Under the pieces are notes generated by a model. It did not search any database. It was not told the origin of the DNA and was given only the letters and a program-made list of their open reading frames with translations. The translations under genes and the position numbers were made by a program. 64,000 nt of DNA. Origin: Prevotella sp. (GTDB lineage Bacteria > Bacteroidota > Bacteroidia > Bacteroidales > Bacteroidaceae). The stretch lies in assembly GCA_017557405.1 (NCBI GenBank), contig JAFYYV010000035.1, positions 1-64,000 on the forward strand. The letters are read 5' to 3'. This document shows positions 1 to 64,000 of the stretch, one piece after another. Each line of letters begins with the position of its first letter. Position 1 is the first letter of the stretch.

Positions 1-77
1 ACTCCACCGCATGCTTTTGGCGTTTGCGGTGCAAAAGTATAAAAAAATGAGGAAAGAATTATGATTTTAACACTTAA

Positions 78-99
78 TTTTTGGCGTGTTTTTGGCGTG
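78..99. repeat. Tandem 11-bp direct repeat
   Basis: Two exact back-to-back copies of TTTTTGGCGTG (78-88 and 89-99), with a related TTTTGGCGT at 15-23. The surrounding 1-244 holds no convincing gene. Short repeats of this kind can be recombinase or regulator binding sites, but no partner gene is visible. Confidence 0.55.
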
Positions 100-244
100 A
101 TATTATAAATTGATTTATATCAAATTATCATTATGCTTATATTGATTAATTTCTATTTCTCTTGTAATTCAGGCACTTATATAAAAGTATAACAAAAATG
201 ATAAATTTCAGTCTCAATACATGTTGGCGCCTCATCCCGACAAC

Positions 245-281
245 AAAGCGACAATCGAACATTCGGTTGTCGCTTTTTCTA
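245..281 (+). terminator. Intrinsic terminator of a transcript entering from the left
   Basis: Stem 245-259 pairs with 262-276 (AAAGCGACAATCGAA with TTCGGTTGTCGCTTT, one G:U pair), followed by a T run. It points along the plus strand, so it must end a gene or RNA that begins before this window or in the unassigned first 240 bases. Confidence 0.75.
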
Positions 282-1325
282 TTATAATACTCGTTTAACG
301 CCTGGAATCATTTTGACCATCCAGGTTAGGGGGAAGGAAAGGATAGTGGTAACAACTCCAATGAAGATGAATTTGCCAAAGGCTCCCATCCAGATTCCGT
401 CCACCACATTTTGCAACATAATCATCAATAACAGATGGAATACGTATGCTCCATACGATTGGGCGGCACACCACTGCCAGAAACGGGAGGTGGCACTAAC
501 AAACTGACGGAAGAACCATATCAGACCGAAACTGATGAAGATGCACATCAGCGATTCGTAGATTCCAAACCATTGCCAAACAAAAGCATTCCACGCTCCT
601 CCATCACGCAGATAATTGCCCACAGCCAAAGCAATACCAATGAGTAAGGCAGTCAAGCCCGTTACATTACTCATCTTGTCTAGCCATTGGAAACGATAGG
701 CTAGAATGCCCAAGACAAACATCATTACATATTGAAGATAATGAGCCGGTTCCATCGGCAGGGGTATGATGCCAAACGGCCAAATCCAATTGTCTTGAGG
801 ACTGACCTGACGGATGAAGTGGCTGCCAATACCCATCAGCAGGGCAACGGTCAACAGGCCGATAATGGTAGGCTTGGAACATTGAACATTTCTTTCCCTG
901 CTTTGCGACAGAGAGTGTTGGTTGAACATTGAATGACGAATCAAAGCATAGATGAGGCAGAACACCAACAGACTCTCGACAAACCACATGTGACCAATTT
1001 CAATCTTTCCTGACAAGACGCTGATGATAGCGCCCATGAAGAGTAGTGGAACGCCCAATCGGAGCAGTTTCTTTTGGATAAACAACTTTGTTCCTTGTTT
1101 GTCAAAGCTTCTGGGAACAAAAAAGCCCGATATAAAAAAATAGAGTCCCATGAAGAAAGCGGCATTAGTAGAGAAAAAGTGCCAAATCCAAGGCATGAAT
1201 TCAGCAGGATTGGAAGGCGTATAGGCCCATCCTCCACCATTTCCATAAGCCTGTCCGGCATGATGCATGATCACCAAGATGGTCAGGCAAACCTTCAGAT
1301 TATCGAGATAATAAAGACGTTTCAT
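282..1325 (-). CDS. Membrane acyltransferase, family 3
   Basis: A 347-residue integral membrane protein of the acyltransferase-3 family (OatA/OpgC type), which moves acyl groups onto surface carbohydrates or other exported substrates. The N-terminal motif YYLDNLKVCLTILVIMHHAG carries the typical first helix with the conserved His pair, and about ten hydrophobic segments follow. The start at 1325 is preferred over an upstream in-frame codon because a TATCTTTG -7 box lies at 1364-1371. Residues near the middle (nt 874-935) are encoded by AATGTTC 7-bp repeats, giving peptides such as NVQCS that look like an inserted repeat in a loop between helices. The substrate cannot be told from sequence. 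Confidence 0.85.
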   Translation of the reverse strand: MKRLYYLDNLKVCLTILVIMHHAGQAYGNGGGWAYTPSNPAEFMPWIWHFFSTNAAFFMGLYFFISGFFVPRSFDKQGTKLFIQKKLLRLGVPLLFMGAIISVLSGKIEIGHMWFVESLLVFCLIYALIRHSMFNQHSLSQSRERNVQCSKPTIIGLLTVALLMGIGSHFIRQVSPQDNWIWPFGIIPLPMEPAHYLQYVMMFVLGILAYRFQWLDKMSNVTGLTALLIGIALAVGNYLRDGGAWNAFVWQWFGIYESLMCIFISFGLIWFFRQFVSATSRFWQWCAAQSYGAYVFHLLLMIMLQNVVDGIWMGAFGKFIFIGVVTTILSFPLTWMVKMIPGVKRVL

Positions 1326-1344
1326 TTGTTTATATTTGTCTGTT

Positions 1345-1371
1345 CGTCTATCTATAGACGTTGCAAAGATA
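1345..1371 (-). promoter_or_regulatory. -7 box and leader hairpin of the acyltransferase gene
   Basis: On the minus strand a TATCTTTG -7 box occupies 1364-1371. Directly after it, 1345-1360 is a palindrome (CGTCTAT, CT loop, ATAGACG) that would form a hairpin near the 5' end of the mRNA. No clear -33 TTTG was found. Confidence 0.5.
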
Positions 1372-1441
1372 CTCAATTGTTGCACACTTCGCTAAATTTC
1401 TCTGTTTTTTTGCACGAAACTTACCACCTTTTCAGAGAAGT

Positions 1442-1578
1442 ACGTCACAATATCACAACATCACACGTCACATTAAGCACCTTCCACTCTCCCCACTGCA
1501 TCCAAAAATAGAGGAATCTCCTCCTCTGCACATATTGAACGACCTTATTGTGATGTGTGATGTTGTGATATTGTGATG
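1442..1578. mobile_element. Inverted-arm repeat element A (137 bp)
   Basis: The left arm (1443-1477) and right arm (1544-1578) are inverted copies matching at 32 of 35 positions. Each arm is four units of 7-8 bp of the form RTCACAAY, ending inward in ATTAAG (ATAAG on the other side). The 66-bp interior contains TTCCACTC near the left arm and TCTGCACAT near the right arm, both shared with elements B and C, plus a small GAGGA/TCCTC hairpin. It lies between the 3' end of the barrel receptor gene and the acyltransferase promoter. No ORF is inside. Confidence 0.7.
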
Positions 1579-1586
1579 TTTTTCTT

Positions 1587-1682
1587 GCGCATTTGTCAAA
1601 GACCATCTATAACCGTCTCATCGCATAGCTTTGACCGTGTCATTGTTGGCTTTTGACCTCCTCATTTGTGGTCTTTGACAAA
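1587..1682. repeat. 22-bp period array next to element A
   Basis: TTGAC recurs at 1631, 1653 and 1675, exactly 22 bp apart, and two more degenerate units fit the same phase at 1587 and 1609. The unit approximates TTGACC, three variable bases, TCATT, GCATAGCT. The same phase and core appear beside elements B and C. Confidence 0.7.
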
Positions 1683-1701
1683 ACAGAAGTATTACATGCC
1701 C

Positions 1702-3762
1702 TTACATTTTCTCTAGAATACCTGTATCAGTATCCCGATGGTTCATTGTTCGCTGAATATCGCGATATTTTCGTCCAGAAGAGAGATGCCACGTAAGGTT
1801 GAATGTCAGCATGTTGCCGAAGTCGCGGGTATGCATAGATGCTTCTTTGTGGATGTATCGGCTGAGCACCTCTGTTTTTTCGTTGAGCGGAGTGGCGCAA
1901 AAAGGATGCTGGGCGTAAAGGGAAAGGGTGATGTTCTTCATGCGATAGGAGGCAGTGAGATACCAAGCTGCTGCCTGCTGCCCACGATGCTCGCCCTCCA
2001 TGAAATTCCACCCATTATCTGTATAGGCAGTCAGCGTCCACTTGCCGAGATAGGCTTCGATGCTGGCTCCACCGTTGAAAGCCGTGTAGGTGTGGCGATA
2101 ATCATCTGTGAAATTGAAGAAACGATAGATTCCACCGTAAATAGTGGCAGCGAGATGTTCAGGGATGGCTTCCCAACGATTGTAACTTTGGATATAGAAG
2201 AAACTACACTCGTTGTCATCGTTTGTCTGACTTTGAAAGAAATGTCCGTCTTTTCTGGTATAATTCTCCATGTTGCAATCGGCATTCAGCCGCCAATAAC
2301 CTTGCAGTTCGGTCATCAGCCGAGGAGTAGAGTAGGTCAGTCGGAGGTCGTGTGAAGTCACTCGATTGGGATGGATGGTTGGATTGCCCACCAATGTCTC
2401 CATGCTGTTCTTCTTGATGGAGACGTCGCTGACAAGGGCAATTTGTGAGACGTGTTGCGAGATTTCGAAATCGTACTTCACTTTCAAGTGTTTTGCCAAC
2501 GGATAAGACAACGTCAGTTTGGGACGGAAGAGCCAGAAACGATCGTTGTAATCGTCTTGACGATAATAGCGGGTGCTCATGCCCAATCCTCCCATATAAG
2601 CGAGTTTCCCAAGATATCCTTTCAATTGGCCGAAGAGATAAATTCCCGATGAAATCATGGAATTTGTGGCATTTGCATCACCTGCGTACACATTCTTTAT
2701 ATATCGCTGACCATATTGGGTGCCTAACGAAAGCGTGAACGGTTTAAAGCGATTCTCATAGATGGCCTCTGTCCATAATGTGTATGACTTTCCTGCCACA
2801 GAATAGGCATAGTTACCACCCTCGTTCTGCTCAGCCCATCTATCGGTTTTGATGTATGTACCTACGGCGTTGGCGGTGAGCGACTGATGACGTTGGAAGT
2901 CGCGATGCAGATAAAGGTCGAGCGCAGGTGAGGCAGTTCGCGATGAAGAATGGTTCTCGTAGGTTGTTCCATTCGTCAGCATATTGGAACTATGCTCGCT
3001 AACTAGCATCTTTTCCCATGTTCGATGGGGTTGAATATCGCGACGGGCGGAGAGTTTCGATTGGAACACGTAGTTCGAGTCGCTCAAACTATAGGTCAGT
3101 TGAACGTTATGGTCGAGATTCTTGTTTTGTCCTGCCAACTGCTCGCGTTGAACACGATATTGCTCACCCGACTCCAACTCGTATGTCGCTTGTTCTTCAT
3201 ACTCCGTTCCTTTGAAGTTGCGATAATCCATTGAGTAGCTCGCTCCAAACTCGCTCTTCCCGCGATTGACCTTTCCATATATCGTCTCATCGCCGTTGAC
3301 AGTAGTGAGTGTATTTGTCAAGTCGGCTCCAATGTCGTAGCCGCTGATAGGATGCTTCACGATAATGTTGATGACATAGGCAATTTCCTCACCATATCTG
3401 ACGCCAGGACTATCGATGAAATCGATGAATTTTACAGATTTCATGTCAAGCGCAAGTAAATTTTCCTTCGTAGCGATAATGTTGTTGATTCGCACCTGAA
3501 CACTTCCAAGGTTTGAAAGTGCCGTGATGGTGTGCATTACGGGGTCGACACGCAGATGAGGAAAATTCAGTTTCGACAACAACGAATAACCATTGGAGGA
3601 ACTTTCTAGTTGTTGTCGGGTGGGATAGACGGTCTGCCCGTCCACCTTCTGCACAATGCGCGCACCTTTTACAGTCACTTCCTCGAGGGTGACATTCTTT
3701 TCGTCTTGTGCAGAAGCCGTCAACGAGCATACTGCCAATAATACATACAAAAATCTTTTCAT
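1702..3762 (-). CDS. TonB-dependent receptor-like outer-membrane barrel protein
   Basis: A 686-residue outer-membrane beta-barrel protein. A signal peptide (MKRFLYVLLAVCSLTASAQ) is followed by a plug-like segment (EEVTVKGARIVQKVDG, about residues 25-130) and a long barrel with alternating aromatic strands. It lacks the carboxypeptidase-like N-terminal domain of SusC proteins and fits the outer-membrane beta-barrel family often found in Bacteroidetes. The start at 3762 is chosen because the signal peptide begins there and a TACCTTTG -7 box (3783-3790) lies just upstream, ruling out the longer frame. It follows a membrane-bound winged-helix regulator by 100 bp, and that gap is packed with CTGACA sites, suggesting local control. 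The ligand is unknown. Confidence 0.85.
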   Translation of the reverse strand: MKRFLYVLLAVCSLTASAQDEKNVTLEEVTVKGARIVQKVDGQTVYPTRQQLESSSNGYSLLSKLNFPHLRVDPVMHTITALSNLGSVQVRINNIIATKENLLALDMKSVKFIDFIDSPGVRYGEEIAYVINIIVKHPISGYDIGADLTNTLTTVNGDETIYGKVNRGKSEFGASYSMDYRNFKGTEYEEQATYELESGEQYRVQREQLAGQNKNLDHNVQLTYSLSDSNYVFQSKLSARRDIQPHRTWEKMLVSEHSSNMLTNGTTYENHSSSRTASPALDLYLHRDFQRHQSLTANAVGTYIKTDRWAEQNEGGNYAYSVAGKSYTLWTEAIYENRFKPFTLSLGTQYGQRYIKNVYAGDANATNSMISSGIYLFGQLKGYLGKLAYMGGLGMSTRYYRQDDYNDRFWLFRPKLTLSYPLAKHLKVKYDFEISQHVSQIALVSDVSIKKNSMETLVGNPTIHPNRVTSHDLRLTYSTPRLMTELQGYWRLNADCNMENYTRKDGHFFQSQTNDDNECSFFYIQSYNRWEAIPEHLAATIYGGIYRFFNFTDDYRHTYTAFNGGASIEAYLGKWTLTAYTDNGWNFMEGEHRGQQAAAWYLTASYRMKNITLSLYAQHPFCATPLNEKTEVLSRYIHKEASMHTRDFGNMLTFNLTWHLSSGRKYRDIQRTMNHRDTDTGILEKM

Positions 3763-3782
3763 ACCATGTTGTGTTTTGGTTG

Positions 3783-3862
3783 CAAAGGTATGATAAGATG
3801 ACTTGTCAGTCGAAAAAACTTCCTGACATTTGTCTGACATTTTGCTGTCAGGGCATTGTCAG
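3783..3862 (-). promoter_or_regulatory. Receptor promoter with inverted CTGACA operator array
   Basis: The -7 box TACCTTTG (minus strand) is at 3783-3790, with a TTCG at 3811-3814 in the -33 position (20-bp spacer). Upstream lie CTGACA at 3823-3828 and 3834-3839 (11 bp apart), then the inverse TGTCAG at 3846-3851 and 3857-3862 (again 11 bp apart), with an additional TGTCAG at 3804-3809 inside the promoter. Direct repeats one helical turn apart are the usual target shape of OmpR-type winged helices, the fold at the C-terminus of the gene upstream. Confidence 0.6.
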
Positions 3863-4567
3863 TTATCTAATTGTCAACCGATACGCCTTGCTACGGTCGG
3901 ATTCTATTTTCAGGTTTGAATGTTGCTCGATGACAGGTTTCAATCTTCGGATGAGTGTGTAGAGAGTCTCGCTTGCATCAGGCTTTTTGGGCCATAGTGC
4001 CCTGCATATTTCCGCTTTTGTCAACGAATATGAAGAAGATTGGAAGAACATTTCCATCAATTGATGTTGCATGGGAGTGAGTTGCACGGTATCGCCATCA
4101 ATAGCATAGAAACAATCTTCCGCTTCCGAGTAGGTCAATCCTCCAAAACTATTACCTGAACAAGCAGACATCATTGGTTGCGTTTTGTCTGACATCTGAT
4201 GTCGACGATACCAAACGAACATCGCCCAGAAACCTGTCAACACCCATAACACCATAGCTGGTCTTTGGTCGGACAGGTTGAAGATGGTGGCTTCGGAACA
4301 ATGTGCGTATGCCCTGAATTTGCGCCCACGAGTATCTACAGCAAGCGTCGCCTTGCCTCGAAGTTCAGCTATCTGCAGATGATTGTTGAATGTGCGGATG
4401 GTGTCTTGGTTAATGACATCACTCTGTTGTTCTTGCATTGTAAGTGCAAGAGCCCTGTCAATGTCCTCACTTACCAATCGGCTTGTAGTTCTATAGCTGG
4501 TGAAGCTGGTCAGGTTGGAAACCAGAATGAGTGCGAAAAGCACGATGACAGTATGTTTCTGTTTCAT
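3863..4567 (-). CDS. Membrane-anchored winged-helix transcriptional regulator
   Basis: A 234-residue protein with an N-terminal membrane segment (TVIVLFALILVSNL), an extracytoplasmic region of about 70 residues, a second membrane segment (PAMVLWVLTGFWAMFVWY) and a C-terminal OmpR-type winged helix (TPMQHQLMEMF through SKAYRLTIR). This is a ToxR-like one-component layout with the DNA-binding domain at the C-terminus and no receiver or kinase domain. The start at 4567 gives a clean membrane segment; longer in-frame starts would add a basic, unlikely leader. It is the first gene of a pair with the barrel receptor downstream and is divergent from the TPR regulator at 4714. Its likely targets are the CTGACA sites that follow its stop codon; that is inference. 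Confidence 0.8.
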   Translation of the reverse strand: MKQKHTVIVLFALILVSNLTSFTSYRTTSRLVSEDIDRALALTMQEQQSDVINQDTIRTFNNHLQIAELRGKATLAVDTRGRKFRAYAHCSEATIFNLSDQRPAMVLWVLTGFWAMFVWYRRHQMSDKTQPMMSACSGNSFGGLTYSEAEDCFYAIDGDTVQLTPMQHQLMEMFFQSSSYSLTKAEICRALWPKKPDASETLYTLIRRLKPVIEQHSNLKIESDRSKAYRLTIR

Positions 4568-4680
4568 AAGTTGTTGTTTCGTCGTTTTGAATAGGTATTG
4601 ACCGATGCAAAAATAATGATTATTTCTAAATGACAGGTAGAAAAACCGTCGGAAAAGTTTCACTTTTGACAGTTTTTTTA

Positions 4681-4688
4681 TATCTTTG
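4681..4688 (+). promoter_or_regulatory. -7 box of the TPR regulator gene
   Basis: TATCTTTG, a match to the Bacteroidetes TAnnTTTG consensus, 26 bp before the start codon. The TTTG at 4665-4668 is closer than the usual 19-21 bp, so the -33 element is uncertain. Two TGACAG copies (4631-4636, 4667-4672) in this divergent gap could be further sites of the winged-helix regulator. Confidence 0.45.
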
Positions 4689-4713
4689 CCGTGTATTAAC
4701 GACGGAACTAACA

Positions 4714-6366
4714 ATGCGACAGCTACTAACGGCCTTACTGATATTTTTTTCAGCACTTACCCATGCCCAAAGCTCCGACTTGAAGTCGCGCTATCAGGAG
4801 ATCGACAAAGCCATTGCTGAGTCGCCCAACTATGTTGCTCAGCGCGAGGCGAAGATTACGGCTGTGCTTCGTGCTTTCGAGCAAGCTAGCGGAAAGCAGA
4901 AGTTTGACGAGGGCTATCGGTTGTATGAGCTCTATCGCCCATTTGTGAGCGACTCTGCCATCTATTTCCTTCACCAATGCATCGACTTGGCCGAGGAAAG
5001 GGGCGATGCGTCTGCAGTTGTACGTTGTCGTGCACAGTTGGCCATCCGTTGTTCGAACATAGGTCTTTACGATGAGGCTTTGAACATTCTCGACTCCATT
5101 CGGCTGACAGGCAAAGAAGAAAGGGCTGACATCGGCACTTATTATGAGGCATATAATAATGTCTATAGCGAACTGAGCTACTACACTCGTCTGGACGATA
5201 TGCGGGAATTGTATCAGAAAAAAGAGCGACAATATGAGCAGCTGATGTACGAATATTTGGCCCCCACTAGCGAAGCCTGTTTCCTGAAACGCGAACAAAG
5301 GGCGCAGGCGGAGGGGAGGTTAAAGGAGTCAATGCAAATTAACGATGAGTGGCTAAAAACGGTGGAGCCGGGTTCGCATCCCTACGCTTTGGTGGCCCTT
5401 TATCGTTATATCGAGTACAAGTTGCAACGCGACACGACGGAGATGATGCATTGGCTCACGGAGTCGGTGTTGGCTGATATTCGTAATGCCGCAATGGATC
5501 AAGGGTCGATGTGGGAGTTGGCGAACGAACTGATGCTACAGGGTGATATCGAGCGAGCTTCGAGCTATATCAGTTATACATGCGACTGTGCCAACAGATA
5601 TGGTTCGCGCCAACGTAATTGGCAAATAGCCCCCTTGTTGTCGCACATTGCCAGTAACTATAAGTCGCAGAGTGAGCGTACTACTTCGCAATTATGGATA
5701 ACATTGGCGGCTATCAGCGTTTTGGCTTTGTTGTTGCTCGCGGCCCTTTTCTTCCTGCATCGAAGGAACAAGCAGTTGGCGGTGGCACGGAATGCATTGC
5801 ACGAAACCAACAGCCAGTTGGCTGCTCTGAACGACGAATTGAAGAGTACCAACGAACAACTCTCAGATGTGAATAGCGAGTTGTCGGTTGTGAATTCACA
5901 ACTTTCGGAGAGCAATCGTGTAAAGGAGGAATACATCGGGCGATTTATGAGCCTTTGTTCCCAATATATCGACAAGCTCGACAACTATCGTAAGATGGTG
6001 AATAAGAAGATGAAGAACAAGGAACTTGACGAATTGTTCCAAATTTCAAAGTCGACAGAACTGAAGGAGAAGGAACTGGAAGAACTCTACGAGAACTTCG
6101 ACACTGTGTTCTTGCATCTGTTCCCCAACTTCATCGATGACTTCAACGCCCTTTTGCAACCCGAGATGCGCATTTACCCCAAAGAGAATCGGTTGACAAC
6201 CGATATTCGCATCTTTGCACTTATCCGTCTAGGATTCGAAGATTCATCAAAAATAGCCGAGTTTTTGCACTACTCAGTTAACACAATCTATAACTATCGT
6301 GCTCGCATCAAAAATGGTGCCTTGTGCAACCGTGAACAGTTCGAGAAACAGGTGAAATCGCTCTAA
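4714..6366 (+). CDS. TPR sensor-regulator of the DUF6377 type
   Basis: A 550-residue protein with a signal peptide (MRQLLTALLIFFSALTHAQ), a helical TPR-like periplasmic half (to about residue 330), a transmembrane helix (WITLAAISVLALLLLAALFF), a coiled coil rich in N, Q, E and L, and a C-terminal cytoplasmic region ending in a LuxR-like helix-turn-helix (SSKIAEFLHYSVNTIYNYRA). This matches the Bacteroidetes membrane regulators annotated as DUF6377, often placed beside glycan loci. Start 4714 is taken from the signal peptide and a TATCTTTG box at 4681-4688. It lies 229 bp upstream of the SusC gene in the same direction, so it is the probable regulator of the beta-glucan locus. Confidence 0.85.
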   Translation: MRQLLTALLIFFSALTHAQSSDLKSRYQEIDKAIAESPNYVAQREAKITAVLRAFEQASGKQKFDEGYRLYELYRPFVSDSAIYFLHQCIDLAEERGDASAVVRCRAQLAIRCSNIGLYDEALNILDSIRLTGKEERADIGTYYEAYNNVYSELSYYTRLDDMRELYQKKERQYEQLMYEYLAPTSEACFLKREQRAQAEGRLKESMQINDEWLKTVEPGSHPYALVALYRYIEYKLQRDTTEMMHWLTESVLADIRNAAMDQGSMWELANELMLQGDIERASSYISYTCDCANRYGSRQRNWQIAPLLSHIASNYKSQSERTTSQLWITLAAISVLALLLLAALFFLHRRNKQLAVARNALHETNSQLAALNDELKSTNEQLSDVNSELSVVNSQLSESNRVKEEYIGRFMSLCSQYIDKLDNYRKMVNKKMKNKELDELFQISKSTELKEKELEELYENFDTVFLHLFPNFIDDFNALLQPEMRIYPKENRLTTDIRIFALIRLGFEDSSKIAEFLHYSVNTIYNYRARIKNGALCNREQFEKQVKSL

Positions 6367-6476
6367 AATAGCGATAAATGTACAAAAAACACCTCTATAT
6401 CTCGTCCACTCTTTTTTTGATACCATAAAAACCTAAGTAATTAAAAATCAATAAGATAAGGAATTTGCGTAGATAG

Positions 6477-6533
6477 AAGCGTCCACTTTTCCATTCATGG
6501 TCGTGAGACGCTTTCTTTTTTTTCTTAATTTTG
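6477..6533 (+). promoter_or_regulatory. Hairpin plus -7 box upstream of the first SusC gene
   Basis: AAGCGTC (6477-6483) pairs with GACGCTT (6507-6513) and is followed by a pyrimidine-rich T run, a plausible terminator for the regulator mRNA. Immediately after, TAATTTTG at 6526-6533 fits the -7 consensus for the susC-susD operon, leaving a leader of about 60 nt. No -33 box is clear. Confidence 0.45.
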
Positions 6534-6594
6534 CACCATCGAAAAACAGAAATCGAGAATGCTAATTTAAATCATCTAAATCTAACAATAAAGT

Positions 6595-9500
6595 ATGAAA
6601 AAAAGCAGGTATTTAATGATGGTGTTGGCACTATTGTTGTCAATTACCGCGTCTGCGCAGAAGAGAAACTTCACGGGCGTTGTCGTTGACAATGACAACG
6701 AACCAGTAATGGGTGCTTCTGTTGTTCAGAAAGGAACCTCTAATGGTTCGATTACCGACTTCGACGGCAACTTTAGCGTGTCGGTGGAGCCGGGTGCTAC
6801 TCTTGTTATCTCGTATGTAGGCTATGTTACCCAAGAAGTACAAGCCGCCAATAACATGCGTATCGTTCTTACTCCCGACGACAAGACGCTAGGAGAAGTG
6901 GTGGTCATCGGTTACGGCGTTCAGAAGAAAAGCGTGGTGACGGCTTCCATTGCGAAGGTGTCGGCTGACGATCTCGATGGAAAGACGCGTCTGCGCGCCG
7001 AGGATGCCCTGAAGGGTATGGCTGCTGGTGTAAACGTCACTTCCGCTTCTGGTCAACCTGGCTCGAAGTCAATGATTCGAATCCGTGGTATCGGAACCAT
7101 CAACAGCTCCGAACCTCTTTATATCATCGACGGAATGCCTACCGACCAAAATGGTATGGAGAGTGTGAACCCTGGCGACATTGAGTCGATTGAGGTGCTG
7201 AAGGATGCTGCCTCGGGTGCCATCTACGGAGCCCGTGCCGCTAATGGTGTCATTCTTGTGACAACCAAGAAAGGTAAGGCTGGCAAAGCTCAAATCAACT
7301 ACAACTTCTCTTACGGTTGGCAGAGTGCATGGAAAAAGCGCGACGTGACGGGTGCTACCGATTATGCTATCCTGCAGAACGAGCGTCGTGTGCAGAATGG
7401 TATGGCTCCCCTCTACAATGATCCCTACAATCTGACAGATGCCAATGGCGATGCCATTACTGGTTTTGGAACCAACTGGCAGGATTTGCTCTTCAATGAC
7501 AATGCTCCCATCGTGCAGCATGACGTGAGTGTGAGTGGTGCCTCGGAGAAAGTGAACTACTATCTCTCTTTAGGTTATTTTGATCAGGAGGGTATCGTGG
7601 GCGGTAATTTCGGACAGTCGAACTACGATCGTCTGACCATCCGCTCTAACAACCAGTTCAACCTCTTCGACGACTCCAAGGAACGCAACTTCCTGAACAA
7701 ACTCGACTTGGGCGCGAACCTCTCTTATATGCGTGTGCACAACACGGGTGTTAGCGACAACTCTACTTGGGGTTCGCCCCTCGGCTCAGCCCTCTATCTA
7801 GCTCCCACGCTTCCTGTAACCCTCAGAGGTCAGATAGCACAAGATATGATTGACCGTTACTCGGCCTACGATCTTTATACTGATGCTGCTGGAAATCCTT
7901 ATACAATCCCTGGATTCATCGGAAGTTATCAGGAACAGAATAACCCTATCGCGATGATGCAGGGCAATCCTAACAAGAACTGGAGCCACAAGTTCATGCC
8001 GAAGTTCTCGCTCGACTTGCAGTTGTGGGATGAGTTGAAATATCATTTCACTTATAGTGCCGAACTCTCTTTCTGGGGTTACGATGGCGCTACCTTGCAG
8101 AAGTACTACCTCTCGGGTAACAACAACAGCGACCATACACAAGCTACCGCTTACAAGGGTAACAACTCTACGTGGCAGATTGAAAACACGCTGACCTACG
8201 ACAAGACTTTCGGTAAGCACACCATAGGTGTGGTGTTGGGACAGAGTGCTTTGAAGACGAAGGGCGACGAGTTGGGCGGTTCGCATTGGAATTTGGTGAA
8301 TACCGAGAAACCCAGCATCAACTATACCACTGGTGGCGCTTTGGAACTCTCCACTGACGCAGATGGCAAAGTGACGGGCGCCAAGAGTCTTATTGGTGTT
8401 TGGGGTGGTCCCTACACAGAGCATCGCTTGGCATCGCTCTTCGCTCGTTTAAGCTACAACTTCGATGAGAAATACATGTTCCAAGCTACCATTCGTCGTG
8501 ATGGTTCCAGCCGTTTCGGTTCGAACAACAAATATGGTACATTCCCCTCTTTCTCTGTGGGATGGAATGTGATGAACGAAGACTTCATGGCGAATACTCG
8601 TGATTGGCTCACCAATCTGAAACTCCGTGCTAGTTGGGGAAAGAACGGTAACGACAATATTGGCGACTTCGCTTATACCACGTTGACGGCTACTGGTGGT
8701 AGTAGCAACTATTATTTCGGACAAACCGCCGCAATGACCTATGGTTCGAAGGCCAACCGTCTGGCTAACGAAGACTTGAAGTGGGAGGAGAGCGAACAGA
8801 CCAACCTTGGTGTTGACTTCGGATTCTGGAACAACCAGCTGACCTTCAGCGTCGACTACTTCCTGAAGAAGACCAATGGCATGATTATCGATATGCCTAT
8901 CCCCAGCTATGTGGGTGAGCAGCGTCCATTAGCCAACGTCGGCGACATGGAGAACAGTGGATGGGAGTTCGAACTGGGTTACAAGTGGAATATTGCCGAC
9001 GCCCGCTTTGGTGTCAAAGCAAACGCTTCTTATCTGCACAACGAGTTGAAGAATCTGGGTAATGATACTGGTTTCCTGAACTATGGCATCAGCCAGTTTG
9101 CCGACGGAGGCACTCGTGCCGAGAATGGCCAGCCCTTCCCATTCTTCTATGGATACAAGACTAACGGCATCCTGCAGAACCAAGCTGAGGCCGATGCTTA
9201 TAACGCTCAATACGGCACCACCAGCAAGCCTGGCGACTTCCGTTTTGTGGATACTAATGGCGACAATAAGATTTCTTCTGACGACCGTACGAACATAGGT
9301 AATGGTGTGCCAGATTGGTCGTTCGGTTTCAATTTCGATGCCGAATGGAAGGGCTTCGACCTGAGCGTCTTCTTCCAAGGAGTTAGTGGAGTAGATGTGT
9401 TCGATGCTACCTACAGACAGGACATCGCTTCAGGTAACTATCCCACATGGATTCTCCAGCGTTGGACGGGTGAAGGCACTAGCAACACCGTGCCTACCTT

Positions 9501-9810
9501 GGGTGACTCGAAGAATTGGGTTTGTAGCGATATGTATATTCAGGATGGCAGCTACCTACGTCTGAAGAACATCACACTCGGCTACACATTGCCTCGCAAC
9601 TTGACCAACCGCATTGGTATTAGCCGTCTGCGCCTCTTTGCCCGCGCCGAGAATCTCTTCACTTGGACCAAGTACTGGGGATTCGACCCCGAAATCGGTG
9701 CCGGATGGGACAACGACTCTCAGAAGCATAGAACAGAGGTTACTGGCGTTGACTACGGTGTTTATCCGCAGGCTCGCACCTTTACACTTGGATTCAATAT
9801 CTCTTTGTAA
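6595..9810 (+). CDS. SusC-like TonB-dependent glycan transporter (beta-glucan locus)
   Basis: A 1071-residue SusC-family outer-membrane receptor. In order: signal peptide (to SAQ), a carboxypeptidase-regulatory-like domain (RNFTGVVVDNDNEPVMGASV, residues 23-95), the plug with VVVIGYGVQKKSVVTASI and the conserved LYIIDGMP and VLKDAASGAIYGARAANGVI segments, then a 22-strand-type barrel ending in a final aromatic strand (TFTLGFNISL). It imports oligosaccharides captured by the SusD partner using TonB energy. It is the first gene of a tightly packed operon with SusD, a glycan-binding lipoprotein, GH16 and GH3, which points to beta-1,3 or mixed-linkage glucan as substrate. Confidence 0.95.
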   Translation: MKKSRYLMMVLALLLSITASAQKRNFTGVVVDNDNEPVMGASVVQKGTSNGSITDFDGNFSVSVEPGATLVISYVGYVTQEVQAANNMRIVLTPDDKTLGEVVVIGYGVQKKSVVTASIAKVSADDLDGKTRLRAEDALKGMAAGVNVTSASGQPGSKSMIRIRGIGTINSSEPLYIIDGMPTDQNGMESVNPGDIESIEVLKDAASGAIYGARAANGVILVTTKKGKAGKAQINYNFSYGWQSAWKKRDVTGATDYAILQNERRVQNGMAPLYNDPYNLTDANGDAITGFGTNWQDLLFNDNAPIVQHDVSVSGASEKVNYYLSLGYFDQEGIVGGNFGQSNYDRLTIRSNNQFNLFDDSKERNFLNKLDLGANLSYMRVHNTGVSDNSTWGSPLGSALYLAPTLPVTLRGQIAQDMIDRYSAYDLYTDAAGNPYTIPGFIGSYQEQNNPIAMMQGNPNKNWSHKFMPKFSLDLQLWDELKYHFTYSAELSFWGYDGATLQKYYLSGNNNSDHTQATAYKGNNSTWQIENTLTYDKTFGKHTIGVVLGQSALKTKGDELGGSHWNLVNTEKPSINYTTGGALELSTDADGKVTGAKSLIGVWGGPYTEHRLASLFARLSYNFDEKYMFQATIRRDGSSRFGSNNKYGTFPSFSVGWNVMNEDFMANTRDWLTNLKLRASWGKNGNDNIGDFAYTTLTATGGSSNYYFGQTAAMTYGSKANRLANEDLKWEESEQTNLGVDFGFWNNQLTFSVDYFLKKTNGMIIDMPIPSYVGEQRPLANVGDMENSGWEFELGYKWNIADARFGVKANASYLHNELKNLGNDTGFLNYGISQFADGGTRAENGQPFPFFYGYKTNGILQNQAEADAYNAQYGTTSKPGDFRFVDTNGDNKISSDDRTNIGNGVPDWSFGFNFDAEWKGFDLSVFFQGVSGVDVFDATYRQDIASGNYPTWILQRWTGEGTSNTVPTLGDSKNWVCSDMYIQDGSYLRLKNITLGYTLPRNLTNRIGISRLRLFARAENLFTWTKYWGFDPEIGAGWDNDSQKHRTEVTGVDYGVYPQARTFTLGFNISL

Positions 9811-9811
9811 T

Positions 9812-9914
9812 GCATAATTTATAATACATAATTCATAATAAGATGAAACAGATTATTTCAAATATAAAACTGATGCGACGCCCATTATGCATTATGCATT
9901 ATGCATTGTGCATG
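9812..9914. repeat. Inverted 7-bp-unit arms straddling the susD start
   Basis: The left arm (9812-9839) is four units GCATAAT, TTATAAT, ACATAAT, TCATAAT, ending in AAG just before the ATG. The right arm (9883-9910) is CATTATG three times plus CATTGTG, the inverse orientation. The enclosed 43 bp holds the start codon and first residues of the SusD protein. The layout resembles the arms of elements A-D on a smaller scale. Confidence 0.6.
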
Positions 9915-11417
9915 TCAGCTGTACTGCTGATGACGGCTTGCAGCGAAGATTTCCTAGAGGTTACAAAGCCCGATGGCGAACCTCTGGAGGAATATTACAC
10001 TACCGAAGAGACGCTGAACGAGGCCCTTAGTTCGGCTTACGCTCCTCTGCACTGGCCCGATTGGGACAACAAGGCCTATAACGACCTTACCGTTGATGCC
10101 GAGATTATGGGTGACGACTTCTGGGTAGGCGGCTCGGACAATACTGACAACCAACACTGGCATCGTTTGTTCAATTTTGCCGCCGATGGCAACAACACGT
10201 TGGCAACCCTTTGGGGTGACTTCTTCAGTGGCATCAAGCGTTGCAACGACGCCATCAAGTATGCTGGATGGGAAGGCAAAGCTAGCGTCGAGTTCCGCAA
10301 GTCAATGGAGATGCAGGCTCGTCTGCTTCGCGTGTACTATTATAATATATTGTGGCACTATTATGGCAATGTGCCTTTCTATCTCGAAAACCTCTCGTTG
10401 CCTTACACGGCTCCGCAACTGAAGGCCGATGAGATTTACAACCTGTTGCTTCCTGAATTGGAGGAGATTATAGCTTCTAATGTATTGCCCATGCGCTGGT
10501 CTAATGCAGAATCGGGACGTGTGAGCCAAGCTTTCGCTTATATGCTCTATGCCGAAATGGTAATGTATCAGAATGACAGCGCTCGTTATCCGCAGGCTCT
10601 TTCGTATATGAAGCAGATTATTTCCGACAGCAACTATTCGCTCAACCCGAGTTTCACCGACTTGTGGCAAGAGAGTGGCGAGTGGTGTTCGGAGAGTATC
10701 TTCGAGATCAACTACAACGACGACCAGGCACAACGCGACTGGGGTGATGCGGCTTTGAATGCAGGTGGTTCGGTATTCCCAACACTTTGCTCTCCCAACG
10801 GATGGGGCGGCGGTGATGGCTGGGACGGTGGAAACGATGGTTGGGGATTCCTCCCGATGCGCGTTGAGACCTACAATATGTATGCCGAAGGTGACCTGCG
10901 TCGAGAAGCTACTTGCTGGGATGTGCGTGGCTACACCTATACAGAGCGCTATCAAGACACTCACATCTGGCATGGAAAATATCGTCCACAATCGGATAAC
11001 AATAAGGATTGTCCAACATCGAAAAACTTGAATTATAATAACAACAAGCGTATTTATCGTTATGCCGAGACTCTGCTCAATGCTGCCGAATTATTGCTAC
11101 AGACAGGTGGTAGTGCTACGGAGGCTGCTGGTTACGTGAACGAGGTTCGCTCTCGTGCAGGTTTGGCAAAACTCTCCAGCGTCACCATCGATGACATCTT
11201 TACCGAGCGTCATCTGGAGTTCTGTGGTGAGGGTAAACGCTATTTCGATCTTGTACGTGCTGAAGGTGTCTCAGGTGCTACCCAGAAGGCTTCTACCGTC
11301 CTTGTTCCTGACAGCTACGGTTATCGCACCAACTCTTGGACGCCTAGCAAGAAACATATCCCTCTGGCTCAAAGCGAACTCGATGCAGACCCCACTTTGG
11401 TTCAAAACAACTATTAA
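9843..11417 (+). CDS. SusD-like surface glycan-binding lipoprotein
   Basis: A 524-residue SusD/RagB-family lipoprotein that caps the SusC barrel and delivers oligosaccharides. The lipobox is LLMTAC, followed by SEDFLEVTKPDG and the family's helical TPR-like core; the C-terminal SusD signature EVRSRAGL and ERHLEFCGEGKRYFDLVR is present. The N-terminus is odd: residues encoded by 9883-9914 come from four tandem 7-bp repeats, giving RRPLCIMHYALCM before the hydrophobic stretch. The true start could be 9843 or the in-frame ATG at 9873. It is 32 bp downstream of susC and cotranscribed. Confidence 0.93.
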   Translation: MKQIISNIKLMRRPLCIMHYALCMSAVLLMTACSEDFLEVTKPDGEPLEEYYTTEETLNEALSSAYAPLHWPDWDNKAYNDLTVDAEIMGDDFWVGGSDNTDNQHWHRLFNFAADGNNTLATLWGDFFSGIKRCNDAIKYAGWEGKASVEFRKSMEMQARLLRVYYYNILWHYYGNVPFYLENLSLPYTAPQLKADEIYNLLLPELEEIIASNVLPMRWSNAESGRVSQAFAYMLYAEMVMYQNDSARYPQALSYMKQIISDSNYSLNPSFTDLWQESGEWCSESIFEINYNDDQAQRDWGDAALNAGGSVFPTLCSPNGWGGGDGWDGGNDGWGFLPMRVETYNMYAEGDLRREATCWDVRGYTYTERYQDTHIWHGKYRPQSDNNKDCPTSKNLNYNNNKRIYRYAETLLNAAELLLQTGGSATEAAGYVNEVRSRAGLAKLSSVTIDDIFTERHLEFCGEGKRYFDLVRAEGVSGATQKASTVLVPDSYGYRTNSWTPSKKHIPLAQSELDADPTLVQNNY

Positions 11418-11442
11418 ATTGAAAACTGATAATTGAAAACTG
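11417..11442. repeat. 14-bp direct repeat in the susD downstream gap
   Basis: AATTGAAAACTG occurs at 11417-11428 and 11431-11442, a 14-bp period (twice 7), filling the gap between susD and the next gene. It belongs to the class of 7-bp-period arrays seen at many junctions here. Confidence 0.6.
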
Positions 11443-11448
11443 AAGAAT

Positions 11449-13875
11449 ATGAACAAGATATATCAATTATTCTGCGCAGGTTTAGTAGGATGTGCTATCA
11501 GCGCATCGTTAATGGCCTGTTCGCCTGACAGTTTCGAGGGCGCCGATCCCAACGGCATACCAACTGTTGAAGGCGTGGACTTCCAAATGAATGTTGATCA
11601 GGAGACGAACCAAATGGTGGCTACTTTTACACCACAGGCTGGTGTTTATCCCATCTGGATTCTCGATGGAACAACATACTCAACCCTCCCAGAGGTGGGT
11701 TATAAAAACTCCGAGGCTGGTACGCATACCGTCGAATTGAAACTCGGCAACCGCAACGGTTTCAGTCAGGGTAGTGTGAAAAAGGTATATACCTTTAATG
11801 AGACGAAGATAGACTATTCCTCTGATTTCCGTAAGATTACTGGTAAGGAATGGCGTTTTGCTAATAAGGAAGTGGCTCACCTCGCTTGTGGTCCCGCAGG
11901 AACAGCAGGAACAGAATGGTGGTCTGCCCAACCTGATGATAAGAAAGGTTTTGGTATGTACGACGACCGTATCACTTTCACAGCCGATACCCGAAAAGGC
12001 GGTACCTTCAATTACAACGCTGGAGAGGATGGTTTGACATATGTGAATACTGGTACTACGAAATGGGGGCATCAGGATGTAGATTGGGATGCTACCATTG
12101 GCAACCAAACCTCTTCATGGAGTTTCGAAGTCTATGAGTGGGCAGATGCTGATGGAAATGTCACCTCGCAGACCTATATCCAACTGGCTCCTAATACAGC
12201 TTTCCCATATATCAGTTCAGATGTTCAGTACGAAGATCCTAAGTTCCGTATTGAGACGCTCACAGCAAAGAAATTGGTGCTTGTTTATGAAACTCCCGAC
12301 CGCAGTATTGCTTGGCGTTTCATCTTTACGAGTGAGGAAGCTGAAAAGGAATGGAGTGGCTTCGATCCGAACAGCCAGTTCAATATGTGGAAAGGCATTA
12401 CACCTGTTATGTCATTCTACTATAATCCAGATCCAGGTTGGGGCAACGAGCAGACTGATGCCTTCGCAGCCCTCTTCAAGATGGGAGACAACGACTATAG
12501 CGTAACTGTACCAGAACAGTGCTACTCGGAGTGGCAGGCACAGGTACATTTCCACACCAATCTTGTAACATCTGCAGCCAACAATTACGACTTCTCTTGC
12601 ATCCTTAATAGTGATCGAGACATCGATGGTGTAGTGATTAAACTGACCAACGAGGACGATTCGGAGGCTATCATAGATGCTCATGATGTGAACTTGAAGG
12701 CTGGCGAGGACTACATATTCTGGGTGAGCGATGTTACTGGCAAGGACCTCAACCCTGTGAAGCTTGTACTTGACTTTGGACATGCAACGGGTGAAACAAA
12801 CATCAGCATCACCGATGTCGTGCTGAAGAATCATGCCGACGATGATGGTACAGTTCCGCCATCAGATGAGCCCGTTAATCCCGATACGCCTGTTATGGAT
12901 TGGGACTACAATTCTGCCAGCAACCTTTGGAAGGCTGTTGACGACGGTTCTGCATTCGATGCTTTCGGGTATTGGTTCGCTGATAACAGTTGGACCCAGA
13001 TTGAGAATTCGGAAGCCACTCATAGCGGTGACACCTATGAGATCACCCTTCCTGAGGGTATGGGCGGTTCACAATGGCAAGGTCAGTTCCACATCGATAC
13101 CAAGCTCATAGCAAGCGCATCAAAAGCCTACAACTTCTATATGGTGATGGAAGCCGACAACGATTGTCCGCAAGTGACCATCAAGTTGACCGATGCTGGC
13201 GACACCAACTTCTTCTGTGAAGGACGCCACGACATCAAAGCTGACGAACCGTTCATCTTCAAATTGACGGGAGCAACTTTGAAGGATGGTGTTGATGCAA
13301 CAGCTATTCGTCTGTTCTTCGACTTTGGTGGTTCTCCTGCTGGTACTCACGTAAAGATCAGTAAGATCTATTTCGAAGAGGCAGTTTCCATCAACTACGA
13401 CGATGCTGACAACCTTTGGAAGGCCGTTGATGACGGTTCTGCATTCGACAGTTTCGGCTATTGGTTTGCTGATAACAGTTGGACTCAAATTGAGAATTCA
13501 GAGTGTGTCCACAGCGGTGACACTTATGAGATTGTCCTTCCTGAAGGAATGGGTGGCTCGCAGTGGCAGGGTCAATTCCACATTGACACCAAGCTCACCG
13601 CTTCTGCTTCCAAGCAGTATCATGTACAGTTGGTAATGGAGGCTGAAGCAGATCTGCCTCAAGTTACCTTCAAGCTCACTGACTCTGGTGACTCGAACTT
13701 CTTCTTCGAGCAGCGTATTGATGTACCTGCTGACGAGCCATACGTACTCACTTGGAAGAATTTGACTTTGAAAGATGGTGTAGATGCTTCAGCTCTTCGC
13801 TTCTTCTTCGACTTTGGTGGTTCGCCTGGTGGGACGAAGGTGAAAATCAGTAAGATTGTCTTTAAAGAGGCTTAA
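11449..13875 (+). CDS. Multimodular surface glycan-binding lipoprotein (SusE/SGBP-like)
   Basis: An 808-residue lipoprotein in the SusE/SusF position. Lipobox SASLMAC, then an N-terminal domain of beta-sandwich or PKD type (about 30-300), then three tandem modules of about 165 residues beginning near 305, 483 and 648. Modules 2 and 3 are almost identical (both have NLWKAVDDGSAFD, GYWFADNSWTQIENSE and WQGQFHIDTKL); module 1 is a diverged copy (WKGITPV, WQAQVHFHTNL). The conserved Trp and Phe residues suggest carbohydrate-binding jelly-rolls. It sits between SusD and GH16 (3-bp gap), so it probably holds beta-glucan at the cell surface. No enzyme motif is visible. Confidence 0.88.
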   Translation: MNKIYQLFCAGLVGCAISASLMACSPDSFEGADPNGIPTVEGVDFQMNVDQETNQMVATFTPQAGVYPIWILDGTTYSTLPEVGYKNSEAGTHTVELKLGNRNGFSQGSVKKVYTFNETKIDYSSDFRKITGKEWRFANKEVAHLACGPAGTAGTEWWSAQPDDKKGFGMYDDRITFTADTRKGGTFNYNAGEDGLTYVNTGTTKWGHQDVDWDATIGNQTSSWSFEVYEWADADGNVTSQTYIQLAPNTAFPYISSDVQYEDPKFRIETLTAKKLVLVYETPDRSIAWRFIFTSEEAEKEWSGFDPNSQFNMWKGITPVMSFYYNPDPGWGNEQTDAFAALFKMGDNDYSVTVPEQCYSEWQAQVHFHTNLVTSAANNYDFSCILNSDRDIDGVVIKLTNEDDSEAIIDAHDVNLKAGEDYIFWVSDVTGKDLNPVKLVLDFGHATGETNISITDVVLKNHADDDGTVPPSDEPVNPDTPVMDWDYNSASNLWKAVDDGSAFDAFGYWFADNSWTQIENSEATHSGDTYEITLPEGMGGSQWQGQFHIDTKLIASASKAYNFYMVMEADNDCPQVTIKLTDAGDTNFFCEGRHDIKADEPFIFKLTGATLKDGVDATAIRLFFDFGGSPAGTHVKISKIYFEEAVSINYDDADNLWKAVDDGSAFDSFGYWFADNSWTQIENSECVHSGDTYEIVLPEGMGGSQWQGQFHIDTKLTASASKQYHVQLVMEAEADLPQVTFKLTDSGDSNFFFEQRIDVPADEPYVLTWKNLTLKDGVDASALRFFFDFGGSPGGTKVKISKIVFKEA
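12895..13872 (+). repeat. Tandem duplication of about 490 bp inside the glycan-binding gene
   Basis: Sequence from about 12895 to 13385 is repeated from about 13390 to 13872 with high nucleotide similarity (for example the segments coding AVDDGSAFD and ADNSWTQIENSE), indicating recent duplication of a whole binding module. Confidence 0.75.
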
Positions 13876-13878
13876 TCA

Positions 13879-14985
13879 ATGAAACGACACATGTTTAATG
13901 CATTTTTGTTCTCTCTTGCCGTAGCCCTTTGGGGCTGCGGTGGGAGTGATGAAGAAGATCTACAGCCTGCAGCGGTGACTATTACAGTATCACAGGAGGC
14001 AATCAGTATTTCTGCCGATGGCGGTGTGTACAACGTTAACATCGCCACAACAGGCAAGGAGTGGGGAGCCTACGCCAATGCAGATTTCATATCAGTGGAA
14101 ACCAAGAATACGACATCTCAGACAGGCACGCTGACTGTCACAGTGAATGCAAATCCTACTACGGATATCCGTACGGGAACCATTACTATCATGTCTGGCA
14201 CTGCCCGCAAGAGCATTGCTGTTTCTCAGTCATCGGCTGCTCAGTCGGCCTATAACGCCCCTGAAGGCTATACCCTTGTTTGGCAGGATGAGTTCGACAA
14301 AGGCTCTGAACTGAATGCCGACGACTGGACGCATGAAGTGAAGAATGCTGGCTGGGTGAACCACGAATTGCAGAACTACGTCAACCACAAGACTCCCGAG
14401 GGTAACCTCGTCACTGAGGTGCGCAACGGCAAACTCCGCATCACCGCCCTGAAAGAGAACGGAAAGGTTTATTCGGGTCGCGTCTATGCAAAGGTGAGGG
14501 AAGGTTGGACCTACGGCTACATTGAAGCCAGCATCAAACTACCGAAAGGCAAGGGTACTTGGCCTGCCTTCTGGATGATGCCTGTCAACTTCCGTTCATG
14601 GCCTGGAGATGGTGAGATTGACATCATGGAAGAGGTGGGCTACCATCCCGACTATGTATCCAGTAGCCTTCATGCTAATGCCCATGTTCATACGAACAAC
14701 ACGCAGGTGACACATGAAATGAAATGTGAAGGAGCAGAAGGCGAATTCCACACCTATGCCATCTTGTGGACTGCGAAGAACATTACCACCTATGTGGATG
14801 GTAAGGTACAGCTTTCATATGACAATCGTGGAAAGGGACGTGATGATTGGCCTTACGATGATCCCTTCTACATCATTTTCAACCTCGCTTGGGGTGGCGA
14901 CTGGGGCGGAGCACAAGGAGTTGACGAGTCCGCTCTCCCTGCTACAATGGAGGTCGATTACGTCCGCGTATTTCAAAAAAAGTAA
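13879..14985 (+). CDS. BACON-GH16 endo-beta-glucanase lipoprotein
   Basis: A 368-residue lipoprotein. Cys20 after LWG is the lipidation site and GGSDEEDL matches the acidic surface-export signal of Bacteroidetes. Residues 31-118 form a BACON domain; residues 128-368 are a GH16 laminarinase-type catalytic domain with GEIDIMEE: Glu246 as nucleophile, Asp248, and Glu251 as acid/base. Family members cut beta-1,3 or beta-1,3-1,4 glucans internally. It starts 3 bp after the glycan-binding gene and ends 3 bp before the GH3 gene, so the three are translated from one mRNA. Expected role: surface cleavage of bound glucan before import through SusC. Confidence 0.93.
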   Translation: MKRHMFNAFLFSLAVALWGCGGSDEEDLQPAAVTITVSQEAISISADGGVYNVNIATTGKEWGAYANADFISVETKNTTSQTGTLTVTVNANPTTDIRTGTITIMSGTARKSIAVSQSSAAQSAYNAPEGYTLVWQDEFDKGSELNADDWTHEVKNAGWVNHELQNYVNHKTPEGNLVTEVRNGKLRITALKENGKVYSGRVYAKVREGWTYGYIEASIKLPKGKGTWPAFWMMPVNFRSWPGDGEIDIMEEVGYHPDYVSSSLHANAHVHTNNTQVTHEMKCEGAEGEFHTYAILWTAKNITTYVDGKVQLSYDNRGKGRDDWPYDDPFYIIFNLAWGGDWGGAQGVDESALPATMEVDYVRVFQKK

Positions 14986-14988
14986 ACA

Positions 14989-17283
14989 ATGAGACATTTT
15001 ATATTTGCAACAGTAGCGGGTTTGGTCAACTTGAGCCCGCTACAAGCCCAAACTGTGCCCGTATATCTCGATGAATCGAAGCCATTGGAACAACGCATCG
15101 ATGATGCACTGAGCCGTATGACGCTTGATGAGAAAATAGCTGTCATCCATGCGCAATCGAAGTTCTCGTCGCCTGGTGTGAAGCGCCTTGGATTCCCAGA
15201 CCTATGGACTGACGATGGTCCGCATGGAGTCCGTCCTGACGTACTATGGGATGAATGGGAGCAGGCTAGACAGACTAACGATTCGTGTGTGGCATTTCCC
15301 GCGCTGACTTGTTTGGCAGCCACGTGGAATCCTTCAATGGCATTGCTATATGGAACATCCTTAGGCGAAGAAGCCAATTATCGTGGAAAGAGCGTGCTGC
15401 TTGGACCTGGAGTGAACATCAACCGTACACCTTTAGCTGGTCGCAATTTCGAGTACATGGGTGAAGACCCTTATCTGGCTTCACAGATGGTGGTTCCATA
15501 TATACAAGGCTTACAGTCGAAAGGCGTGGCGGCCTGTGTGAAGCATTATGCGCTGAACAATGACGAGGAGTATCGACATCAGGTGAATGTGAAGGTGTCC
15601 GACCGTGCCTTGCATGAAATATACTTGCCTGCATTTCGTGCTACTGTGCAGGAAGGTGGCGCATGGGCCATCATGGGCGCCTATAACCTCTACCAGAATC
15701 AGCACAATTGCCATAATGCCATCTTGCTCAACAAGATTCTGAAACAGGACTGGGGTTTCGATGGAGTGGTCATCAGCGATTGGGGCGGTTGTCATAGTAC
15801 AGAGGAAGCTATTATCAATGGCCTTGACCTCGAATTTGGCACATGGACGGATGGACTCACGATGGGACGTACCAATGCCTATGACAACTACTATTTAGCA
15901 GAAGCCTATAAGCTGTTGATCAAGGAAGGTAAATATTCAACGAAAGAACTTGACGAAAAGGTACGCCGTGTGCTGCGACTGTTCTTCCGCACCACGATGA
16001 ATAGGCAGAAACCTTATGGTTTTCTTTGTTCCGATGAACACTACAACTCTGCACGTAAAATTGCTCAGGAGGGTATCGTGCTGTTGAAGAATGATGGTAT
16101 TTTGCCATTAGACCCATCGAAGAAGCAGCGAATACTTATTGTTGGTGAAAATGCTATCAAGATGATGACAGTGGGTGGTGGTTCATCCTCACTCAAGGCT
16201 CAACACGAGATTCTTCCCCTTGATGCCATGAATGCTCAATGCTCAATGTTCAATATTCCATGTGATTATGCTCGCGGTTATGTCGGAGATACTATCCAAA
16301 GCTACAATGGAGTCACTGTGGGTCGTAGTTTATACGAAACTCGTTCACAGGCTGAACTGACAGCTGAGGCTGTGGAGAAAGCAAAGCAAGCTGATGTGAT
16401 CATCTTCTTCGGAGGTCTCAACAAGAGTGATTATCAAGACTGTGAGGGGCACGATCGCAAGCAATATGAGTTGCCTTATGGACAAAACGAACTCATAGAG
16501 GCTCTCGTTGCTGTCAATCCGAGACTGGTGTATGTGAATATCAGTGGTAATGCTGTTGCAATGCCTTGGATAAACAAGGTGCCTGCCATCATGCAGGCAT
16601 GGTTCCTTGGCTCTGAAGCTGGTAATGCTATCGCTTCGGTGCTCTTTGGTACAGTGAATCCTTCTGGCAAACTGCCGTTTACCTGGTTTGCCAACCTCGA
16701 CCAATGTGGCGCTCATGCCTTGAATACTTACCCTGGTACATGGCGCGACGGCCATAAGATCATCGATGAGGAATACAAGGAGGATATCTTCGTTGGTTAT
16801 CGTTGGGCAGACTTGCCCGCCAAAATGCAACGTTCGATGTTTGGTTCAGAGAAAGGTAGTTCGAAAAGCAAGAATGCCCGGCTCTCAGCTCCTCTCTTTC
16901 CTTTTGGTTACGGATTGTCGTACACGACCTTCCAACTGTCTAACCTACGCGTCGAAAAACGTGAGATGACCAGTGACGAAGAAATGACTCTTAGCATTGA
17001 CGTCAAGAACACCGGTCTCCGTGCTGGAGCCGAGACAGTCCAACTATATATCAGCGATCTCAAGTCGTCTCTTCCTCGTCCTGTCAAAGAGTTGAAAGGT
17101 TTCCGCAAGGTGTTCCTGCAACCTGGTGAAACTCAGACTGTCCACTTTACCATTGAACGATCTGCTCTCAGTTTCTACAACGACCACACTCAATCTTGGA
17201 TAGTTGAGCCAGGTGAGTTTGTGGCGATGCTGAACAATTCTTCCTCTCCGTCTAACCAAAAGATAAAATTCATAGTTAAATAG
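14989..17283 (+). CDS. GH3 beta-glucosidase
   Basis: A 764-residue secreted (periplasmic) GH3 enzyme with an N-terminal signal sequence ending LSPLQAQ. It has the TIM-barrel domain with KHYALNN and the nucleophile Asp264 in VVISDWGG, an alpha/beta C-terminal domain (from about residue 355) and a fibronectin-III-like tail (from about 650, FPFGYGLSYTTF). It should release glucose from oligosaccharides made by the GH16 partner. Oddity: nt 16231-16259 are four 7-bp repeats (AATGCTC twice, AATGTTC, AATATTC) coding NAQCSMFNIP at residue 415, apparently a repeat accepted into a loop of the second domain. Confidence 0.93.
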   Translation: MRHFIFATVAGLVNLSPLQAQTVPVYLDESKPLEQRIDDALSRMTLDEKIAVIHAQSKFSSPGVKRLGFPDLWTDDGPHGVRPDVLWDEWEQARQTNDSCVAFPALTCLAATWNPSMALLYGTSLGEEANYRGKSVLLGPGVNINRTPLAGRNFEYMGEDPYLASQMVVPYIQGLQSKGVAACVKHYALNNDEEYRHQVNVKVSDRALHEIYLPAFRATVQEGGAWAIMGAYNLYQNQHNCHNAILLNKILKQDWGFDGVVISDWGGCHSTEEAIINGLDLEFGTWTDGLTMGRTNAYDNYYLAEAYKLLIKEGKYSTKELDEKVRRVLRLFFRTTMNRQKPYGFLCSDEHYNSARKIAQEGIVLLKNDGILPLDPSKKQRILIVGENAIKMMTVGGGSSSLKAQHEILPLDAMNAQCSMFNIPCDYARGYVGDTIQSYNGVTVGRSLYETRSQAELTAEAVEKAKQADVIIFFGGLNKSDYQDCEGHDRKQYELPYGQNELIEALVAVNPRLVYVNISGNAVAMPWINKVPAIMQAWFLGSEAGNAIASVLFGTVNPSGKLPFTWFANLDQCGAHALNTYPGTWRDGHKIIDEEYKEDIFVGYRWADLPAKMQRSMFGSEKGSSKSKNARLSAPLFPFGYGLSYTTFQLSNLRVEKREMTSDEEMTLSIDVKNTGLRAGAETVQLYISDLKSSLPRPVKELKGFRKVFLQPGETQTVHFTIERSALSFYNDHTQSWIVEPGEFVAMLNNSSSPSNQKIKFIVK
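16231..16259 (+). repeat. 7-bp tandem repeat inside the GH3 coding region
   Basis: AATGCTC, AATGCTC, AATGTTC, AATATTC in tandem, in frame with the gene. The same AATGTTC unit occurs in the acyltransferase gene (874-890 and 921-935, minus strand) and after ackA (26853-26866). Confidence 0.65.
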
Positions 17284-17325
17284 AATACATAGGAAGATAG
17301 TTGTATTATTGATGTTTATTTCAAG

Positions 17326-17363
17326 AAAAGAGGGTGTGTCGCGTGACACACCCTCTTTCTATT
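17326..17363. terminator. Bidirectional terminator between GH3 and the DASS transporter
   Basis: A perfect 14-bp stem (17327-17340 with 17345-17358, AAAGAGGGTGTGTC with GACACACCCTCTTT) with a GCGT loop. It has T-rich sequence on the plus side and A-rich on the other, fitting a shared terminator for the two convergent genes. Confidence 0.85.
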
Positions 17364-17382
17364 TTAGGTTCTTCGTTCTTCA

Positions 17383-18954
17383 TTATACTCCCATGAACGC
17401 CTTGACGAGCAAGTACACGAGAGGTATAGTGATAAGGAATACACCGATGATATCGAGAATAACACCAGCCTTGATCATCTTTGTGATGGGGATGTAGCCA
17501 GAAGCATAGACGATGGCATTTGGTGGTGTCGAGACGGGGAGCATGAAAGCCAGTGATGTGCAGAGTGCCATAACTACGCAGACAGGAATTGGGCTGAATC
17601 CTAATGAAGCAGCGGTAGCAATGGCAATCGGGCCCATCAGGTTGGCCACAGCCGTATTGGAGGTGAGTTCCGAGAGGAACAGAGAGGTAACAGCAAACAA
17701 TGTCAAGAACAGATACTCTGACGGCTGACCACCCATGATGCTTACCAAAGATTTTCCAATCCATTCTGACAGACCGGTAGAGAATACCATTCCACCAATG
17801 GCTAGACCACCACCAAAGAGTAGCAGAGTACCCCATTCAACGCCTTTGACGCCTTCTTTCCAATCCAAGGTCATCTCTCCTGTCTTGGTGTTAACGGGCA
17901 TGAGGAACAACAACAGGCCACCGACCATAGCGGCAATGGCCTCTGGGAAGTACTTGTTGTAGGTCTTCACGGCATCAGCATCCAACGCTTCGGGTGCAAT
18001 ATTCTGAATGGCACTGAGTATACCTGGGATTACCCACAGCGTTACAGCCACGATGAAGGCGATGAGGGTGTTCTTCTGGGCACGGGTCCACTTACCTAGT
18101 CCATTCACTTTTTCATGAATAAACTCCTGGGCACCATCAATATGCTTCACATCTGCAGGGAACATCTTCTGAAGCACGAAGTAGGTGACGATAAAGTATA
18201 ACACCATAGCCGCGAATCCCCAAACCATCCAGTCGAAGAACGTGATCTGAGGAGCATCGGGAGCCAGCTCGCGCAAGAAACCGATCATGATAATGTTCGG
18301 GGGAGTGCCAATAGGAGTGAGTACACCACCGATAGAGCAAGCATAGGCAGTCATCAACATCAGACCCGTTGAGTACTTATAAGTCTTCAGGTCGATGATC
18401 TTACCATTGGCGGCCATCATCTCGCGGATAGCCTCCAGCAGACCGAGGGCAATAGGAAACATCATAGCAGCAGTAGCTGTATTGCTAATCCATCCCGAGC
18501 AGAGCATACATGCCAGACCAATGGCTAAGAAGATGCGGCGAGGTGAGTCGCCCACCCATTTCATTGACATGATACCATACGCTATTCGTTTGTCAAGACC
18601 ATTCACCATCATACCCTTTGCAATCAAGAATCCTCCCATGAACAGGAAGATCATCGGGCTGGCAAAAGCCGAGAAGGCGTCTTTTGCTGACACCACACCA
18701 AAGATTACGCAGAGTGTAGGACCTAACAACGAAGTAACGGGGATAGGAACTGGTTCGCAAATCCACCAGAATGCCACCAGCGTAACGATGGCAAGCAGTT
18801 TGTGGGCTTCAGGCGACAGTCCTGCAATAGGGGTAAACCATACTAACAAAGCACAAATCGGGCCCATAAAGGCACCAAAGATGTGTCGTTTGCGGTCAAA
18901 CGAGGATTCAGTAGCACTAACCCTCGCAGCAACTTTGTTTTTTTCTGTTTCCAT
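17383..18954 (-). CDS. DASS/SLC13 family sodium-coupled anion symporter
   Basis: A 523-residue transporter of the divalent-anion:sodium symporter family (dicarboxylate, sulfate or phosphate). About a dozen membrane segments and the duplicated family motifs are visible: LTPIGTPPNIIMIGFL near the middle and LPVSTPPNAIVYASGYI near the C-terminus, each the Ser/Thr-rich hairpin that binds sodium and carboxylate. Bacteroidetes members usually carry C4-dicarboxylates such as succinate, but the substrate is not fixed by sequence. It is a single-gene unit with a leader of about 90 nt; a TAATTTTG -7 box lies at 19049-19056. Confidence 0.88.
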   Translation of the reverse strand: METEKNKVAARVSATESSFDRKRHIFGAFMGPICALLVWFTPIAGLSPEAHKLLAIVTLVAFWWICEPVPIPVTSLLGPTLCVIFGVVSAKDAFSAFASPMIFLFMGGFLIAKGMMVNGLDKRIAYGIMSMKWVGDSPRRIFLAIGLACMLCSGWISNTATAAMMFPIALGLLEAIREMMAANGKIIDLKTYKYSTGLMLMTAYACSIGGVLTPIGTPPNIIMIGFLRELAPDAPQITFFDWMVWGFAAMVLYFIVTYFVLQKMFPADVKHIDGAQEFIHEKVNGLGKWTRAQKNTLIAFIVAVTLWVIPGILSAIQNIAPEALDADAVKTYNKYFPEAIAAMVGGLLLFLMPVNTKTGEMTLDWKEGVKGVEWGTLLLFGGGLAIGGMVFSTGLSEWIGKSLVSIMGGQPSEYLFLTLFAVTSLFLSELTSNTAVANLMGPIAIATAASLGFSPIPVCVVMALCTSLAFMLPVSTPPNAIVYASGYIPITKMIKAGVILDIIGVFLITIPLVYLLVKAFMGV

Positions 18955-19048
18955 TCGGTTAATAATTTTATGTTTAAGATATTAAGTAATGTCTTTTTAC
19001 GATGAGTTAAACTCAAAAATATAGTGTCAGTAGTAAATAATAATGGCG

Positions 19049-19106
19049 CAAAATTATAAATTTTTTTATTAATAAATGCGGATGTTCCATTTTTTTTGTA
19101 TATTTG
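19049..19106. promoter_or_regulatory. Divergent -7 boxes for the transporter and the 95-residue protein
   Basis: Minus-strand TAATTTTG at 19049-19056 faces the transporter gene; plus-strand TATATTTG at 19099-19106 faces the small gene at 19138. Neither has a clear -33 TTTG at proper spacing. Confidence 0.4.
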
Positions 19107-19137
19107 CGCCAAAATTTTAATCTTACGTTATAATAAC

Positions 19138-19425
19138 ATGAACAATTTGGAACTAATATTAGGCATTGTTTTTGTCATTGGAGTCATTCTGATGTTTGTT
19201 AAGTACCAACATCGTGTAGGTCTTCACAATAATGTGGAGCAACTTCGCGAAGTGACGGATTTGATTTTTGAGGAGGCTGCCAAGTCGCCGATCTCGCAAA
19301 ACAGATATATCAGAGGATTGAAAGAACACTTGCATGTCAACGAGAAGATGGCTTTGAAATTGATTGGCAAAGCCCGCATGGAAAACATCATTCGCGTTGA
19401 GGGCAAAGAAGTCGTAAAGGCTTAA
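19138..19425 (+). CDS. Small membrane-anchored protein of unknown function
   Basis: A 95-residue protein: an N-terminal membrane helix (LELILGIVFVIGVILMFV), then a basic, helical cytoplasmic tail with LREVTDLIFEEAAKS and KEHLHVNEKMALKLIGKAR. I do not recognise a named family. The start at 19138 follows a -7 box by about 30 bp and places the helix at the N-terminus. It is convergent with the helix-hairpin-helix gene (5-bp gap) and divergent from the transporter. Confidence 0.65.
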   Translation: MNNLELILGIVFVIGVILMFVKYQHRVGLHNNVEQLREVTDLIFEEAAKSPISQNRYIRGLKEHLHVNEKMALKLIGKARMENIIRVEGKEVVKA

Positions 19426-19430
19426 TCATT

Positions 19431-20396
19431 TCAGAATTCTACATAAGGTTCCAGTCGGTGTAAGGCATCGGCGGGGAACTCAGGTAAGAGCTTTAAATCA
19501 TCAAGGCTTTTCAGGTTTCCACGCAATCGCCGATAGTCGATGATTGCACGTGCTTGGTAGAAATTCAGGTAAGGATGTGACTTGAGCTGGTTGAGTGTCA
19601 ACTGGTTCAAGTTCATTTTTTGTATGCGCGTTGAGTTGATTTTGAAGAAATGGATGGATTCTTCAGGGAAACCATTGATTTCGCGTAATTGTTCTGTGTT
19701 GACATAACCACCCAATCTTCTGCCGTAATCAACGATGCGACGAGCATAGTGGCTACCGATACCTGGTACCTTTTTAAATAGGTTGGTATCGAGGTTGTTG
19801 AGCAACACAAACTCGTTCTCCTTTATTTTCAAAGGGAACTTCAACGTATCGCGGTATTGCTGTTGATAGTCGGATGCTGATGATGTGGCATCGTGGTTGA
19901 AAAGCTCAGATGCTGGTCGGTAATCGTTGCTGATTTTGATGTATGGTGCCAGTTCATGATATTGCTCCTGTGTGAGTCCGTAGAGTTTCGCAAAGTCTTT
20001 TGGCGTACGGAAAATACCCCCGTGCGCACGATACTTATATATATTACGTACTTGGTAGGGGTGCAAACCGAGACGAAGCAACTGGGTGCTGTCGGCAGTG
20101 TTGGGATCGAATGTGAATCGTTCGACCTTTTGTCCTTCTGCATAATAGTAATCCGATGGACTCGATGGAGCGTTGCTGGCATAATATCCGTTTTGACTTT
20201 GCCGCACGCCTTCTCCTTCCATCGATGAAATGGGCGATTTTTGGAACAAGACACTATCTTCAGCGGTAAAAGCCGTCTTGTTGAATCTTCCTCCAATCAG
20301 ATATAGTCCGCCTACAAAGATTACTGCCAACAACAACAGAGCGAGCAACACCTGTCGGTCGGACTTGTTGAAATAGAAGAACTCATGTGGTTTCAT
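19431..20396 (-). CDS. Helix-hairpin-helix (ComEA-like) protein
   Basis: A 321-residue protein with one N-terminal membrane helix (LLALLLLAVIFVGGLYLIGG), a low-complexity linker, and at least three helix-hairpin-helix units: NTADSTQLLRLGLHPYQVRN, LFKKVPGIGSHYARRIVDYG and LTLNQLKSHPYLNFYQARAI. HhH motifs bind DNA without sequence preference; ComEA uses them to take up DNA, while similar Bacteroidetes proteins are uncharacterised. It lies 26 bp downstream of murF and is probably cotranscribed with it. Whether it faces periplasm or cytoplasm is not clear. Confidence 0.85.
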   Translation of the reverse strand: MKPHEFFYFNKSDRQVLLALLLLAVIFVGGLYLIGGRFNKTAFTAEDSVLFQKSPISSMEGEGVRQSQNGYYASNAPSSPSDYYYAEGQKVERFTFDPNTADSTQLLRLGLHPYQVRNIYKYRAHGGIFRTPKDFAKLYGLTQEQYHELAPYIKISNDYRPASELFNHDATSSASDYQQQYRDTLKFPLKIKENEFVLLNNLDTNLFKKVPGIGSHYARRIVDYGRRLGGYVNTEQLREINGFPEESIHFFKINSTRIQKMNLNQLTLNQLKSHPYLNFYQARAIIDYRRLRGNLKSLDDLKLLPEFPADALHRLEPYVEF

Positions 20397-20422
20397 CAGA
20401 TGGAAGAGGTTGGTTATACAGA

Positions 20423-21772
20423 TCAGAGCAGTTCTGCCAATTGTGAAAGACGGATGCTATTGCTTCCTTTGATGAGAATGCAGAAGCCTTCAGGGTGCGA
20501 TTGAGCGATTTCGGCTTTCACCTCTTCCACATCATGGAACTTGCGGAAAGAGCATGCTATTTTTCCGAATTCATCGCCCACCAGCCAAACATTCTTCAAT
20601 CCAGTAGACTCGATGAAATCGATGATTTTTGCATGTTCTTGCTCACTGTCTTCACCCAATTCACGCATATCTCCCAGAATGGCCATCTTGTTCTCGACCT
20701 GCATGTCGCGGAAGTTTTTCAATGCTGCCATCATACTGGTTGGGTTGGCGTTGTAAGCATCCACAATGAGTTTGTTGTGGTTGGTGATGGTCAGTTGCGA
20801 ACGGTTGTTTGATGGAACATAGTTCTCAATGGCGTGGCAAATCTGTTCGTTGGAGACACCAAATCGGATTCCCATAACGATGGCAGCCAATGCATTATAT
20901 ACGTTGTATGCTCCGATGAGATGTGTCGAGACTTCATAAACATGTGTCTCGTCAGTCTTCTTCCAAGTGAAACGCAAATAGGGGTCGCATGCGATGACTT
21001 GTCCAATGACATAAGCGCGGTTGTCGTCAGGATTCAACGAATAAGGAGTTCCAACCTCTTGTGATACCTTTGTACCGAAACGTTGCTCGGCCATCTCCAC
21101 CAAGTCGGCATCGTCGACGTTGATAATGAAATTGTCAACAGAACCTCTTGAAGCCAAAAAGTCATAGAGTTCGCCTTTGGTGCGCTTCACACCCTCGAAC
21201 GAACCGAATCCTTGCAGGTGGGCGCGTCCCACATTGGTGATGAGGCCAATGGTGGGTTCGGCAGTCTCCACAAGCGTCTTGATGTCACCCGGATGACTGG
21301 CACCCATCTCAATGATGGCGATTTCGTGCTCCTTGTTCAGGCGGAACAGCGTTTTTGGAACGCCAACGTCGTTGTTGAAGTTGCCTTCGGTGGCCAACAC
21401 ATTGTATTTCTCAGCCAATACGGCACGAATCAACTCCTTTGTTGTGGTTTTTCCGTTGGTTCCAGTGATACCGATAACGGGAAACGTGAACCTTCTGCGA
21501 TGCTCGCGAGCCATATCCTTGAATGCTTGGAGTGTGTCGTCCACCAAGATGAGACGACCACTTTCAACCAATTGCGGGTTTTCCTTGCAAACTTGTTGGT
21601 CATCCACGATAGCTGTGGAACAGCCTTTTTGCAAGGCTGCAACGGCAAATTTGTTTCCGTCGAACGAGGCACCTTTCAGAGCAATGAAGATGCTTCCTTC
21701 GGGACATTCACGTGAGTCGGTAGTGATGACAGGGTGTTGTTCATAGACTTTGTAGAGTTCCTTGCTGTCCAT
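20423..21772 (-). CDS. murF: UDP-N-acetylmuramoyl-tripeptide--D-alanyl-D-alanine ligase
   Basis: A 449-residue Mur ligase adding D-Ala-D-Ala to the UDP-MurNAc-tripeptide, the last cytoplasmic step of peptidoglycan precursor synthesis. Three domains are visible: an N-terminal uridine-binding part (TDSRECPEGSIFIALKGASFDG), the central ATPase with the P-loop GITGTNGKTTTKELI and EMGASHPGDI, and the C-terminal domain (VDAYNANPTSM, AILGDMRELG, ILIKGSNSIRL). Usual length is 430-460. It leads a two-gene unit with the HhH gene; a minus-strand TAATTTTG (21805-21812) is a candidate -7 box. Confidence 0.96.
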   Translation of the reverse strand: MDSKELYKVYEQHPVITTDSRECPEGSIFIALKGASFDGNKFAVAALQKGCSTAIVDDQQVCKENPQLVESGRLILVDDTLQAFKDMAREHRRRFTFPVIGITGTNGKTTTKELIRAVLAEKYNVLATEGNFNNDVGVPKTLFRLNKEHEIAIIEMGASHPGDIKTLVETAEPTIGLITNVGRAHLQGFGSFEGVKRTKGELYDFLASRGSVDNFIINVDDADLVEMAEQRFGTKVSQEVGTPYSLNPDDNRAYVIGQVIACDPYLRFTWKKTDETHVYEVSTHLIGAYNVYNALAAIVMGIRFGVSNEQICHAIENYVPSNNRSQLTITNHNKLIVDAYNANPTSMMAALKNFRDMQVENKMAILGDMRELGEDSEQEHAKIIDFIESTGLKNVWLVGDEFGKIACSFRKFHDVEEVKAEIAQSHPEGFCILIKGSNSIRLSQLAELL

Positions 21773-22056
21773 ATGTATGTTCTTTTTAGGTTGTACTTTG
21801 ATGGCAAAATTACGAAAAAAGGTTGAATTGTTGTCACTATTTACGAATTATTTGACATGAAAAAACGTTGAAAAAGTCAATCTTTTTTGCTCGACAATTG
21901 ACTGTTAAAAAATATTTATTTGTATTTTTAAATCGTTGATAATCAAGCTAATGTTTGATTTTTCATATTAAATTGTACAATTAAAATACAACTGAAAATG
22001 TTCGAAATCTACCATCTTTTGGTCGGAATCATCAACAGACGTATTGGTTTTCGCAG

Positions 22057-22209
22057 TAATTTTGCATCGTCGAAACCAAGGAACATATTTTCCTTTTGAC
22101 AACGAAAAGATACATTACCTCTGATACGAAAATTGATTATTCTAAAGCTTGATTACCATTAAAACCGTCCAGAGCCGTGAGTAAAGACTCATGGTTCTGA
22201 TTTTTTTTG
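22057..22209 (+). ncRNA. Candidate small RNA upstream of folP
   Basis: The 494-bp gap between divergent murF and folP contains TAATTTTG at 22057-22064, whose downstream bases (GCATCGTCGAAA) resemble those after the susC promoter box (GCACCATCGAAA), and an intrinsic terminator at 22169-22208. Between them is about 100 nt with no good ORF. A terminated transcript of about 140 nt is therefore plausible. No known RNA family was recognised; the rest of the gap (21773-22056) is AT-rich with nothing identifiable. Confidence 0.35.
22169..22208 (+). terminator. Intrinsic terminator with no visible gene before it
   Basis: Stem 22169-22182 (CCAGAGCCGTGAGT) pairs with 22187-22200 through an AAAG loop, with G:U pairs, and is followed by eight Ts. 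It ends a plus-strand transcript that has no coding gene, supporting a small RNA. Confidence 0.75.
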
Positions 22210-22229
22210 TAAAAAAACGAAAATGGCGG

Positions 22230-22259
22230 TTGTTGTTTGCATTTTATTTCTTATTTTTG
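22230..22259 (+). promoter_or_regulatory. folP promoter
   Basis: TTG at 22230-22232, a 19-bp spacer, then TATTTTTG at 22252-22259. The start codon at 22267 is only 7 bp past the box, so the mRNA would have an extremely short leader or none. Confidence 0.55.
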
Positions 22260-22266
22260 CAAACGT

Positions 22267-23130
22267 ATGATGCAACCTTTATCTTACACCCTCAATGTGC
22301 GTGGCAGATTGCTCGATTTGTCAAAACCGAAAGTGATGGGCATTCTGAATGCTACGCCCGATTCGTTTTTCGCTGGTAGCCGGATGGAAACTGAGCGTGA
22401 GATAGCCGAGCGTGCCGTCCAGATTATCGAGGAGGGAGGCGAAATCATCGATGTTGGTGCATTTTCGACACGTCCTGGTGGAAAGCTGGTGACAGAGGAA
22501 GAAGAGAAGCAACGACTTCAGTTTGCTTTGAACATTGTCCGTCGGGAACTTCCTGAAGCGGTTGTCAGCGTCGATACCTATCGACCACGTTTGGCTCGTT
22601 GGTGTGTCGAGGAGTCTATGGTTGACATTGTGAACGATGTGAGCGAGGGCAGGGGAAGCCTGAATGGTGTTGGATTGATTGATGAAGAGATAAAGGCGGA
22701 TGAAGAAGGCGATTCCATGTTTGCCACAGTCGCTCGTTTGGGTGTCCCCTATATTCTGATGTCCGTGCAGCCGACGATTAGGGACATGCTTATGCATTGG
22801 TCAGCCGAAGTGCGTCAGTTGCGTACGCTTGGTGCGAAAGACATCATTCTCGACCCTGGTTTCGGCTTTGGAAAGACATTGGAGCAGAACTACCAGATTA
22901 TGAACGAAATGGAGAAGCTTTGCGTGTTGGACCTTCCTTTGCTGGTGGGCGTATCACGAAAGAGCATGATATACAAGTTGCTTGAAGGGACCCCACAGAC
23001 GGCCTTGAATGGAACCATCGTGCTCGATACGATAGCCCTTCAGAAAGGAGCCGCTATCCTGCGCGTCCACGATGTGCGCGAGGCAGTAGAGACCGTGCGC
23101 ATCATGGAGCAGTTGTCGGCCTCTGTATAG
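22267..23130 (+). CDS. folP: Dihydropteroate synthase
   Basis: A 287-residue enzyme joining p-aminobenzoate to dihydropterin pyrophosphate in folate synthesis. Signature motifs are KVMGILNATPDSF, IIDVGAFSTRPG, ILDPGFGFGKT, LLVGVSRKSMI and a C-terminal RVHDVREAVE. Length is typical. The start is one of two adjacent ATGs at 22267/22270, chosen because the -7 box at 22252-22259 leaves no room for the longer frame. It is 54 bp upstream of cdaA in the same direction, a pairing that suggests cotranscription. Confidence 0.95.
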   Translation: MMQPLSYTLNVRGRLLDLSKPKVMGILNATPDSFFAGSRMETEREIAERAVQIIEEGGEIIDVGAFSTRPGGKLVTEEEEKQRLQFALNIVRRELPEAVVSVDTYRPRLARWCVEESMVDIVNDVSEGRGSLNGVGLIDEEIKADEEGDSMFATVARLGVPYILMSVQPTIRDMLMHWSAEVRQLRTLGAKDIILDPGFGFGKTLEQNYQIMNEMEKLCVLDLPLLVGVSRKSMIYKLLEGTPQTALNGTIVLDTIALQKGAAILRVHDVREAVETVRIMEQLSASV

Positions 23131-23184
23131 AGAGGCAAGGTCAATCAACAATTCGTAATAGAATCAATAAAACCCGAAGAAGAT

Positions 23185-23961
23185 ATGTTACCTTTTGATT
23201 TTGGAATCAAAGACATCATCGACATCTTCCTTGTCGCGTTGATGCTCTATTATATCTATCGGTTGATGAAAGAGAGCCGTTCGCTCAACGTTTTCATCGG
23301 CATCATGGTGTTTGTGCTCATCTGGCTCTTCGTCAGTCAGGTGCTGGAAATGCGCTTGTTGGGTACCATCCTCGACAAATTGGTCAGCGTGGGTGTCATC
23401 GCGCTCATCGTGCTTTTCCAGGATGAGATACGCAAGTTTCTCTACTCGTTGGGAGCCCATCAGCGATTCAAGGCGTTGTCTCGCTTCTTCACATCGAAGA
23501 AGAAGGAGCCGCAGGAAGACAAGGAGACCATTATGCCCATCGTGATGGCTTGCATGACGATGTCGAAGAGCAAGGTGGGTGCGCTGATAGTCATTGAGCG
23601 AGGTGCCCCGCTTGACGATATTATCGAAACAGGCGATCGTATCAATGCCAATATCAACCAGCGTTTGATAGAGAACATCTTCTTCAAGAACTCGCCTTTG
23701 CACGACGGTGCTATGATTGTTTCGAAAAAACGCATTGCTGCCGCAGGTTGTATTCTCCCCGTGTCGCACAATCTCGACATCCCCAAGGAACTGGGACTTC
23801 GACATCGTGCCGCTCTCGGCATGTCGCAGGAGAGTGATGCCATCTGCATCATCGTGAGCGAAGAGACCGGTCGTATTTCGGTTGCCATCAAGGGAGAGTT
23901 TGGTCTTCGTTTGTCGGCAGAGGAGTTGGAGGCCGTGCTTGCCAAAGAGATGTCGGCTTAG
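23185..23961 (+). CDS. cdaA: Membrane diadenylate cyclase (CdaA type)
   Basis: A 258-residue c-di-AMP synthase. Three N-terminal membrane helices (DIIDIFLVALMLYYIYRL, LNVFIGIMVFVLIWLF, LVSVGVIALIVLF) precede a DisA_N catalytic domain with the hallmark SPLHDGAMIV (DGA motif) and RHRAALGMSQESDAICIIVS (RHR motif). It makes c-di-AMP from two ATP, a second messenger for envelope and potassium homeostasis. No CdaR or GlmM gene follows, unlike in Firmicutes; here the upstream neighbour is folP. Confidence 0.93.
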   Translation: MLPFDFGIKDIIDIFLVALMLYYIYRLMKESRSLNVFIGIMVFVLIWLFVSQVLEMRLLGTILDKLVSVGVIALIVLFQDEIRKFLYSLGAHQRFKALSRFFTSKKKEPQEDKETIMPIVMACMTMSKSKVGALIVIERGAPLDDIIETGDRINANINQRLIENIFFKNSPLHDGAMIVSKKRIAAAGCILPVSHNLDIPKELGLRHRAALGMSQESDAICIIVSEETGRISVAIKGEFGLRLSAEELEAVLAKEMSA

Positions 23962-24010
23962 AAATAACATTATTTATCATTGTCGCGAGCGTTTTCTCAC
24001 GGAAAGTTCT

Positions 24011-24018
24011 TAATTTTG
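24011..24018 (+). promoter_or_regulatory. -7 box upstream of pta
   Basis: TAATTTTG about 60 bp before the pta start; the -33 element is not clear. Confidence 0.4.
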
Positions 24019-24077
24019 CATCCTCAAAGGCAAATCAATCAGAAACATAACAACATTAAAATAAAAACAAGCAAACT

Positions 24078-25088
24078 ATGGATTTATTACAACAGATTGT
24101 TGCGCGTGCTAAGTCGAACAAGCAGCGCATTGTGCTCCCCGAAGCCACTGAGGAGCGCACTCTGACAGCCGCCGACCGTGTAATAGGTGACGATGTCGCC
24201 GACATCATTCTCATTGGCAACCCAGCCGAAGTGTATGCTTTGGCCGACAAACTGGGATTGAAGAACATCCGCAAGGCCACTCTCATCGACCCCGAAAACA
24301 ATCCGAAGAGCGAGGAGTATGCCCAGTTGCTGGCCGAGCTTCGCAAGAAGAAGGGAATGACCATTGAGCAGGCTCGCGAACTGGTGAAGAACCCTCTCTA
24401 TCTGGGTTGCATGATCATCAAGACCGAGGGTGCCGACGGTCAGATTTCAGGTGCTCTCTCCACGACGGGCGACACATTGCGTCCTGCCCTCCAGATCATC
24501 AAGTGCGCTCCTGGCATCACTTGCGTCAGTGGTGGTTTGCTGCTCATCTCGAAAGAGAAGCAGTATGGTGAGAACGGTGTGCTTGTGGTGGGCGATGTGG
24601 CTGTTACGCCGATGCCCGATGCTGAGCAGTTGTCGCAGATTGCTGTCTGCACGGCACAGACTGCTAAGAGTGTGGCTGGCTTCGCTGAGCCTCGCGTGGC
24701 CATGCTGAGTTTCTCCACGAAGGGAAGTGCCAAGCACGAGGTGGTTGACAAGGTGATCGAGGCTACCCGTTTGGCTAAGGAGAAGGCTCCCGACCTGAAG
24801 ATTGATGGTGAGTTGCAGGCCGATGCCGCATTGGTTCCCTCAGTAGGTCAGAAAAAGGCTCCTGGCTGCGAGATTGCAGGTAAGGCCAACGTGCTGGTGT
24901 TCCCCAATCTGGAAGTGGGAAACATTGGTTACAAGCTGGTGCAACGTCTTGGTGATGCCATCGCTATTGGCCCCGTCCTTCAAGGTATCGCTCGCCCCGT
25001 GAACGACCTCTCTCGCGGTTGTTCGGTCGATGACATCTATTATATGGTGGCCATCACGGCTTGTCAAGCCATTGACGCAAAGCGTTAA
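24078..25088 (+). CDS. pta: Phosphate acetyltransferase
   Basis: A 336-residue short-form Pta, converting acetyl-CoA and phosphate to acetyl phosphate. It lacks the N-terminal DRTGG and P-loop domains of the E. coli enzyme and corresponds to the catalytic domain alone. Visible family segments: IVLPEATEERTLTAADRV, GALSTTGDTLRPALQIIK, PRVAMLSFSTKGSAKH and ELQADAALVP. With AckA it makes acetate and ATP in fermentation. The stop codon TAA (25086-25088) is itself the first base triplet of the left arm of the repeat element that separates it from ackA. Confidence 0.95.
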   Translation: MDLLQQIVARAKSNKQRIVLPEATEERTLTAADRVIGDDVADIILIGNPAEVYALADKLGLKNIRKATLIDPENNPKSEEYAQLLAELRKKKGMTIEQARELVKNPLYLGCMIIKTEGADGQISGALSTTGDTLRPALQIIKCAPGITCVSGGLLLISKEKQYGENGVLVVGDVAVTPMPDAEQLSQIAVCTAQTAKSVAGFAEPRVAMLSFSTKGSAKHEVVDKVIEATRLAKEKAPDLKIDGELQADAALVPSVGQKKAPGCEIAGKANVLVFPNLEVGNIGYKLVQRLGDAIAIGPVLQGIARPVNDLSRGCSVDDIYYMVAITACQAIDAKR

Positions 25089-25552
25089 AGTGAAAAGTGA
25101 AGAGTGAAAAGTGAAAAATCCCGTTTCATGTACGAGAACGAGAATTCTATTTTGATGGAGAAGTCACAAGGGTTCGCCTTGCGAATTGCAACGATGGCTG
25201 AATATTTGACTAACAATCGGAATAAGGTTTTTCGTTCTTTATATGAACAGGTTCTCAGGTCAGGGACGTCAATTATGGCAAACGTCAGAGAGTCACAATT
25301 TGCTCATTCGCCAGCTGATTTTGTTTCAAAACTCCAAATCGCCCTTAAAGAAGCAAACGAGACGAGAGGGTGGTTGCGCCTATTACACGGCAAATCAATC
25401 ATTACAGATAAGGAATATGATAGCATGTTAGCTGATTGTTCGGAAATAGTGGCGATTCTCGTAGCCTCAATTAAGACAGCAAAAAGAAATAATAATCAAT
25501 GAAAGATGTAAAAGTGAAATTGTTCGTTTTTCACTTTTCGTTTTTCACTTTA
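25086..25552. mobile_element. Element D: inverted GTGAAAA arms around a four-helix-bundle gene
   Basis: The left arm (25086-25119) is TAAAGTGAAAA followed by 7-bp units (GTGAAGA, GTGAAAA, GTGAAAA). The right arm (25526-25552) is the inverse of the same design with one unit fewer. They enclose the gene at 25128-25502 and nothing else. Pta and ackA are normally adjacent, so the whole 467-bp block looks like an insertion that landed exactly at the pta stop and just before the ackA ribosome-binding region. Confidence 0.65.
25128..25502 (+). CDS. Four-helix-bundle protein (23S rRNA intervening-sequence type)
   Basis: A 124-residue, all-helical protein of the family first seen in 23S rRNA intervening sequences (IVP/S23), structurally related to the Avd accessory protein of diversity-generating retroelements. 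Diagnostic segments are FALRIATMAEYL, EQVLRSGTSIMANVRES, FVSKLQIALKEANETRGWLRLL and CSEIVAILVASIKTAK. Function is unknown. It sits between pta and ackA, bounded by inverted arms of GTGAAAA units. The start at 25128 is preferred over one inside the left arm at 25104. A possible role is nucleic-acid binding linked to mobility of the surrounding repeat; that is inference. Confidence 0.85.
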   Translation: MYENENSILMEKSQGFALRIATMAEYLTNNRNKVFRSLYEQVLRSGTSIMANVRESQFAHSPADFVSKLQIALKEANETRGWLRLLHGKSIITDKEYDSMLADCSEIVAILVASIKTAKRNNNQ

Positions 25553-25563
25553 AAATTTGAAGA

Positions 25564-26793
25564 ATGAAAATTTTAGTTCTAAACTGCGGTAGCAGTTCCA
25601 TTAAGTACAAACTTTACAACATGGACGACGAGTCCGTGTTGGCACAGGGCGGTGTGGAGCGCATCGGTCTTGACAACGCCTTCTTGAAACTCACATTGCC
25701 CAACGATGAGAAGAAAATACTGATGCACGACATGCCCGACCACAAGGAGGGTGTGAACTTTGTGTTCCAGACCTTGCTCAACGAAGAGTATGGTGCCATC
25801 AAGAGCCTCGATGAAATAGATGCAGTGGGTCACCGCATCGTGCAAGGTGGCGACCTTTTCGAAAAGAGTTGTCTTGTGAACGAGGGTGTCGAGGCAGGCA
25901 TCGAGAGCCTCTGCGACCTGGCTCCTGTTCACAATGCCGGCCACTTGAAGGGCATTCGTGCCGTTGACCACCTGATGCCTACGGTGCCTCAGGTGACAGT
26001 CTTCGACAACGCCTTCCATTCCACAATGCCCGCACATGCTTATCTTTATGCTGTTCCCTACGAGCTTTACGAGAAATACCACGTGCGTCGTTATGGATTC
26101 CACGGAACCTCCCATCGCTACGTGTCGCATCGTGTAGCCGAACTGATGGGCAAGGACATCAAGGACTTGAAGATCATTACCTGCCATATCGGCAACGGTG
26201 CCTCGGTGGCAGCCATCAAGGACGGCAAGGTGATCGACACCTCAATGGGATTGACTCCCTTGGCTGGCGTGATGATGGGAAGCCGTTCGGGCGATATCGA
26301 TGCCAGTGCCGTTACCTATATCATGGACAAGCTACATCTGCAGCCCCAGGAGATGGCCGACTTTCTGAACAAGAAGAGCGGTGTGCTCGGCATTACGGGC
26401 ATCTCGAGCGATATGCGCGATATCGAGGAGGCAGCCAAGAATGGCAACGAGCGTGCTCAGTTGGCGCTCCGCATGTACAACTATCGCATCAAGAAATACA
26501 TCGGTTCCTATGCTGCTGCTATGGGTGGTGTTGATGTCATTGTGTGGACGGCCGGAGTGGGAGAGAACCAGATTTCCACTCGCCTCGAAGCCTGCTCGGG
26601 CTTGGAGTTCTTGGGTGTGAAAATGGACGCCGAGGCCAACAACTGCCGCGGTCAGGAGAGACTGATTTCTGCCCCCGACTCGAAGGTTCAGGTTTGGGTA
26701 GTGCCCACCGATGAAGAAATCGTCATCGCTCGCGACACAATGGAAATCGTCTTGAACCAAGAACCCACTGACGAAGAGGAAGTTGAAGTCTAG
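25564..26793 (+). CDS. ackA: Acetate kinase
   Basis: A 409-residue acetate kinase making ATP and acetate from acetyl phosphate. Motifs: ILVLNCGSSSIKYKLY (phosphate 1), YGFHGTSHRYVS, TCHIGNGASVAAIKDG, GLTPLAGVMMGSRSGDID and WTAGVGENQ. The C-terminus carries an acidic tail (EPTDEEEVEV). It works with Pta, from which it is separated by the four-helix-bundle element. It is followed by a strong terminator. Confidence 0.96.
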   Translation: MKILVLNCGSSSIKYKLYNMDDESVLAQGGVERIGLDNAFLKLTLPNDEKKILMHDMPDHKEGVNFVFQTLLNEEYGAIKSLDEIDAVGHRIVQGGDLFEKSCLVNEGVEAGIESLCDLAPVHNAGHLKGIRAVDHLMPTVPQVTVFDNAFHSTMPAHAYLYAVPYELYEKYHVRRYGFHGTSHRYVSHRVAELMGKDIKDLKIITCHIGNGASVAAIKDGKVIDTSMGLTPLAGVMMGSRSGDIDASAVTYIMDKLHLQPQEMADFLNKKSGVLGITGISSDMRDIEEAAKNGNERAQLALRMYNYRIKKYIGSYAAAMGGVDVIVWTAGVGENQISTRLEACSGLEFLGVKMDAEANNCRGQERLISAPDSKVQVWVVPTDEEIVIARDTMEIVLNQEPTDEEEVEV

Positions 26794-26817
26794 GACTCAA
26801 ATCTTCGATGCAAAAAC

Positions 26818-26853
26818 AAAGGCTATTGGACAATCTGGTTCAATAGCCTTTTT
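26818..26853 (+). terminator. ackA terminator
   Basis: AAAGGCTATTG (26818-26828) pairs with CAATAGCCTTT (26841-26851), followed by Ts. Directly after it come CAATGTTCAATG repeats (26853-26866). Confidence 0.85.
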
Positions 26854-26867
26854 CAATGTTCAATGAC

Positions 26868-26977
26868 TTGAAAACCTCAAAGACCCCTTTTGAGGACGTC
26901 ATTGCATAGCTTTGAGTCCGTCATTCCATAGCTATGACCACCCCATTGCATAGCTTTGACCGGCAAATGATTTTGTT
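26868..26977. repeat. 22-bp period array next to element B
   Basis: TTGA-type unit starts occur at 26868, 26890, 26912, 26934 and 26956, exactly 22 bp apart. Three units end in CATAGCT (TTGCATAGCT, TTCCATAGCT, TTGCATAGCT). The last unit runs into the left arm of element B. Confidence 0.75.
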
Positions 26978-27164
26978 ACTTTGTTACATTGTTACAATGT
27001 TACATTAAGCGTAAGCGATGTGCACGGAAGAGAGATAGTAGTATACTACTATATATATAATAATATAATATATTATATAATATTAACATACCATTGCCAC
27101 TTTTTGGGGAACTTGAGAGGTGGAAGACTCTTAATGTAACAATGTAACAAAGTAACATTGTAAC
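26975..27164. mobile_element. Inverted-arm repeat element B (190 bp)
   Basis: Left arm 26975-27009: GTTACTTT, GTTACATT, GTTACAAT, GTTACATT, AAG. Right arm 27130-27164, read on the other strand: GTTACAAT, GTTACTTT, GTTACATT, GTTACATT, AAG. Both arms use the same 8-bp unit in a different order. The core has a perfect 16-bp palindrome at 27036-27051 (TAGTAGTATACTACTA) and an AT-rich near-palindrome at 27061-27085. Read in reverse, the core shares TTCCACCTCT and TGCACAT with elements A and C. It lies between the convergent ackA and sugar kinase genes. Confidence 0.75.
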
Positions 27165-27206
27165 GTTTTGGGTAGTGTTGAGCGACAGACGGTCAACGTT
27201 CAACAA

Positions 27207-28232
27207 TTATTTGCCTTCCAACAAATTCAGGATTTCTTCTTCGGTGATGAGGTTGAAATCGCCCGATACGGAGTTCTTCAAGACAGCGGCAGCCAACGAG
27301 AAATCAAGGCATTGGCGCGGATTGCCACTCCATTGCTCGGATGCGTGTATGTAGCCTGCCACGAAAGCATCGCCCACGCCCATCGGATCGAGTACGGGAT
27401 AGATGTCGTACAAGTGGCCTACGTACATCTCGCCCTCATACCAAAGTAATGCTGTCAGCACGTGGTGGGTGGTGGTCAGTTGGTTGCGGAGGCCCAACAT
27501 CATCTCGCGGCAATTCGGGAACAATTGGTGCATCTTGTCAAAATAGCGGCGATAGGCATCAACATCCAGTTCGGTGTCGGCCATCATGTGACCCATCGGC
27601 ACCTGCGGAACACCCGAGGCAACCTCCCATTCGTCTTGGTCGCCGAAAATGTAGTCGCTATAGCCCATGAGTTCGCTCAACGTCTTTTGGGCGTTTGCAC
27701 CCTCGTAGCGCCACAGATTTTTGCGGAAGTTGATGTCGCAAGTAACACGCAACCCCATCTCTTTTGCTGTGCGAACGGCCTCGAAAGTGGCATCGGTGGC
27801 CGATTGGGACACCGCGCACGTGATGCCCGAACAATGGAACACATCGGCATCGCTGAAGATTTTTGCCCAGTCGAACATACCGGGGGCCGACGAGTAGAAA
27901 GAAGAGCCACGACGGTCGTAAACTACCTGCGAACGACGTAGGCCGGCTGCTGCCTCGAAATAATAGGTGCCCAGACGGTCGCCGCCACGAACAACATGAC
28001 TCACATCGATGCCCCATGAACGCAATTCATTGAGGCAGGCGTTGCCAATACCGCCCTGAGGTACGCGCGACACATAGCACACACGCTCACCAAGCATTCC
28101 CAACGAGACGGCTACGTTGGCCTCGCTACCACCGTAGTTTCCATTGAACTTACGTCCCTGCATCAGTCTCTGATAGTCGTCCTTCGACCAACGCAGAAGC
28201 ACCTCGCCAAAGGTCACAATCTTCTTTCCCAT
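27207..28232 (-). CDS. PfkB-family sugar kinase, probably 2-dehydro-3-deoxygluconokinase
   Basis: A 341-residue ribokinase-type kinase. The N-terminus TFGEVLLRWS and NYGGSEANVAVSLGMLG matches KdgK-type kinases; the catalytic segment is LDPMGVGDAFVAGYIHA, with the Asp of GVGD as base. KdgK phosphorylates KDG from uronic acid breakdown, which would fit the GH28 pectin locus 15 kb away, but fructokinase or another specificity is possible. It is the last gene of the long minus-strand run, 43 bp after lpxH. Confidence 0.8.
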   Translation of the reverse strand: MGKKIVTFGEVLLRWSKDDYQRLMQGRKFNGNYGGSEANVAVSLGMLGERVCYVSRVPQGGIGNACLNELRSWGIDVSHVVRGGDRLGTYYFEAAAGLRRSQVVYDRRGSSFYSSAPGMFDWAKIFSDADVFHCSGITCAVSQSATDATFEAVRTAKEMGLRVTCDINFRKNLWRYEGANAQKTLSELMGYSDYIFGDQDEWEVASGVPQVPMGHMMADTELDVDAYRRYFDKMHQLFPNCREMMLGLRNQLTTTHHVLTALLWYEGEMYVGHLYDIYPVLDPMGVGDAFVAGYIHASEQWSGNPRQCLDFSLAAAVLKNSVSGDFNLITEEEILNLLEGK

Positions 28233-28275
28233 TGTATCTTAAAAATTAAAATTCTACATTTAGTTATAGTCTTGT

Positions 28276-29040
28276 TTATGGTTGGCTCTCTCCTTCTATA
28301 TAGGTCTCGAGGAACATGTGTTGCCCGTCGAATGCGGCGTAGGTGAATTGGGTGATCCAATCGCCGAGGATGAGCATGCGGCTTTTCCGCGAGAGCATGA
28401 TATCGAGTTCTATGTGTCGGTGTCCATAGATATAATAGTCAATGTTGGGGTGGGTCTGCATGTACTCTTTCGTATAACGAATGAGGTGCTCGCGATCTTC
28501 TCCCAGATAGGGTGTCTCACGCCCGTCAGCATGTTTGATGCGCGAGTGTTTGGCCCAGTTGAGTCCCAGCTGCATTCCCCACCAAGGATGCACGAAGTTG
28601 AGCATTCGCTGGCAGGCTTTGTTGTGGAACATCTTGCGAAGGAACTTGAATTTCGCATCAGGATCGCCGAGACCATCGCCATGAGCGAGATAGAACACGC
28701 GGTCGTAGATTTCGATGGTGGTGGGCTGACGGTGCAGGATGACGCCGCATTCCTTCTCCAGATAGCCGTAGGTCCACAGGTCGTGGTTGCCTGTGAAATA
28801 GTGCACCTCGACTCCGTTATCGGTGAGTTCGGAGAGTTTTCCGAGGAAACGCGTGTATCCTTTGGGAACGACATATTTGTATTCGTTCCAGAAATCGAAC
28901 ATGTCGCCGAGCAGATAGACGGCTGCGGCTTTGTTCTTGATGCTATCTAGGAAGCGCACTAGCCGTCGTTCTTGCATTCGCTGGTGCGGGATGGCAAGCG
29001 AACCGAGATGTGCATCGGAGAGGAAATATACGGTTTTCAT
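28276..29040 (-). CDS. lpxH: UDP-2,3-diacylglucosamine diphosphatase
   Basis: A 254-residue calcineurin-type phosphoesterase that makes lipid X in lipid A synthesis. Metal-binding motifs in order: LSDAHLGS, GDMFDFWNE, FTGNHDLW, LAHGDGLGD and YGHRHIELD. GNHD replaces the GNRD of the E. coli enzyme, as is usual in Bacteroidetes homologues. It follows the DUF59 gene after a gap filled with AGAGGT 7-bp repeats. Confidence 0.88.
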   Translation of the reverse strand: MKTVYFLSDAHLGSLAIPHQRMQERRLVRFLDSIKNKAAAVYLLGDMFDFWNEYKYVVPKGYTRFLGKLSELTDNGVEVHYFTGNHDLWTYGYLEKECGVILHRQPTTIEIYDRVFYLAHGDGLGDPDAKFKFLRKMFHNKACQRMLNFVHPWWGMQLGLNWAKHSRIKHADGRETPYLGEDREHLIRYTKEYMQTHPNIDYYIYGHRHIELDIMLSRKSRMLILGDWITQFTYAAFDGQHMFLETYIEGESQP

Positions 29041-29046
29041 ATTCGG

Positions 29047-29081
29047 TAGAGGTAAGAGGTGAGAGGTGAGTAGTAAGAGAT
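29047..29081. repeat. 7-bp tandem array, lpxH/DUF59 junction
   Basis: Five consecutive 7-bp units: TAGAGGT, AAGAGGT, GAGAGGT, GAGTAGT, AAGAGAT. They fill nearly the entire 42-bp gap between the two genes. Confidence 0.65.
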
Positions 29082-29082
29082 G

Positions 29083-29403
29083 TTAGTCATATCCGAGTTC
29101 AGCCCTTGCTTCGTCGCTCATCATCGACTGGTCCCATGCGGGTTCGAAGACGAGGTTGACGTTGACTGACGCGACATCTTCGAGGCTTTCCACTTTCGTG
29201 CGGACGTCCTCAAGGATGAAGTCGGCGGCAGGGCATGAAGGGGCTGTGAAGGTCATGTCGATATCAACGTGGCCCGACTCTTGCACATCGATGCGGTAGA
29301 TCATGCCCAGATTCCAGATGTCGATGGGTATCTCAGGGTCGTAGACGGTCTTCAGGATATCTACGATGCGCTCTTCTATTTTTGTCTTTTCTTCTTGCGT
29401 CAT
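29083..29403 (-). CDS. MIP18/DUF59 iron-sulfur assembly protein (SufT-like)
   Basis: A 106-residue protein of the DUF59 family, used in Fe-S cluster maturation. Conserved features are KTVYDPEIPIDIWNLGMIY and TFTAPSCPAADFILEDV with the reactive Cys. Bacteroidetes usually carry such a short form beside or apart from the suf operon. It lies in the middle of the minus-strand run without other suf genes. Confidence 0.88.
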   Translation of the reverse strand: MTQEEKTKIEERIVDILKTVYDPEIPIDIWNLGMIYRIDVQESGHVDIDMTFTAPSCPAADFILEDVRTKVESLEDVASVNVNLVFEPAWDQSMMSDEARAELGYD

Positions 29404-29408
29404 ATCTT

Positions 29409-29436
29409 GGATGAAAGATGAAGGATGAAGGAATAA
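29409..29436. repeat. 7-bp tandem array, DUF59/threonine aldolase junction
   Basis: Four 7-bp units: GGATGAA, AGATGAA, GGATGAA, GGAATAA, directly upstream of the DUF59 start. Confidence 0.65.
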
Positions 29437-29441
29437 GGGTG

Positions 29442-30467
29442 TTATAAGAGTTTCCGAAGTTGTTCGATGTCTTTCTGGGTGGTGGCCCAGCTGGTGACGA
29501 ATCGGCAGAGGGTGTGCTCATTGTCGAGGGGTCCCCAGATGGTGAAATCGACAAGTTGCTTGAGTTGTCGGGCTCTCTCGTTGGGGAGTATGACGAACTG
29601 CTGATTGGTGGGCGACTCGAGATAGAACGGGATGTCGGCCTCCTTGAGTATGGTCTTCAGCTTGTTGGCCATGCGGATAGCGTGGCGCGAGATGTCGAAA
29701 TAGAGGTTGTCTGTGAAAAGTGCATCGAACTGCACACCGATGAGTCTGCCTTTTGCCAGCAATGCTCCATGGCGCTTGACGTTGGAGAAAAAGTGGCGTG
29801 GGGCGTTTCCAAAGGGGAATACAACGGCCTCTCCGCAGAGGGCTCCCACTTTTGTTCCTCCGATGTAGAAAGCATCGCAATGGCGTGCGAGCCAAGGCAA
29901 CGAAATGTCGCCCTTGTCGGCCATGAGTCCATAGCCCAGTCGTGCTCCGTCGATGAAGAGTTTGAGGTGGTATTGTCGGCAGATGTTCTGTATGCGGCTG
30001 ATTTCCTCTGCTTGGTAGACGGTTCCGTATTCGGTGGGGAAGGTGATATAGACCATACCGGGTTGTGCCAGATGGTCGCGGCTCTCATCGTTCTCGAACT
30101 GCTCCATAAAGAGTTGCAGGTCATCGGGGCTCATTTTTCCATCGTGGTTGGGTAGGGCAAGGATGCGATGTCCGCTGGCCTCTACGGCTCCTGCCTCGTG
30201 CACGTTGATGTGGGCGGTATCGGCAGCGATAACAGCCTCGCATGTGGCCAACATGGAGTCGATGACGGTGGCATTGGCTTGCGTTCCACCAGCAAGGAAG
30301 AAGATGTCGGCATCGGGTGCCTGGCAGGCGAGTCGGATCTTCTTTTTGGCACTCTCCGTCCACTCGTCGAACCCATAGGTGAGACTTTGCGTGGCGTTGG
30401 TGTCAAGCAAGTGCTGTAGCACTTTTGGATGGGCACCGTTGTTATAGTCGCATTCGAAGGAAAGCAT
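29442..30467 (-). CDS. Low-specificity threonine aldolase
   Basis: A 341-residue PLP enzyme of the threonine aldolase/beta-eliminating lyase family, splitting L-threonine to glycine and acetaldehyde. Conserved segments include FLAGGTQANATVIDS, HINVHEAGAVEASGH, LFIDGARLGYGL and the PLP lysine in FYIGGTKVGALCGEAVV. Length is typical. It is flanked by DUF59 and argF' in one orientation with gaps of about 40 bp. Confidence 0.9.
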   Translation of the reverse strand: MLSFECDYNNGAHPKVLQHLLDTNATQSLTYGFDEWTESAKKKIRLACQAPDADIFFLAGGTQANATVIDSMLATCEAVIAADTAHINVHEAGAVEASGHRILALPNHDGKMSPDDLQLFMEQFENDESRDHLAQPGMVYITFPTEYGTVYQAEEISRIQNICRQYHLKLFIDGARLGYGLMADKGDISLPWLARHCDAFYIGGTKVGALCGEAVVFPFGNAPRHFFSNVKRHGALLAKGRLIGVQFDALFTDNLYFDISRHAIRMANKLKTILKEADIPFYLESPTNQQFVILPNERARQLKQLVDFTIWGPLDNEHTLCRFVTSWATTQKDIEQLRKLL

Positions 30468-30507
30468 GGTGGAAAATTATAAAATTAAAAAATTCAAATA
30501 TTAAAAA

Positions 30508-31473
30508 TTATAGGGATTCGAGCACTCGTTTGAGCACCACCTCTGCCGAAATCTCACGGTTGGCGGCTTCGGGAATCACAAGCGAGTTGGGACTCTCAAT
30601 GACATCATCGGTGACAATGAGTCCGCGGCGCACGGGCAGACAATGCAGGAACTTGGCATCGTTCGTCCACGACATGTGTTCGGTATCGACTGTCCACGAC
30701 ATGTCTTTCGACAAGATTTTGCCGTATTCATCGGGATTTTTCACACCAGGGCAACTCCAGTTCTTGGCATAGATGAAATTGGCACCCTCAAATGCCTTGC
30801 GTTGGTCGTATTCCACACGGGCACCTGCAACGAAACGTGGGTCGAGCTCATAACCTTCGGGGTGGGTGATGACGAGATCGACATCGGCGGCCATCATCCA
30901 TTGGGCAAATGAGTTGGGTACGGCTTGTGGCAATGCGCGGCAATGAGGAGCCCATGTGAGGACCACCTTTGGTTTCTGGGGCTTGTTCCAGTTCTCCTCA
31001 ATAGTGATGAGGTCGGCGAATGCCTGAAGTGGATGTACGGTTGCCGTTTCCATGGCCACAACGGGACGCCCGCTGTGTTGGACGAATTGTTGCACGACAG
31101 TTTCGGCATAGTCGTATTCACGATTGGTAAGGCCTGCGAACGAGCGCACGGCAATGATGTCGCAATAAGAACCCATCACGGGAATGGCTTCGAGGAGATG
31201 CTCACTCTTGTCACCGTCCATGATGACTCCGCGTTCTGTCTCCAGCTTCCAAGCACCGGCATTGACATCGAGCACGATGACATTCATGCCGAGGTTCATG
31301 GCTGCTTTCTGCGTGCTGAGACGTGTACGCAATGAGTTGTTGAAGAATATCATCAGCAGGGTCTTGTTCTTACCCAGATGCTGATATGCGTAACGGTTTT
31401 TCTTGACTTCTTGTGCCTCGGCCAGTGCCTGCTTCAGGTCACCGAGGTCTTCAACGTTGAAGAATGTTTTCAT
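30508..31473 (-). CDS. argF': N-acyl-ornithine carbamoyltransferase
   Basis: A 321-residue transcarbamylase of the argF' group, acting on N-succinyl- or N-acetyl-ornithine instead of ornithine, as in Bacteroides and Xanthomonas. The carbamoyl-phosphate loop is FFNNSLRTRLSTQ, unlike the STRTR of ordinary OTCases; HCLPVRRGLIV is the C-terminal signature. The substrate group (succinyl or acetyl) depends on one active-site residue that I cannot place without an alignment; Bacteroides enzymes use succinyl. It follows proA in the same direction. Confidence 0.92.
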   Translation of the reverse strand: MKTFFNVEDLGDLKQALAEAQEVKKNRYAYQHLGKNKTLLMIFFNNSLRTRLSTQKAAMNLGMNVIVLDVNAGAWKLETERGVIMDGDKSEHLLEAIPVMGSYCDIIAVRSFAGLTNREYDYAETVVQQFVQHSGRPVVAMETATVHPLQAFADLITIEENWNKPQKPKVVLTWAPHCRALPQAVPNSFAQWMMAADVDLVITHPEGYELDPRFVAGARVEYDQRKAFEGANFIYAKNWSCPGVKNPDEYGKILSKDMSWTVDTEHMSWTNDAKFLHCLPVRRGLIVTDDVIESPNSLVIPEAANREISAEVVLKRVLESL

Positions 31474-31486
31474 TTCTTTGGATGAT

Positions 31487-31521
31487 AGGTGTTGGGTGTT
31501 AGCTGTTAGTGATTAGAGTTA
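31487..31521. repeat. 7-bp tandem array, argF'/proA junction
   Basis: Five 7-bp units: AGGTGTT, GGGTGTT, AGCTGTT, AGTGATT, AGAGTTA, covering the gap and the proA stop codon. The proA/proB gap holds a shorter relative (GATAGGTGTTGGTTGTT near 32775). Confidence 0.65.
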
Positions 31522-32760
31522 GGGGCGTGTCTGACCGTTTCCTTCGATGAGCCACTTGTAGGTGGTGATCTCTTCGAGTCCCATAGGACCGCGAGGACCT
31601 AACTTCTGAGTGCTGATTCCGATCTCAGCGCCCAATCCGAATTGTGCGCCATCGGTGAACGAAGTAGGTGCATTGACATAGACGCATGCAGCATCGACCT
31701 CATTCTGGAAACGATGGGCGTTGTCGGTGTTGGTAGTCACGATGGACTCACTATGCCCCGACCCATATTGTTGTATGTGAAGAATGGCTTCGTCGAGGGT
31801 ATCGACGGTTTTGATAGCCATTTTGTAGTCCATGAATTCAGTGCCAAAACTTTCGTCTGTGGCGTGTTGGAGCAATGCTTCGGAATATTTACCTTCTAAT
31901 GCTTGGAAGGCCTTCTCATCAGCATAAATCACCACATTCTTCTCTTCCATCGGCTTGCAGACGGTGGCCAGTTGGCCGAGTTGTGCGGAATGGACGATGA
32001 GGCAGTCGAGTGCGTTGCAGACCGATACACGTCGTGTCTTGGCGTTGCAGACGATGCGGGTGGCCATTTCGATGTCGGCCTCGCTATCAAGGTAGGTGTT
32101 CACCACGCCGGCTCCTGTCTCGATGACAGGAATGCGTGCTGTGTCGCGCACGAAGTTGATGAGTCGTTTTCCTCCACGTGGAATGCAAATGTCTACGTAA
32201 CCCACTGCATTGAGCAAGGCGCCAGTGGCTTCGTGTGTAGCTGGGAGCAGTTCAACAACCGAAGGATTGACTCCTTTCTCGGTAAGAACATCGTGAATCA
32301 ACTTGATGATAGCCAAGTTCGACTGCTCGGCATCACTTCCTCCTTTGAGGACACAGGCGTTTCCGCTCTTGAAGCAAAGCGAGAAGACATCGAACGAAAC
32401 ATTGGGGCGAGCCTCGTAGATAACGCCCACCACACCAAAGGGAACGCTAATGCGACGCAGACGAAGACCGTTGGCGAGCGTACGCTCGTTGGTAATCTTT
32501 CCGAGTGGTGAGGGCAGGTCGGCCACATGACGCATGTCGGAGGCAATGTCAGCCAGACGTTTCTCGGTCAGTTGAAGACGGTCGTAGAGCGGATTCTCCC
32601 GTTCCATACGCGCCAGGTCTTTTTGGTTGGCGGCCAGCAGTTCCTCCGTGTGTGAGGGAATGGCATCAGCAAGCGAGCGAAGAACATCGTTGCGTTGTTC
32701 GTCGGAGAGCAAAGCCAATTGTCGGCTGGCGGCTTTTGAGCGTTCAAAGATTTCGTTCAT
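31519..32760 (-). CDS. proA: Glutamate-5-semialdehyde dehydrogenase
   Basis: A 413-residue NADPH-dependent dehydrogenase, second step of proline synthesis. Motifs: [57 protein letters not shown] and the catalytic Cys region [15 protein letters not shown]. Length is normal. It follows proB by 29 bp. Confidence 0.96.
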
Positions 32761-32789
32761 TTGGTTTCCGTGTGATAGGTGTTGGTTGT

Positions 32790-33569
32790 TTATTTGCTTT
32801 TGGGTTTGGGCACAAACTCGGTGTGCATGGTTTCAAGGGGAAGCTCCACGAGGTCGGGTAGGATGTTATCACGTTTGCCGTTGGCGATGACAACGCGAAT
32901 GCCAGCTCTCGCACAGGTTTGTGCAGTCTTGTATTTCGAGGCCATTCCTCCACGTCCTTGCTGACTACGCTCCTCCACGATGTATTCGCTCAGGTCGCGA
33001 TCGTGATAGACCGATGGGATGATGCGGCTGTGCGGATCGCTGGGCTCACCATTGTAGATGCCATCCACGTTGGAGAGCATATACAGCTCATCGGCCTCCA
33101 TCATCTGGGCGATAAGTCCCGAGAGTTCATCGTTATCGGTGAACATCAGCTCGGTCACGCAGACGGTGTCGTTCTCATTGACGATGGGCAGCACGCTATT
33201 CTCGAGCATCACCTGCATGCAGGCTTTCTGATTGTTGTATTGCTCGCCTGGCTCAAAATTCTCTTTCATGGTGAGCACCTGTCCCACATGGATGTGGTGC
33301 TCGCGGAAGAGGTCGTAATAGAGCCCGATAAGTTTCACTTGTCCAAGAGCGGAGAACAACTGGCGTTGCTCCACATTGTCAAGCTGCCCTTCCACTTTCA
33401 GTTCACGCCGTCCACATGCTACAGCACCCGACGATACGAGAATGACCTCGTAGTCGTGTTGGCGGAGCCATGCTATCTGGTCGACAAGTGCCGACATGCG
33501 CGTCACATCGAGCTTTCCATCGGCTCTTGTCAGTACGTTAGATCCAATTTTGACAACAATTCTTTTCAT
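32790..33569 (-). CDS. proB: Glutamate 5-kinase, short form
   Basis: A 259-residue amino-acid kinase phosphorylating glutamate in the first step of proline synthesis. Motifs: [50 protein letters not shown] and [19 protein letters not shown]. It lacks the C-terminal PUA domain of the E. coli enzyme (367 residues), which in that enzyme affects feedback behaviour. It is upstream of proA in one unit. Confidence 0.95.
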
Positions 33570-33599
33570 ATTTTATAATGCATCATGCATAAAAGTTCA

Positions 33600-34145
33600 T
33601 CATTTAGATTCCAAAAGATGTTCTCTTTTGCATTCCTGATAAAGGCACAACGAGAACACAATCTCGAAAACAAGCATCAGCACAGCCACTGCCAAAGGTG
33701 GGTAGAAGAGTCCGACGATGAAGGTGGCAATAGGGATGATGATGGAGAAAACAAGATAACTCCGCGACTGATAGAGCCAACTGAAAGGCATGAGATGGGC
33801 GCCGAAGATCATCGAATAGACCATCAACATCTTCTCGGGAACGGCTGCAAACACCCACATGGCTATCAGGATGTAAAGCATCTGATTGACGGAGAAGATG
33901 ATTCCTGCTTTGGTGAGCGGGTTTCCTTTGCCTTCAAAGTCGATTTTCAGAAGCTTTGCCATCATCCATGCTAATGGGAAGAGAATCGCCGAACAGCAGA
34001 ACGTAAGTAGATCCTTCTGTTCAATCGTCAGGTTGGTGAGATGAACGACTAACAATATCGCCCAAATCACTACAGACGCCAGGATGAAATGCAATCCTTT
34101 CTTCTGCCTCTTGGAACAGTCCTTGATGAGCTCTTGTAGTTCCAT
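33600..34145 (-). CDS. Multispan membrane protein of unknown function
   Basis: A 181-residue integral membrane protein with six predicted helices (for example LHFILASVVIWAILLVVHL, GIIFSVNQMLYILIAMWVFA, YLVFSIIIPIATFIVGLFY). It resembles the DUF7010-type small membrane proteins, which have no assigned function. It starts only 4 bp after the acyl-CoA synthetase stop and precedes proB by 30 bp, so it is cotranscribed. Confidence 0.7.
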   Translation of the reverse strand: MELQELIKDCSKRQKKGLHFILASVVIWAILLVVHLTNLTIEQKDLLTFCCSAILFPLAWMMAKLLKIDFEGKGNPLTKAGIIFSVNQMLYILIAMWVFAAVPEKMLMVYSMIFGAHLMPFSWLYQSRSYLVFSIIIPIATFIVGLFYPPLAVAVLMLVFEIVFSLCLYQECKREHLLESK

Positions 34146-34149
34146 GTTT

Positions 34150-35817
34150 TTATTTTTGCTTGTCTTTGTTTCTGATTTCCACGCGGCGAATCTTTCCGCT
34201 GATGGTCTTGGGAAGCTCGTCCACGAACTCGATGATACGTGGATACTTGTAGGGTGCAGTCTCGCGCTTCACGTGGTTTTGCAATTCCTTCACCAGTTCG
34301 TCGCCAGCCTTCTGCTTCCACTCCTTACCCAACACGACAGTTGCTTTCACAACCATACCGCGTATCTCGTCGGGCACACCTGTGATGGCGCATTCCACGA
34401 CAGCAGGGTGTGTCATCAGTGCACTCTCCACCTCGAACGGACCGATGCGGTAACCACTTGATTTGATGACATCATCGATGCGACCTTCGAACCAATAATA
34501 GCCATCCTCGTCGCGCCAAGCCACATCACCCGTGTGGTAAAGTCCATCGTGCCAAGCCTCGCGTGTCAGTTCCTCATCGCGATAATATTCCTTGAACAGA
34601 CCAATAGGTTTGCGATCGCCCACACGCACTACAATCTCTCCCTTTTCACCATCCTCGCACGATGTTCCATCGGGTTTGATGAGGTCGATGTTGTATTGTG
34701 GGTTGGGGATGCCCATCGAACCTGGTTTCGGCGTCACCCACGGCATGGTACCCAAGGTCATAGTGGTTTCGGTCTGTCCGAATCCTTCCATCAGTTGGAT
34801 GCCTGTGGCCTCTTTGAATTTGTCGAACACGGCTGGATTCAATGCTTCGCCAGCTGTGGTGCAATAGCGGAGTGCCGAGAGGTCGTATTTCGACAAATCT
34901 TCACGCACCATGAAACGGTAGATGGTTGGAGGTGCACAGAACGAGGTGATGCGATATTTCTCCATTTGGCGCAACAAGGTGTCAGCGTTGAATTTCTCGT
35001 GGTCGAACACGAAGACTGTTGCTCCGGCAAACCATTGCCCGTAGAGTTTCCCCCATACAGCCTTTCCCCATCCTGTGTCGGCCACAGTCAGGTGGATGCT
35101 GTTTTCGTTCAGGTTGTGCCAGAAAACGCCTGTCGTCAAGTGTCCCATTGCATACAAGTAGTCGTGTGCCACCATCTTCGGCTCGCCACTGGTGCCACTG
35201 GTGAAGTACATCAGCATGGTGTCCGAATTGGTGTTCACATGTTCGGGGCGCACGAAAGCGGGAGCATTCTCCAGCTCTTTGTGCCAATTGTGGAATCCTT
35301 CTGGCATCTCCTCACCTTCTGCTCCCACAGCGATGAGAACCTTCACCGTTGGGCTCTCGGGCAGAGCAGCCAGTATTTGTTTGGTGATATACGGGTCGTT
35401 GGCGCAAATGATTGCTTTCACCGATGCCCGTGTGTTACGATAGACAATGTCATGCTTCGTCAGCATGTGGGTGGCGGGGATGGCAACGGCTCCAATCTTA
35501 CAGAGGGCGAGCATCGTGATCCACCACTCGAGTCGGCGTTTCAGGATGAGCATCACCATGTCCCCATGTCCGATGCCCAACGATTGCAGGTAGGCGGCTG
35601 CCTGGTCGGTGCGCTCTTTGAGGTCGCTGAAAGTCAGGCGTACTTCTACACCTTGATCGTTTGTCCATAGCAGGGCCAGCTTTTCAGGCTTCTCTTCAGC
35701 CCATGCGTCCATTACATCATACGCGAAGTTGAAGTTCTCGGGTATGATGAAGTGCAGATTCTTCTTAAAGTCTTCCACTGAAGAAAAAGTCGTCTGCTTA
35801 AGAAATCTTTCTACCAT
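34150..35817 (-). CDS. AMP-forming acyl-CoA synthetase
   Basis: A 555-residue ANL-superfamily ligase activating a carboxylic acid (acetate to medium-chain or aromatic) with ATP and CoA. Motifs: YFTSGTSGEPKMVAHDY (P-loop), GFGQTETTMTLG, YHTGDVAWRDEDGYYWFEGR, DDVIKSSGYRIGPFEVES and PKTISGKIRRVEIR with the catalytic Lys. The start at 35817 places MVERFLKQ at the N-terminus as in close Bacteroidetes homologues; a longer frame overlaps the upstream gene. It follows an XRE-cupin regulator by 55 bp, a frequent pairing that suggests the cupin senses its substrate or product. Confidence 0.9.
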   Translation of the reverse strand: MVERFLKQTTFSSVEDFKKNLHFIIPENFNFAYDVMDAWAEEKPEKLALLWTNDQGVEVRLTFSDLKERTDQAAAYLQSLGIGHGDMVMLILKRRLEWWITMLALCKIGAVAIPATHMLTKHDIVYRNTRASVKAIICANDPYITKQILAALPESPTVKVLIAVGAEGEEMPEGFHNWHKELENAPAFVRPEHVNTNSDTMLMYFTSGTSGEPKMVAHDYLYAMGHLTTGVFWHNLNENSIHLTVADTGWGKAVWGKLYGQWFAGATVFVFDHEKFNADTLLRQMEKYRITSFCAPPTIYRFMVREDLSKYDLSALRYCTTAGEALNPAVFDKFKEATGIQLMEGFGQTETTMTLGTMPWVTPKPGSMGIPNPQYNIDLIKPDGTSCEDGEKGEIVVRVGDRKPIGLFKEYYRDEELTREAWHDGLYHTGDVAWRDEDGYYWFEGRIDDVIKSSGYRIGPFEVESALMTHPAVVECAITGVPDEIRGMVVKATVVLGKEWKQKAGDELVKELQNHVKRETAPYKYPRIIEFVDELPKTISGKIRRVEIRNKDKQK

Positions 35818-35872
35818 TTGGCTATTTTGTTGTTTCGTTGATTTTATGATTCTTTGCTTCCTCCACTTCATC

Positions 35873-36427
35873 TTAGAAAATAATCGCCAGGAACTTGCAA
35901 TGCTTGTCGCCCACTGTGCGCATGCCGTGAGGTTGTGTGGCGTCGAAATACACTGAGTCACCTTCGTTCAGGACCAGCTCTTTCGGACCAATGGTGAGTT
36001 CCATCGTTCCTTCGAGCACCATGTTGAACTCCTGTCCGGGATGCGAGTTCATCTCCTTCGGCGTATCGGCAGGCTTCGGTTCCACAGTCACGATGAACGG
36101 GTCGGCTTTGCGTCCACGGAATCCGCTGGCAAGGCTCTCATACTGATAGGCGCGACGGCGCTCAATGCTCTGTCCCTGACCTTTGCGGGTGAGGAAATAG
36201 GTGCTCATCTTGGGCTCCTCGCCGAACATCAGCACGTCGAGCGACACACCATATTTCTTGGCAATCTTCTGGAGGTTGGCCACCGAGAGCTCGGCTTCGC
36301 CACGCTCCATCTTCTCGTATCGGTCAACGGTGATGCCGCATAATGATGCCATGCTCTCCACCGGAATGTCGAGTACGTCGCGCAATCCACGCAACCGCTC
36401 GCCTATTTGCTTGATTTGTTCGTCCAT
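35873..36427 (-). CDS. XRE-family regulator with cupin sensor domain
   Basis: A 184-residue one-component regulator. Residues 4-62 form a Cro/CI-type helix-turn-helix (IGERLRGLRDVLDIPVESMA, ANLQKIAKKYGVSLD); residues 110-182 form a cupin (HPGQEFNMVLEGTMELTIG, GDSVYFDATQPHGMR). Such proteins control nearby metabolic genes in response to a small ligand. It precedes the acyl-CoA synthetase, its most likely target. Confidence 0.9.
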   Translation of the reverse strand: MDEQIKQIGERLRGLRDVLDIPVESMASLCGITVDRYEKMERGEAELSVANLQKIAKKYGVSLDVLMFGEEPKMSTYFLTRKGQGQSIERRRAYQYESLASGFRGRKADPFIVTVEPKPADTPKEMNSHPGQEFNMVLEGTMELTIGPKELVLNEGDSVYFDATQPHGMRTVGDKHCKFLAIIF

Positions 36428-36487
36428 AATCGATATCTTTTTGTGATTTATTGTCTTGTTCCTTTGTCATTTGGCGTAATGCTTTTT

Positions 36488-37273
36488 TCAACGCACGCCT
36501 GCCTTCAATCCCCGAATCACGGCGCTGGTGAATCCTGCATGCTCCATCTCGTTAAGTCCACGGATGGTAACACCACCAGGAGTGGCCACTCTGTCGATGG
36601 CTTGTTCTGGATGCTCACCCGTTGCCTTCAGCAGTTCCACAGCGCCCAGCATGGTCTGCATCACGATGTCTTTGGCTTTGTCGGCCTTGAATCCTAGCTC
36701 CACACCGCCTTCGGCAGCAGCTCGGATGTAGCGCATAGCATAGGCGATGCCACATGATGCCAACGTGGTGCCAGCAGGCAGATGCTGCTCGTCGACAATA
36801 AGTGCCGACCCCAATTGATTGAAAAGGTCTTCGATAGGCTTCGTCTGTTCGGGCGTCGTGTTGCAAGGCACGATGAAGGTCATCGATTGCTTCACGGCGA
36901 TGGCGATGTTGGGAATCACCAGATAGAGGCGAGGCAGCCCCGTAGGCTTCTCCATCCATCGGTTCACCTGCTCGGCTTTGATGCCAGCGGCGATGAGGAT
37001 GAGTTCCTGACGGTTGTAGTCGAGTGTCTCCTTGATCTCAGTCAGCACTCTCTCAGCCAACCAAGGTTTCACGACAACAGCCACCAAATCTGCATCTTTG
37101 GCGGCAACGGGATTCAGGTTGGTGGTCTTCACGCCCATCTGCTCAAAGCGTTGACGTGTTTCGGCAACAGGGTCTGCCACCGTGATGTCTTGCGGATTCT
37201 GCCCCTGTAGTTTCAGGAGGCCTTCCACCAATGCGCCACCCATAGCTCCGGCGCCTATCACTGCAATTTTCAT
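36488..37273 (-). CDS. proC: Pyrroline-5-carboxylate reductase
   Basis: A 261-residue reductase, last step of proline synthesis. The N-terminal Rossmann motif is MKIAVIGAGAMGGALVEGLL; the C-terminal signature region has PGGVTIRGLNEMEHAG and the AMRYIRAAAEGGVELG helix. Length is typical. It lies 68 bp after argD and 60 bp before the XRE-cupin gene, in one direction. Confidence 0.95.
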   Translation of the reverse strand: MKIAVIGAGAMGGALVEGLLKLQGQNPQDITVADPVAETRQRFEQMGVKTTNLNPVAAKDADLVAVVVKPWLAERVLTEIKETLDYNRQELILIAAGIKAEQVNRWMEKPTGLPRLYLVIPNIAIAVKQSMTFIVPCNTTPEQTKPIEDLFNQLGSALIVDEQHLPAGTTLASCGIAYAMRYIRAAAEGGVELGFKADKAKDIVMQTMLGAVELLKATGEHPEQAIDRVATPGGVTIRGLNEMEHAGFTSAVIRGLKAGVR

Positions 37274-37341
37274 ATGGTCAATTTTTTAGTCGGCTGACGC
37301 TTTGGTAGAAGCGGCAAAGCCGAACGGTAAATGGTTATCAG

Positions 37342-38469
37342 TTAAAGAACGGATTGTAATTTCTCCACGAACTCGTCGGCCTGAGCCTTCGTGAGGCAGA
37401 GCGGCGGAAGCAGTCGCAGCACGTTGGTACCCGAGCAGCCTGTGAAGATGTGGCCTTCGTAGATGAGTCGCTGGCGTGGTTCCTTGTGTGGGATGTCGAG
37501 GTCGATTCCAATCATCAAACCGCGTCCGCGGATGTCTGTGATGTGCGGGTTGTCCAATGCTTTCAATCGTTCCATCAGATAGTCGCCCACAATGCGGGCA
37601 TTCTCCACGAGGTTTTCCTGCTCGAAAACGTCGAGCACAGCCAATGCAGCAGCGCAAGCCAGATGGTTGCCACCGAACGTGGTGCCCAGTTGTCCATAGA
37701 CGGGCTTGAACTGCGGTGCGATGAGCACGGCTCCCATGGGGAATCCGTTGGCGATGCCTTTGGCAACGGTAATGATGTCGGGGCGTATGTCGAGCCACTG
37801 ATGGGCGAAGAAACGACCACTACGACCATACCCGCATTGAATCTCGTCGCAGATGAGTACGGTTCCATATTGCTTGCATGCTTTTGCCAAACCTTGTGCG
37901 AACTCCTTCGTGGCCAGTTTGATGCCGCCCACGCCTTGTATACACTCCAAGATGACAGCGCAGACATCGCCTTTTGCCAGCTCGGCCTCCCAAGCAGGAA
38001 GGTCGTTCAAAGCCAGGTAGGTGACATGTCCGTTGGCATTGATGGGGGCGATGATCTTCGGATTGTTGGTCACCTCCACAGCCAGCGACGTGCGACCATG
38101 GAACGCCTTCTCAGCCGATAGCACTCGTGTGCGTCCGTTGGTGAACGAAGCCAGCTTCAACGCGTTCTCGTTGGCCTCGGCTCCGCTATTGATGAGGAAT
38201 AGTTGATAGTCATCGTAGCCACTGATGCGTCCGAGCCGTTCAGCCAGTTCCACCTGCAGCTTGTTCTGCACAGAGTTGCTGTAGAACCCCAGCAGGTTGG
38301 CCTGTTCCGTCAGTTTTTCGATATAATGAGGGTGGCAGTGGCCGATAGAGATAACGGCGTGGCCACCATAGAGGTCGAGATATTGCTGCCCTTTGTCGTC
38401 CCACACGTGGCAGCCCTTGCCCTTCACGATGTTCACGTCGAAGAGCGGATAAACATCAAACAGTTTCAT
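37342..38469 (-). CDS. argD: Acetylornithine-type aminotransferase
   Basis: A 375-residue class-III PLP aminotransferase converting N-acyl-glutamate semialdehyde to N-acyl-ornithine. Key segments: GKGCHVWDDKGQQYLDLYGG, FINSGAEANENALKLA, LICDEIQCGYGRSGRFFAHQ and the PLP Lys in ITVAKGIANGFPMGAVLI. It leads the second arginine/proline transcription unit, with its own -7 box upstream. Confidence 0.95.
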   Translation of the reverse strand: MKLFDVYPLFDVNIVKGKGCHVWDDKGQQYLDLYGGHAVISIGHCHPHYIEKLTEQANLLGFYSNSVQNKLQVELAERLGRISGYDDYQLFLINSGAEANENALKLASFTNGRTRVLSAEKAFHGRTSLAVEVTNNPKIIAPINANGHVTYLALNDLPAWEAELAKGDVCAVILECIQGVGGIKLATKEFAQGLAKACKQYGTVLICDEIQCGYGRSGRFFAHQWLDIRPDIITVAKGIANGFPMGAVLIAPQFKPVYGQLGTTFGGNHLACAAALAVLDVFEQENLVENARIVGDYLMERLKALDNPHITDIRGRGLMIGIDLDIPHKEPRQRLIYEGHIFTGCSGTNVLRLLPPLCLTKAQADEFVEKLQSVL

Positions 38470-38491
38470 GTCGTTTTCTTTTAATCGAGTG

Positions 38492-38523
38492 CAAAGTTAC
38501 GGTAAAAAATTGGCAAATTGCCA
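38492..38523 (-). promoter_or_regulatory. argD promoter region with palindrome
   Basis: TAACTTTG on the minus strand at 38492-38499 fits the -7 consensus. Just upstream, 38511-38523 is a perfect 13-bp inverted repeat (TGGCAA, A, TTGCCA) where a repressor could overlap the -33 region. Confidence 0.45.
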
Positions 38524-38580
38524 CTTTTTCATATCTTTTTGCTTAAATCTGTCAAAAAATACGGGGAAAGGACATCCAAG

Positions 38581-38618
38581 AAAACAAAAATCGCCCCCTA
38601 CCGAGTGGTGTGGGGCGA
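38581..38618 (-). terminator. argC terminator
   Basis: On the minus strand TCGCCCC (38612-38618) pairs with GGGGCGA (38591-38597), followed by a T-rich tract (38581-38590). It separates the argR-to-argC unit from the argD unit. Confidence 0.75.
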
Positions 38619-38662
38619 AAAGTCCATTGTTTTATGATGAAATGTTCAGTGCTTTGTGTCAT

Positions 38663-39667
38663 TCAAAATGCGCTGGGTTTCAATCGCAAACCAGTGGTTT
38701 CATCGATTCCGAACATGAGGTTCATGTTCTGCACGGCTTGTCCCACAGCACCCTTCAGCAGGTTGTCGATGCACGAGGTGATGAGCAGTTTGTCTTCAAA
38801 CACATCGACATGAACCAGACATTTGTTGGTGTTGACCACTTGTTTCAGGTCGAGCGGCTTGTCAACATAATGCGTGAAGGCGGCATCGCGATAGAAATCC
38901 TTGTAAGTGGCAACAATGTCATCGCATCCATCCTTGGGAATACGCACCACAGAGGTGGCGAAGATGCCACGTGCAAAGTCGCCACGATAAGGAATGAAGT
39001 CGAGGACGGCTTTTGTATCGCTCTCTTGTGGACTCACTTGGTTGAGGCTCTGATAGATCTCAGCCAAGTGTTGGTGGGTGAATGCCTTATAGATGCTCAG
39101 GTTCCCCGTGCGCCATGAAAAGTGCGTGGTGGGAGCGGGTTTCTGTCCAGCACCTGTTGAACCCGTAATCGCATTCACGCTGACAGGCTCTACGAGCAGT
39201 CCTTTGCTGGCCGCAGGAAGCAATGCCAATTGGATGCAAGTGGCAAAGCAACCTGGGTTGGCCACGTGTTGCGCCTTCTTGATTTGCTCACGGTTGATTT
39301 CGGGCAAACCATATACATAGTCGTGGTCGCCCTTGATGCGAAAGTCTTGTGCGAGATCAACGATTTTCACGTTTGCAGGGATGGTGTGTTCTTTGATGAA
39401 AGCCTCGCTTTTTCCGTGTCCGAAGCAGAAGAACAACACATCAACCTGATCGAAGGGCATCTCGGAAGTGAACTTCAAGTCACAATCCCCATAGAGTCCT
39501 TCATGTACGTCGGTGATCAGGTTGCCGGCATTACTTTCGCTGTTGATGAAAACAATCTGGGCATTAGGATGATTCACGAGCAGGCGAATGAGCTCGCCTG
39601 CCGTGTATCCCGCGCCACCCAGAATACCTATTCGGATGTTAGATGTGGATGATTGAGTGTTGGGCAT
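38663..39667 (-). CDS. argC: N-acetyl-gamma-glutamyl-phosphate reductase
   Basis: A 334-residue NADPH-dependent reductase of arginine synthesis. It has GILGGAGYTAGELIRLLVNH (Rossmann), the catalytic Cys in VANPGCFATCIQLALLP and GSTGAGQKPAPTTHFSWR. Length is typical. It follows the small PspC gene by 23 bp and ends before a terminator. Confidence 0.95.
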   Translation of the reverse strand: MPNTQSSTSNIRIGILGGAGYTAGELIRLLVNHPNAQIVFINSESNAGNLITDVHEGLYGDCDLKFTSEMPFDQVDVLFFCFGHGKSEAFIKEHTIPANVKIVDLAQDFRIKGDHDYVYGLPEINREQIKKAQHVANPGCFATCIQLALLPAASKGLLVEPVSVNAITGSTGAGQKPAPTTHFSWRTGNLSIYKAFTHQHLAEIYQSLNQVSPQESDTKAVLDFIPYRGDFARGIFATSVVRIPKDGCDDIVATYKDFYRDAAFTHYVDKPLDLKQVVNTNKCLVHVDVFEDKLLITSCIDNLLKGAVGQAVQNMNLMFGIDETTGLRLKPSAF

Positions 39668-39690
39668 TTCTAACCTTGTTTTGCGCGACC

Positions 39691-39882
39691 TTACCTCTTT
39701 GATGGAATGATGATCCAGAGGAAGGGGTAGAGTATGATACCGCAGAAGGCTGTGAAGATAGTCAGCACAACGTATGCGATGCGCAAGATGGTCGGATCGA
39801 CATCAAAATACTCTGCAATTCCTGCACAAACACCACCAATGATACGATCGTCGGAACGATAGATTTTTTTACCTGTTGCCAT
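39691..39882 (-). CDS. PspC-domain membrane protein
   Basis: A 63-residue protein consisting of one PspC domain: IYRSDDRIIGGVCAGIAEY, then DPTILRIAYVVLTIF and a hydrophobic C-terminal helix. PspC proteins are linked to envelope stress, but in Bacteroidetes this short form is uncharacterised. It sits between argG and argC, out of place for its presumed role. Confidence 0.88.
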   Translation of the reverse strand: MATGKKIYRSDDRIIGGVCAGIAEYFDVDPTILRIAYVVLTIFTAFCGIILYPFLWIIIPSKR

Positions 39883-39987
39883 AGTCTTGTAATCTTTTAA
39901 TGTTCGTTATTTGCCTGTTTGACGCAGTAGCGGACAAAAAAGTTGCAATGGAATGACGATTTTTTGTTTTTTTCTCGCTTCCGAGGC

Positions 39988-41190
39988 TTATCTCTTCTCG
40001 TCGGGATGAATGCCGTAGAAGACACGCAGAGGTGTGCTTGACACCTTGATGAAGCCTTTTGCCTCGTCGCTCGTCCAACCCGTTTGCGTCTCACCGTATT
40101 CACCGAGTTTCGACTTTGTGAGGTCATCGTTCGAATCGACTCCCACCGTCTCGAAACCATAGGGGCGCAGCTTCAGGATGGCTGTGCCGTTGACATGACG
40201 TTGAGAGGAGGTCAGCATGGCCTCGATGTCGGGCATCACAGGCTCCAGATACTGGCTCTCATGCAGGAACATGCCATACCAGTTACTCACCTGGTCTTTC
40301 CAATATTGCTGCCATTTCGAGAGGGTTGACTTCTCCAGCAGACGGTGTGCCTCGATGATGATCTTCGGTGCGGCGGCCTCGAATCCTACTCGGCCTTTGA
40401 TGCCGATAATGGTGTCGCCTACATTGCAGTCGCGACCGATGGCGTAGGAAGCACCAATCTCCTCGATCTTCTGGATGGCCTTCACCTTGTCATCGAATTT
40501 CTCACCATTGACAGCAACAATCTCACCTTTCTCGAAAGTGATTTTCAGTGTTGCCTCGTTATCCTTTGCTGTGACATGTTTCAGATAAGCCTCTTCAGGC
40601 AGACCTTGCGTGGGATCGAGCAGTTCGCCTCCGCAGATGCTGGTTCCCCAGATTCCCACGTTGTAGGAGTATTTCAGTTTGGTGAAGTCGGCAAAGAATC
40701 CGTGTTCGTTCAGATAGTCCACCTCTTCCTTGCGTGTCAGTTTCTTGTCGCGGGTCAATGTGATGATTTCCACACCCGGAGCCATCACGAGGAAAGTCAT
40801 ATCGAAGCGGATTTGGTCGTTGCCAGCACCTGTCGAACCATGTGCAATGGCATCGGCGCCGATCTCGTTGGCATAACGTGCGATGGCGATGGCTTGGAAG
40901 ATGCGCTCGCTGCTCACCGAAATGGGGTAGCAGTTGTTGCGGAGCACATTTCCGAAGATCATGTATTTCAACGACTTCTCGTAATATTCTTGCGTCACAT
41001 CGAGTGTTACGTATTTCACGGCGCCCAGCTTGTAGGCGTTCTCTTCGTTGGTCTTCAACTGTTCGGCGCTGAATCCGCCAGTGTTAGCGCATGCCGCATA
41101 GACCTCGTAACCGTCTTGTGCGAGTTTCATTACGGTGTATGAGGTGTCGAGACCTCCCGAGAATGCGACGACGACTTTTTTCTTGTTCAT
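39988..41190 (-). CDS. argG: Argininosuccinate synthase
   Basis: A 400-residue enzyme joining citrulline and aspartate with ATP. The N-type ATP pyrophosphatase loop is VVAFSGGLDTSYTVMKLAQ; AIAHGSTGAGNDQIRFD and YNVGIWGTSICGGELLDP are also conserved. Length matches the family. It lies 29 bp downstream of the GNAT gene. Confidence 0.96.
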   Translation of the reverse strand: MNKKKVVVAFSGGLDTSYTVMKLAQDGYEVYAACANTGGFSAEQLKTNEENAYKLGAVKYVTLDVTQEYYEKSLKYMIFGNVLRNNCYPISVSSERIFQAIAIARYANEIGADAIAHGSTGAGNDQIRFDMTFLVMAPGVEIITLTRDKKLTRKEEVDYLNEHGFFADFTKLKYSYNVGIWGTSICGGELLDPTQGLPEEAYLKHVTAKDNEATLKITFEKGEIVAVNGEKFDDKVKAIQKIEEIGASYAIGRDCNVGDTIIGIKGRVGFEAAAPKIIIEAHRLLEKSTLSKWQQYWKDQVSNWYGMFLHESQYLEPVMPDIEAMLTSSQRHVNGTAILKLRPYGFETVGVDSNDDLTKSKLGEYGETQTGWTSDEAKGFIKVSSTPLRVFYGIHPDEKR

Positions 41191-41219
41191 TTGTTTGATT
41201 CTTTCTATGATGATTGTTT

Positions 41220-41876
41220 TTATGATTCTTTACTCTCAATGCTCTTGATTCTGTCAATCACCTCCTGTGGAATCTTGGCAGGCAGATGCTCCTCGGGGTC
41301 ATAGAGCATGGCGGTGCAGATGCAGTATTTGCGACCTGTGCGATGCAGCACATCAACATTGATGCAACCTTCGCATCCACGCCAGAAAGCCTCATCGTCG
41401 GTCAGGTCGGCGAAGGTCACAGGCTGATAACCCAGTTGCGAGTTCATCGCCATGACGGCTGCTCCACTGGTGAGTGAGAAAATTTTGGCATGCGGCCATC
41501 TTGTGCGAGCGAGCGAGAACGTCATGTTCTTGATGCGCTTGGCCAGTCCACGACCTCTGAAGTCGGGGTGCACAATAAGTCCACTGGTGGTGACATATTG
41601 CTTGTTGCCCCACGTCTCGATGTAACTGAATCCAGCGAAAGTCTCACCTTGCAGGGCTATAACCGCCTTTGCCTCGCGCATCTTGGTGGCCAGATACTCG
41701 TGTGTACGCTTGGCGATACCAGTGCCACGCACTTGGGCGGCCTCTTCAATGGTCTTCAAAATGGTGTCGACGTATTTCTCGTGAGATGCGTCGGCCACAA
41801 CAACTTCAATGGGTTCTTCCAGCCCTTCAGAGGGGCTGTGGGGTATATTTTCGTTTTCTATCTTGTCGTTTTGCAT
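41220..41876 (-). CDS. GNAT N-acetyltransferase of the arginine cluster
   Basis: A 218-residue GNAT protein. The acetyl-CoA-binding segment is GLIVHPDFRGRGLAKRIKNM (the RGRGLA loop). Its place between argR and argG suggests it performs or supports the N-acylation of glutamate (argA-like), as has been proposed for Bacteroidetes clusters. It is not similar enough to classical ArgA to be named. The C-terminal third, with several Cys residues (GCEGCINVDV, YCICTAMLYDP), looks unusual for GNATs. Confidence 0.8.
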   Translation of the reverse strand: MQNDKIENENIPHSPSEGLEEPIEVVVADASHEKYVDTILKTIEEAAQVRGTGIAKRTHEYLATKMREAKAVIALQGETFAGFSYIETWGNKQYVTTSGLIVHPDFRGRGLAKRIKNMTFSLARTRWPHAKIFSLTSGAAVMAMNSQLGYQPVTFADLTDDEAFWRGCEGCINVDVLHRTGRKYCICTAMLYDPEEHLPAKIPQEVIDRIKSIESKES

Positions 41877-41901
41877 TTTTTTAATGCTTAATAATCTATG
41901 G

Positions 41902-42384
41902 TCAATTGTTCTTGATGGTGGGGATGACCATACTCAATCCATCCACCAACTCTTCTTTGCTGGCGCCCTCCTTGATGACAATCATGATGGTGTCGTCGCC
42001 AGCGATGGTTCCGATGATTTGCGGAATGTCGGCATTGTCGATGTTGTAGGCGATGAGGCTGGCATAGCCGGGGCGTGTCTTGATGACGCCCAGATTGCCC
42101 GAGAAATTGATGGACAGATAGCCTGGCGACTCCAACATCTCGCGTGCCGTTTGGGTCTTATGAACGCGTTTGTACATGGTCTCGTTGGGCAGCACGTAGA
42201 CGTATTTGCCGTTCATGGAGGCTGCTTTGGCTACTTTCAATTGTTTCAGGTCGCGACTCAATGTGGCTTGCGTGAGGGTGAAACCTTCCCGTTGCAAGGC
42301 CTGCAACACTTCTTCCTGGCTGCCCAGTTCCATACTGGAGATGAGCATTTTCAGGGTCTCGATTCTGTCGTTTTTGACTTTCAT
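41902..42384 (-). CDS. argR: Arginine repressor
   Basis: A 160-residue ArgR. The N-terminal winged helix (RIETLKMLISSMELGSQEEV, FTLTQATLSRDLKQLKVAKA with the SRDL motif) is followed by a C-terminal hexamerisation and arginine-binding domain (LVIMVIKEG-type strand seen as DTIMIVIKEGASKEELVDGL, with GTIAGDD). The start at 42384 follows a good promoter by 29 bp. It opens the unit argR-GNAT-argG-pspC-argC and has ARG-box-like sites upstream, so autoregulation is likely. Confidence 0.95.
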   Translation of the reverse strand: MKVKNDRIETLKMLISSMELGSQEEVLQALQREGFTLTQATLSRDLKQLKVAKAASMNGKYVYVLPNETMYKRVHKTQTAREMLESPGYLSINFSGNLGVIKTRPGYASLIAYNIDNADIPQIIGTIAGDDTIMIVIKEGASKEELVDGLSMVIPTIKNN

Positions 42385-42412
42385 TGATGTATATTTATTC
42401 GGTTTTAGGCTG

Positions 42413-42444
42413 CAAAAGTACAATAATATGCGCAACTGACCAAA
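42413..42444 (-). promoter_or_regulatory. argR promoter
   Basis: Minus strand: TTTG at 42441-42444, a 20-bp spacer, TACTTTTG at 42413-42420. This is a full match to the Bacteroidetes -33/-7 consensus. Confidence 0.7.
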
Positions 42445-42450
42445 TATTCT

Positions 42451-42497
42451 TGCATAAAAATACTCTAATCGTCTATTTTTTTGCATATTTTATGAAA
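42451..42497. promoter_or_regulatory. Two ARG-box-like operators upstream of argR
   Basis: TGCATAAAAATACT (42451-42464) and TTGCATATTTTATGAAA (42481-42497) resemble the ArgR target, an AT-centred palindrome with TGnAT arms. Their centres are about 32 bp apart, three helical turns, directly upstream of the -33 box. Confidence 0.45.
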
Positions 42498-42605
42498 GTG
42501 GGGTGGTTGGATGAAAAGAGGAGCGTTTTTGTCTTTTTGATACTTTTTCCTCTATGTGAGTGAACTTTTTATGGAAAAAACTTTCACATATTAAGATTTT
42601 TTTAT

Positions 42606-42613
42606 TATCTTTG
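42606..42613 (+). promoter_or_regulatory. -7 box of the GH28 gene
   Basis: TATCTTTG, 28 bp before the GH28 start codon; TTTC at 42582-42585 is a weak -33 candidate (20-bp spacer). Confidence 0.5.
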
Positions 42614-42641
42614 TGCGCTATTAATTGAGAAAACGTACACC

Positions 42642-44051
42642 ATGAAGACGATGACATTGTCGTTTCTGATGCTGTTGTCAACCTTGCCGTTTATGGCGCA
42701 GACCAGCTACGATGTGACTGCCTTTGGCGCAGTCGGGGATGGTCGTGCCGATGATGCAGCAGCCATACAGCGTGCCATCGATGCCTGCAACAGCGAGGGT
42801 GGTGGACGTGTCTTGTTCCCCCGAAACCATGTTTTTGTAAGCGGACCGTTGCGGTTGAAGTCGAATGTCGAGTTGCATCTCGAGGCGACCGCTGTGCTGA
42901 AAGCCCACCCCGATGAGGGGAAATATCATCTGAGCGCATTCGGAAAGAACGAGGGCGAGGGAATGATGTGGATTTATGCCAACCACGCCGAGAACATTTC
43001 CATCACGGGAAAGGGCGTCATACATGGCAACGGCATCGCTTTCATGGGAGCCGAGCTCGAGGATTCGTATGAGTTGAAACCCCTCAATCCGCCGACCTTC
43101 GACCCACGCCCGCATGTACTGACGTTGACCGATGTGAAAAACCTCACCATTCGCGATGTAACCATCAAAGAGGGAGCCTACTGGACGGTGCACCTCATCG
43201 GCTGCGAAGGAGCGGTGATAGAAGGAATCCAGCTGTTGAACAACCTGAAAATCCGCAATGGCGATGGCATCGACCTCGACCACTCCAAGAACGTGCGCAT
43301 CAGCAACTGCCACATCACCAGCGGCGACGACTGCATTTGCCTGAAGAATCGACGCGAGTTCGAGCAATATGGCTCTTGCCACGACATCACGGTGACAAAT
43401 TGCGTGATGACCTCGCGCTCGTGCGCCATTAAGATAGGAAGCGAGAACATGGACAGCATCTACAACGTCGTGTTCGACAATTGCATCATCACCGCTTCCA
43501 ACCGTGGGTTGGGCATCCAGAATCGCGATGAAGGGACGGTTACCGATATCACCTTCTCCAACATCCAGTTGGATTGCCAGTTGTGGAGCGACGTGTGGTG
43601 GGGCAAGGCCGAACCCATCTATGTGACCAGCTATCCTCGTGCCAATGGCAACCACAAAGACGCCAACTGGCGATTCCCGAAAGGGCAGATAGAAGGGCGT
43701 TGTGGAGAGGTGGCCCGCATTCGGTTCAACAACATCACCGCCACGAGCGAGAATGGATGCTTCATTGGAGGCGACACACCCGACAAAGTGCATCACGTAT
43801 ACATGGACAATGTCATCCTCACCATGCGCAAGCAGACAGCCTACGAAGGAGGCGTCTACGACAAACGACCCTGCCGCGGAGAAGGCTTCGTGAAGGGCGA
43901 TGTGCATGGCGTGTATGTGGATACCGCCAGCGACATTCTCATCAATGGATTGCTGGTCGACTGGGGTAGGGGCTTTCCCAAGCGAGGCCTCGCCCATGCT
44001 GAGAAGAACGCCTCGCGCGTCATCGTGAGGAACGAACTACAAAATCAATGA
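42642..44051 (+). CDS. GH28-family polygalacturonase-like hydrolase
   Basis: A 469-residue secreted right-handed beta-helix enzyme with a signal peptide (to FMAQ), then the typical VTAFGAVGDGRADDAAAIQ start. Catalytic Asp residues are Asp208, Asp211 and Asp213 in NGDGIDLD and Asp229/Asp230 in TSGDDC. The third motif reads MTSRSCAIKIGSE, so the usual GHG histidine is absent; some Bacteroidetes GH28 subgroups share this form. Expected substrates are pectic galacturonan or rhamnogalacturonan. It is 53 bp upstream of a SusC gene in the same direction and probably heads a pectin locus. Confidence 0.9.
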   Translation: MKTMTLSFLMLLSTLPFMAQTSYDVTAFGAVGDGRADDAAAIQRAIDACNSEGGGRVLFPRNHVFVSGPLRLKSNVELHLEATAVLKAHPDEGKYHLSAFGKNEGEGMMWIYANHAENISITGKGVIHGNGIAFMGAELEDSYELKPLNPPTFDPRPHVLTLTDVKNLTIRDVTIKEGAYWTVHLIGCEGAVIEGIQLLNNLKIRNGDGIDLDHSKNVRISNCHITSGDDCICLKNRREFEQYGSCHDITVTNCVMTSRSCAIKIGSENMDSIYNVVFDNCIITASNRGLGIQNRDEGTVTDITFSNIQLDCQLWSDVWWGKAEPIYVTSYPRANGNHKDANWRFPKGQIEGRCGEVARIRFNNITATSENGCFIGGDTPDKVHHVYMDNVILTMRKQTAYEGGVYDKRPCRGEGFVKGDVHGVYVDTASDILINGLLVDWGRGFPKRGLAHAEKNASRVIVRNELQNQ

Positions 44052-44104
44052 GAAGACTGAAAGAAATAACTACATTTTTTTAATAACCTAAATCAATAAC
44101 TATT

Positions 44105-47100
44105 ATGCTAAAAGTACGAAATCTATTTGGAAGAGGATTCGCCAAAGCCATGCTTTCGGCGGCCCTCCTGGTATGCAGTACGGTAGCAATGGCGCAAAAC
44201 CGTGTGTCGGGAGTCATCCGCGATGCACAGGGCGAACCGCTCGTCGGTGTGAGCGTCGTTGAGGCTGGAACACAAAATGGAACAGTGACTGACATTGATG
44301 GCCGCTATTCACTCGATGTGAAGCGCGGAGCCCAGTTGAATGTTTCCTACATCGGATTCACGCCGCAAACCATCGCTGCTGGCGAGAGCATCACATTGCA
44401 GGAAGACAACCAACTGCTCAACGAAGTGGTGGTCGTCGGTTATGGTACCATGCAACGCAAGGACGTTACCTCGTCTATCACGACCGTGAAGGCTGAAGAC
44501 CTGAACCGCGGTGTGTTCACCGACCCAGGTCAGATGCTGCAAGGAAAGGTTCCCGGACTGGTTGTCTCTTCAACCGCCGACCCGAATGGCTCACCCACCA
44601 TCACGCTGCGTGGTGCTTCCACGCTTCGCACAGGCGCCATGTCGCCCTACTATGTGGTCGATGGAATTCCTGGAGTCGACATCTCGATTGTTGCTCCTGA
44701 CGACATCGAGAGCATCGATGTGCTCCGCGATGCCACAGCCACGGCCATCTACGGTTCTAAGGCTGCAAATGGTGTGATTATCATCACGACCAAGAAGGGA
44801 GGCGAGGAGAAGACCAATGTGACCTACAATGGTTATGCTGCCTTCGACCATATCCTCAAGACCTACGATGTCTGCACAGCTGAAGAGCTGCGCCAATACG
44901 CACGCGAACATAGCGTCGCCCTGAAAGATGGCGGTGCCGACGTTGACTGGCAGGACGAGGTGCTCCGCATGGGCATCAGCCACAACCACAACTTGAGCAT
45001 CACCGGTGGAAGCGAGCGAACCAACTACATGATCAGCGGCAACCTCATGAAACGCGAGGGTGTTGTCAAGATGACCGGTATGGACCGTTTCAACGTCCGC
45101 TCACTCGTCTCGACAAAGGTGCTGAAAGACCATCTCACCCTGTCGATGGGCATCAACTCCATGTATGGCAAGCACTTCGGTGTGCCCACAGGCAATGAGG
45201 GCGCCTCTGTTCTCGACGCCATGAACTACTATTCTCCCACCAACGCCATCCGCAATGCCGATGGTTCGTGGACGGTCGGTGCAGGTTCGAAGAACTACAA
45301 CCCGCTCGCCCTGATGGAGGAGAACACATCCGAGACCATCTGGAAGCGCAACCAGTTCATTGGCAAGACTTCGCTCGAGCTTTGGAAGGGATTCTTCTGG
45401 AATGTGAACTATTCTTGGAGCAACTACCAGAGCACATACAGTGCCTACAACACCCGCAACTCTCAGCTCGAGGGTATCGGAAACAAGAATGGTCAGGCCG
45501 AGCGCAACACCTACTTCGGACGTGAGCAGACCTTCGAGACCTATATTAACTACGGTTTCAAGGTAGGCTTGAGCAAGTGGGACCTCATGGCTGGTTATTC
45601 TTGGGAAGAGAAGAAGAACAACGACGGCTTTGGTCTGAGGGTAGAGGGATACTACAACGACGACCTCACCTGGTACAACATGTCGTATGCACAGACCATC
45701 CAAGGCGTGCAGAACTCTGTTTACAATGGTTATCTCGAGACCGTTCGCAACATCTCGTTCTACGGACGTATCAACTACTCGTTCGCAAGCCGCTACATGC
45801 TGCAAGGCACCATCCGCCGCGATGGTTCGTCAGTGTTCGGAAAGAACAAACGTTGGGGTACCTTCCCATCAGTTTCCGCAGCGTGGAACATCACCGAAGA
45901 GCCGTTCATGAAGAACCAGAATCTCTTCGACAACTTGAAGCTCCGCGCCGGTTACGGTATCTCGGGTAATGCCATGGGATTCGATGTCTATTCATCCTAC
46001 AACACCTATGGCGCAACGGGTACCTTCACCTACGACGGCAAGCTCTACCGCACCTATGCCGCCACGAAGAACGCCAATCCCGACCTCAAGTGGGAGACCA
46101 CAGGCATGCTGAACATCGGCCTTGACTTCGCATTCATCGGCGGTCGCATTAACGGTACTGTCGAGGTCTACAACAAGAAGACCAAGGACCTCATCTGGAG
46201 CTACCCAGTTCCCACCACGCAGTACGTGTATGGTTGGATGGACGCCAACGTCGGCGAGATGACCAACAAGGGTATCGAGTTCACGTTGAACATGGTTCCC
46301 ATCCGCACCAAGACCTTCAGTTGGAACACCACCATCAACCTGTCGCACAACAAGAACACGGTTGACAAGATGCAGAACGACCAGTTCCACACCACCAACC
46401 TCACACAGGGCGACCCGATGGTGGCTGGCGTATCGGCTAACGGATGGACACAGAAGATCATGGAAGGCGAGCCCATCGGTACCTTCTACACCTATCAGTA
46501 TGCAGGAACCGTGAACGGACGTTCTGAGTACTATGTGCTCGATGAGAACGGCAACCGCACAGGCGAGACCACCAACAACCCAGGCTTGAAAGACCGCACC
46601 ATCACCGGTTGCGCACAGCCCAAGCTCAACGCTGGTTGGAACAACAGCCTCACCTACAAGAACTGGAACCTCAATGCCTTCATCGCTGGCGTATTCGGCA
46701 ACGATGTCTATAATGGACCACGCGCCCACTACACCAGCGCACAGATGTTCTCCGATGGCAAGAACGTGCTAAAGGAGTTCCTCTCGTTCCCCGCTGGCGA
46801 CGCTTCAGGCTCGCTCCCATCCGATCGCTTCATCGAGAAGGGCACCTACATCCGTCTGCAGTCTGTCACGCTGAGCTACACGTTCCGCAACTGCTTCAAC
46901 GACTGGATTCAGGACCTCACCCTCTATGGCACAGGCAACAACCTGCTCACCATCACCGACTATAAGGGTCTCGACCCAGAAGTCAACCTCGGTGGCATCG
47001 ACCCAGGTATCGACTATCGTTGGAGCCGTTATCCCCACACGCGCACCATCATGGTGGGTGTGAAGATCAACTTCGGCGGTGGCAAGAAGAAGGCCGCTGC

Positions 47101-47467
47101 AACCACGAAGTATGTCGACCGCGAGGTCATCAAGGAAGTTCCCGTCGTACGCGAAGTGGTGAAAGAGGTTCCCGGCAAGAACACCGAGACGCTCGTTCAG
47201 AACACCTACGTGGTGACCTTCCCCGTCAACTCTTCCGAGATCAGCAACGTGAGCGAGCTCTCAGGCATCCCCGCTGGAGCCAATGTTGAGATTGTGGCTT
47301 ACGCTTCACCCGAGGGCAACATCGACGCCAACCAGAAGCTTTCTCAGGAGCGTGCCGATGCCGTTGCCAAGTATCTGGAGACCAAGGGCGTGAAAGTGAC
47401 ACGCATTGTGGCTAAGGGTGCCGATACCAACCATGCTAATCGTATTGCTATCGTGACCGTAAAGTAA
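44105..47467 (+). CDS. SusC-like transporter with C-terminal OmpA-like domain
   Basis: A 1120-residue SusC-family receptor: signal peptide, carboxypeptidase-like domain (NRVSGVIRDAQGEPLVGVSV), plug (VVVVGYGTMQRKDVTSSITT, YYVVDGIPGVDISI, DATATAIYGSKAANGVI) and barrel to about residue 990. The frame does not stop at the last strand (IMVGVKINFGGG). It continues through a Lys/Ala and Val/Glu-rich linker (VDREVIKEV, VREVVKEV) into about 85 residues of OmpA C-terminal fold: TFPVNSSEIS, VEIVAYASPEGN, LSQERADAVAKYLETKGV. In OmpA this domain binds peptidoglycan; here the conserved Arg (ERAD) is present but the binding Asp is replaced by Ser (ASPEG), as in some Bacteroidetes OmpA variants. Followed by SusD after 20 bp. 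Confidence 0.92.
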   Translation: MLKVRNLFGRGFAKAMLSAALLVCSTVAMAQNRVSGVIRDAQGEPLVGVSVVEAGTQNGTVTDIDGRYSLDVKRGAQLNVSYIGFTPQTIAAGESITLQEDNQLLNEVVVVGYGTMQRKDVTSSITTVKAEDLNRGVFTDPGQMLQGKVPGLVVSSTADPNGSPTITLRGASTLRTGAMSPYYVVDGIPGVDISIVAPDDIESIDVLRDATATAIYGSKAANGVIIITTKKGGEEKTNVTYNGYAAFDHILKTYDVCTAEELRQYAREHSVALKDGGADVDWQDEVLRMGISHNHNLSITGGSERTNYMISGNLMKREGVVKMTGMDRFNVRSLVSTKVLKDHLTLSMGINSMYGKHFGVPTGNEGASVLDAMNYYSPTNAIRNADGSWTVGAGSKNYNPLALMEENTSETIWKRNQFIGKTSLELWKGFFWNVNYSWSNYQSTYSAYNTRNSQLEGIGNKNGQAERNTYFGREQTFETYINYGFKVGLSKWDLMAGYSWEEKKNNDGFGLRVEGYYNDDLTWYNMSYAQTIQGVQNSVYNGYLETVRNISFYGRINYSFASRYMLQGTIRRDGSSVFGKNKRWGTFPSVSAAWNITEEPFMKNQNLFDNLKLRAGYGISGNAMGFDVYSSYNTYGATGTFTYDGKLYRTYAATKNANPDLKWETTGMLNIGLDFAFIGGRINGTVEVYNKKTKDLIWSYPVPTTQYVYGWMDANVGEMTNKGIEFTLNMVPIRTKTFSWNTTINLSHNKNTVDKMQNDQFHTTNLTQGDPMVAGVSANGWTQKIMEGEPIGTFYTYQYAGTVNGRSEYYVLDENGNRTGETTNNPGLKDRTITGCAQPKLNAGWNNSLTYKNWNLNAFIAGVFGNDVYNGPRAHYTSAQMFSDGKNVLKEFLSFPAGDASGSLPSDRFIEKGTYIRLQSVTLSYTFRNCFNDWIQDLTLYGTGNNLLTITDYKGLDPEVNLGGIDPGIDYRWSRYPHTRTIMVGVKINFGGGKKKAAATTKYVDREVIKEVPVVREVVKEVPGKNTETLVQNTYVVTFPVNSSEISNVSELSGIPAGANVEIVAYASPEGNIDANQKLSQERADAVAKYLETKGVKVTRIVAKGADTNHANRIAIVTVK

Positions 47468-47487
47468 TTTAAACAGATTATAAAGCT

Positions 47488-49113
47488 ATGAAACTAAATA
47501 AATTATTTCTTGCAGCTGGCTTATTTGCTGTAGCGCTTGTCAGTTGTACCGATTTGGATGTCAGTCCAAGTTCCCAGTACACCGAAGACCCAAGTAAGAA
47601 TTCGGGTGTTGACCCCATGATTGTCGTAGAAGCAAAGATGGCCGACGTCTATTTCCACTTGGCAGGTACCTTTGGCCGCCGTTATATGGAAGCGCAGTGC
47701 CTTGCTTCCGATGAGTTCACGGCGCTTGCTTTCGATGGTGGCTACTACGACGATGGAACTTATGCCCACCAGGCTCTTCACAACAGTTTTGCCACCGATG
47801 CCTCGCTCGACTGGTATTCTGATATCACCTCAGGCATCACGAAGGCTAACACCATCCTCGAGGAGCTCGGTAGTGGGGCATCCACTCAGATGACCGCTCC
47901 CGCACGCGCCATGCGAGCCTATTTCACATGGATTCTGATGGACAGCTTCGGCGATGCTCCCATCCTTGAGAAGGTTCCCGCCGAGGGCGAGGTCATCCCA
48001 CGTTCACCCCGCAAGGAAGTGGCCGAGTGGATTGAGAAGGAACTCACCGAGATCATCCCCTCGCTCACCGAGGACGTTACCGACAACACCTATGGCAAGC
48101 CCACCAAGTGGATGGCTCAGGCTCTCCTTGCCAAGCTCTACATCAACTGGGCTGTCTATACCGCAGAGTCCGTCGACCAGTACGATGCCGCCAGCACGCC
48201 CAACCAGAAGCTCGACGACTGTATTGCCGTGTGCGACGAGATCATCAACAGTGGCAAGTTCGGCCTCGGTTCGGTCGACTATCTCCACAAGTTCTCCTAC
48301 GACAATGGTCCGAAGATTGAGGACTTCATCTACGCCATGCCCTACGACGCCATCAACCGCCAAGGCTTCCAGTATGCTCGTCCGCGCTCGTTCAAGTCGC
48401 TGAAGGGCTTGGTGCCCAATGTCTATGGCTCTACCGATGCGTTCACACAGTCGTTCGGAGGCAATATGGTCGTCACACCCGAGTTCGCCAAGCTGTTCAA
48501 CCTCGAAGGCGACATCCGCAACCTTTGCATCCTTCGTGGCGATGTCTACAACCGTGATCCCAAGACGCTGCGTCCTACCAATGAGTTGTTCAAGGACAAG
48601 AATGGCAACCCCATTGCCTTCACCGAGAGCATCACCCTCATCAAGCAGGACAACACCATCGACGTGGGTAACGACGACAATGCCATCCGCCAGGGAGCAC
48701 ACTCCATCAAGTGGTTCATCGTTCCCGAGGACTACAACAACGGGCGCAACCAGTCAAACGACCTCCCGCTCTTCCGCTATGCCGACATCCTCCTCATGAA
48801 GGCTGAGGCCCTCGCACGCCTCGGACAAGCTGGCGCCAAGGACCTCTTCAACCAGATTCGCGCCTATGCTGGAGCACCGCAGATTGCCGCCGAGCCCACC
48901 CTCCAGGAGATCTACGACGAGCGTGGCCGTGAGTTCTTCGACGAGAACTGGCGCCGCAACGACATGATTCGCTTCGGACACTTCGAGGACGAGTTCTTCC
49001 CACACTACAAGAACTTCCCCGATGCCAACTTCGACAAGCGTCATCGCATCTTCCCCGTTGAACAGGAAATGCTTGACCTCAATCCCGGTTGGACTCAGAA
49101 TCCTGGCTACTAA
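47488..49113 (+). CDS. SusD-like lipoprotein (pectin-type locus)
   Basis: A 541-residue SusD-family lipoprotein. Lipobox ALVSC with TDLDVSPSSQY after the Cys; the helical core includes AMRAYFTWILMDSFGDAPI, and the C-terminus has LFRYADILLMKAEALARLG and EIYDERGREFFDENWRRNDMI. It pairs with the SusC-OmpA fusion upstream. It ends before a strong hairpin. Codon use is strikingly C-ending compared with the first SusD, as in its SusC partner. Confidence 0.95.
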   Translation: MKLNKLFLAAGLFAVALVSCTDLDVSPSSQYTEDPSKNSGVDPMIVVEAKMADVYFHLAGTFGRRYMEAQCLASDEFTALAFDGGYYDDGTYAHQALHNSFATDASLDWYSDITSGITKANTILEELGSGASTQMTAPARAMRAYFTWILMDSFGDAPILEKVPAEGEVIPRSPRKEVAEWIEKELTEIIPSLTEDVTDNTYGKPTKWMAQALLAKLYINWAVYTAESVDQYDAASTPNQKLDDCIAVCDEIINSGKFGLGSVDYLHKFSYDNGPKIEDFIYAMPYDAINRQGFQYARPRSFKSLKGLVPNVYGSTDAFTQSFGGNMVVTPEFAKLFNLEGDIRNLCILRGDVYNRDPKTLRPTNELFKDKNGNPIAFTESITLIKQDNTIDVGNDDNAIRQGAHSIKWFIVPEDYNNGRNQSNDLPLFRYADILLMKAEALARLGQAGAKDLFNQIRAYAGAPQIAAEPTLQEIYDERGREFFDENWRRNDMIRFGHFEDEFFPHYKNFPDANFDKRHRIFPVEQEMLDLNPGWTQNPGY

Positions 49114-49129
49114 TCCATCATTCTGATTG

Positions 49130-49210
49130 CGAAGCATCATTTTCGAAACAACATTTCGATTCATACGATGCAACATTCGAAACAATCGAAGCAACATTCG
49201 ATTCTTTCGA
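49130..49210. repeat. Degenerate CATTCGAAA repeats after susD
   Basis: The motif (G)CAACATTCGA recurs (around 49170 and 49191) with variants ACAACATTTCGAT and CAATCGAAG between, at spacings of about 14-21 bp. They lie between the susD stop and its terminator. Confidence 0.5.
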
Positions 49211-49212
49211 AA

Positions 49213-49250
49213 ACCAAAGGGGGCGGATTCCTATCCGCTCCCTCTTTGGT
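49213..49250 (+). terminator. susD terminator hairpin
   Basis: ACCAAAGGGGGCGGAT (49213-49228) pairs with ATCCGCTCCCTCTTTGGT (49233-49250), a strong stem, although the downstream T run is weak. Confidence 0.7.
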
Positions 49251-49525
49251 AAGTTATAATTTGAAACCACTTTTCAACCTTGATTTTAGTGCTCGATTTT
49301 CGCGGTTTTGAGTTCGTAAAATTGTGATTTCGCAAGTTTTTTAGGGGTTCATTCGGTCAATCACCCCCTTGTTTTCGCTCCTTACACCCCCCGTTTTTCA
49401 CACCATTTTTTACCACTTACGATTTGCAACCTATACATCCAATCCAACTTCTTCCACTTTTATCTACATCAAACGAGAGGGCAAACTTTTTGAGAACAAT
49501 CAAATCTGTCAATTGAATCAGAAAA

Positions 49526-49755
49526 ATGCTACATGCTACATGCTACATGCTACATTAAGGTAGTTTCCATTTTTCTGAGATGAGATTTGTATTTTAAATT
49601 GACAGATTTGATGGGGTGAAATTAATGGAGTGTAATAATAGTAATTTTATTATAATATATAATGTATTATATATTATAATAACTTATAGGTAGAGAGGGC
49701 TCTTCTGCACATGCTAAGGTACCTTAATGTAGCATGTAGCATGTAGCATGTAGCA
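49526..49755. mobile_element. Inverted-arm repeat element C (230 bp)
   Basis: The left arm (49526-49560) is four ATGCTAC units ending ATTAAGG; the right arm (49722-49755) is its exact inverse (34 of 34). The core has a perfect AT palindrome (49649-49663 with 49666-49680), TTCCAT near the left arm, and CTCTTCTGCACAT then a TACCTTAATGT boundary near the right arm, aligning with elements A and B. A further inverted pair (AATTGACAGATTTG at 49597-49610 and its inverse at 49501-49514) brackets the left arm. No ORF is inside. It lies between the convergent susD and araC-type genes. Confidence 0.78.
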
Positions 49756-49823
49756 ATTGCCCTCTTACTATTTAACACATTTCACACTACTCGGAAAATT
49801 TTGGTCTTTCCGCTAACTTCGTT

Positions 49824-49911
49824 TTGATTGCGCAAAAGACTAGCAATGACCATCTTATTGCATAGCTTTGACAAGTTCAAAGATGGTCTTTGACAGCCTC
49901 AAAGACCACAA
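49824..49911. repeat. 22-bp period array near element C
   Basis: Unit starts at 49824 (TTGAT), 49846 (ATGAC), 49868 (TTGAC) and 49890 (TTGAC), exactly 22 bp apart. One unit ends TTGCATAGCT; another ends AGATGGTCT, which with the next TTGAC gives the inverse of a 14-mer found in the array beside element A (1595-1608). Confidence 0.7.
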
Positions 49912-49941
49912 ATGGCGATGTAAAGATTTTTTACTATGAAA

Positions 49942-49973
49942 TTTGGCAGTTCGGAAAAAAAGTTGTACTTTTG
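49942..49973 (+). promoter_or_regulatory. Orphan consensus promoter
   Basis: TTTG at 49942-49945, a 20-bp spacer, TACTTTTG at 49966-49973: a full consensus match on the plus strand. Downstream to 50267 there is only a 20-codon reading frame (from 49979) and no recognisable gene; the next gene is on the opposite strand. Confidence 0.55.
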
Positions 49974-49976
49974 TAA

Positions 49977-50267
49977 TGCATTCAGATAGCGCTGCATCGG
50001 ATGCAAACAAGGAGGGAGCGCGCGCAGATAAGCGATAGAGATGCGGACGAATTTGCCAAAGGCGCCAGGCAGATAATCTTTCATCTTTAATCCTTCATCT
50101 TTAATCTCTCCGAAGGAGATAGACAGCAGCGAAATAATGAACCACTAAAAAGAAGTAGTTGTTCACCACTTCAAACACCCTCCCTATGGGAAAGGTACAG
50201 GAAAGGCAACGGGTAGGCATTTCAGCGGGAATGGGCGACCTTGCTCAGGAAAGAGTGGGCGTGGCGA
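49977..50267. other. Gene-free stretch with 14-bp repeats
   Basis: No credible gene. It contains TCATCTTTAATC twice, 14 bp apart (50081-50092 and 50095-50106), and a small hairpin TCTCC/GGAGA right after. It may be the remnant of a lost gene or an untranslated RNA made from the promoter at 49942. Confidence 0.4.
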
Positions 50268-51176
50268 TTATTTTTTCTGTATAGAGGCGATGTATTTCGA
50301 AGGTTGCAAACCTGTGTTTTTCTTGAAGAAACGAGTGAAATGCTGGGGATATTCGAAGCCTAGTTCGTCGGCCACCTGCGTCACAGTCAGACCACTGACC
50401 AACAAGCTCTTGGCGCGGTCGATGAGGAAACGCTGGATGACCTGCATAGGACTCTCGCCGGAGACACTTCGCACCACATCGCCGAAATAGCTAGGCGACA
50501 GGCAGAGTTCGGAGGCGCAATATTTCACGTTGGGCAGGCCATTGTGCCGCTGCAAGCCTCGCTCGTAGTAGTCGGCCAGCACCCGCTGGAAACGTGCCAG
50601 AAGGTCGCTCTGCTGGCGTGCGGCATCTTGAAATTGTCGTTGATAGAACAGCAGGGCATAGTCGCATACTAAAAGAATGTAGTCCTGCAGGATGCGGTCG
50701 ATTTGAGGTGTTTGCTGATGGTGTTGGATAAAATGGCGTATCATCGACATAAGTTGCCACAACAGCTGTTTCTCGCCTTCAGTGGTGTGCAGCGCCTCGG
50801 CAACGTTATAGGAGAAATAGTGGTAGTCCTGCAGCCGTTGCTCAAATGCTGTGCCGCGTATGAACTCCGCGTCGAAGTGTAGTGTCCAGCCGTGATATAC
50901 CTCTCGCGTGCCATCGTCGGCCTTGCCGATGACCTGTCCGGGCGAAGCAGCCGTCAGCGAGCCCTTCGAGGTGTCGTAGCCGCCCATGCCGTAGGTGGCG
51001 TCGGCAGGAAAATTGTCCTGTACGAAGAAGGCGTACACGTCGCCCATCTTGTTGAGCGTGTGGGCTATCGGGCCCAGTTCGTCGAAGTGAACGACGCTCA
51101 CCATCGGGTGATACGTCTCGGCTCCAACGCTCTGTGCGTAGTCGTTGGCGTGGTTGAGATATAGATAATCCTTCAT
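50268..51176 (-). CDS. AraC-family transcriptional regulator
   Basis: A 302-residue regulator: an N-terminal sensor half of cupin-like type and a C-terminal AraC double helix-turn-helix (YYERGLQRHNGLPNVKYCAS, LCLSPSYFGDVVRSVSGESP, VTQVADELGFEYPQHFTRFF). The start at 51176 is chosen because a TATCTTTG -7 box lies at 51197-51204; longer frames would begin upstream of the promoter. It is divergent from the cyclophilin-like lipoprotein and hydrolase genes, which are the natural candidates for its targets. Confidence 0.9.
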   Translation of the reverse strand: MKDYLYLNHANDYAQSVGAETYHPMVSVVHFDELGPIAHTLNKMGDVYAFFVQDNFPADATYGMGGYDTSKGSLTAASPGQVIGKADDGTREVYHGWTLHFDAEFIRGTAFEQRLQDYHYFSYNVAEALHTTEGEKQLLWQLMSMIRHFIQHHQQTPQIDRILQDYILLVCDYALLFYQRQFQDAARQQSDLLARFQRVLADYYERGLQRHNGLPNVKYCASELCLSPSYFGDVVRSVSGESPMQVIQRFLIDRAKSLLVSGLTVTQVADELGFEYPQHFTRFFKKNTGLQPSKYIASIQKK

Positions 51177-51196
51177 GTCGTTTGTTGATTTGTCGA

Positions 51197-51308
51197 CAAA
51201 GATAGTCATTTTTACCCGAATTATCGCATCAAAGATAAAAATAGATAAAATTGGTAAGTATTCCCGTAATTCAGATATGCCATGCAGAAGGAAATAGTCG
51301 TATTTTTG
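51197..51308. promoter_or_regulatory. Divergent promoter region araC-type / lipoprotein
   Basis: Minus-strand TATCTTTG boxes at 51197-51204 and 51230-51237; plus-strand TATTTTTG at 51301-51308, 13 bp before the lipoprotein start. The region between is AT-rich and probably holds the operator of the AraC-type protein. Confidence 0.45.
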
Positions 51309-51320
51309 CAGCACACATTA

Positions 51321-51920
51321 ATGGGAATGACAATGAACATATTTATCCGAAACTTTCTGCTGCTTGCGGTCTTCATGCTGTGCGGCTGCTCAAGCGAAGA
51401 AGATGAAGTTATGGCACAGACTATGACACAGAAACTCTACATAACAATAGGCGGCATGACCAAGACGGCGACGATGGTTGACAATGCGGCTACGCGGGAA
51501 TTAGCGACAAGACTGCAGCAGGCACCTGTCACAGTGATGCTGAATTCGAGTGGCGGTTTCGAAATCTGGGGATCACTGGGCTTCTCGCTGACGACAAGCA
51601 ACCAACAAGTCAATGCCCAACCTGGCGACATCGTGCTCTACAACGGCAGCAACATCTGTATGTTCTACGGCTCGAACTCGTGGAGCTACACCCGTTTGGG
51701 GCATATTGACGGGTTGTCGGAGAGTGAACTGAGGACATTTCTCCATGCAGGCGAGAGCAACATCAGTGTAACTCTGTCGCTGGATAATGCTACAGGAATC
51801 AACAAAATTGTAAATAGTAAATCGTCTAACAGTAAATATAGTTACACCCTGCAAGGTACCATTGCTCAAGCAGGATATAAGGGTATTGTGATACAAAATG
51901 GTAAAAAGACAATAAAATGA
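51321..51920 (+). CDS. Cyclophilin-like fold lipoprotein
   Basis: A 199-residue lipoprotein (helix IFIRNFLLLAVFMLCGC with Cys in CGCSSEED, an acidic export-type signal). The domain KLYITIGGMTKTATMVDNAA, SLGFSLTTSNQQVNAQPGDIVLY, SWSYTRLGHIDGLSES matches the small cyclophilin-like (DUF3830/cyclophil_like2) beta-barrel family common in Bacteroidetes, whose activity is unknown; isomerase residues are not evident. Several close Met codons exist (51321, 51327, 51333). Its stop overlaps the next start (ATGA at 51917), so the two are translationally coupled. Confidence 0.82.
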   Translation: MGMTMNIFIRNFLLLAVFMLCGCSSEEDEVMAQTMTQKLYITIGGMTKTATMVDNAATRELATRLQQAPVTVMLNSSGGFEIWGSLGFSLTTSNQQVNAQPGDIVLYNGSNICMFYGSNSWSYTRLGHIDGLSESELRTFLHAGESNISVTLSLDNATGINKIVNSKSSNSKYSYTLQGTIAQAGYKGIVIQNGKKTIK

Positions 51921-53044
51921 AAAGAGGTTTATTAGCCATGCTCGCAGTGGGAGTGCTGACGGCATGTAATAATAGTAACAAACAAACGACAGAAAAGGAT
52001 ATGGAACAGAAATTGGAATTGACGCAGGAGTGGGACAAGGTGTTCCCGCTGAGCGATAAGGTGAACCACAAAAAAGTGACGTTTGAAACGCAGTATGGCC
52101 TGACGCTGGCGGCCGACCTCTACACGCCCAAGAGTGCTGAAGGAAAATTTGCCGCCATTGCCGTGAGTGGCCCGTTTGGAGCCATCAAGGAGCAGTCGAG
52201 CGGACTCTATGCCATGCGGATGGCAGAGCGTGGCTTCGTGACGCTGGCCTTCGACCCGTCATATACCGGTGAAAGTAGCGGTGAGCCTCGTCGCACGGCT
52301 TCGCCCGACATCAACACCGAGGACTTCATGGCAGCTGTCGATTACCTGTCAAAACTTGAAAATGTCGATGCCGAGAAGATAGGAGTCATCGGCATCTGCG
52401 GATGGGGAGGCATCGCCCTGAACGCTGCCGCTGCCGACCCGCGTATCAAGGCTACGGTGGCCTCGACGATGTACGATATGACCCGTGTTGGTGGCAACGG
52501 CTACTTTGACAGCGAGGACAAGGAGGAGTCGCGCCATGCGGCCCGTGAAACTCTTGCCAAACAACGTCTTGCAGATCCTATGGCAATGGCTGGTGGTGTT
52601 GTTGACCCACTACCCGATGATGCACCCCAGTTCGTGAAGGACTACTATGATTACTATAAGACTTCGCGCGGCTATCATGCCCGCTCAGGCAACTCAAACG
52701 ATGGCTGGCGCGTCATAGGAACACAGGCATACGCCAATAGTCGTTTTCTCTACTACATCAACGAGATTCGCTCCGCCGTCCTCGTGATGCATGGCGAGAA
52801 GGCTCATTCGCGCTACTTCGGCGAGGCTGCCTATAAATATATGGTGGAAGGTAAGGCCGAGGGCTACAACTTTATTGGCAAACCCAATCCCATGCCTGAG
52901 AACAAGCAGTTGCTCATTATTCCAGGAGCCTCTCACTGCGACCTCTATGATGGTGGTTATACAGAACTCGTCGGCAAGGGTGATGCCAAAAATATGATTC
53001 CTTTTGACAAACTGGAAGCATTCTTCACTCAGTACTTACAATAA
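51917..53044 (+). CDS. Alpha/beta hydrolase lipoprotein (dienelactone hydrolase-like)
   Basis: A 375-residue hydrolase with an N-terminal lipobox (LAMLAVGVLTAC). The nucleophile elbow reads GICGWGG, placing Cys161 where most relatives have Ser; a Cys nucleophile is known in dienelactone hydrolases. The likely acid and His lie in VMHGEKAHSRYFGEAA and IPGASHCDLYDGG. It probably acts on a small ester or lactone at the envelope; the substrate is unknown. Coupled to the cyclophilin-like gene by a 4-bp overlap, a pairing often seen with AraC-type regulators. Confidence 0.85.
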   Translation: MKRGLLAMLAVGVLTACNNSNKQTTEKDMEQKLELTQEWDKVFPLSDKVNHKKVTFETQYGLTLAADLYTPKSAEGKFAAIAVSGPFGAIKEQSSGLYAMRMAERGFVTLAFDPSYTGESSGEPRRTASPDINTEDFMAAVDYLSKLENVDAEKIGVIGICGWGGIALNAAAADPRIKATVASTMYDMTRVGGNGYFDSEDKEESRHAARETLAKQRLADPMAMAGGVVDPLPDDAPQFVKDYYDYYKTSRGYHARSGNSNDGWRVIGTQAYANSRFLYYINEIRSAVLVMHGEKAHSRYFGEAAYKYMVEGKAEGYNFIGKPNPMPENKQLLIIPGASHCDLYDGGYTELVGKGDAKNMIPFDKLEAFFTQYLQ

Positions 53045-53105
53045 GTGGAACACAACTGCGCATCGTCCACAAAAACACCATTTCATTTTAATTCCCATAC
53101 AAAAC

Positions 53106-53140
53106 GGCCATCGAACTCTCGAGAGTTCGGTGGTCTTTTT
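53106..53140. terminator. Terminator between hydrolase and S41 protease genes
   Basis: A 14-bp stem, 53106-53119 with 53122-53135 (GGCCATCGAACTCT with AGAGTTCGGTGGTC, two wobble pairs), then five Ts. It serves the plus-strand hydrolase. Confidence 0.82.
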
Positions 53141-53160
53141 GTTCTTTATGAAGTGTTTTG

Positions 53161-54438
53161 TTACTCATTCCCCTGTTGAATCAGGGAGAGGGCAAATTCC
53201 AACTGAGTGTCGATGCCGGCCATGAAATCGTGCACCGTCTGTGCCACTTCGTGATGGGGAGGTACGCCACGCCCCTCCAACGGGAATCCGCTAGGTGACA
53301 GGCGGGGCTCGCTGGTGGCTACTCGGAAGGAAAGGCCCGAGGGTGATTGGAACGTCTCGGGACGGTTTCCGGTATCGCCGCCTGTGGGACTTCCTACGAG
53401 GATCACCTCGCCACTCTCCCAAAGATCGATGGCGAAACTCTCGGCTGCGGAGAATGTCCGCGTGTCGATAAGCAGATATACCTTTCCACGGTAGGCATCG
53501 GCTCGTGGCTTGAGCGTTTTGTCGTACAGACAATGCGTTTTTTCGTGTTTCAGCAGATATTCGCACAGTTTCTCCCCATTCCAACTGTTGCCGCCTCCGT
53601 TACGGCGTATGTCGATAATCAGATAAGGGAGGTTCTTGACCGATGGATAAAGACTGTCGAACGCCGCTACGACCCCGTTTCTCATGCTGAGGATGGAGAT
53701 GTAGCCAATGGAGTCGCGCAATATCTTTCGCTCGCAAATGGTGGGGTTCATGGAGCCTGTTGCATGGAGCGGCAGCGGAAGAGTGAGGGTATCGCCGCCA
53801 CGAGCCACGGTGATGTTCAGCAAGGTGTCGGTATAGCTTGCTAGCGCTGCTGATGCCGTTCTCAATGCTCTCAGCGCGTCGGTCGAGCCTTCGTGGTTGC
53901 GTATGTTGTCGGCCATCCAGGTGGGAATGTCTTTTCCGTTGATGGCAACAATCTCATCCTTGTCGTGGAATCCATATTTGCGGATGTATTCACCCGGGTT
54001 GTCGAGGAAGAGGCGACCTTCGATGTAGCGTGGATTCGCCCCACCATAATGTTCACAGTTGAAGAATGCACTGGCATGTCCGCAACGCAGGTCGGTGAAA
54101 TACTGCAAGAGCATCATGCCATAGTCGTCGCGCGTCTTTACCGAGTCGCGCAGGCGGGCTGAATAGACATTGTAGAGCGAGTCCATGGAAATACCCTTTT
54201 GGCGGTAGAGGGAGTAGTTTTCGGTCACAATCTGGTGAATGCCGTCAAAGTCGGCCTTCATGGCTTCGCGGTCGTTCGGCAGTTCGTTGAAGGTGATATA
54301 CTCTGGCTCCTGCTCAAAGAGCCGTTGAATAAGTTCGGGATTGCAACGTGCCAGAACGAACAGTGAGCCTATGGCAACGATGAGGAGAACCAAAAGACCC
54401 ACAAGGATCTTGAGGATGATTTTAAATACCCTTTTCAT
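53161..54438 (-). CDS. S41-family (C-terminal processing) peptidase
   Basis: A 425-residue secreted or membrane-anchored protease; an N-terminal helix (ILVGLLVLLIVAIGSLFVLA) precedes a PDZ-like region (YGFHDKDEIVAINGKDIPTW) and the S41 catalytic fold (LPYLIIDIRRNGGGNSWNGE, RTFSAAESFAIDLWESG with the nucleophile Ser). S41 proteases cut exported proteins near their C-termini. It stands alone, 71 bp after the peroxidase gene in the same direction. Confidence 0.88.
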   Translation of the reverse strand: MKRVFKIILKILVGLLVLLIVAIGSLFVLARCNPELIQRLFEQEPEYITFNELPNDREAMKADFDGIHQIVTENYSLYRQKGISMDSLYNVYSARLRDSVKTRDDYGMMLLQYFTDLRCGHASAFFNCEHYGGANPRYIEGRLFLDNPGEYIRKYGFHDKDEIVAINGKDIPTWMADNIRNHEGSTDALRALRTASAALASYTDTLLNITVARGGDTLTLPLPLHATGSMNPTICERKILRDSIGYISILSMRNGVVAAFDSLYPSVKNLPYLIIDIRRNGGGNSWNGEKLCEYLLKHEKTHCLYDKTLKPRADAYRGKVYLLIDTRTFSAAESFAIDLWESGEVILVGSPTGGDTGNRPETFQSPSGLSFRVATSEPRLSPSGFPLEGRGVPPHHEVAQTVHDFMAGIDTQLEFALSLIQQGNE

Positions 54439-54509
54439 AATTTTGTTTGTTAAATCGATATCATAGAGAATGGTGTGGATGATGGAAAACCGCGGCGGAA
54501 GAAGTTCGG

Positions 54510-55160
54510 TTACAAAGTCTTCCCGATGGAGGCGATGATGTCGGCTTCGATGTCGCTGATTTTATCCGTTGGCTCGTAGCGCTTTAACACCTGTCCGTCG
54601 CGGGAAATGAGGAACTTGGTGAAGTTCCACTTGATGTCGGATTTCTTGTCGTAGTCGGCATCCTGTCTGCGAAGCATCCCATCCATCATCTTGCCTCGTT
54701 GGTCGTTGACGTCGAAACCACCGAAGCCTTTCTGCGCCTTCAGCCACACGTAGAGCGGATGAGCACCCTCGCCGTTCACATCAATCTTGTCGAACTGTGG
54801 GAACTGGATGTCGAAGTTGGCCGTGCAGAACTGGTGAATCTCCTGAATGGTGCCCGGGGCCTGCTGTCCGAATTGGTTGCAGGGGAAATCCAAGATCTCC
54901 AGACCCTCGCCGTGATATTTCTCATACAGAGCCTCCAAATCGTTGTACTGCGGTGTGAATCCGCAACGCGTGGCGGTGTTCACTATGAGTAGCAATTTGC
55001 CTTTGTAGTCGGCGAGCGACACATCTTTGCCTGCATCGTCCTTGACGGTGAAACCATACACTGACGTTGCCGGTGCTTCTACCTTGACTGACCTTGAGCT
55101 TTGAGCCGAAAGGGTCAGCACACTTACCATAGCCATGAGGCTTAAAATCATTCTTCTCAT
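54510..55160 (-). CDS. Glutathione peroxidase-like thiol peroxidase, exported
   Basis: A 216-residue protein with a signal peptide (LSLMAMVSVLTLSAQ) and a GPx fold: GKLLLIVNTATRCGFTPQY with the peroxidatic Cys, LDFPCNQFGQQAPGT with the conserved Gln and second Cys, and WNFTKFLISRDGQVLKRY. It has Cys rather than selenocysteine and is likely thioredoxin-dependent, reducing peroxides in the periplasm. A promoter with TATCTTTG (55238-55245) lies about 75 bp upstream. Confidence 0.92.
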   Translation of the reverse strand: MRRMILSLMAMVSVLTLSAQSSRSVKVEAPATSVYGFTVKDDAGKDVSLADYKGKLLLIVNTATRCGFTPQYNDLEALYEKYHGEGLEILDFPCNQFGQQAPGTIQEIHQFCTANFDIQFPQFDKIDVNGEGAHPLYVWLKAQKGFGGFDVNDQRGKMMDGMLRRQDADYDKKSDIKWNFTKFLISRDGQVLKRYEPTDKISDIEADIIASIGKTL

Positions 55161-55237
55161 CTTTGTCTATTTAGTTTTGTTATTACTGTCGCCCTGATTC
55201 TGCATCTACCGAAGTCGATGACTGCGAGCCGACTGTG

Positions 55238-55268
55238 CAAAGATAGTGCAAAATTTCGATTAAGCGAA
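55238..55268 (-). promoter_or_regulatory. Peroxidase gene promoter
   Basis: Minus strand: TTCG at 55265-55268, a 19-bp spacer, TATCTTTG at 55238-55245. The bases GCACTATCTTTGCAC around the -7 box match those at the GH43 promoter. Confidence 0.55.
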
Positions 55269-55385
55269 GAGAATACAAATGTATTTGCATTCTTGAGCGT
55301 GAGAAATTTATCCAAATCGAATACAATACAAAGAAAAATCCCTTTTTTCTTTTATTATCTTTCCCACTACGTGGCCGATGACCGT

Positions 55386-55424
55386 TGGTTGTTGAGGTGC
55401 AGCCTATCTTAAACGGAGTTAAAG
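55386..55424. repeat. Direct repeat copy 1 flanking the GH43 gene
   Basis: A sequence of about 37 bp beginning GTTGAGGTGCAGCC and ending GGAGTTAAAGATA is repeated exactly at 58480-58516. It contains the imperfect hairpin TATCTTAAAC/GTTAAAGATA. Upstream of both copies is a CAATACAAAGAAAAA ... CTTTTTTCTTTTATT stretch. The rest of the 329-bp gap holds only the peroxidase promoter. Confidence 0.75.
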
Positions 55425-55489
55425 ATAGTGATTTATTTCTACAACTCAAAAGGATGGCGTGGAAAATGAGGTTGGAGGCGGAAATCTTT

Positions 55490-58417
55490 TTAGTTGTTGA
55501 CATAATGCAAATAGTCCACATCGATGAAGCCGCTTTCCGAGAGGTCGTTGAAGCAGTAGATGCCGATGCGGTCGCCACGATAGAAGCCCCACGATAGTTG
55601 ATATTGCCCCAGCTCCACAAAGTGGTCGCCATCGAGGCTATAGGAGAACTTGCTCATTCCATCGAGCCCCCATTCGGACTTCAGCCAGAGATGGGACGTG
55701 GGGATGGCAATGCCCTGGCTGCGGTGGTCGTCGTGGGTGAACTCAAGGTGGTTCTGCCCCTGGCGGTTCACGATGCCCAAGGATGCGCTATGGCTGGCGA
55801 AATGGACGAGGCCTGCATGTTGTCCGTCGGTGGTGTGGCTGATGTCGAGCTTCACAATCACCTCGTTGTGCTTGGTGCGGAAAGAGCGTTGTGTGAGGGT
55901 GTTGCCAGCGGTGAGGAAGACGCCCTGCTTCAATGGCTGGAAGGCCTTCAGCCGTAGCCATCCGGGACGTTCGGACAGGGAATACATCTCTTTGCGAGGC
56001 TCGTAGTTCCACTGCCATTGGGGTCCCAGGCGGGCTGCATCGAAGTCGTCGCTGCGCTGCATGCTCAACTGTTCACTCTTCGTTTCAAAGGGCATTTTCG
56101 CCTGCCAAACCATCGTGCCGAGCTCTCCTGAGCTGCGATTGCCTATCATCGGCCAACCATCCACCCATTCCACGGGCAGCAGGCTCATGACGCGTCCACT
56201 CCAGTCGCCCGAACCGTGGTGTGTGAGGAAATACCATTGGCCATCCTTTCCTTCCACGATGCCTCCTTGGTTGGGCTCGTGGGCTTCGCGGCAGGGCAGC
56301 AGCAGTTGTTTCTCCTCCTTGAATCGCCCAGTCAGTTTCTTGTCGCGCTTGGCCATCACATAGCGGCCTATGCCATCGCGGTGCTCACTGAAGATGAGGT
56401 AGTAGTAGCCGTCGTGGTAGATGAGTTTGCTGGCTTCGCGGCCATTGCCTTCATTCAGCAGTCGGGCGGAGCGAAGGTTGATGCTCTTGCCGTCGTCGGC
56501 CATATCGAACATATAGGTCTTGTATCCATCCTTGAAACAGGTGCCAAGGAAATAGCCGCGCCCGCGTGGGTCCCAAATGGCTGTGCAATCGTCCCATCCG
56601 TCTTCCGCCAGCAGGTGGGTGAGGGGCTCCCACGGTCCCTCGACTCGTTCGGCGGAGGTCATGAAGTAGCCTTCGTCGGGTGTGCCGAAAAAGACGTAGA
56701 ACCGACCGTTATGGTATCGCAGCGTACCAGCCCATATTCCTCGTCCGTAGCGGTCCATCTGACGCCAAGTCATGGCGTTGCTGATTGGGCTCAGGTCGCT
56801 CACGGCATGGCCTGCTATCTCCCAGTTGATGAGGTCGCGCGAATGCAGGATGGTCATGCCCGGGGAGAACTGCATGGTGGAGGAGATGGCATAGTAGTCG
56901 TCGCCTACGCGTATGCAATCCAAATCGCTGTAGTCGGCAGGCACAATAGGATTGCGGTACATGGGTGAGGCGGCTCCCCATTCCTGCCAGTCGCCCCATG
57001 CCACATCTTCCTTATCGGACAGGATGCGCCATTCCCAGACGCCTTTCACCCCATGGGTGATGCTGACGCGCAGATATCTATATTCCTTCTGAATGAGGTC
57101 GCTATGAGGTGAGCGTTTTTGCACATCGGCATGTCCTCCACATCGTTCCCATTCCACGCCGTCGGCCGATCCTTCGAGGATGTAGGCATGACCTGCCGTG
57201 GGGCGGACGAAATACAGTTCGCTTTCGTGGACAACCATCGGGCTGCCAAGGTCGGCCATGAGCCAGCAGATGCTATCGGCATCGTGTGCCATCCAGCGTG
57301 AACCGTTAGCGCCATCGATGGCGAAGGCGGCATCGAAATACTCGGTGCGCTGGCAGCGCTCGTCTTTGTTGTGGCGAATCTTCAATGAATCGCGCGTGCT
57401 GGAGGCTTTTATCGCAACGGGATTCAACTCGCGTTTACCGGTCAACCGCCGCAGTTCGCCCACACCGTCCAAGGTGACTTTCACCTGTCGGATGGTTCCA
57501 TCGTCGTTGAACTCGAGCCTATTGACATAGGTCTGTCGGTTGGTGCTTCTTCTGCCGAACTCGAGGAAAGCGAAATAATAGTCATCCCCGTCGTTGAACA
57601 CGCAGCCGTGGCCAGGTCCGAACACGCCTTTTGCGGCATCGGTGGTTGAGACCAGGTCGTTGGCAGGTGTCTCGTAGGGGCCGAGCGGTGATGTGCGGCT
57701 CATCATGTAGTAGTACTCGTAGTGCTCGTCTCCGCCGATGGTGTATAGATAATAGTAGATGCCCTTGCGTTTGAAGAAGATGGGTCCTTCGGAGTACTCT
57801 GTCCGCCGAGTCTGCAGGGTGTGAATCTCTCCCAAAGTCATCATGTCGTCGGCGAGTTTGGCAACATGGCGCATCCCCCAGAAAGCATAGGCTTGTCCAT
57901 CATCGTCGATGAATACCTCGGCATCGATACCACCTCGTTCCTCACCTTGAATCAAGGTCGAGGCTGCGGAGAACGGCTTGCGGAAGACGTCTTCGCCACG
58001 AGCCAGTCGGAAAGGTCCATCGGGATTGTCGGCCACACCCACGTGCATGTAGTGGTTCACCGTTGGATAGATATACCACTTGCCGTCTCGCTCAACAGCC
58101 TTGCTGGGAGCCCAGTATTTCTCCTGCTCGGCAGAAGGGAAGTACGTTCCGTTGAAGCTCCAATGCAGGAAGTCTTTCGATTTCCACACCACGGGAGGAC
58201 CTGAAGTGTCGAGCCCTCGTCCGTAGCCGTCGGTTGTGGCGTAGCAATAGAAGGTGTCGCCTATCTTTTCGATGCTGGCGTCGGCAATCATGTCGGGCAC
58301 CAAAGCATGTCCGAACGGATTGGTGTGCTGCCCGTATGCGGAAATGGACAACAGCCATAGGAACCATGCGATGGCATGGCGGGTCGTTGCATTTTGTGTG
58401 AATGATGGAATATGCAT
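55490..58417 (-). CDS. Tandem GH43-family glycoside hydrolase
   Basis: A 975-residue secreted enzyme with two five-bladed propeller domains. Domain 1 (about residues 35-335): ALVPDMIADASIEKIGD, RGGIDAEVFIDDDGQAYAFW, RRTEYSEGPIFF supply the Asp-Asp-Glu set. A discoidin/F5-8-type module follows (about 350-470), then domain 2 (about 490-770): YRNPIVPADYSDLDCIRVGD, DCTAIWDPRGRGYFLGT, REASKLIYHDGYYYLIFSEH. A DUF1349-like beta-sandwich ends the protein (GFIDVDYLHYVNN). GH43 enzymes remove arabinose, xylose or galactose residues. The start at 58417 is forced by the promoter at 58426-58456. Confidence 0.88.
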   Translation of the reverse strand: MHIPSFTQNATTRHAIAWFLWLLSISAYGQHTNPFGHALVPDMIADASIEKIGDTFYCYATTDGYGRGLDTSGPPVVWKSKDFLHWSFNGTYFPSAEQEKYWAPSKAVERDGKWYIYPTVNHYMHVGVADNPDGPFRLARGEDVFRKPFSAASTLIQGEERGGIDAEVFIDDDGQAYAFWGMRHVAKLADDMMTLGEIHTLQTRRTEYSEGPIFFKRKGIYYYLYTIGGDEHYEYYYMMSRTSPLGPYETPANDLVSTTDAAKGVFGPGHGCVFNDGDDYYFAFLEFGRRSTNRQTYVNRLEFNDDGTIRQVKVTLDGVGELRRLTGKRELNPVAIKASSTRDSLKIRHNKDERCQRTEYFDAAFAIDGANGSRWMAHDADSICWLMADLGSPMVVHESELYFVRPTAGHAYILEGSADGVEWERCGGHADVQKRSPHSDLIQKEYRYLRVSITHGVKGVWEWRILSDKEDVAWGDWQEWGAASPMYRNPIVPADYSDLDCIRVGDDYYAISSTMQFSPGMTILHSRDLINWEIAGHAVSDLSPISNAMTWRQMDRYGRGIWAGTLRYHNGRFYVFFGTPDEGYFMTSAERVEGPWEPLTHLLAEDGWDDCTAIWDPRGRGYFLGTCFKDGYKTYMFDMADDGKSINLRSARLLNEGNGREASKLIYHDGYYYLIFSEHRDGIGRYVMAKRDKKLTGRFKEEKQLLLPCREAHEPNQGGIVEGKDGQWYFLTHHGSGDWSGRVMSLLPVEWVDGWPMIGNRSSGELGTMVWQAKMPFETKSEQLSMQRSDDFDAARLGPQWQWNYEPRKEMYSLSERPGWLRLKAFQPLKQGVFLTAGNTLTQRSFRTKHNEVIVKLDISHTTDGQHAGLVHFASHSASLGIVNRQGQNHLEFTHDDHRSQGIAIPTSHLWLKSEWGLDGMSKFSYSLDGDHFVELGQYQLSWGFYRGDRIGIYCFNDLSESGFIDVDYLHYVNN

Positions 58418-58425
58418 ATCTTGCG

Positions 58426-58456
58426 CAAAGATAGTGCAAATCGAGCACAATACAAA
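58426..58456 (-). promoter_or_regulatory. GH43 promoter, nearly leaderless
   Basis: Minus strand: TTTG at 58453-58456, a 19-bp spacer, TATCTTTG at 58426-58433. The first usable ATG (58417) is 9 bp past the box, so the mRNA would begin within a few bases of the start codon. Confidence 0.65.
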
Positions 58457-58479
58457 GAAAAACGCCTTTTTTCTTTTAT

Positions 58480-58516
58480 TGTTGAGGTGCAGCCTATCTT
58501 AAACGGAGTTAAAGAT
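58480..58516. repeat. Direct repeat copy 2 flanking the GH43 gene
   Basis: Exact second copy of the 37-bp sequence at 55386-55424, in the same orientation, on the upstream side of the GH43 gene. The preceding CAATACAAAGAAAAA/CTTTTTTCTTTTATT segment is repeated too. Confidence 0.75.
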
Positions 58517-58542
58517 AAAAATAGTTGTAAAATGAAAATATA

Positions 58543-58729
58543 TTTGTTTTTTCGCTCGGTTTAAATCGTAACTTTGGCTTCGCCGAACATAGGAGGCACC
58601 TCGGAAATGCGGAAAAGTCTTTCCTCTATTTTTCTTACGCCCCCAACCTTCTAAGCAAGCTTAAGGTGGGAACGAAAGAAAAAAACAAATAAATATATTT
58701 GGCATTTCGCTCGGTTTTCACTATCTTTG
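58543..58729 (+). promoter_or_regulatory. Duplicated promoter region upstream of GH20
   Basis: The proximal promoter is TTTG 58698-58701, a 20-bp spacer, TATCTTTG 58722-58729, 25 bp before the GH20 start. A distal relative has TTTG 58543-58546 and TAACTTTG 58569-58576 (22-bp spacer). Both contain ATATTTG and TTTCGCTCGGTTT in the same positions, so the block seems duplicated. Between them a hairpin (ACCTT/AAGGT around 58652-58674) could end a short transcript from the distal promoter. Confidence 0.6.
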
Positions 58730-58754
58730 TACTCAAACCTAATAACTTGACAGA

Positions 58755-60722
58755 ATGAGAAAAAACTTGCTGATAATCGTTTGTTTGCTGCTGGCCTCGG
58801 TTGCCAGTGCACAGAAGGTGGTGAATCCGCGTCCGTTCACCATCCCTGCCATCCACGAGTGGAAGGGCGGAACGGGGTATGTGGAGGTCAACGGACAGTC
58901 GCGCATCCTTGTTGCCGACGCCCGTTTGCAGAAAGTGGCTGAGCTGCTGGCGGAGGATTTGCTGACGCTGACAGGGCAGAGGCTCACGGTGGTGGCTGGG
59001 AGCAAAGCGGCGAGCGGAGACATCGTGTTCAGCTATAAACCACAAAAAGCGTTGGGCGATGAGGGCTACACCATCGACATCAACAAGCACGTGAGCATTG
59101 CAGCCACCGAGCGCGGAGCCTTGTATGCCGTGCAGACCCTCCTTCAAATGGTAGAAGGAAGTATTTCTTTCCCTCGTGGAAAAATCACTGACAGACCTGA
59201 TTACCGCTTGCGTGGCCTGATGCTCGACTGCGGGCGCAAGTTCATCCCCATCGACTACATGCGGCGTTTGGTGCGCACGATGGCCTACTACAAGATGAAC
59301 ACGCTAGGCGTGCACCTGAACGACAATATCCATTGCAAATATGCGCACGATAACTGGGATGAGACGTATGCCGCCTTCCGCATGGAGAGCGAACGATTTC
59401 CGGGTCTCACCGCCGAGGATGGCCACTATGGGAAGGCTGAGTTCCGACAGTTCGTCCTCGATGCCGCCGAGCTGGGGGTGGAGGTGATTCCCGAGATTGA
59501 CGTGCCTGCCCATAGTCTTGCCTTCTCGCATTACCGCCCCAGCCTGGGCTCGAAGGAGTTCGGCATGGATCATCTGGATTTGACGAATCCTGAGCTCATA
59601 CCCTTCGTTGACAGCGTGTTTGCAGAGTATCTGGAAGGCCTCGAGCCCGTCTTCGCAGGTCCACGCGTACATATCGGAACCGACGAGTACAACAACAAGA
59701 AGCAGGACATCGTGGAGCGCTTCCGTGCACTCGCTGACCACACTATCCGCACCGTGGAGTCGTATGGCAAGCAGGCTGCTTTCTGGGGCTCGCTCACCCA
59801 CGCCCGAGGCACCACGTCCGTGAAGGTGGACAACGTGCTCATGTATGCCTGGTACAACGGATATGCAGACCCCGACTCGATGATGAGACTTGGCTACCAA
59901 CTTGTCAGCATTCCCGACCGCACGCACTACATCGTGCCTGCAGCAGGCTATTATTACGACTACCTGAACATCTCAAACCTCTATAAGAATTGGACGCCTG
60001 CCGTGATTGCACAGGCCACATACCCGGAACGACATCCGCAGATTGAAGGTGGTATGTTCGCCGTGTGGAACGACATTGTGGGCAACGGCATTGCGGTGGC
60101 CGACATCCACCACCGCGTGTTTCCGGCCGTTCAGGTGGTGGCCGAGAAATGTTGGACGGTCGATACCGTGCGCACCTACAACGACTGGCAACGGCTGGCT
60201 GAGGGCATGGGTGAGGCTCCAGGCATCAACGACCTCGGTCGCTATCCGAAGGGCATTGTGATGGAGCAGACGACCGTGAATCCTGGCTCCACCCGCCCGA
60301 TACCTCGGATAGGATGGCCCTACCGCGTGAGCTTTGACATTGAGACCGCTTCTGCCCTCACGGTGGGCAAGGCTGAGGGAGGCGTTGAAACCTGTGGCAC
60401 CGCTCTGTTCCGCAACGACGATGCCGAGTTCTATCTTGCCGACCCTGTAACGGGAAGGTTGGGCTTTGTGCGAGACAACTATCTCTTCACCTTCCGCCAT
60501 TCGTTGCAGCCAGGCGTTCGCGAGCATATCGCCATCGAGGGTACCAACCGAGAGACACGCCTCTATGTCAACGGAAAGCTTGTGGAGACGCTCGGTCCTG
60601 ACAGGCGCTTCTTCAACAAGACGGACGCGTTCAACATCATCCGCACCCTTTGCTTCCCACTCCAGCAGACCGATGCCGCCCTGCGTAGTCGAGTCACGAA
60701 CCTGAAGGTGGAGAGCCTGTAG
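58755..60722 (+). CDS. GH20 beta-N-acetylhexosaminidase-like enzyme
   Basis: A 655-residue secreted GH20 enzyme. Signal peptide to VASAQ; N-terminal GH20b domain (about 40-145) with ALYAVQTLLQM; catalytic barrel from RLRGLMLDCGRKFIPIDYM with the catalytic pair Asp310-Glu311 in HIGTDEYNNK. The region after about 520 is a lectin-like concanavalin fold (YRVSFDIETASALTVGK, LYVNGKLVETLGPD). It should remove terminal N-acetylglucosamine or N-acetylgalactosamine from host or mucin glycans. It is 33 bp upstream of the GH92 gene in the same direction. Confidence 0.9.
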   Translation: MRKNLLIIVCLLLASVASAQKVVNPRPFTIPAIHEWKGGTGYVEVNGQSRILVADARLQKVAELLAEDLLTLTGQRLTVVAGSKAASGDIVFSYKPQKALGDEGYTIDINKHVSIAATERGALYAVQTLLQMVEGSISFPRGKITDRPDYRLRGLMLDCGRKFIPIDYMRRLVRTMAYYKMNTLGVHLNDNIHCKYAHDNWDETYAAFRMESERFPGLTAEDGHYGKAEFRQFVLDAAELGVEVIPEIDVPAHSLAFSHYRPSLGSKEFGMDHLDLTNPELIPFVDSVFAEYLEGLEPVFAGPRVHIGTDEYNNKKQDIVERFRALADHTIRTVESYGKQAAFWGSLTHARGTTSVKVDNVLMYAWYNGYADPDSMMRLGYQLVSIPDRTHYIVPAAGYYYDYLNISNLYKNWTPAVIAQATYPERHPQIEGGMFAVWNDIVGNGIAVADIHHRVFPAVQVVAEKCWTVDTVRTYNDWQRLAEGMGEAPGINDLGRYPKGIVMEQTTVNPGSTRPIPRIGWPYRVSFDIETASALTVGKAEGGVETCGTALFRNDDAEFYLADPVTGRLGFVRDNYLFTFRHSLQPGVREHIAIEGTNRETRLYVNGKLVETLGPDRRFFNKTDAFNIIRTLCFPLQQTDAALRSRVTNLKVESL

Positions 60723-60755
60723 CACGTTGCACATCATCTAATGAAACATGACAGT

Positions 60756-63398
60756 ATGAGAAAAACCTTCCTGGCATTCATCTGCTCCCTCTTGTCCCTG
60801 CTTGTCCACGCACAAGTGTGGAAACAGGTGGACCCACGCATCGGTAGTGTGGGGGTGGGGCGCACGTTTCCAGGACCTTGCATGCCGTTTGGAATGGTGA
60901 AGCCAGGACCCGACTGCGGTGTGTTGCCGAATGCAGGATGGGCTCCGATGCCCGAGCCTGTGCTTGGTTTTTCGCAGACGCATGTCAGTGGAACGGGCGG
61001 CGGACAGAAGTATGGCAATGTGCTCATCCAACCCTTCCTTTCGGCTGAGGATGCCGACTCGCTGAGCTATGCGTGGCTGACCTATCCTCAAAAGCGTGTG
61101 TCGGAAGACATCTCCCTCGGCTATTATTCAACGGTCTATGAAAATGGAATACGCACGGAAATCACCACAGCCGAACGCTGCGCTTTCTATCGTTTCCATT
61201 ATCCATTAGCCAACAGCGGCCTCTATCTCGATGTCACCCACTTCCTCGGCAAAGACTCCATTCCTAATTTGCGCGAACGGCAGCAGTTTGTGGGCGCTGA
61301 CATGAAGGTGGTGGGCAACCATGAGGTGCAGGGCTATACCAGTGTGCGAGGCGGGTGGAACAACGGAGATGCCTATACCGTATTTTTCGCTTTGCTCACC
61401 GACCAACCGTTCGAGGCAGATGGAAGCCGTTTGCTTTTCCGCGATACGCTCGTCAACGTGAAGATTGGCATCTCGTATGTGAGCGTAGAACAGGCTCGGC
61501 AGAACATCCTTCCCTGCGGTTTTGACGAGCAACTGGCACAGCTCCGCAACACTTGGGAGAGGGAGCTGAGGAAAATCCAAATAGAGGGAACTGACGAGCA
61601 ACGCCGCATGTTCTACACCGCCCTTTATCACACGATGCTCATGCCGGTGGACAAAACAGGGGAATATCCTTGTGAAGAGAAACAATTAGGGGCTTACTAC
61701 GACGACTACTATGCCATTTGGGATACCTACCGCACTTCCTCGCCGTTGCTCACCCTGCTTTGTCCTGACCGCCAGACGGACATTGTCAACTCCTTGTTGA
61801 ACATCTACCAGCGCGAGGGTTATATGCCCGATGCACGTAGTGGCGACTGCAATGGACGCACACAAGGAGGGTCGAATGCTGAGGTGGTGGTGGCCGATGC
61901 GATGGTGAAGGGATTGCAGGGCATTGACTACGAGTTGGCTTTGGAAGCCATGCTCAAAGATGCCACCGTAGCACCACTCGACGACGAGAAAGAGGGAAGG
62001 GGAGGACTGGCTGAATACAACCGCTTGGGGTACATTCCGTATCGCATTGACCGCGCTGGCAATAGGACCATCGAGTATGCTTTCAATGATTATTGCATCG
62101 CGGTGGTTGCCCAGAAACTCGGACGGAAAGACATCTACGAGAAATACATCCGACAATCGCAGAACTGGAGGAACCTGTGGCGGTCGGACTATGAATGGGA
62201 TGGAATGAAGGGATTCATTATGCCCAAGGATGCGCAAGGAAAGTGGTTGGACAGTGTGCCTTGGGGATATTCAAAGGTGTATCACCCTACCATCCCCTAT
62301 ACGCCCACTACGAAGGTCGCTCCGTGGTATCTGCCGTGGTGGTCGACCTTCTTCTACGAGGCCACCAGCGAGGAATATTCGTTGAGCATTCCCCACGACA
62401 TTCCAGGGCTCATACAGGCGTGTGGCGGGAAAAAGGAGTTCCGCAAAAGACTCGACCTCTTTTTCGAGAAGGGGTATTATAATGTTGCCAACGAACCTTC
62501 GTTCCTCTCTCCTTGCCTATACCATTGGATTGACCGCCCCGACCTCAGTACGCACCGCGTGCATCAGATTGTCAACTACAATTATTCGGATGAGCCCGAT
62601 GGATTGCCAGGAAACGATGATTCAGGCGCGATGTCTTCATGGTTGGCGTTCCACATGATGGGATTTTATCCCAATGCAGGCCACGACTACTATCTGCTCA
62701 ACCTGCCGATGGTTCCCGAGTATTCGTTCCAGTTGGCGAATGGACGGATGTTGCATGTGGTGAAGCGCGGTGAGGGCGATGGTTTCAAATTGGTTTCGTT
62801 CAATGGCAAGCGGTTGAAAGATGCCCGCATCACGCACGCGCAGTTGATGGAGGGCGGCGAACTTGTTTTCGAAGCGAAGAAGGTGAAGACGAAAACACGG
62901 CGTTTTATGGTGCCAGTCGTCATCAGGTGTGGTGAACAAAAGTCGTTTGCCAACTATACCCTCCACTTCACCCTCAACCGCCAGTTCCGCACGTGGCCGG
63001 TCTCTCTGGCTTGGGATGGCGACACGTTAATGCTCACCTGCAAGGAGACGCTCTATTGCATTCCGCGGAGTGAGGTGGAACATGCGAAGGGATTCTGTTG
63101 GCTCTCCCCTCAAACGGATGGAACCATCCACGACAATGTCAAAGGGACCTTCTGCTTCATCTCCTTTGATGCTTTGCGCACATTGCAGCAAACGGGCTCG
63201 TTCGTCTATGATGACATTACTTGGCGGAAAGTTGGTCAGGAGGAGCAGACAGCCGCCGATGGTACATCTGCCACCATCTATCATGTGCGTGCCGATGTCG
63301 ATGGAACGGAGATGTGGATAACTTTGGATAGCGGTCTACCTTGGGTTGTCGAAATGCGGAATAATCCTTTAGGAATCGATTGGAAATTGACGCCATAG
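60756..63398 (+). CDS. GH92 alpha-mannosidase with extra C-terminal domain
   Basis: An 880-residue secreted enzyme. The GH92 pattern is clear: VDPRIGSVGVGRTFPGPCMP, GFSQTHVSGTGGGQKYGN, YRTSSPLLTLLCPDRQ and NDDSGAMSSWLAFHMMGFYP. These are calcium-dependent exo-alpha-mannosidases acting on N-glycans. GH92 sequence ends near residue 735, and about 145 more residues follow (CWLSPQTDGTIHDNVKGTF, LRTLQQTGSFVYDDITWRKV) that I do not recognise. The start at 60756 gives a clean signal peptide (to VHAQ); 60741 is an alternative. Pairing with GH20 suggests host N-glycan degradation. Confidence 0.9.
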   Translation: MRKTFLAFICSLLSLLVHAQVWKQVDPRIGSVGVGRTFPGPCMPFGMVKPGPDCGVLPNAGWAPMPEPVLGFSQTHVSGTGGGQKYGNVLIQPFLSAEDADSLSYAWLTYPQKRVSEDISLGYYSTVYENGIRTEITTAERCAFYRFHYPLANSGLYLDVTHFLGKDSIPNLRERQQFVGADMKVVGNHEVQGYTSVRGGWNNGDAYTVFFALLTDQPFEADGSRLLFRDTLVNVKIGISYVSVEQARQNILPCGFDEQLAQLRNTWERELRKIQIEGTDEQRRMFYTALYHTMLMPVDKTGEYPCEEKQLGAYYDDYYAIWDTYRTSSPLLTLLCPDRQTDIVNSLLNIYQREGYMPDARSGDCNGRTQGGSNAEVVVADAMVKGLQGIDYELALEAMLKDATVAPLDDEKEGRGGLAEYNRLGYIPYRIDRAGNRTIEYAFNDYCIAVVAQKLGRKDIYEKYIRQSQNWRNLWRSDYEWDGMKGFIMPKDAQGKWLDSVPWGYSKVYHPTIPYTPTTKVAPWYLPWWSTFFYEATSEEYSLSIPHDIPGLIQACGGKKEFRKRLDLFFEKGYYNVANEPSFLSPCLYHWIDRPDLSTHRVHQIVNYNYSDEPDGLPGNDDSGAMSSWLAFHMMGFYPNAGHDYYLLNLPMVPEYSFQLANGRMLHVVKRGEGDGFKLVSFNGKRLKDARITHAQLMEGGELVFEAKKVKTKTRRFMVPVVIRCGEQKSFANYTLHFTLNRQFRTWPVSLAWDGDTLMLTCKETLYCIPRSEVEHAKGFCWLSPQTDGTIHDNVKGTFCFISFDALRTLQQTGSFVYDDITWRKVGQEEQTAADGTSATIYHVRADVDGTEMWITLDSGLPWVVEMRNNPLGIDWKLTP

Positions 63399-63411
63399 AC
63401 CCATGTCGGTT

Positions 63412-64000
63412 TCACCATTTCCAATCAGGCTCTTCCATCTTAGACGCGTTGGCGATAGAGACGATAACGCCTATCGTGGCGGCCAGTGTGGCCCATTCGC
63501 CTATAGTGCTGCCCATTGATTTGCCACTACGGAAAGCAAAGCACGAACCTGTAGCCTGCATGGAACGGGTGAGAACGCCCCCCTTGCTCACACCTTTGTA
63601 AGAACCAATGGTGATGCTTTCTACAAAGTTTGACAAAGAAAATCGCTCACGGTTGTTACTTTGTTCGTCAAAACTATATTCAACGCTGGCAGCCAAGGTC
63701 AATGGACTATTGTCGGCTTCGTAGTATCGGCTATCGCCTCGTGCAAATTTGCGGCCTGAATCGCAAAAGCGCCCTTTGCTTCCATAGGTGAACATGCCGC
63801 CATTATGTCCTGTCAGGATGATGTCGTTTCTCAACAATCGGGGCAGTGGCTTCCATATGAAGACAACTGCTTTGCCATGAGGGGCTATGGGAAGCGTGCG
63901 TTGATTGAAGACGGTAAGGCTTTGGGAGTGTACTTCACCGCTTATCCATTTGATGTCGTTGGGTCGTGCCCTGTTGTCGATGGCTCCTACTCCATAGGAG
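63412..64000 (-). CDS. Hypothetical protein, C-terminal part (runs off the right edge)
   Basis: The frame is open from the stop at 63412 to the window edge, giving at least 195 residues (it reads through VGAIDNRARPNDIKW, VFIWKPLPRLLRNDI and GGMFTYGSKGRF), so the start lies beyond 64000. It has a Ser/Gly-rich body and one membrane-like helix near the C-terminus (GEWATLAATIGVIVSIA). No named family was recognised. It is convergent with the GH92 gene, 13 bp apart. Confidence 0.6.
   Translation of the reverse strand, partial: SYGVGAIDNRARPNDIKWISGEVHSQSLTVFNQRTLPIAPHGKAVVFIWKPLPRLLRNDIILTGHNGGMFTYGSKGRFCDSGRKFARGDSRYYEADNSPLTLAASVEYSFDEQSNNRERFSLSNFVESITIGSYKGVSKGGVLTRSMQATGSCFAFRSGKSMGSTIGEWATLAATIGVIVSIANASKMEEPDWKW

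Follow-up and report, generated by a model that had tools for sequence, protein, structure and literature searches.

Introduction

S23p/IVP and GxxExxY proteins are common and, to our knowledge, have no established function; the latter are named as PD-(D/E)XK nuclease-superfamily proteins. In RAYT/REP elements (REPtrons, REPINs), inverted repeats lie on either side of a gene, and relatives that lack the gene occur at other places. The closest described setting of an S23p/IVP gene is the 23S rRNA intervening sequence (IVS), in which, according to the accessible part of the source, the protein is encoded within a stem that is cut by RNase III (PMC4990558). The same text describes a Xanthomonas relative as a homopentamer, and in the Coxiella burnetii IVS it places two or three tandem GACAGAT heptamers, together with a degenerate one, before an open reading frame (ORF) described as undergoing reductive evolution (PMC4990558). 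In the excerpts available, IVP genes are further reported within CRISPR-Cas operons, e.g., between cmr3 and cmr2 (PMC3936711), and as part of insertions into the rRNA of CPR bacteria (PMC11270868), locations that are consistent with tolerant sites in transcribed regions. Arrays of the heptamer TAACTGA are described in Beggiatoaceae, Cyanobacteria and Bacteroidetes, where they are intergenic and close to start codons; the terms "four helix" and "GxxExxY" are absent from the portion of that text at hand (PMC4679880).

Here, we describe a four-helix-bundle gene of the IVP type in Prevotella sp. and the inverted arms of iterated units that accompany its family.

Results

The DNA analysed here, referred to as the window, comprises 64,000 nucleotides of Prevotella sp. 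(contig JAFYYV010000035.1, positions 1 to 64,000). The bundle gene is placed between two host genes of the plus strand, the upstream pta (24078–25088; PF01515, E 8.7e-120) and the downstream ackA (25564–26793; PF00871, E 1.8e-154), with inverted 35-nt arms of 7-bp units on both sides, an arrangement that an earlier note had described and that is borne out. The left arm (25085–25119, plus strand) is a tandem array (TRF: period 7, 4.4 copies, 25087–25117) in contact with the stop codon of pta, which ends at 25088. The right arm (25519–25553, minus strand) consists of inverted tandem units, for which TRF calls a period of 7 at 25523–25546 and also a period of 14; the TRF evidence for this arm spans 25523–25551. 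The unit GTGAAAA, proposed for both arms, holds for the left one, composed of GTGAAAA and GTGAAGA; the right one is mixed rather than pure, with GTGAAAA alternating with ACGAAAA in the minus-strand reading and partly forming a 14-bp dimer. By inverted-repeat search, the arms are 83% complementary and 399 nt apart. One extra unit of opposite sense at the right arm gives rise to a small 10-bp hairpin (25510–25538) that is 100% complementary. The word GTGAAAA alone is not clearly over-represented in the window, with 16 matches against 12 expected and a count of 16 attained by 10 of 100 shuffles. The inverted arrangement does stand out: at the arm score used below, it is found for 1 of 60 window ORFs of at least 150 aa, real or chance. 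Elsewhere in the window, a 489-bp unit is repeated 1.9 times (74% match) at 12921–13856 within an 808-aa ORF.

The sole gene inside the element (25128–25502, plus strand) belongs to PF05635 (75 bits; cut-off 33.8) and to the 23S rRNA IVP family TIGR02436 (89 bits). Its stop codon lies at 25500–25502, and the ATG at 25128, giving 124 aa, was adopted as the start in place of the GTG at 25104 of the mechanical ORF list. The AlphaFold2 model (residues 2–124) consists of four helices with a mean pLDDT of 94, and Foldseek aligns it with 2rld (TM 0.83–0.87), 2gsc (0.74–0.80), 8ub7 (0.71–0.77) and the Avd structure 4dwl (0.71–0.77, a clear match by TM-score in spite of a weak E-value of 0.02 or more). 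The predicted fold is S23p/Avd-like, in agreement with the earlier assignment of the protein to the 23S rRNA IVS type with a likeness to Avd. The solved relatives 2rld and 2gsc contain five chains each. The bundle protein is under strong purifying selection, i.e., it is in use: dN/dS is 0.03–0.10 wherever dS is finite, which applies to five of ten pairs, and three of these five are near saturation. This sets it apart from the Coxiella IVS ORF, for which the available text describes reductive evolution.

Like a 23S rRNA IVS, the window element encodes an S23p/IVP-family protein in a loop closed by complementary ends. In contrast to it, the element occupies an operon spacer (pta/ackA) rather than an rRNA gene, Rfam gives no match at gathering threshold anywhere in the window, and both arms are arrays with locus-specific unit letters. 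With RAYT/REP elements it shares a gene, inverted repeats and gene-less relatives, a comparison of how such systems work only; it has no HUH (Y1) transposase, and its arms are tandem arrays with free letters instead of fixed palindromes. Intergenic tandem heptamers near start codons also recall the TAACTGA arrays, although those are described, in the text available, as direct repeats of a single word (PMC4679880). The likeness to diversity-generating retroelements lies in the four-helix fold of Avd, but no reverse transcriptase is found beside the bundle gene, and the sole PF00078 match of the genome is on another contig (C28) than the window (C23). Of 100 genus genomes, 48 have a PF00078 match and average 3.19 bundle copies, compared with 3.44 copies in the other 52 (p 0.46), and one genome (G028) has 15 TIGR02436 matches and zero PF00078 matches. 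A reverse-transcriptase partner was rejected because the presence of PF00078 does not track bundle copy number, the 52 genomes without a match having no fewer copies. No partner enzyme of movement was found for the elements.

Arms across loci and phyla

The genome of the window has eight PF05635 matches, namely six stand-alone genes and two domains within larger open frames, one of the two below the family cut-off. Five of the six stand-alone genes have inverted 7–8 bp arrays on both flanks, with different letters each time; at the sixth (L001), arrays occur in the surroundings, but no well-matched pair of arms adjoins the gene. Alongside the partial domains in larger frames (L007, L008), no such arms are visible.

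The arms accompany the gene family across loci and phyla. We scored them as the best local match between the 200 nt upstream of a gene and the reverse complement of the 200 nt downstream, with a threshold of at least 16 chosen by us, leaving out loci with short flanks. Of the 78 bundle genes from the genus, 62 have matched inverted arms, compared with 17 of 394 control ORFs, the latter being mechanical ORFs rather than proven genes and including some neighbours of elements; in direct orientation, 5 of the 78 reach the score. In a cross-phylum set of 80 loci (Chloroflexi, Planctomycetota, Acidobacteria, Poribacteria and others), 39 of 82 bundle genes have arms, with the window's own clade under-sampled because the loci were picked by a single peptide pattern. 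GxxExxY (TIGR04256) genes of the genus carry inverted arms in 24 of 35 cases; 18 of the 35 flanks also match in direct orientation, and these flanks therefore contain direct repeats as well. A phylum-wide sample gives 16 of 30 bundle genes and 22 of 30 GxxExxY genes with arms, with mismatched arm pairs at 3.1% and 8.5%, respectively. These counts contradict the alternative, raised in the earlier note, that homologues generally lack such flanks. With 330-nt flanks and a harsher null, in which left and right arms are drawn from different loci of the same set, the 95th percentile is exceeded by 30 of 42 genus bundle loci and the 99th by only 13; the corresponding numbers are 27 and 22 of 31 for GxxExxY, and 48 and 26 of 80 for the cross-phylum loci. 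Two loci of ~3.3 kb (L137, L151) each hold a bundle gene together with a GxxExxY gene, and the two element kinds can therefore cluster.

Unit length is tied to protein family and clade, and unit letters vary from locus to locus, yet are common to both arms of one locus. In a lag analysis of the aligned arms, bundle genes give self-match peaks at lags 7 (echoed at 14) and 8, GxxExxY genes peak at 9 (echoed at 18), and control ORFs are flat. Among the 62 genus bundle loci with arms, the unit measures 7 bp in 29, 8 in 20 and 9–10 in 9, whereas it is 9 in 19 of 26 GxxExxY loci. Phylum-wide, 12 of 16 bundle loci have 7-bp units, and the 22 GxxExxY loci have units of 9 (8 loci), 10 (8 loci) and 8 or 11 (6 loci). 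On a tree of 52 of the 62 bundle proteins, the length class changes 8 times, whereas 1000 shuffles average 21.6 changes and never fall below 15; seven pta-ackA orthologues and three proteins with a period of 5 or 6 were left out. The tree still contained other same-site groups; tree and pair counts include related loci and are non-independent. Most members of the window's own clade have 7-bp units of the GTGAAGA/ATGTTGA type.

The pta-ackA junction and possible movement

At the pta-ackA junction, the element is not ancestral. From 100 genus genomes, 98 of them with an ackA match, 90 junctions were taken and 88 were readable. By thresholds of our own, 12 of these hold a bundle gene, 5 a GxxExxY gene, 18 a gene-less hairpin and 21 an array, and 32 are plain, so that a single junction alternates between gene-bearing, gene-less, array and plain states across the genus. 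The earlier note had suggested looking for empty sites in close relatives; many of the spacers read measure 14–45 bp. It had also allowed for an ancestral, conserved order of pta, bundle gene and ackA, which is contradicted by the 12 occupied junctions and by at least nine changes in bundle-gene presence on a pta tree of 87 rows. The closest ackA relatives, both at 92%, carry a plain 43-bp spacer (L010) and a 55-bp array (L011). One junction (L083) retains the right arm and a decayed bundle gene, with 17 residues at 94% identity to that of L013; gene loss inside the arms therefore does happen. Another (L069) has a short hairpin without gene remnant; by eye, it is similar to the arms found in L036 and L037, its neighbours on the tree. 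In L105 and L098, GTGAAGA-type units follow the pta stop and precede a GxxExxY element (by eye), as if a second element had arrived beside an older one.

The arms could alternatively be arrays of operators that put the element's own operon under the control of the bundle protein, the gene being a small domesticated regulator. Such a role would suit the partnerless arrays that relatives carry ahead of ackA (at our threshold, 21 of 88 junctions) and the regulatory function proposed, in the accessible text, for heptamer arrays before start codons in Beggiatoaceae (PMC4679880). We nevertheless consider it very improbable, as the patchy presence at one junction and the occurrence of relatives at unrelated sites suit a selfish element better.

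Partnerless arrays directly before ackA were seen at L071, L075, L077, L086, L099, L100, L102, L106, L112, L117 and L119, by eye in left-arm sense; this sense carries no claim because purine content does not separate these arrays from plain spacers. At seven further junctions (L090, L093, L096, L115, L121, L124, L127), the gene-less inverted repeats are GC-rich and contain runs of C or G, apparently forming another family.

Related elements also occur at unrelated sites. Among 94 bundle-protein pairs of at least 60% identity, 59 lie between unrelated neighbours, as judged by the testable flanks, including copies within one cluster of one genome, and 35 share a site. For GxxExxY, 26 of 40 such pairs occupy different sites, 12 the same site, and 2 are unassigned. 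In the GxxExxY pair L286/L143 (protein 93%, DNA 81%), gene and array pieces align and the flanks do not. Related elements at different sites therefore point to transposition, transfer or both. The element may be mobile, with the protein possibly taking part in its movement. No single transposition event was caught among the loci compared, and no target duplication was found at pta-ackA, where the spacers of relatives are unalike and no empty junction is alignable base by base. The closest bundle copies (L244/L249, 97%) share one local cluster.

Between co-directional neighbours, 125 of 130 bundle loci run with the operon and 5 against it; for GxxExxY loci, the numbers are 39 and 4 of 43. Neighbours do not point one way at 32 bundle and 12 GxxExxY loci, and the count sets aside loci having a neighbour of uncertain call (6 and 1) or short flanks (25 and 12). 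This bias would be expected from either a need for host transcription or entry by an RNA route.

Likeness of the two arms

The arms could serve RNA only: a stem cut by RNase III would free the bundle message from the operon, and complementarity would be selected through that stem. In favour of this, 23S rRNA intervening sequences are cut in such a manner, according to the part of the source available (PMC4990558), the predicted sense-RNA fold of the window element pairs the arms with each other (z -3.6), and the loci run with rather than against the operon (125 versus 5). We compared arm mismatches that are G-U-compatible in the sense RNA with those for which such pairing is possible solely in the antisense RNA, a test run here without a positive control. 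The sense class is no commoner (116 versus 111, 54 versus 67, 48 versus 57), and a looser alignment gives 181 versus 195, 134 versus 170 (p 0.045, in the wrong direction for a sense stem) and 80 versus 93. Given this lack of a G-U bias, transcript pairing is probably not the keeper of arm likeness, and selection on an RNA stem was rejected in that role on the basis of this test. Moreover, an RNA stem leaves the tandem units, the family-specific unit length and the rewriting of arrays in gene-less copies unexplained; overall, we regard an RNA-only role as unlikely.

The absent wobble asymmetry would also fit arms that are mutational by-products of replication slippage and template switching across a hairpin, with ordinary host genes located there by chance. 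Slippage and template switching produce such features as register-exact copying, the dimer amplified in the right arm and, at 25510–25538, one additional unit in inverted sense. By-products alone are nonetheless a distinctly doubtful account, since arms occur at both gene families far more often than at control ORFs, unit length goes with protein family and clade, even at unrelated sites, and pure slippage gives no reason for lengths of 7, 8 or 9–10.

Comparisons of loci indicate how often the arms change together. In 25 same-site bundle pairs (the 29 with scored arms minus L241/L244, L040/L047, L043/L047 and L272/L274), within-locus likeness exceeds between-species likeness in 19, with means of 0.66 and 0.58. 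A per-column test of 15 pairs (14 bundle and 1 GxxExxY, with overlapping members and some at different sites) yields 24 concerted, 21 arm-specific, 3 swapped, 90 other, 414 same and 288 gapped columns. Concerted and arm-specific columns are about equally frequent, and homogenisation is therefore slow or episodic. The close same-site pair L048/L051 has 8 arm-specific columns and 0 concerted ones.

Gene-less elements of the window

The window further contains four gene-less inverted-array hairpins: A (1436–1585) with 8-bp units, B (26975–27164) with 8-bp units TTGTTACA, C (49524–49758) with 7-bp units ATGCTAC, and D (9804–9913) with 7-bp units. Elements A–C have a common interior of their own, and no ORF of at least 120 aa is found inside them. 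A tblastn search of A, B, C and D with the bundle proteins of the genus detected no gene remnant (E up to 0.01). The earlier proposal that A–C are gene-less derivatives of the bundle element was rejected on these grounds.

Element C is a member of a multicopy family, with ~39 places in its own genome (merged by us from 64 matches, E up to 0.01), often at contig ends. At 1e-5, C matches at least 9 of 100 genus genomes, its own included, the others mostly through short core matches; among the matches listed, the family appears to be largely confined to its own species. A and B were assigned to it by their arms and shared inner boxes, and the search with C as query listed neither. Units of the family, 7 or 8 bp in length, include ATGCTAC, ATGTTAC, TTGCAACA, TTGTTACA, AGTGACAA and TATAACAT, and are the same or nearly so on both sides of each copy. 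In 15 two-armed copies including A and B (the 19 analysed minus L289, L307, L311 and L314), the inner 24 nt of the arms agree to 94.7% within a copy and to 54.6% between copies (permutation p 1e-4). A scripted repeat with all 19 gene-less copies, in which L307 gives only a short palindrome, yields 0.87 within and 0.35 between (p 1e-4). In the 63 copy pairs whose interiors align over at least 100 nt, likeness amounts to 78.7% for interiors and 58.6% for arms. With arms alike within copies and unlike between them, and with interiors more alike than arms, whole arrays are therefore rewritten together.

A 22-bp unit with the core GTCATTGCATAGCTTTGA is repeated 3.2 times after ackA (26889–26959), and much the same core is seen near window position 1620 and beside L293 and L296, i.e., alongside gene-less elements.

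Discussion

We lean towards reading the gene and its two arms as one compact selfish element, an operon-dwelling relative of the 23S rRNA intervening sequences. Such an element would reside mostly in spacers of transcribed operons and read the same way as its host operon, a position in which a stem-loop of the mRNA may do little harm. Its arms would be kept alike by DNA-level copying, from arm to arm and unit by unit, by way of a folded-back or slipped intermediate, rather than by selection on an RNA stem. The protein, S23p/Avd-like in fold and pentameric in a solved relative, may bind the iterated units or their hairpin and thereby protect, process or copy the element, and GxxExxY could play an equivalent role with a 9–10-bp unit.

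More tentatively, these elements may form part of a wider class of iterated-arm elements with at least three interiors, namely bundle, GxxExxY and gene-less. Their ends would be arrays rewritten as a whole, with one unit copied along an arm and mirrored in the other, and with the protein acting as the ruler of unit length; the 23S rRNA IVS would represent a branch that landed in rRNA. The arms as a family trait are not described in the portions of the IVP and heptamer-array literature compared. Among the titles and abstract openings searched, none links such arms to TIGR02436 or TIGR04256 genes, which is weak evidence of novelty, with subscription papers mostly outside the scope.

The recurrence of this layout in many bacteria suggests a type of selfish DNA element that is widespread but has hardly been described. 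It is unusual for mobile DNA to have ends that are free in letters but constant in length and symmetry. A link between whole protein families and arms with a fixed unit length offers S23p/IVP and GxxExxY proteins a concrete, testable substrate. It would place the 23S rRNA intervening sequences inside a larger element class, and could account for part of the heptamer and nonamer arrays scattered over bacterial genomes.
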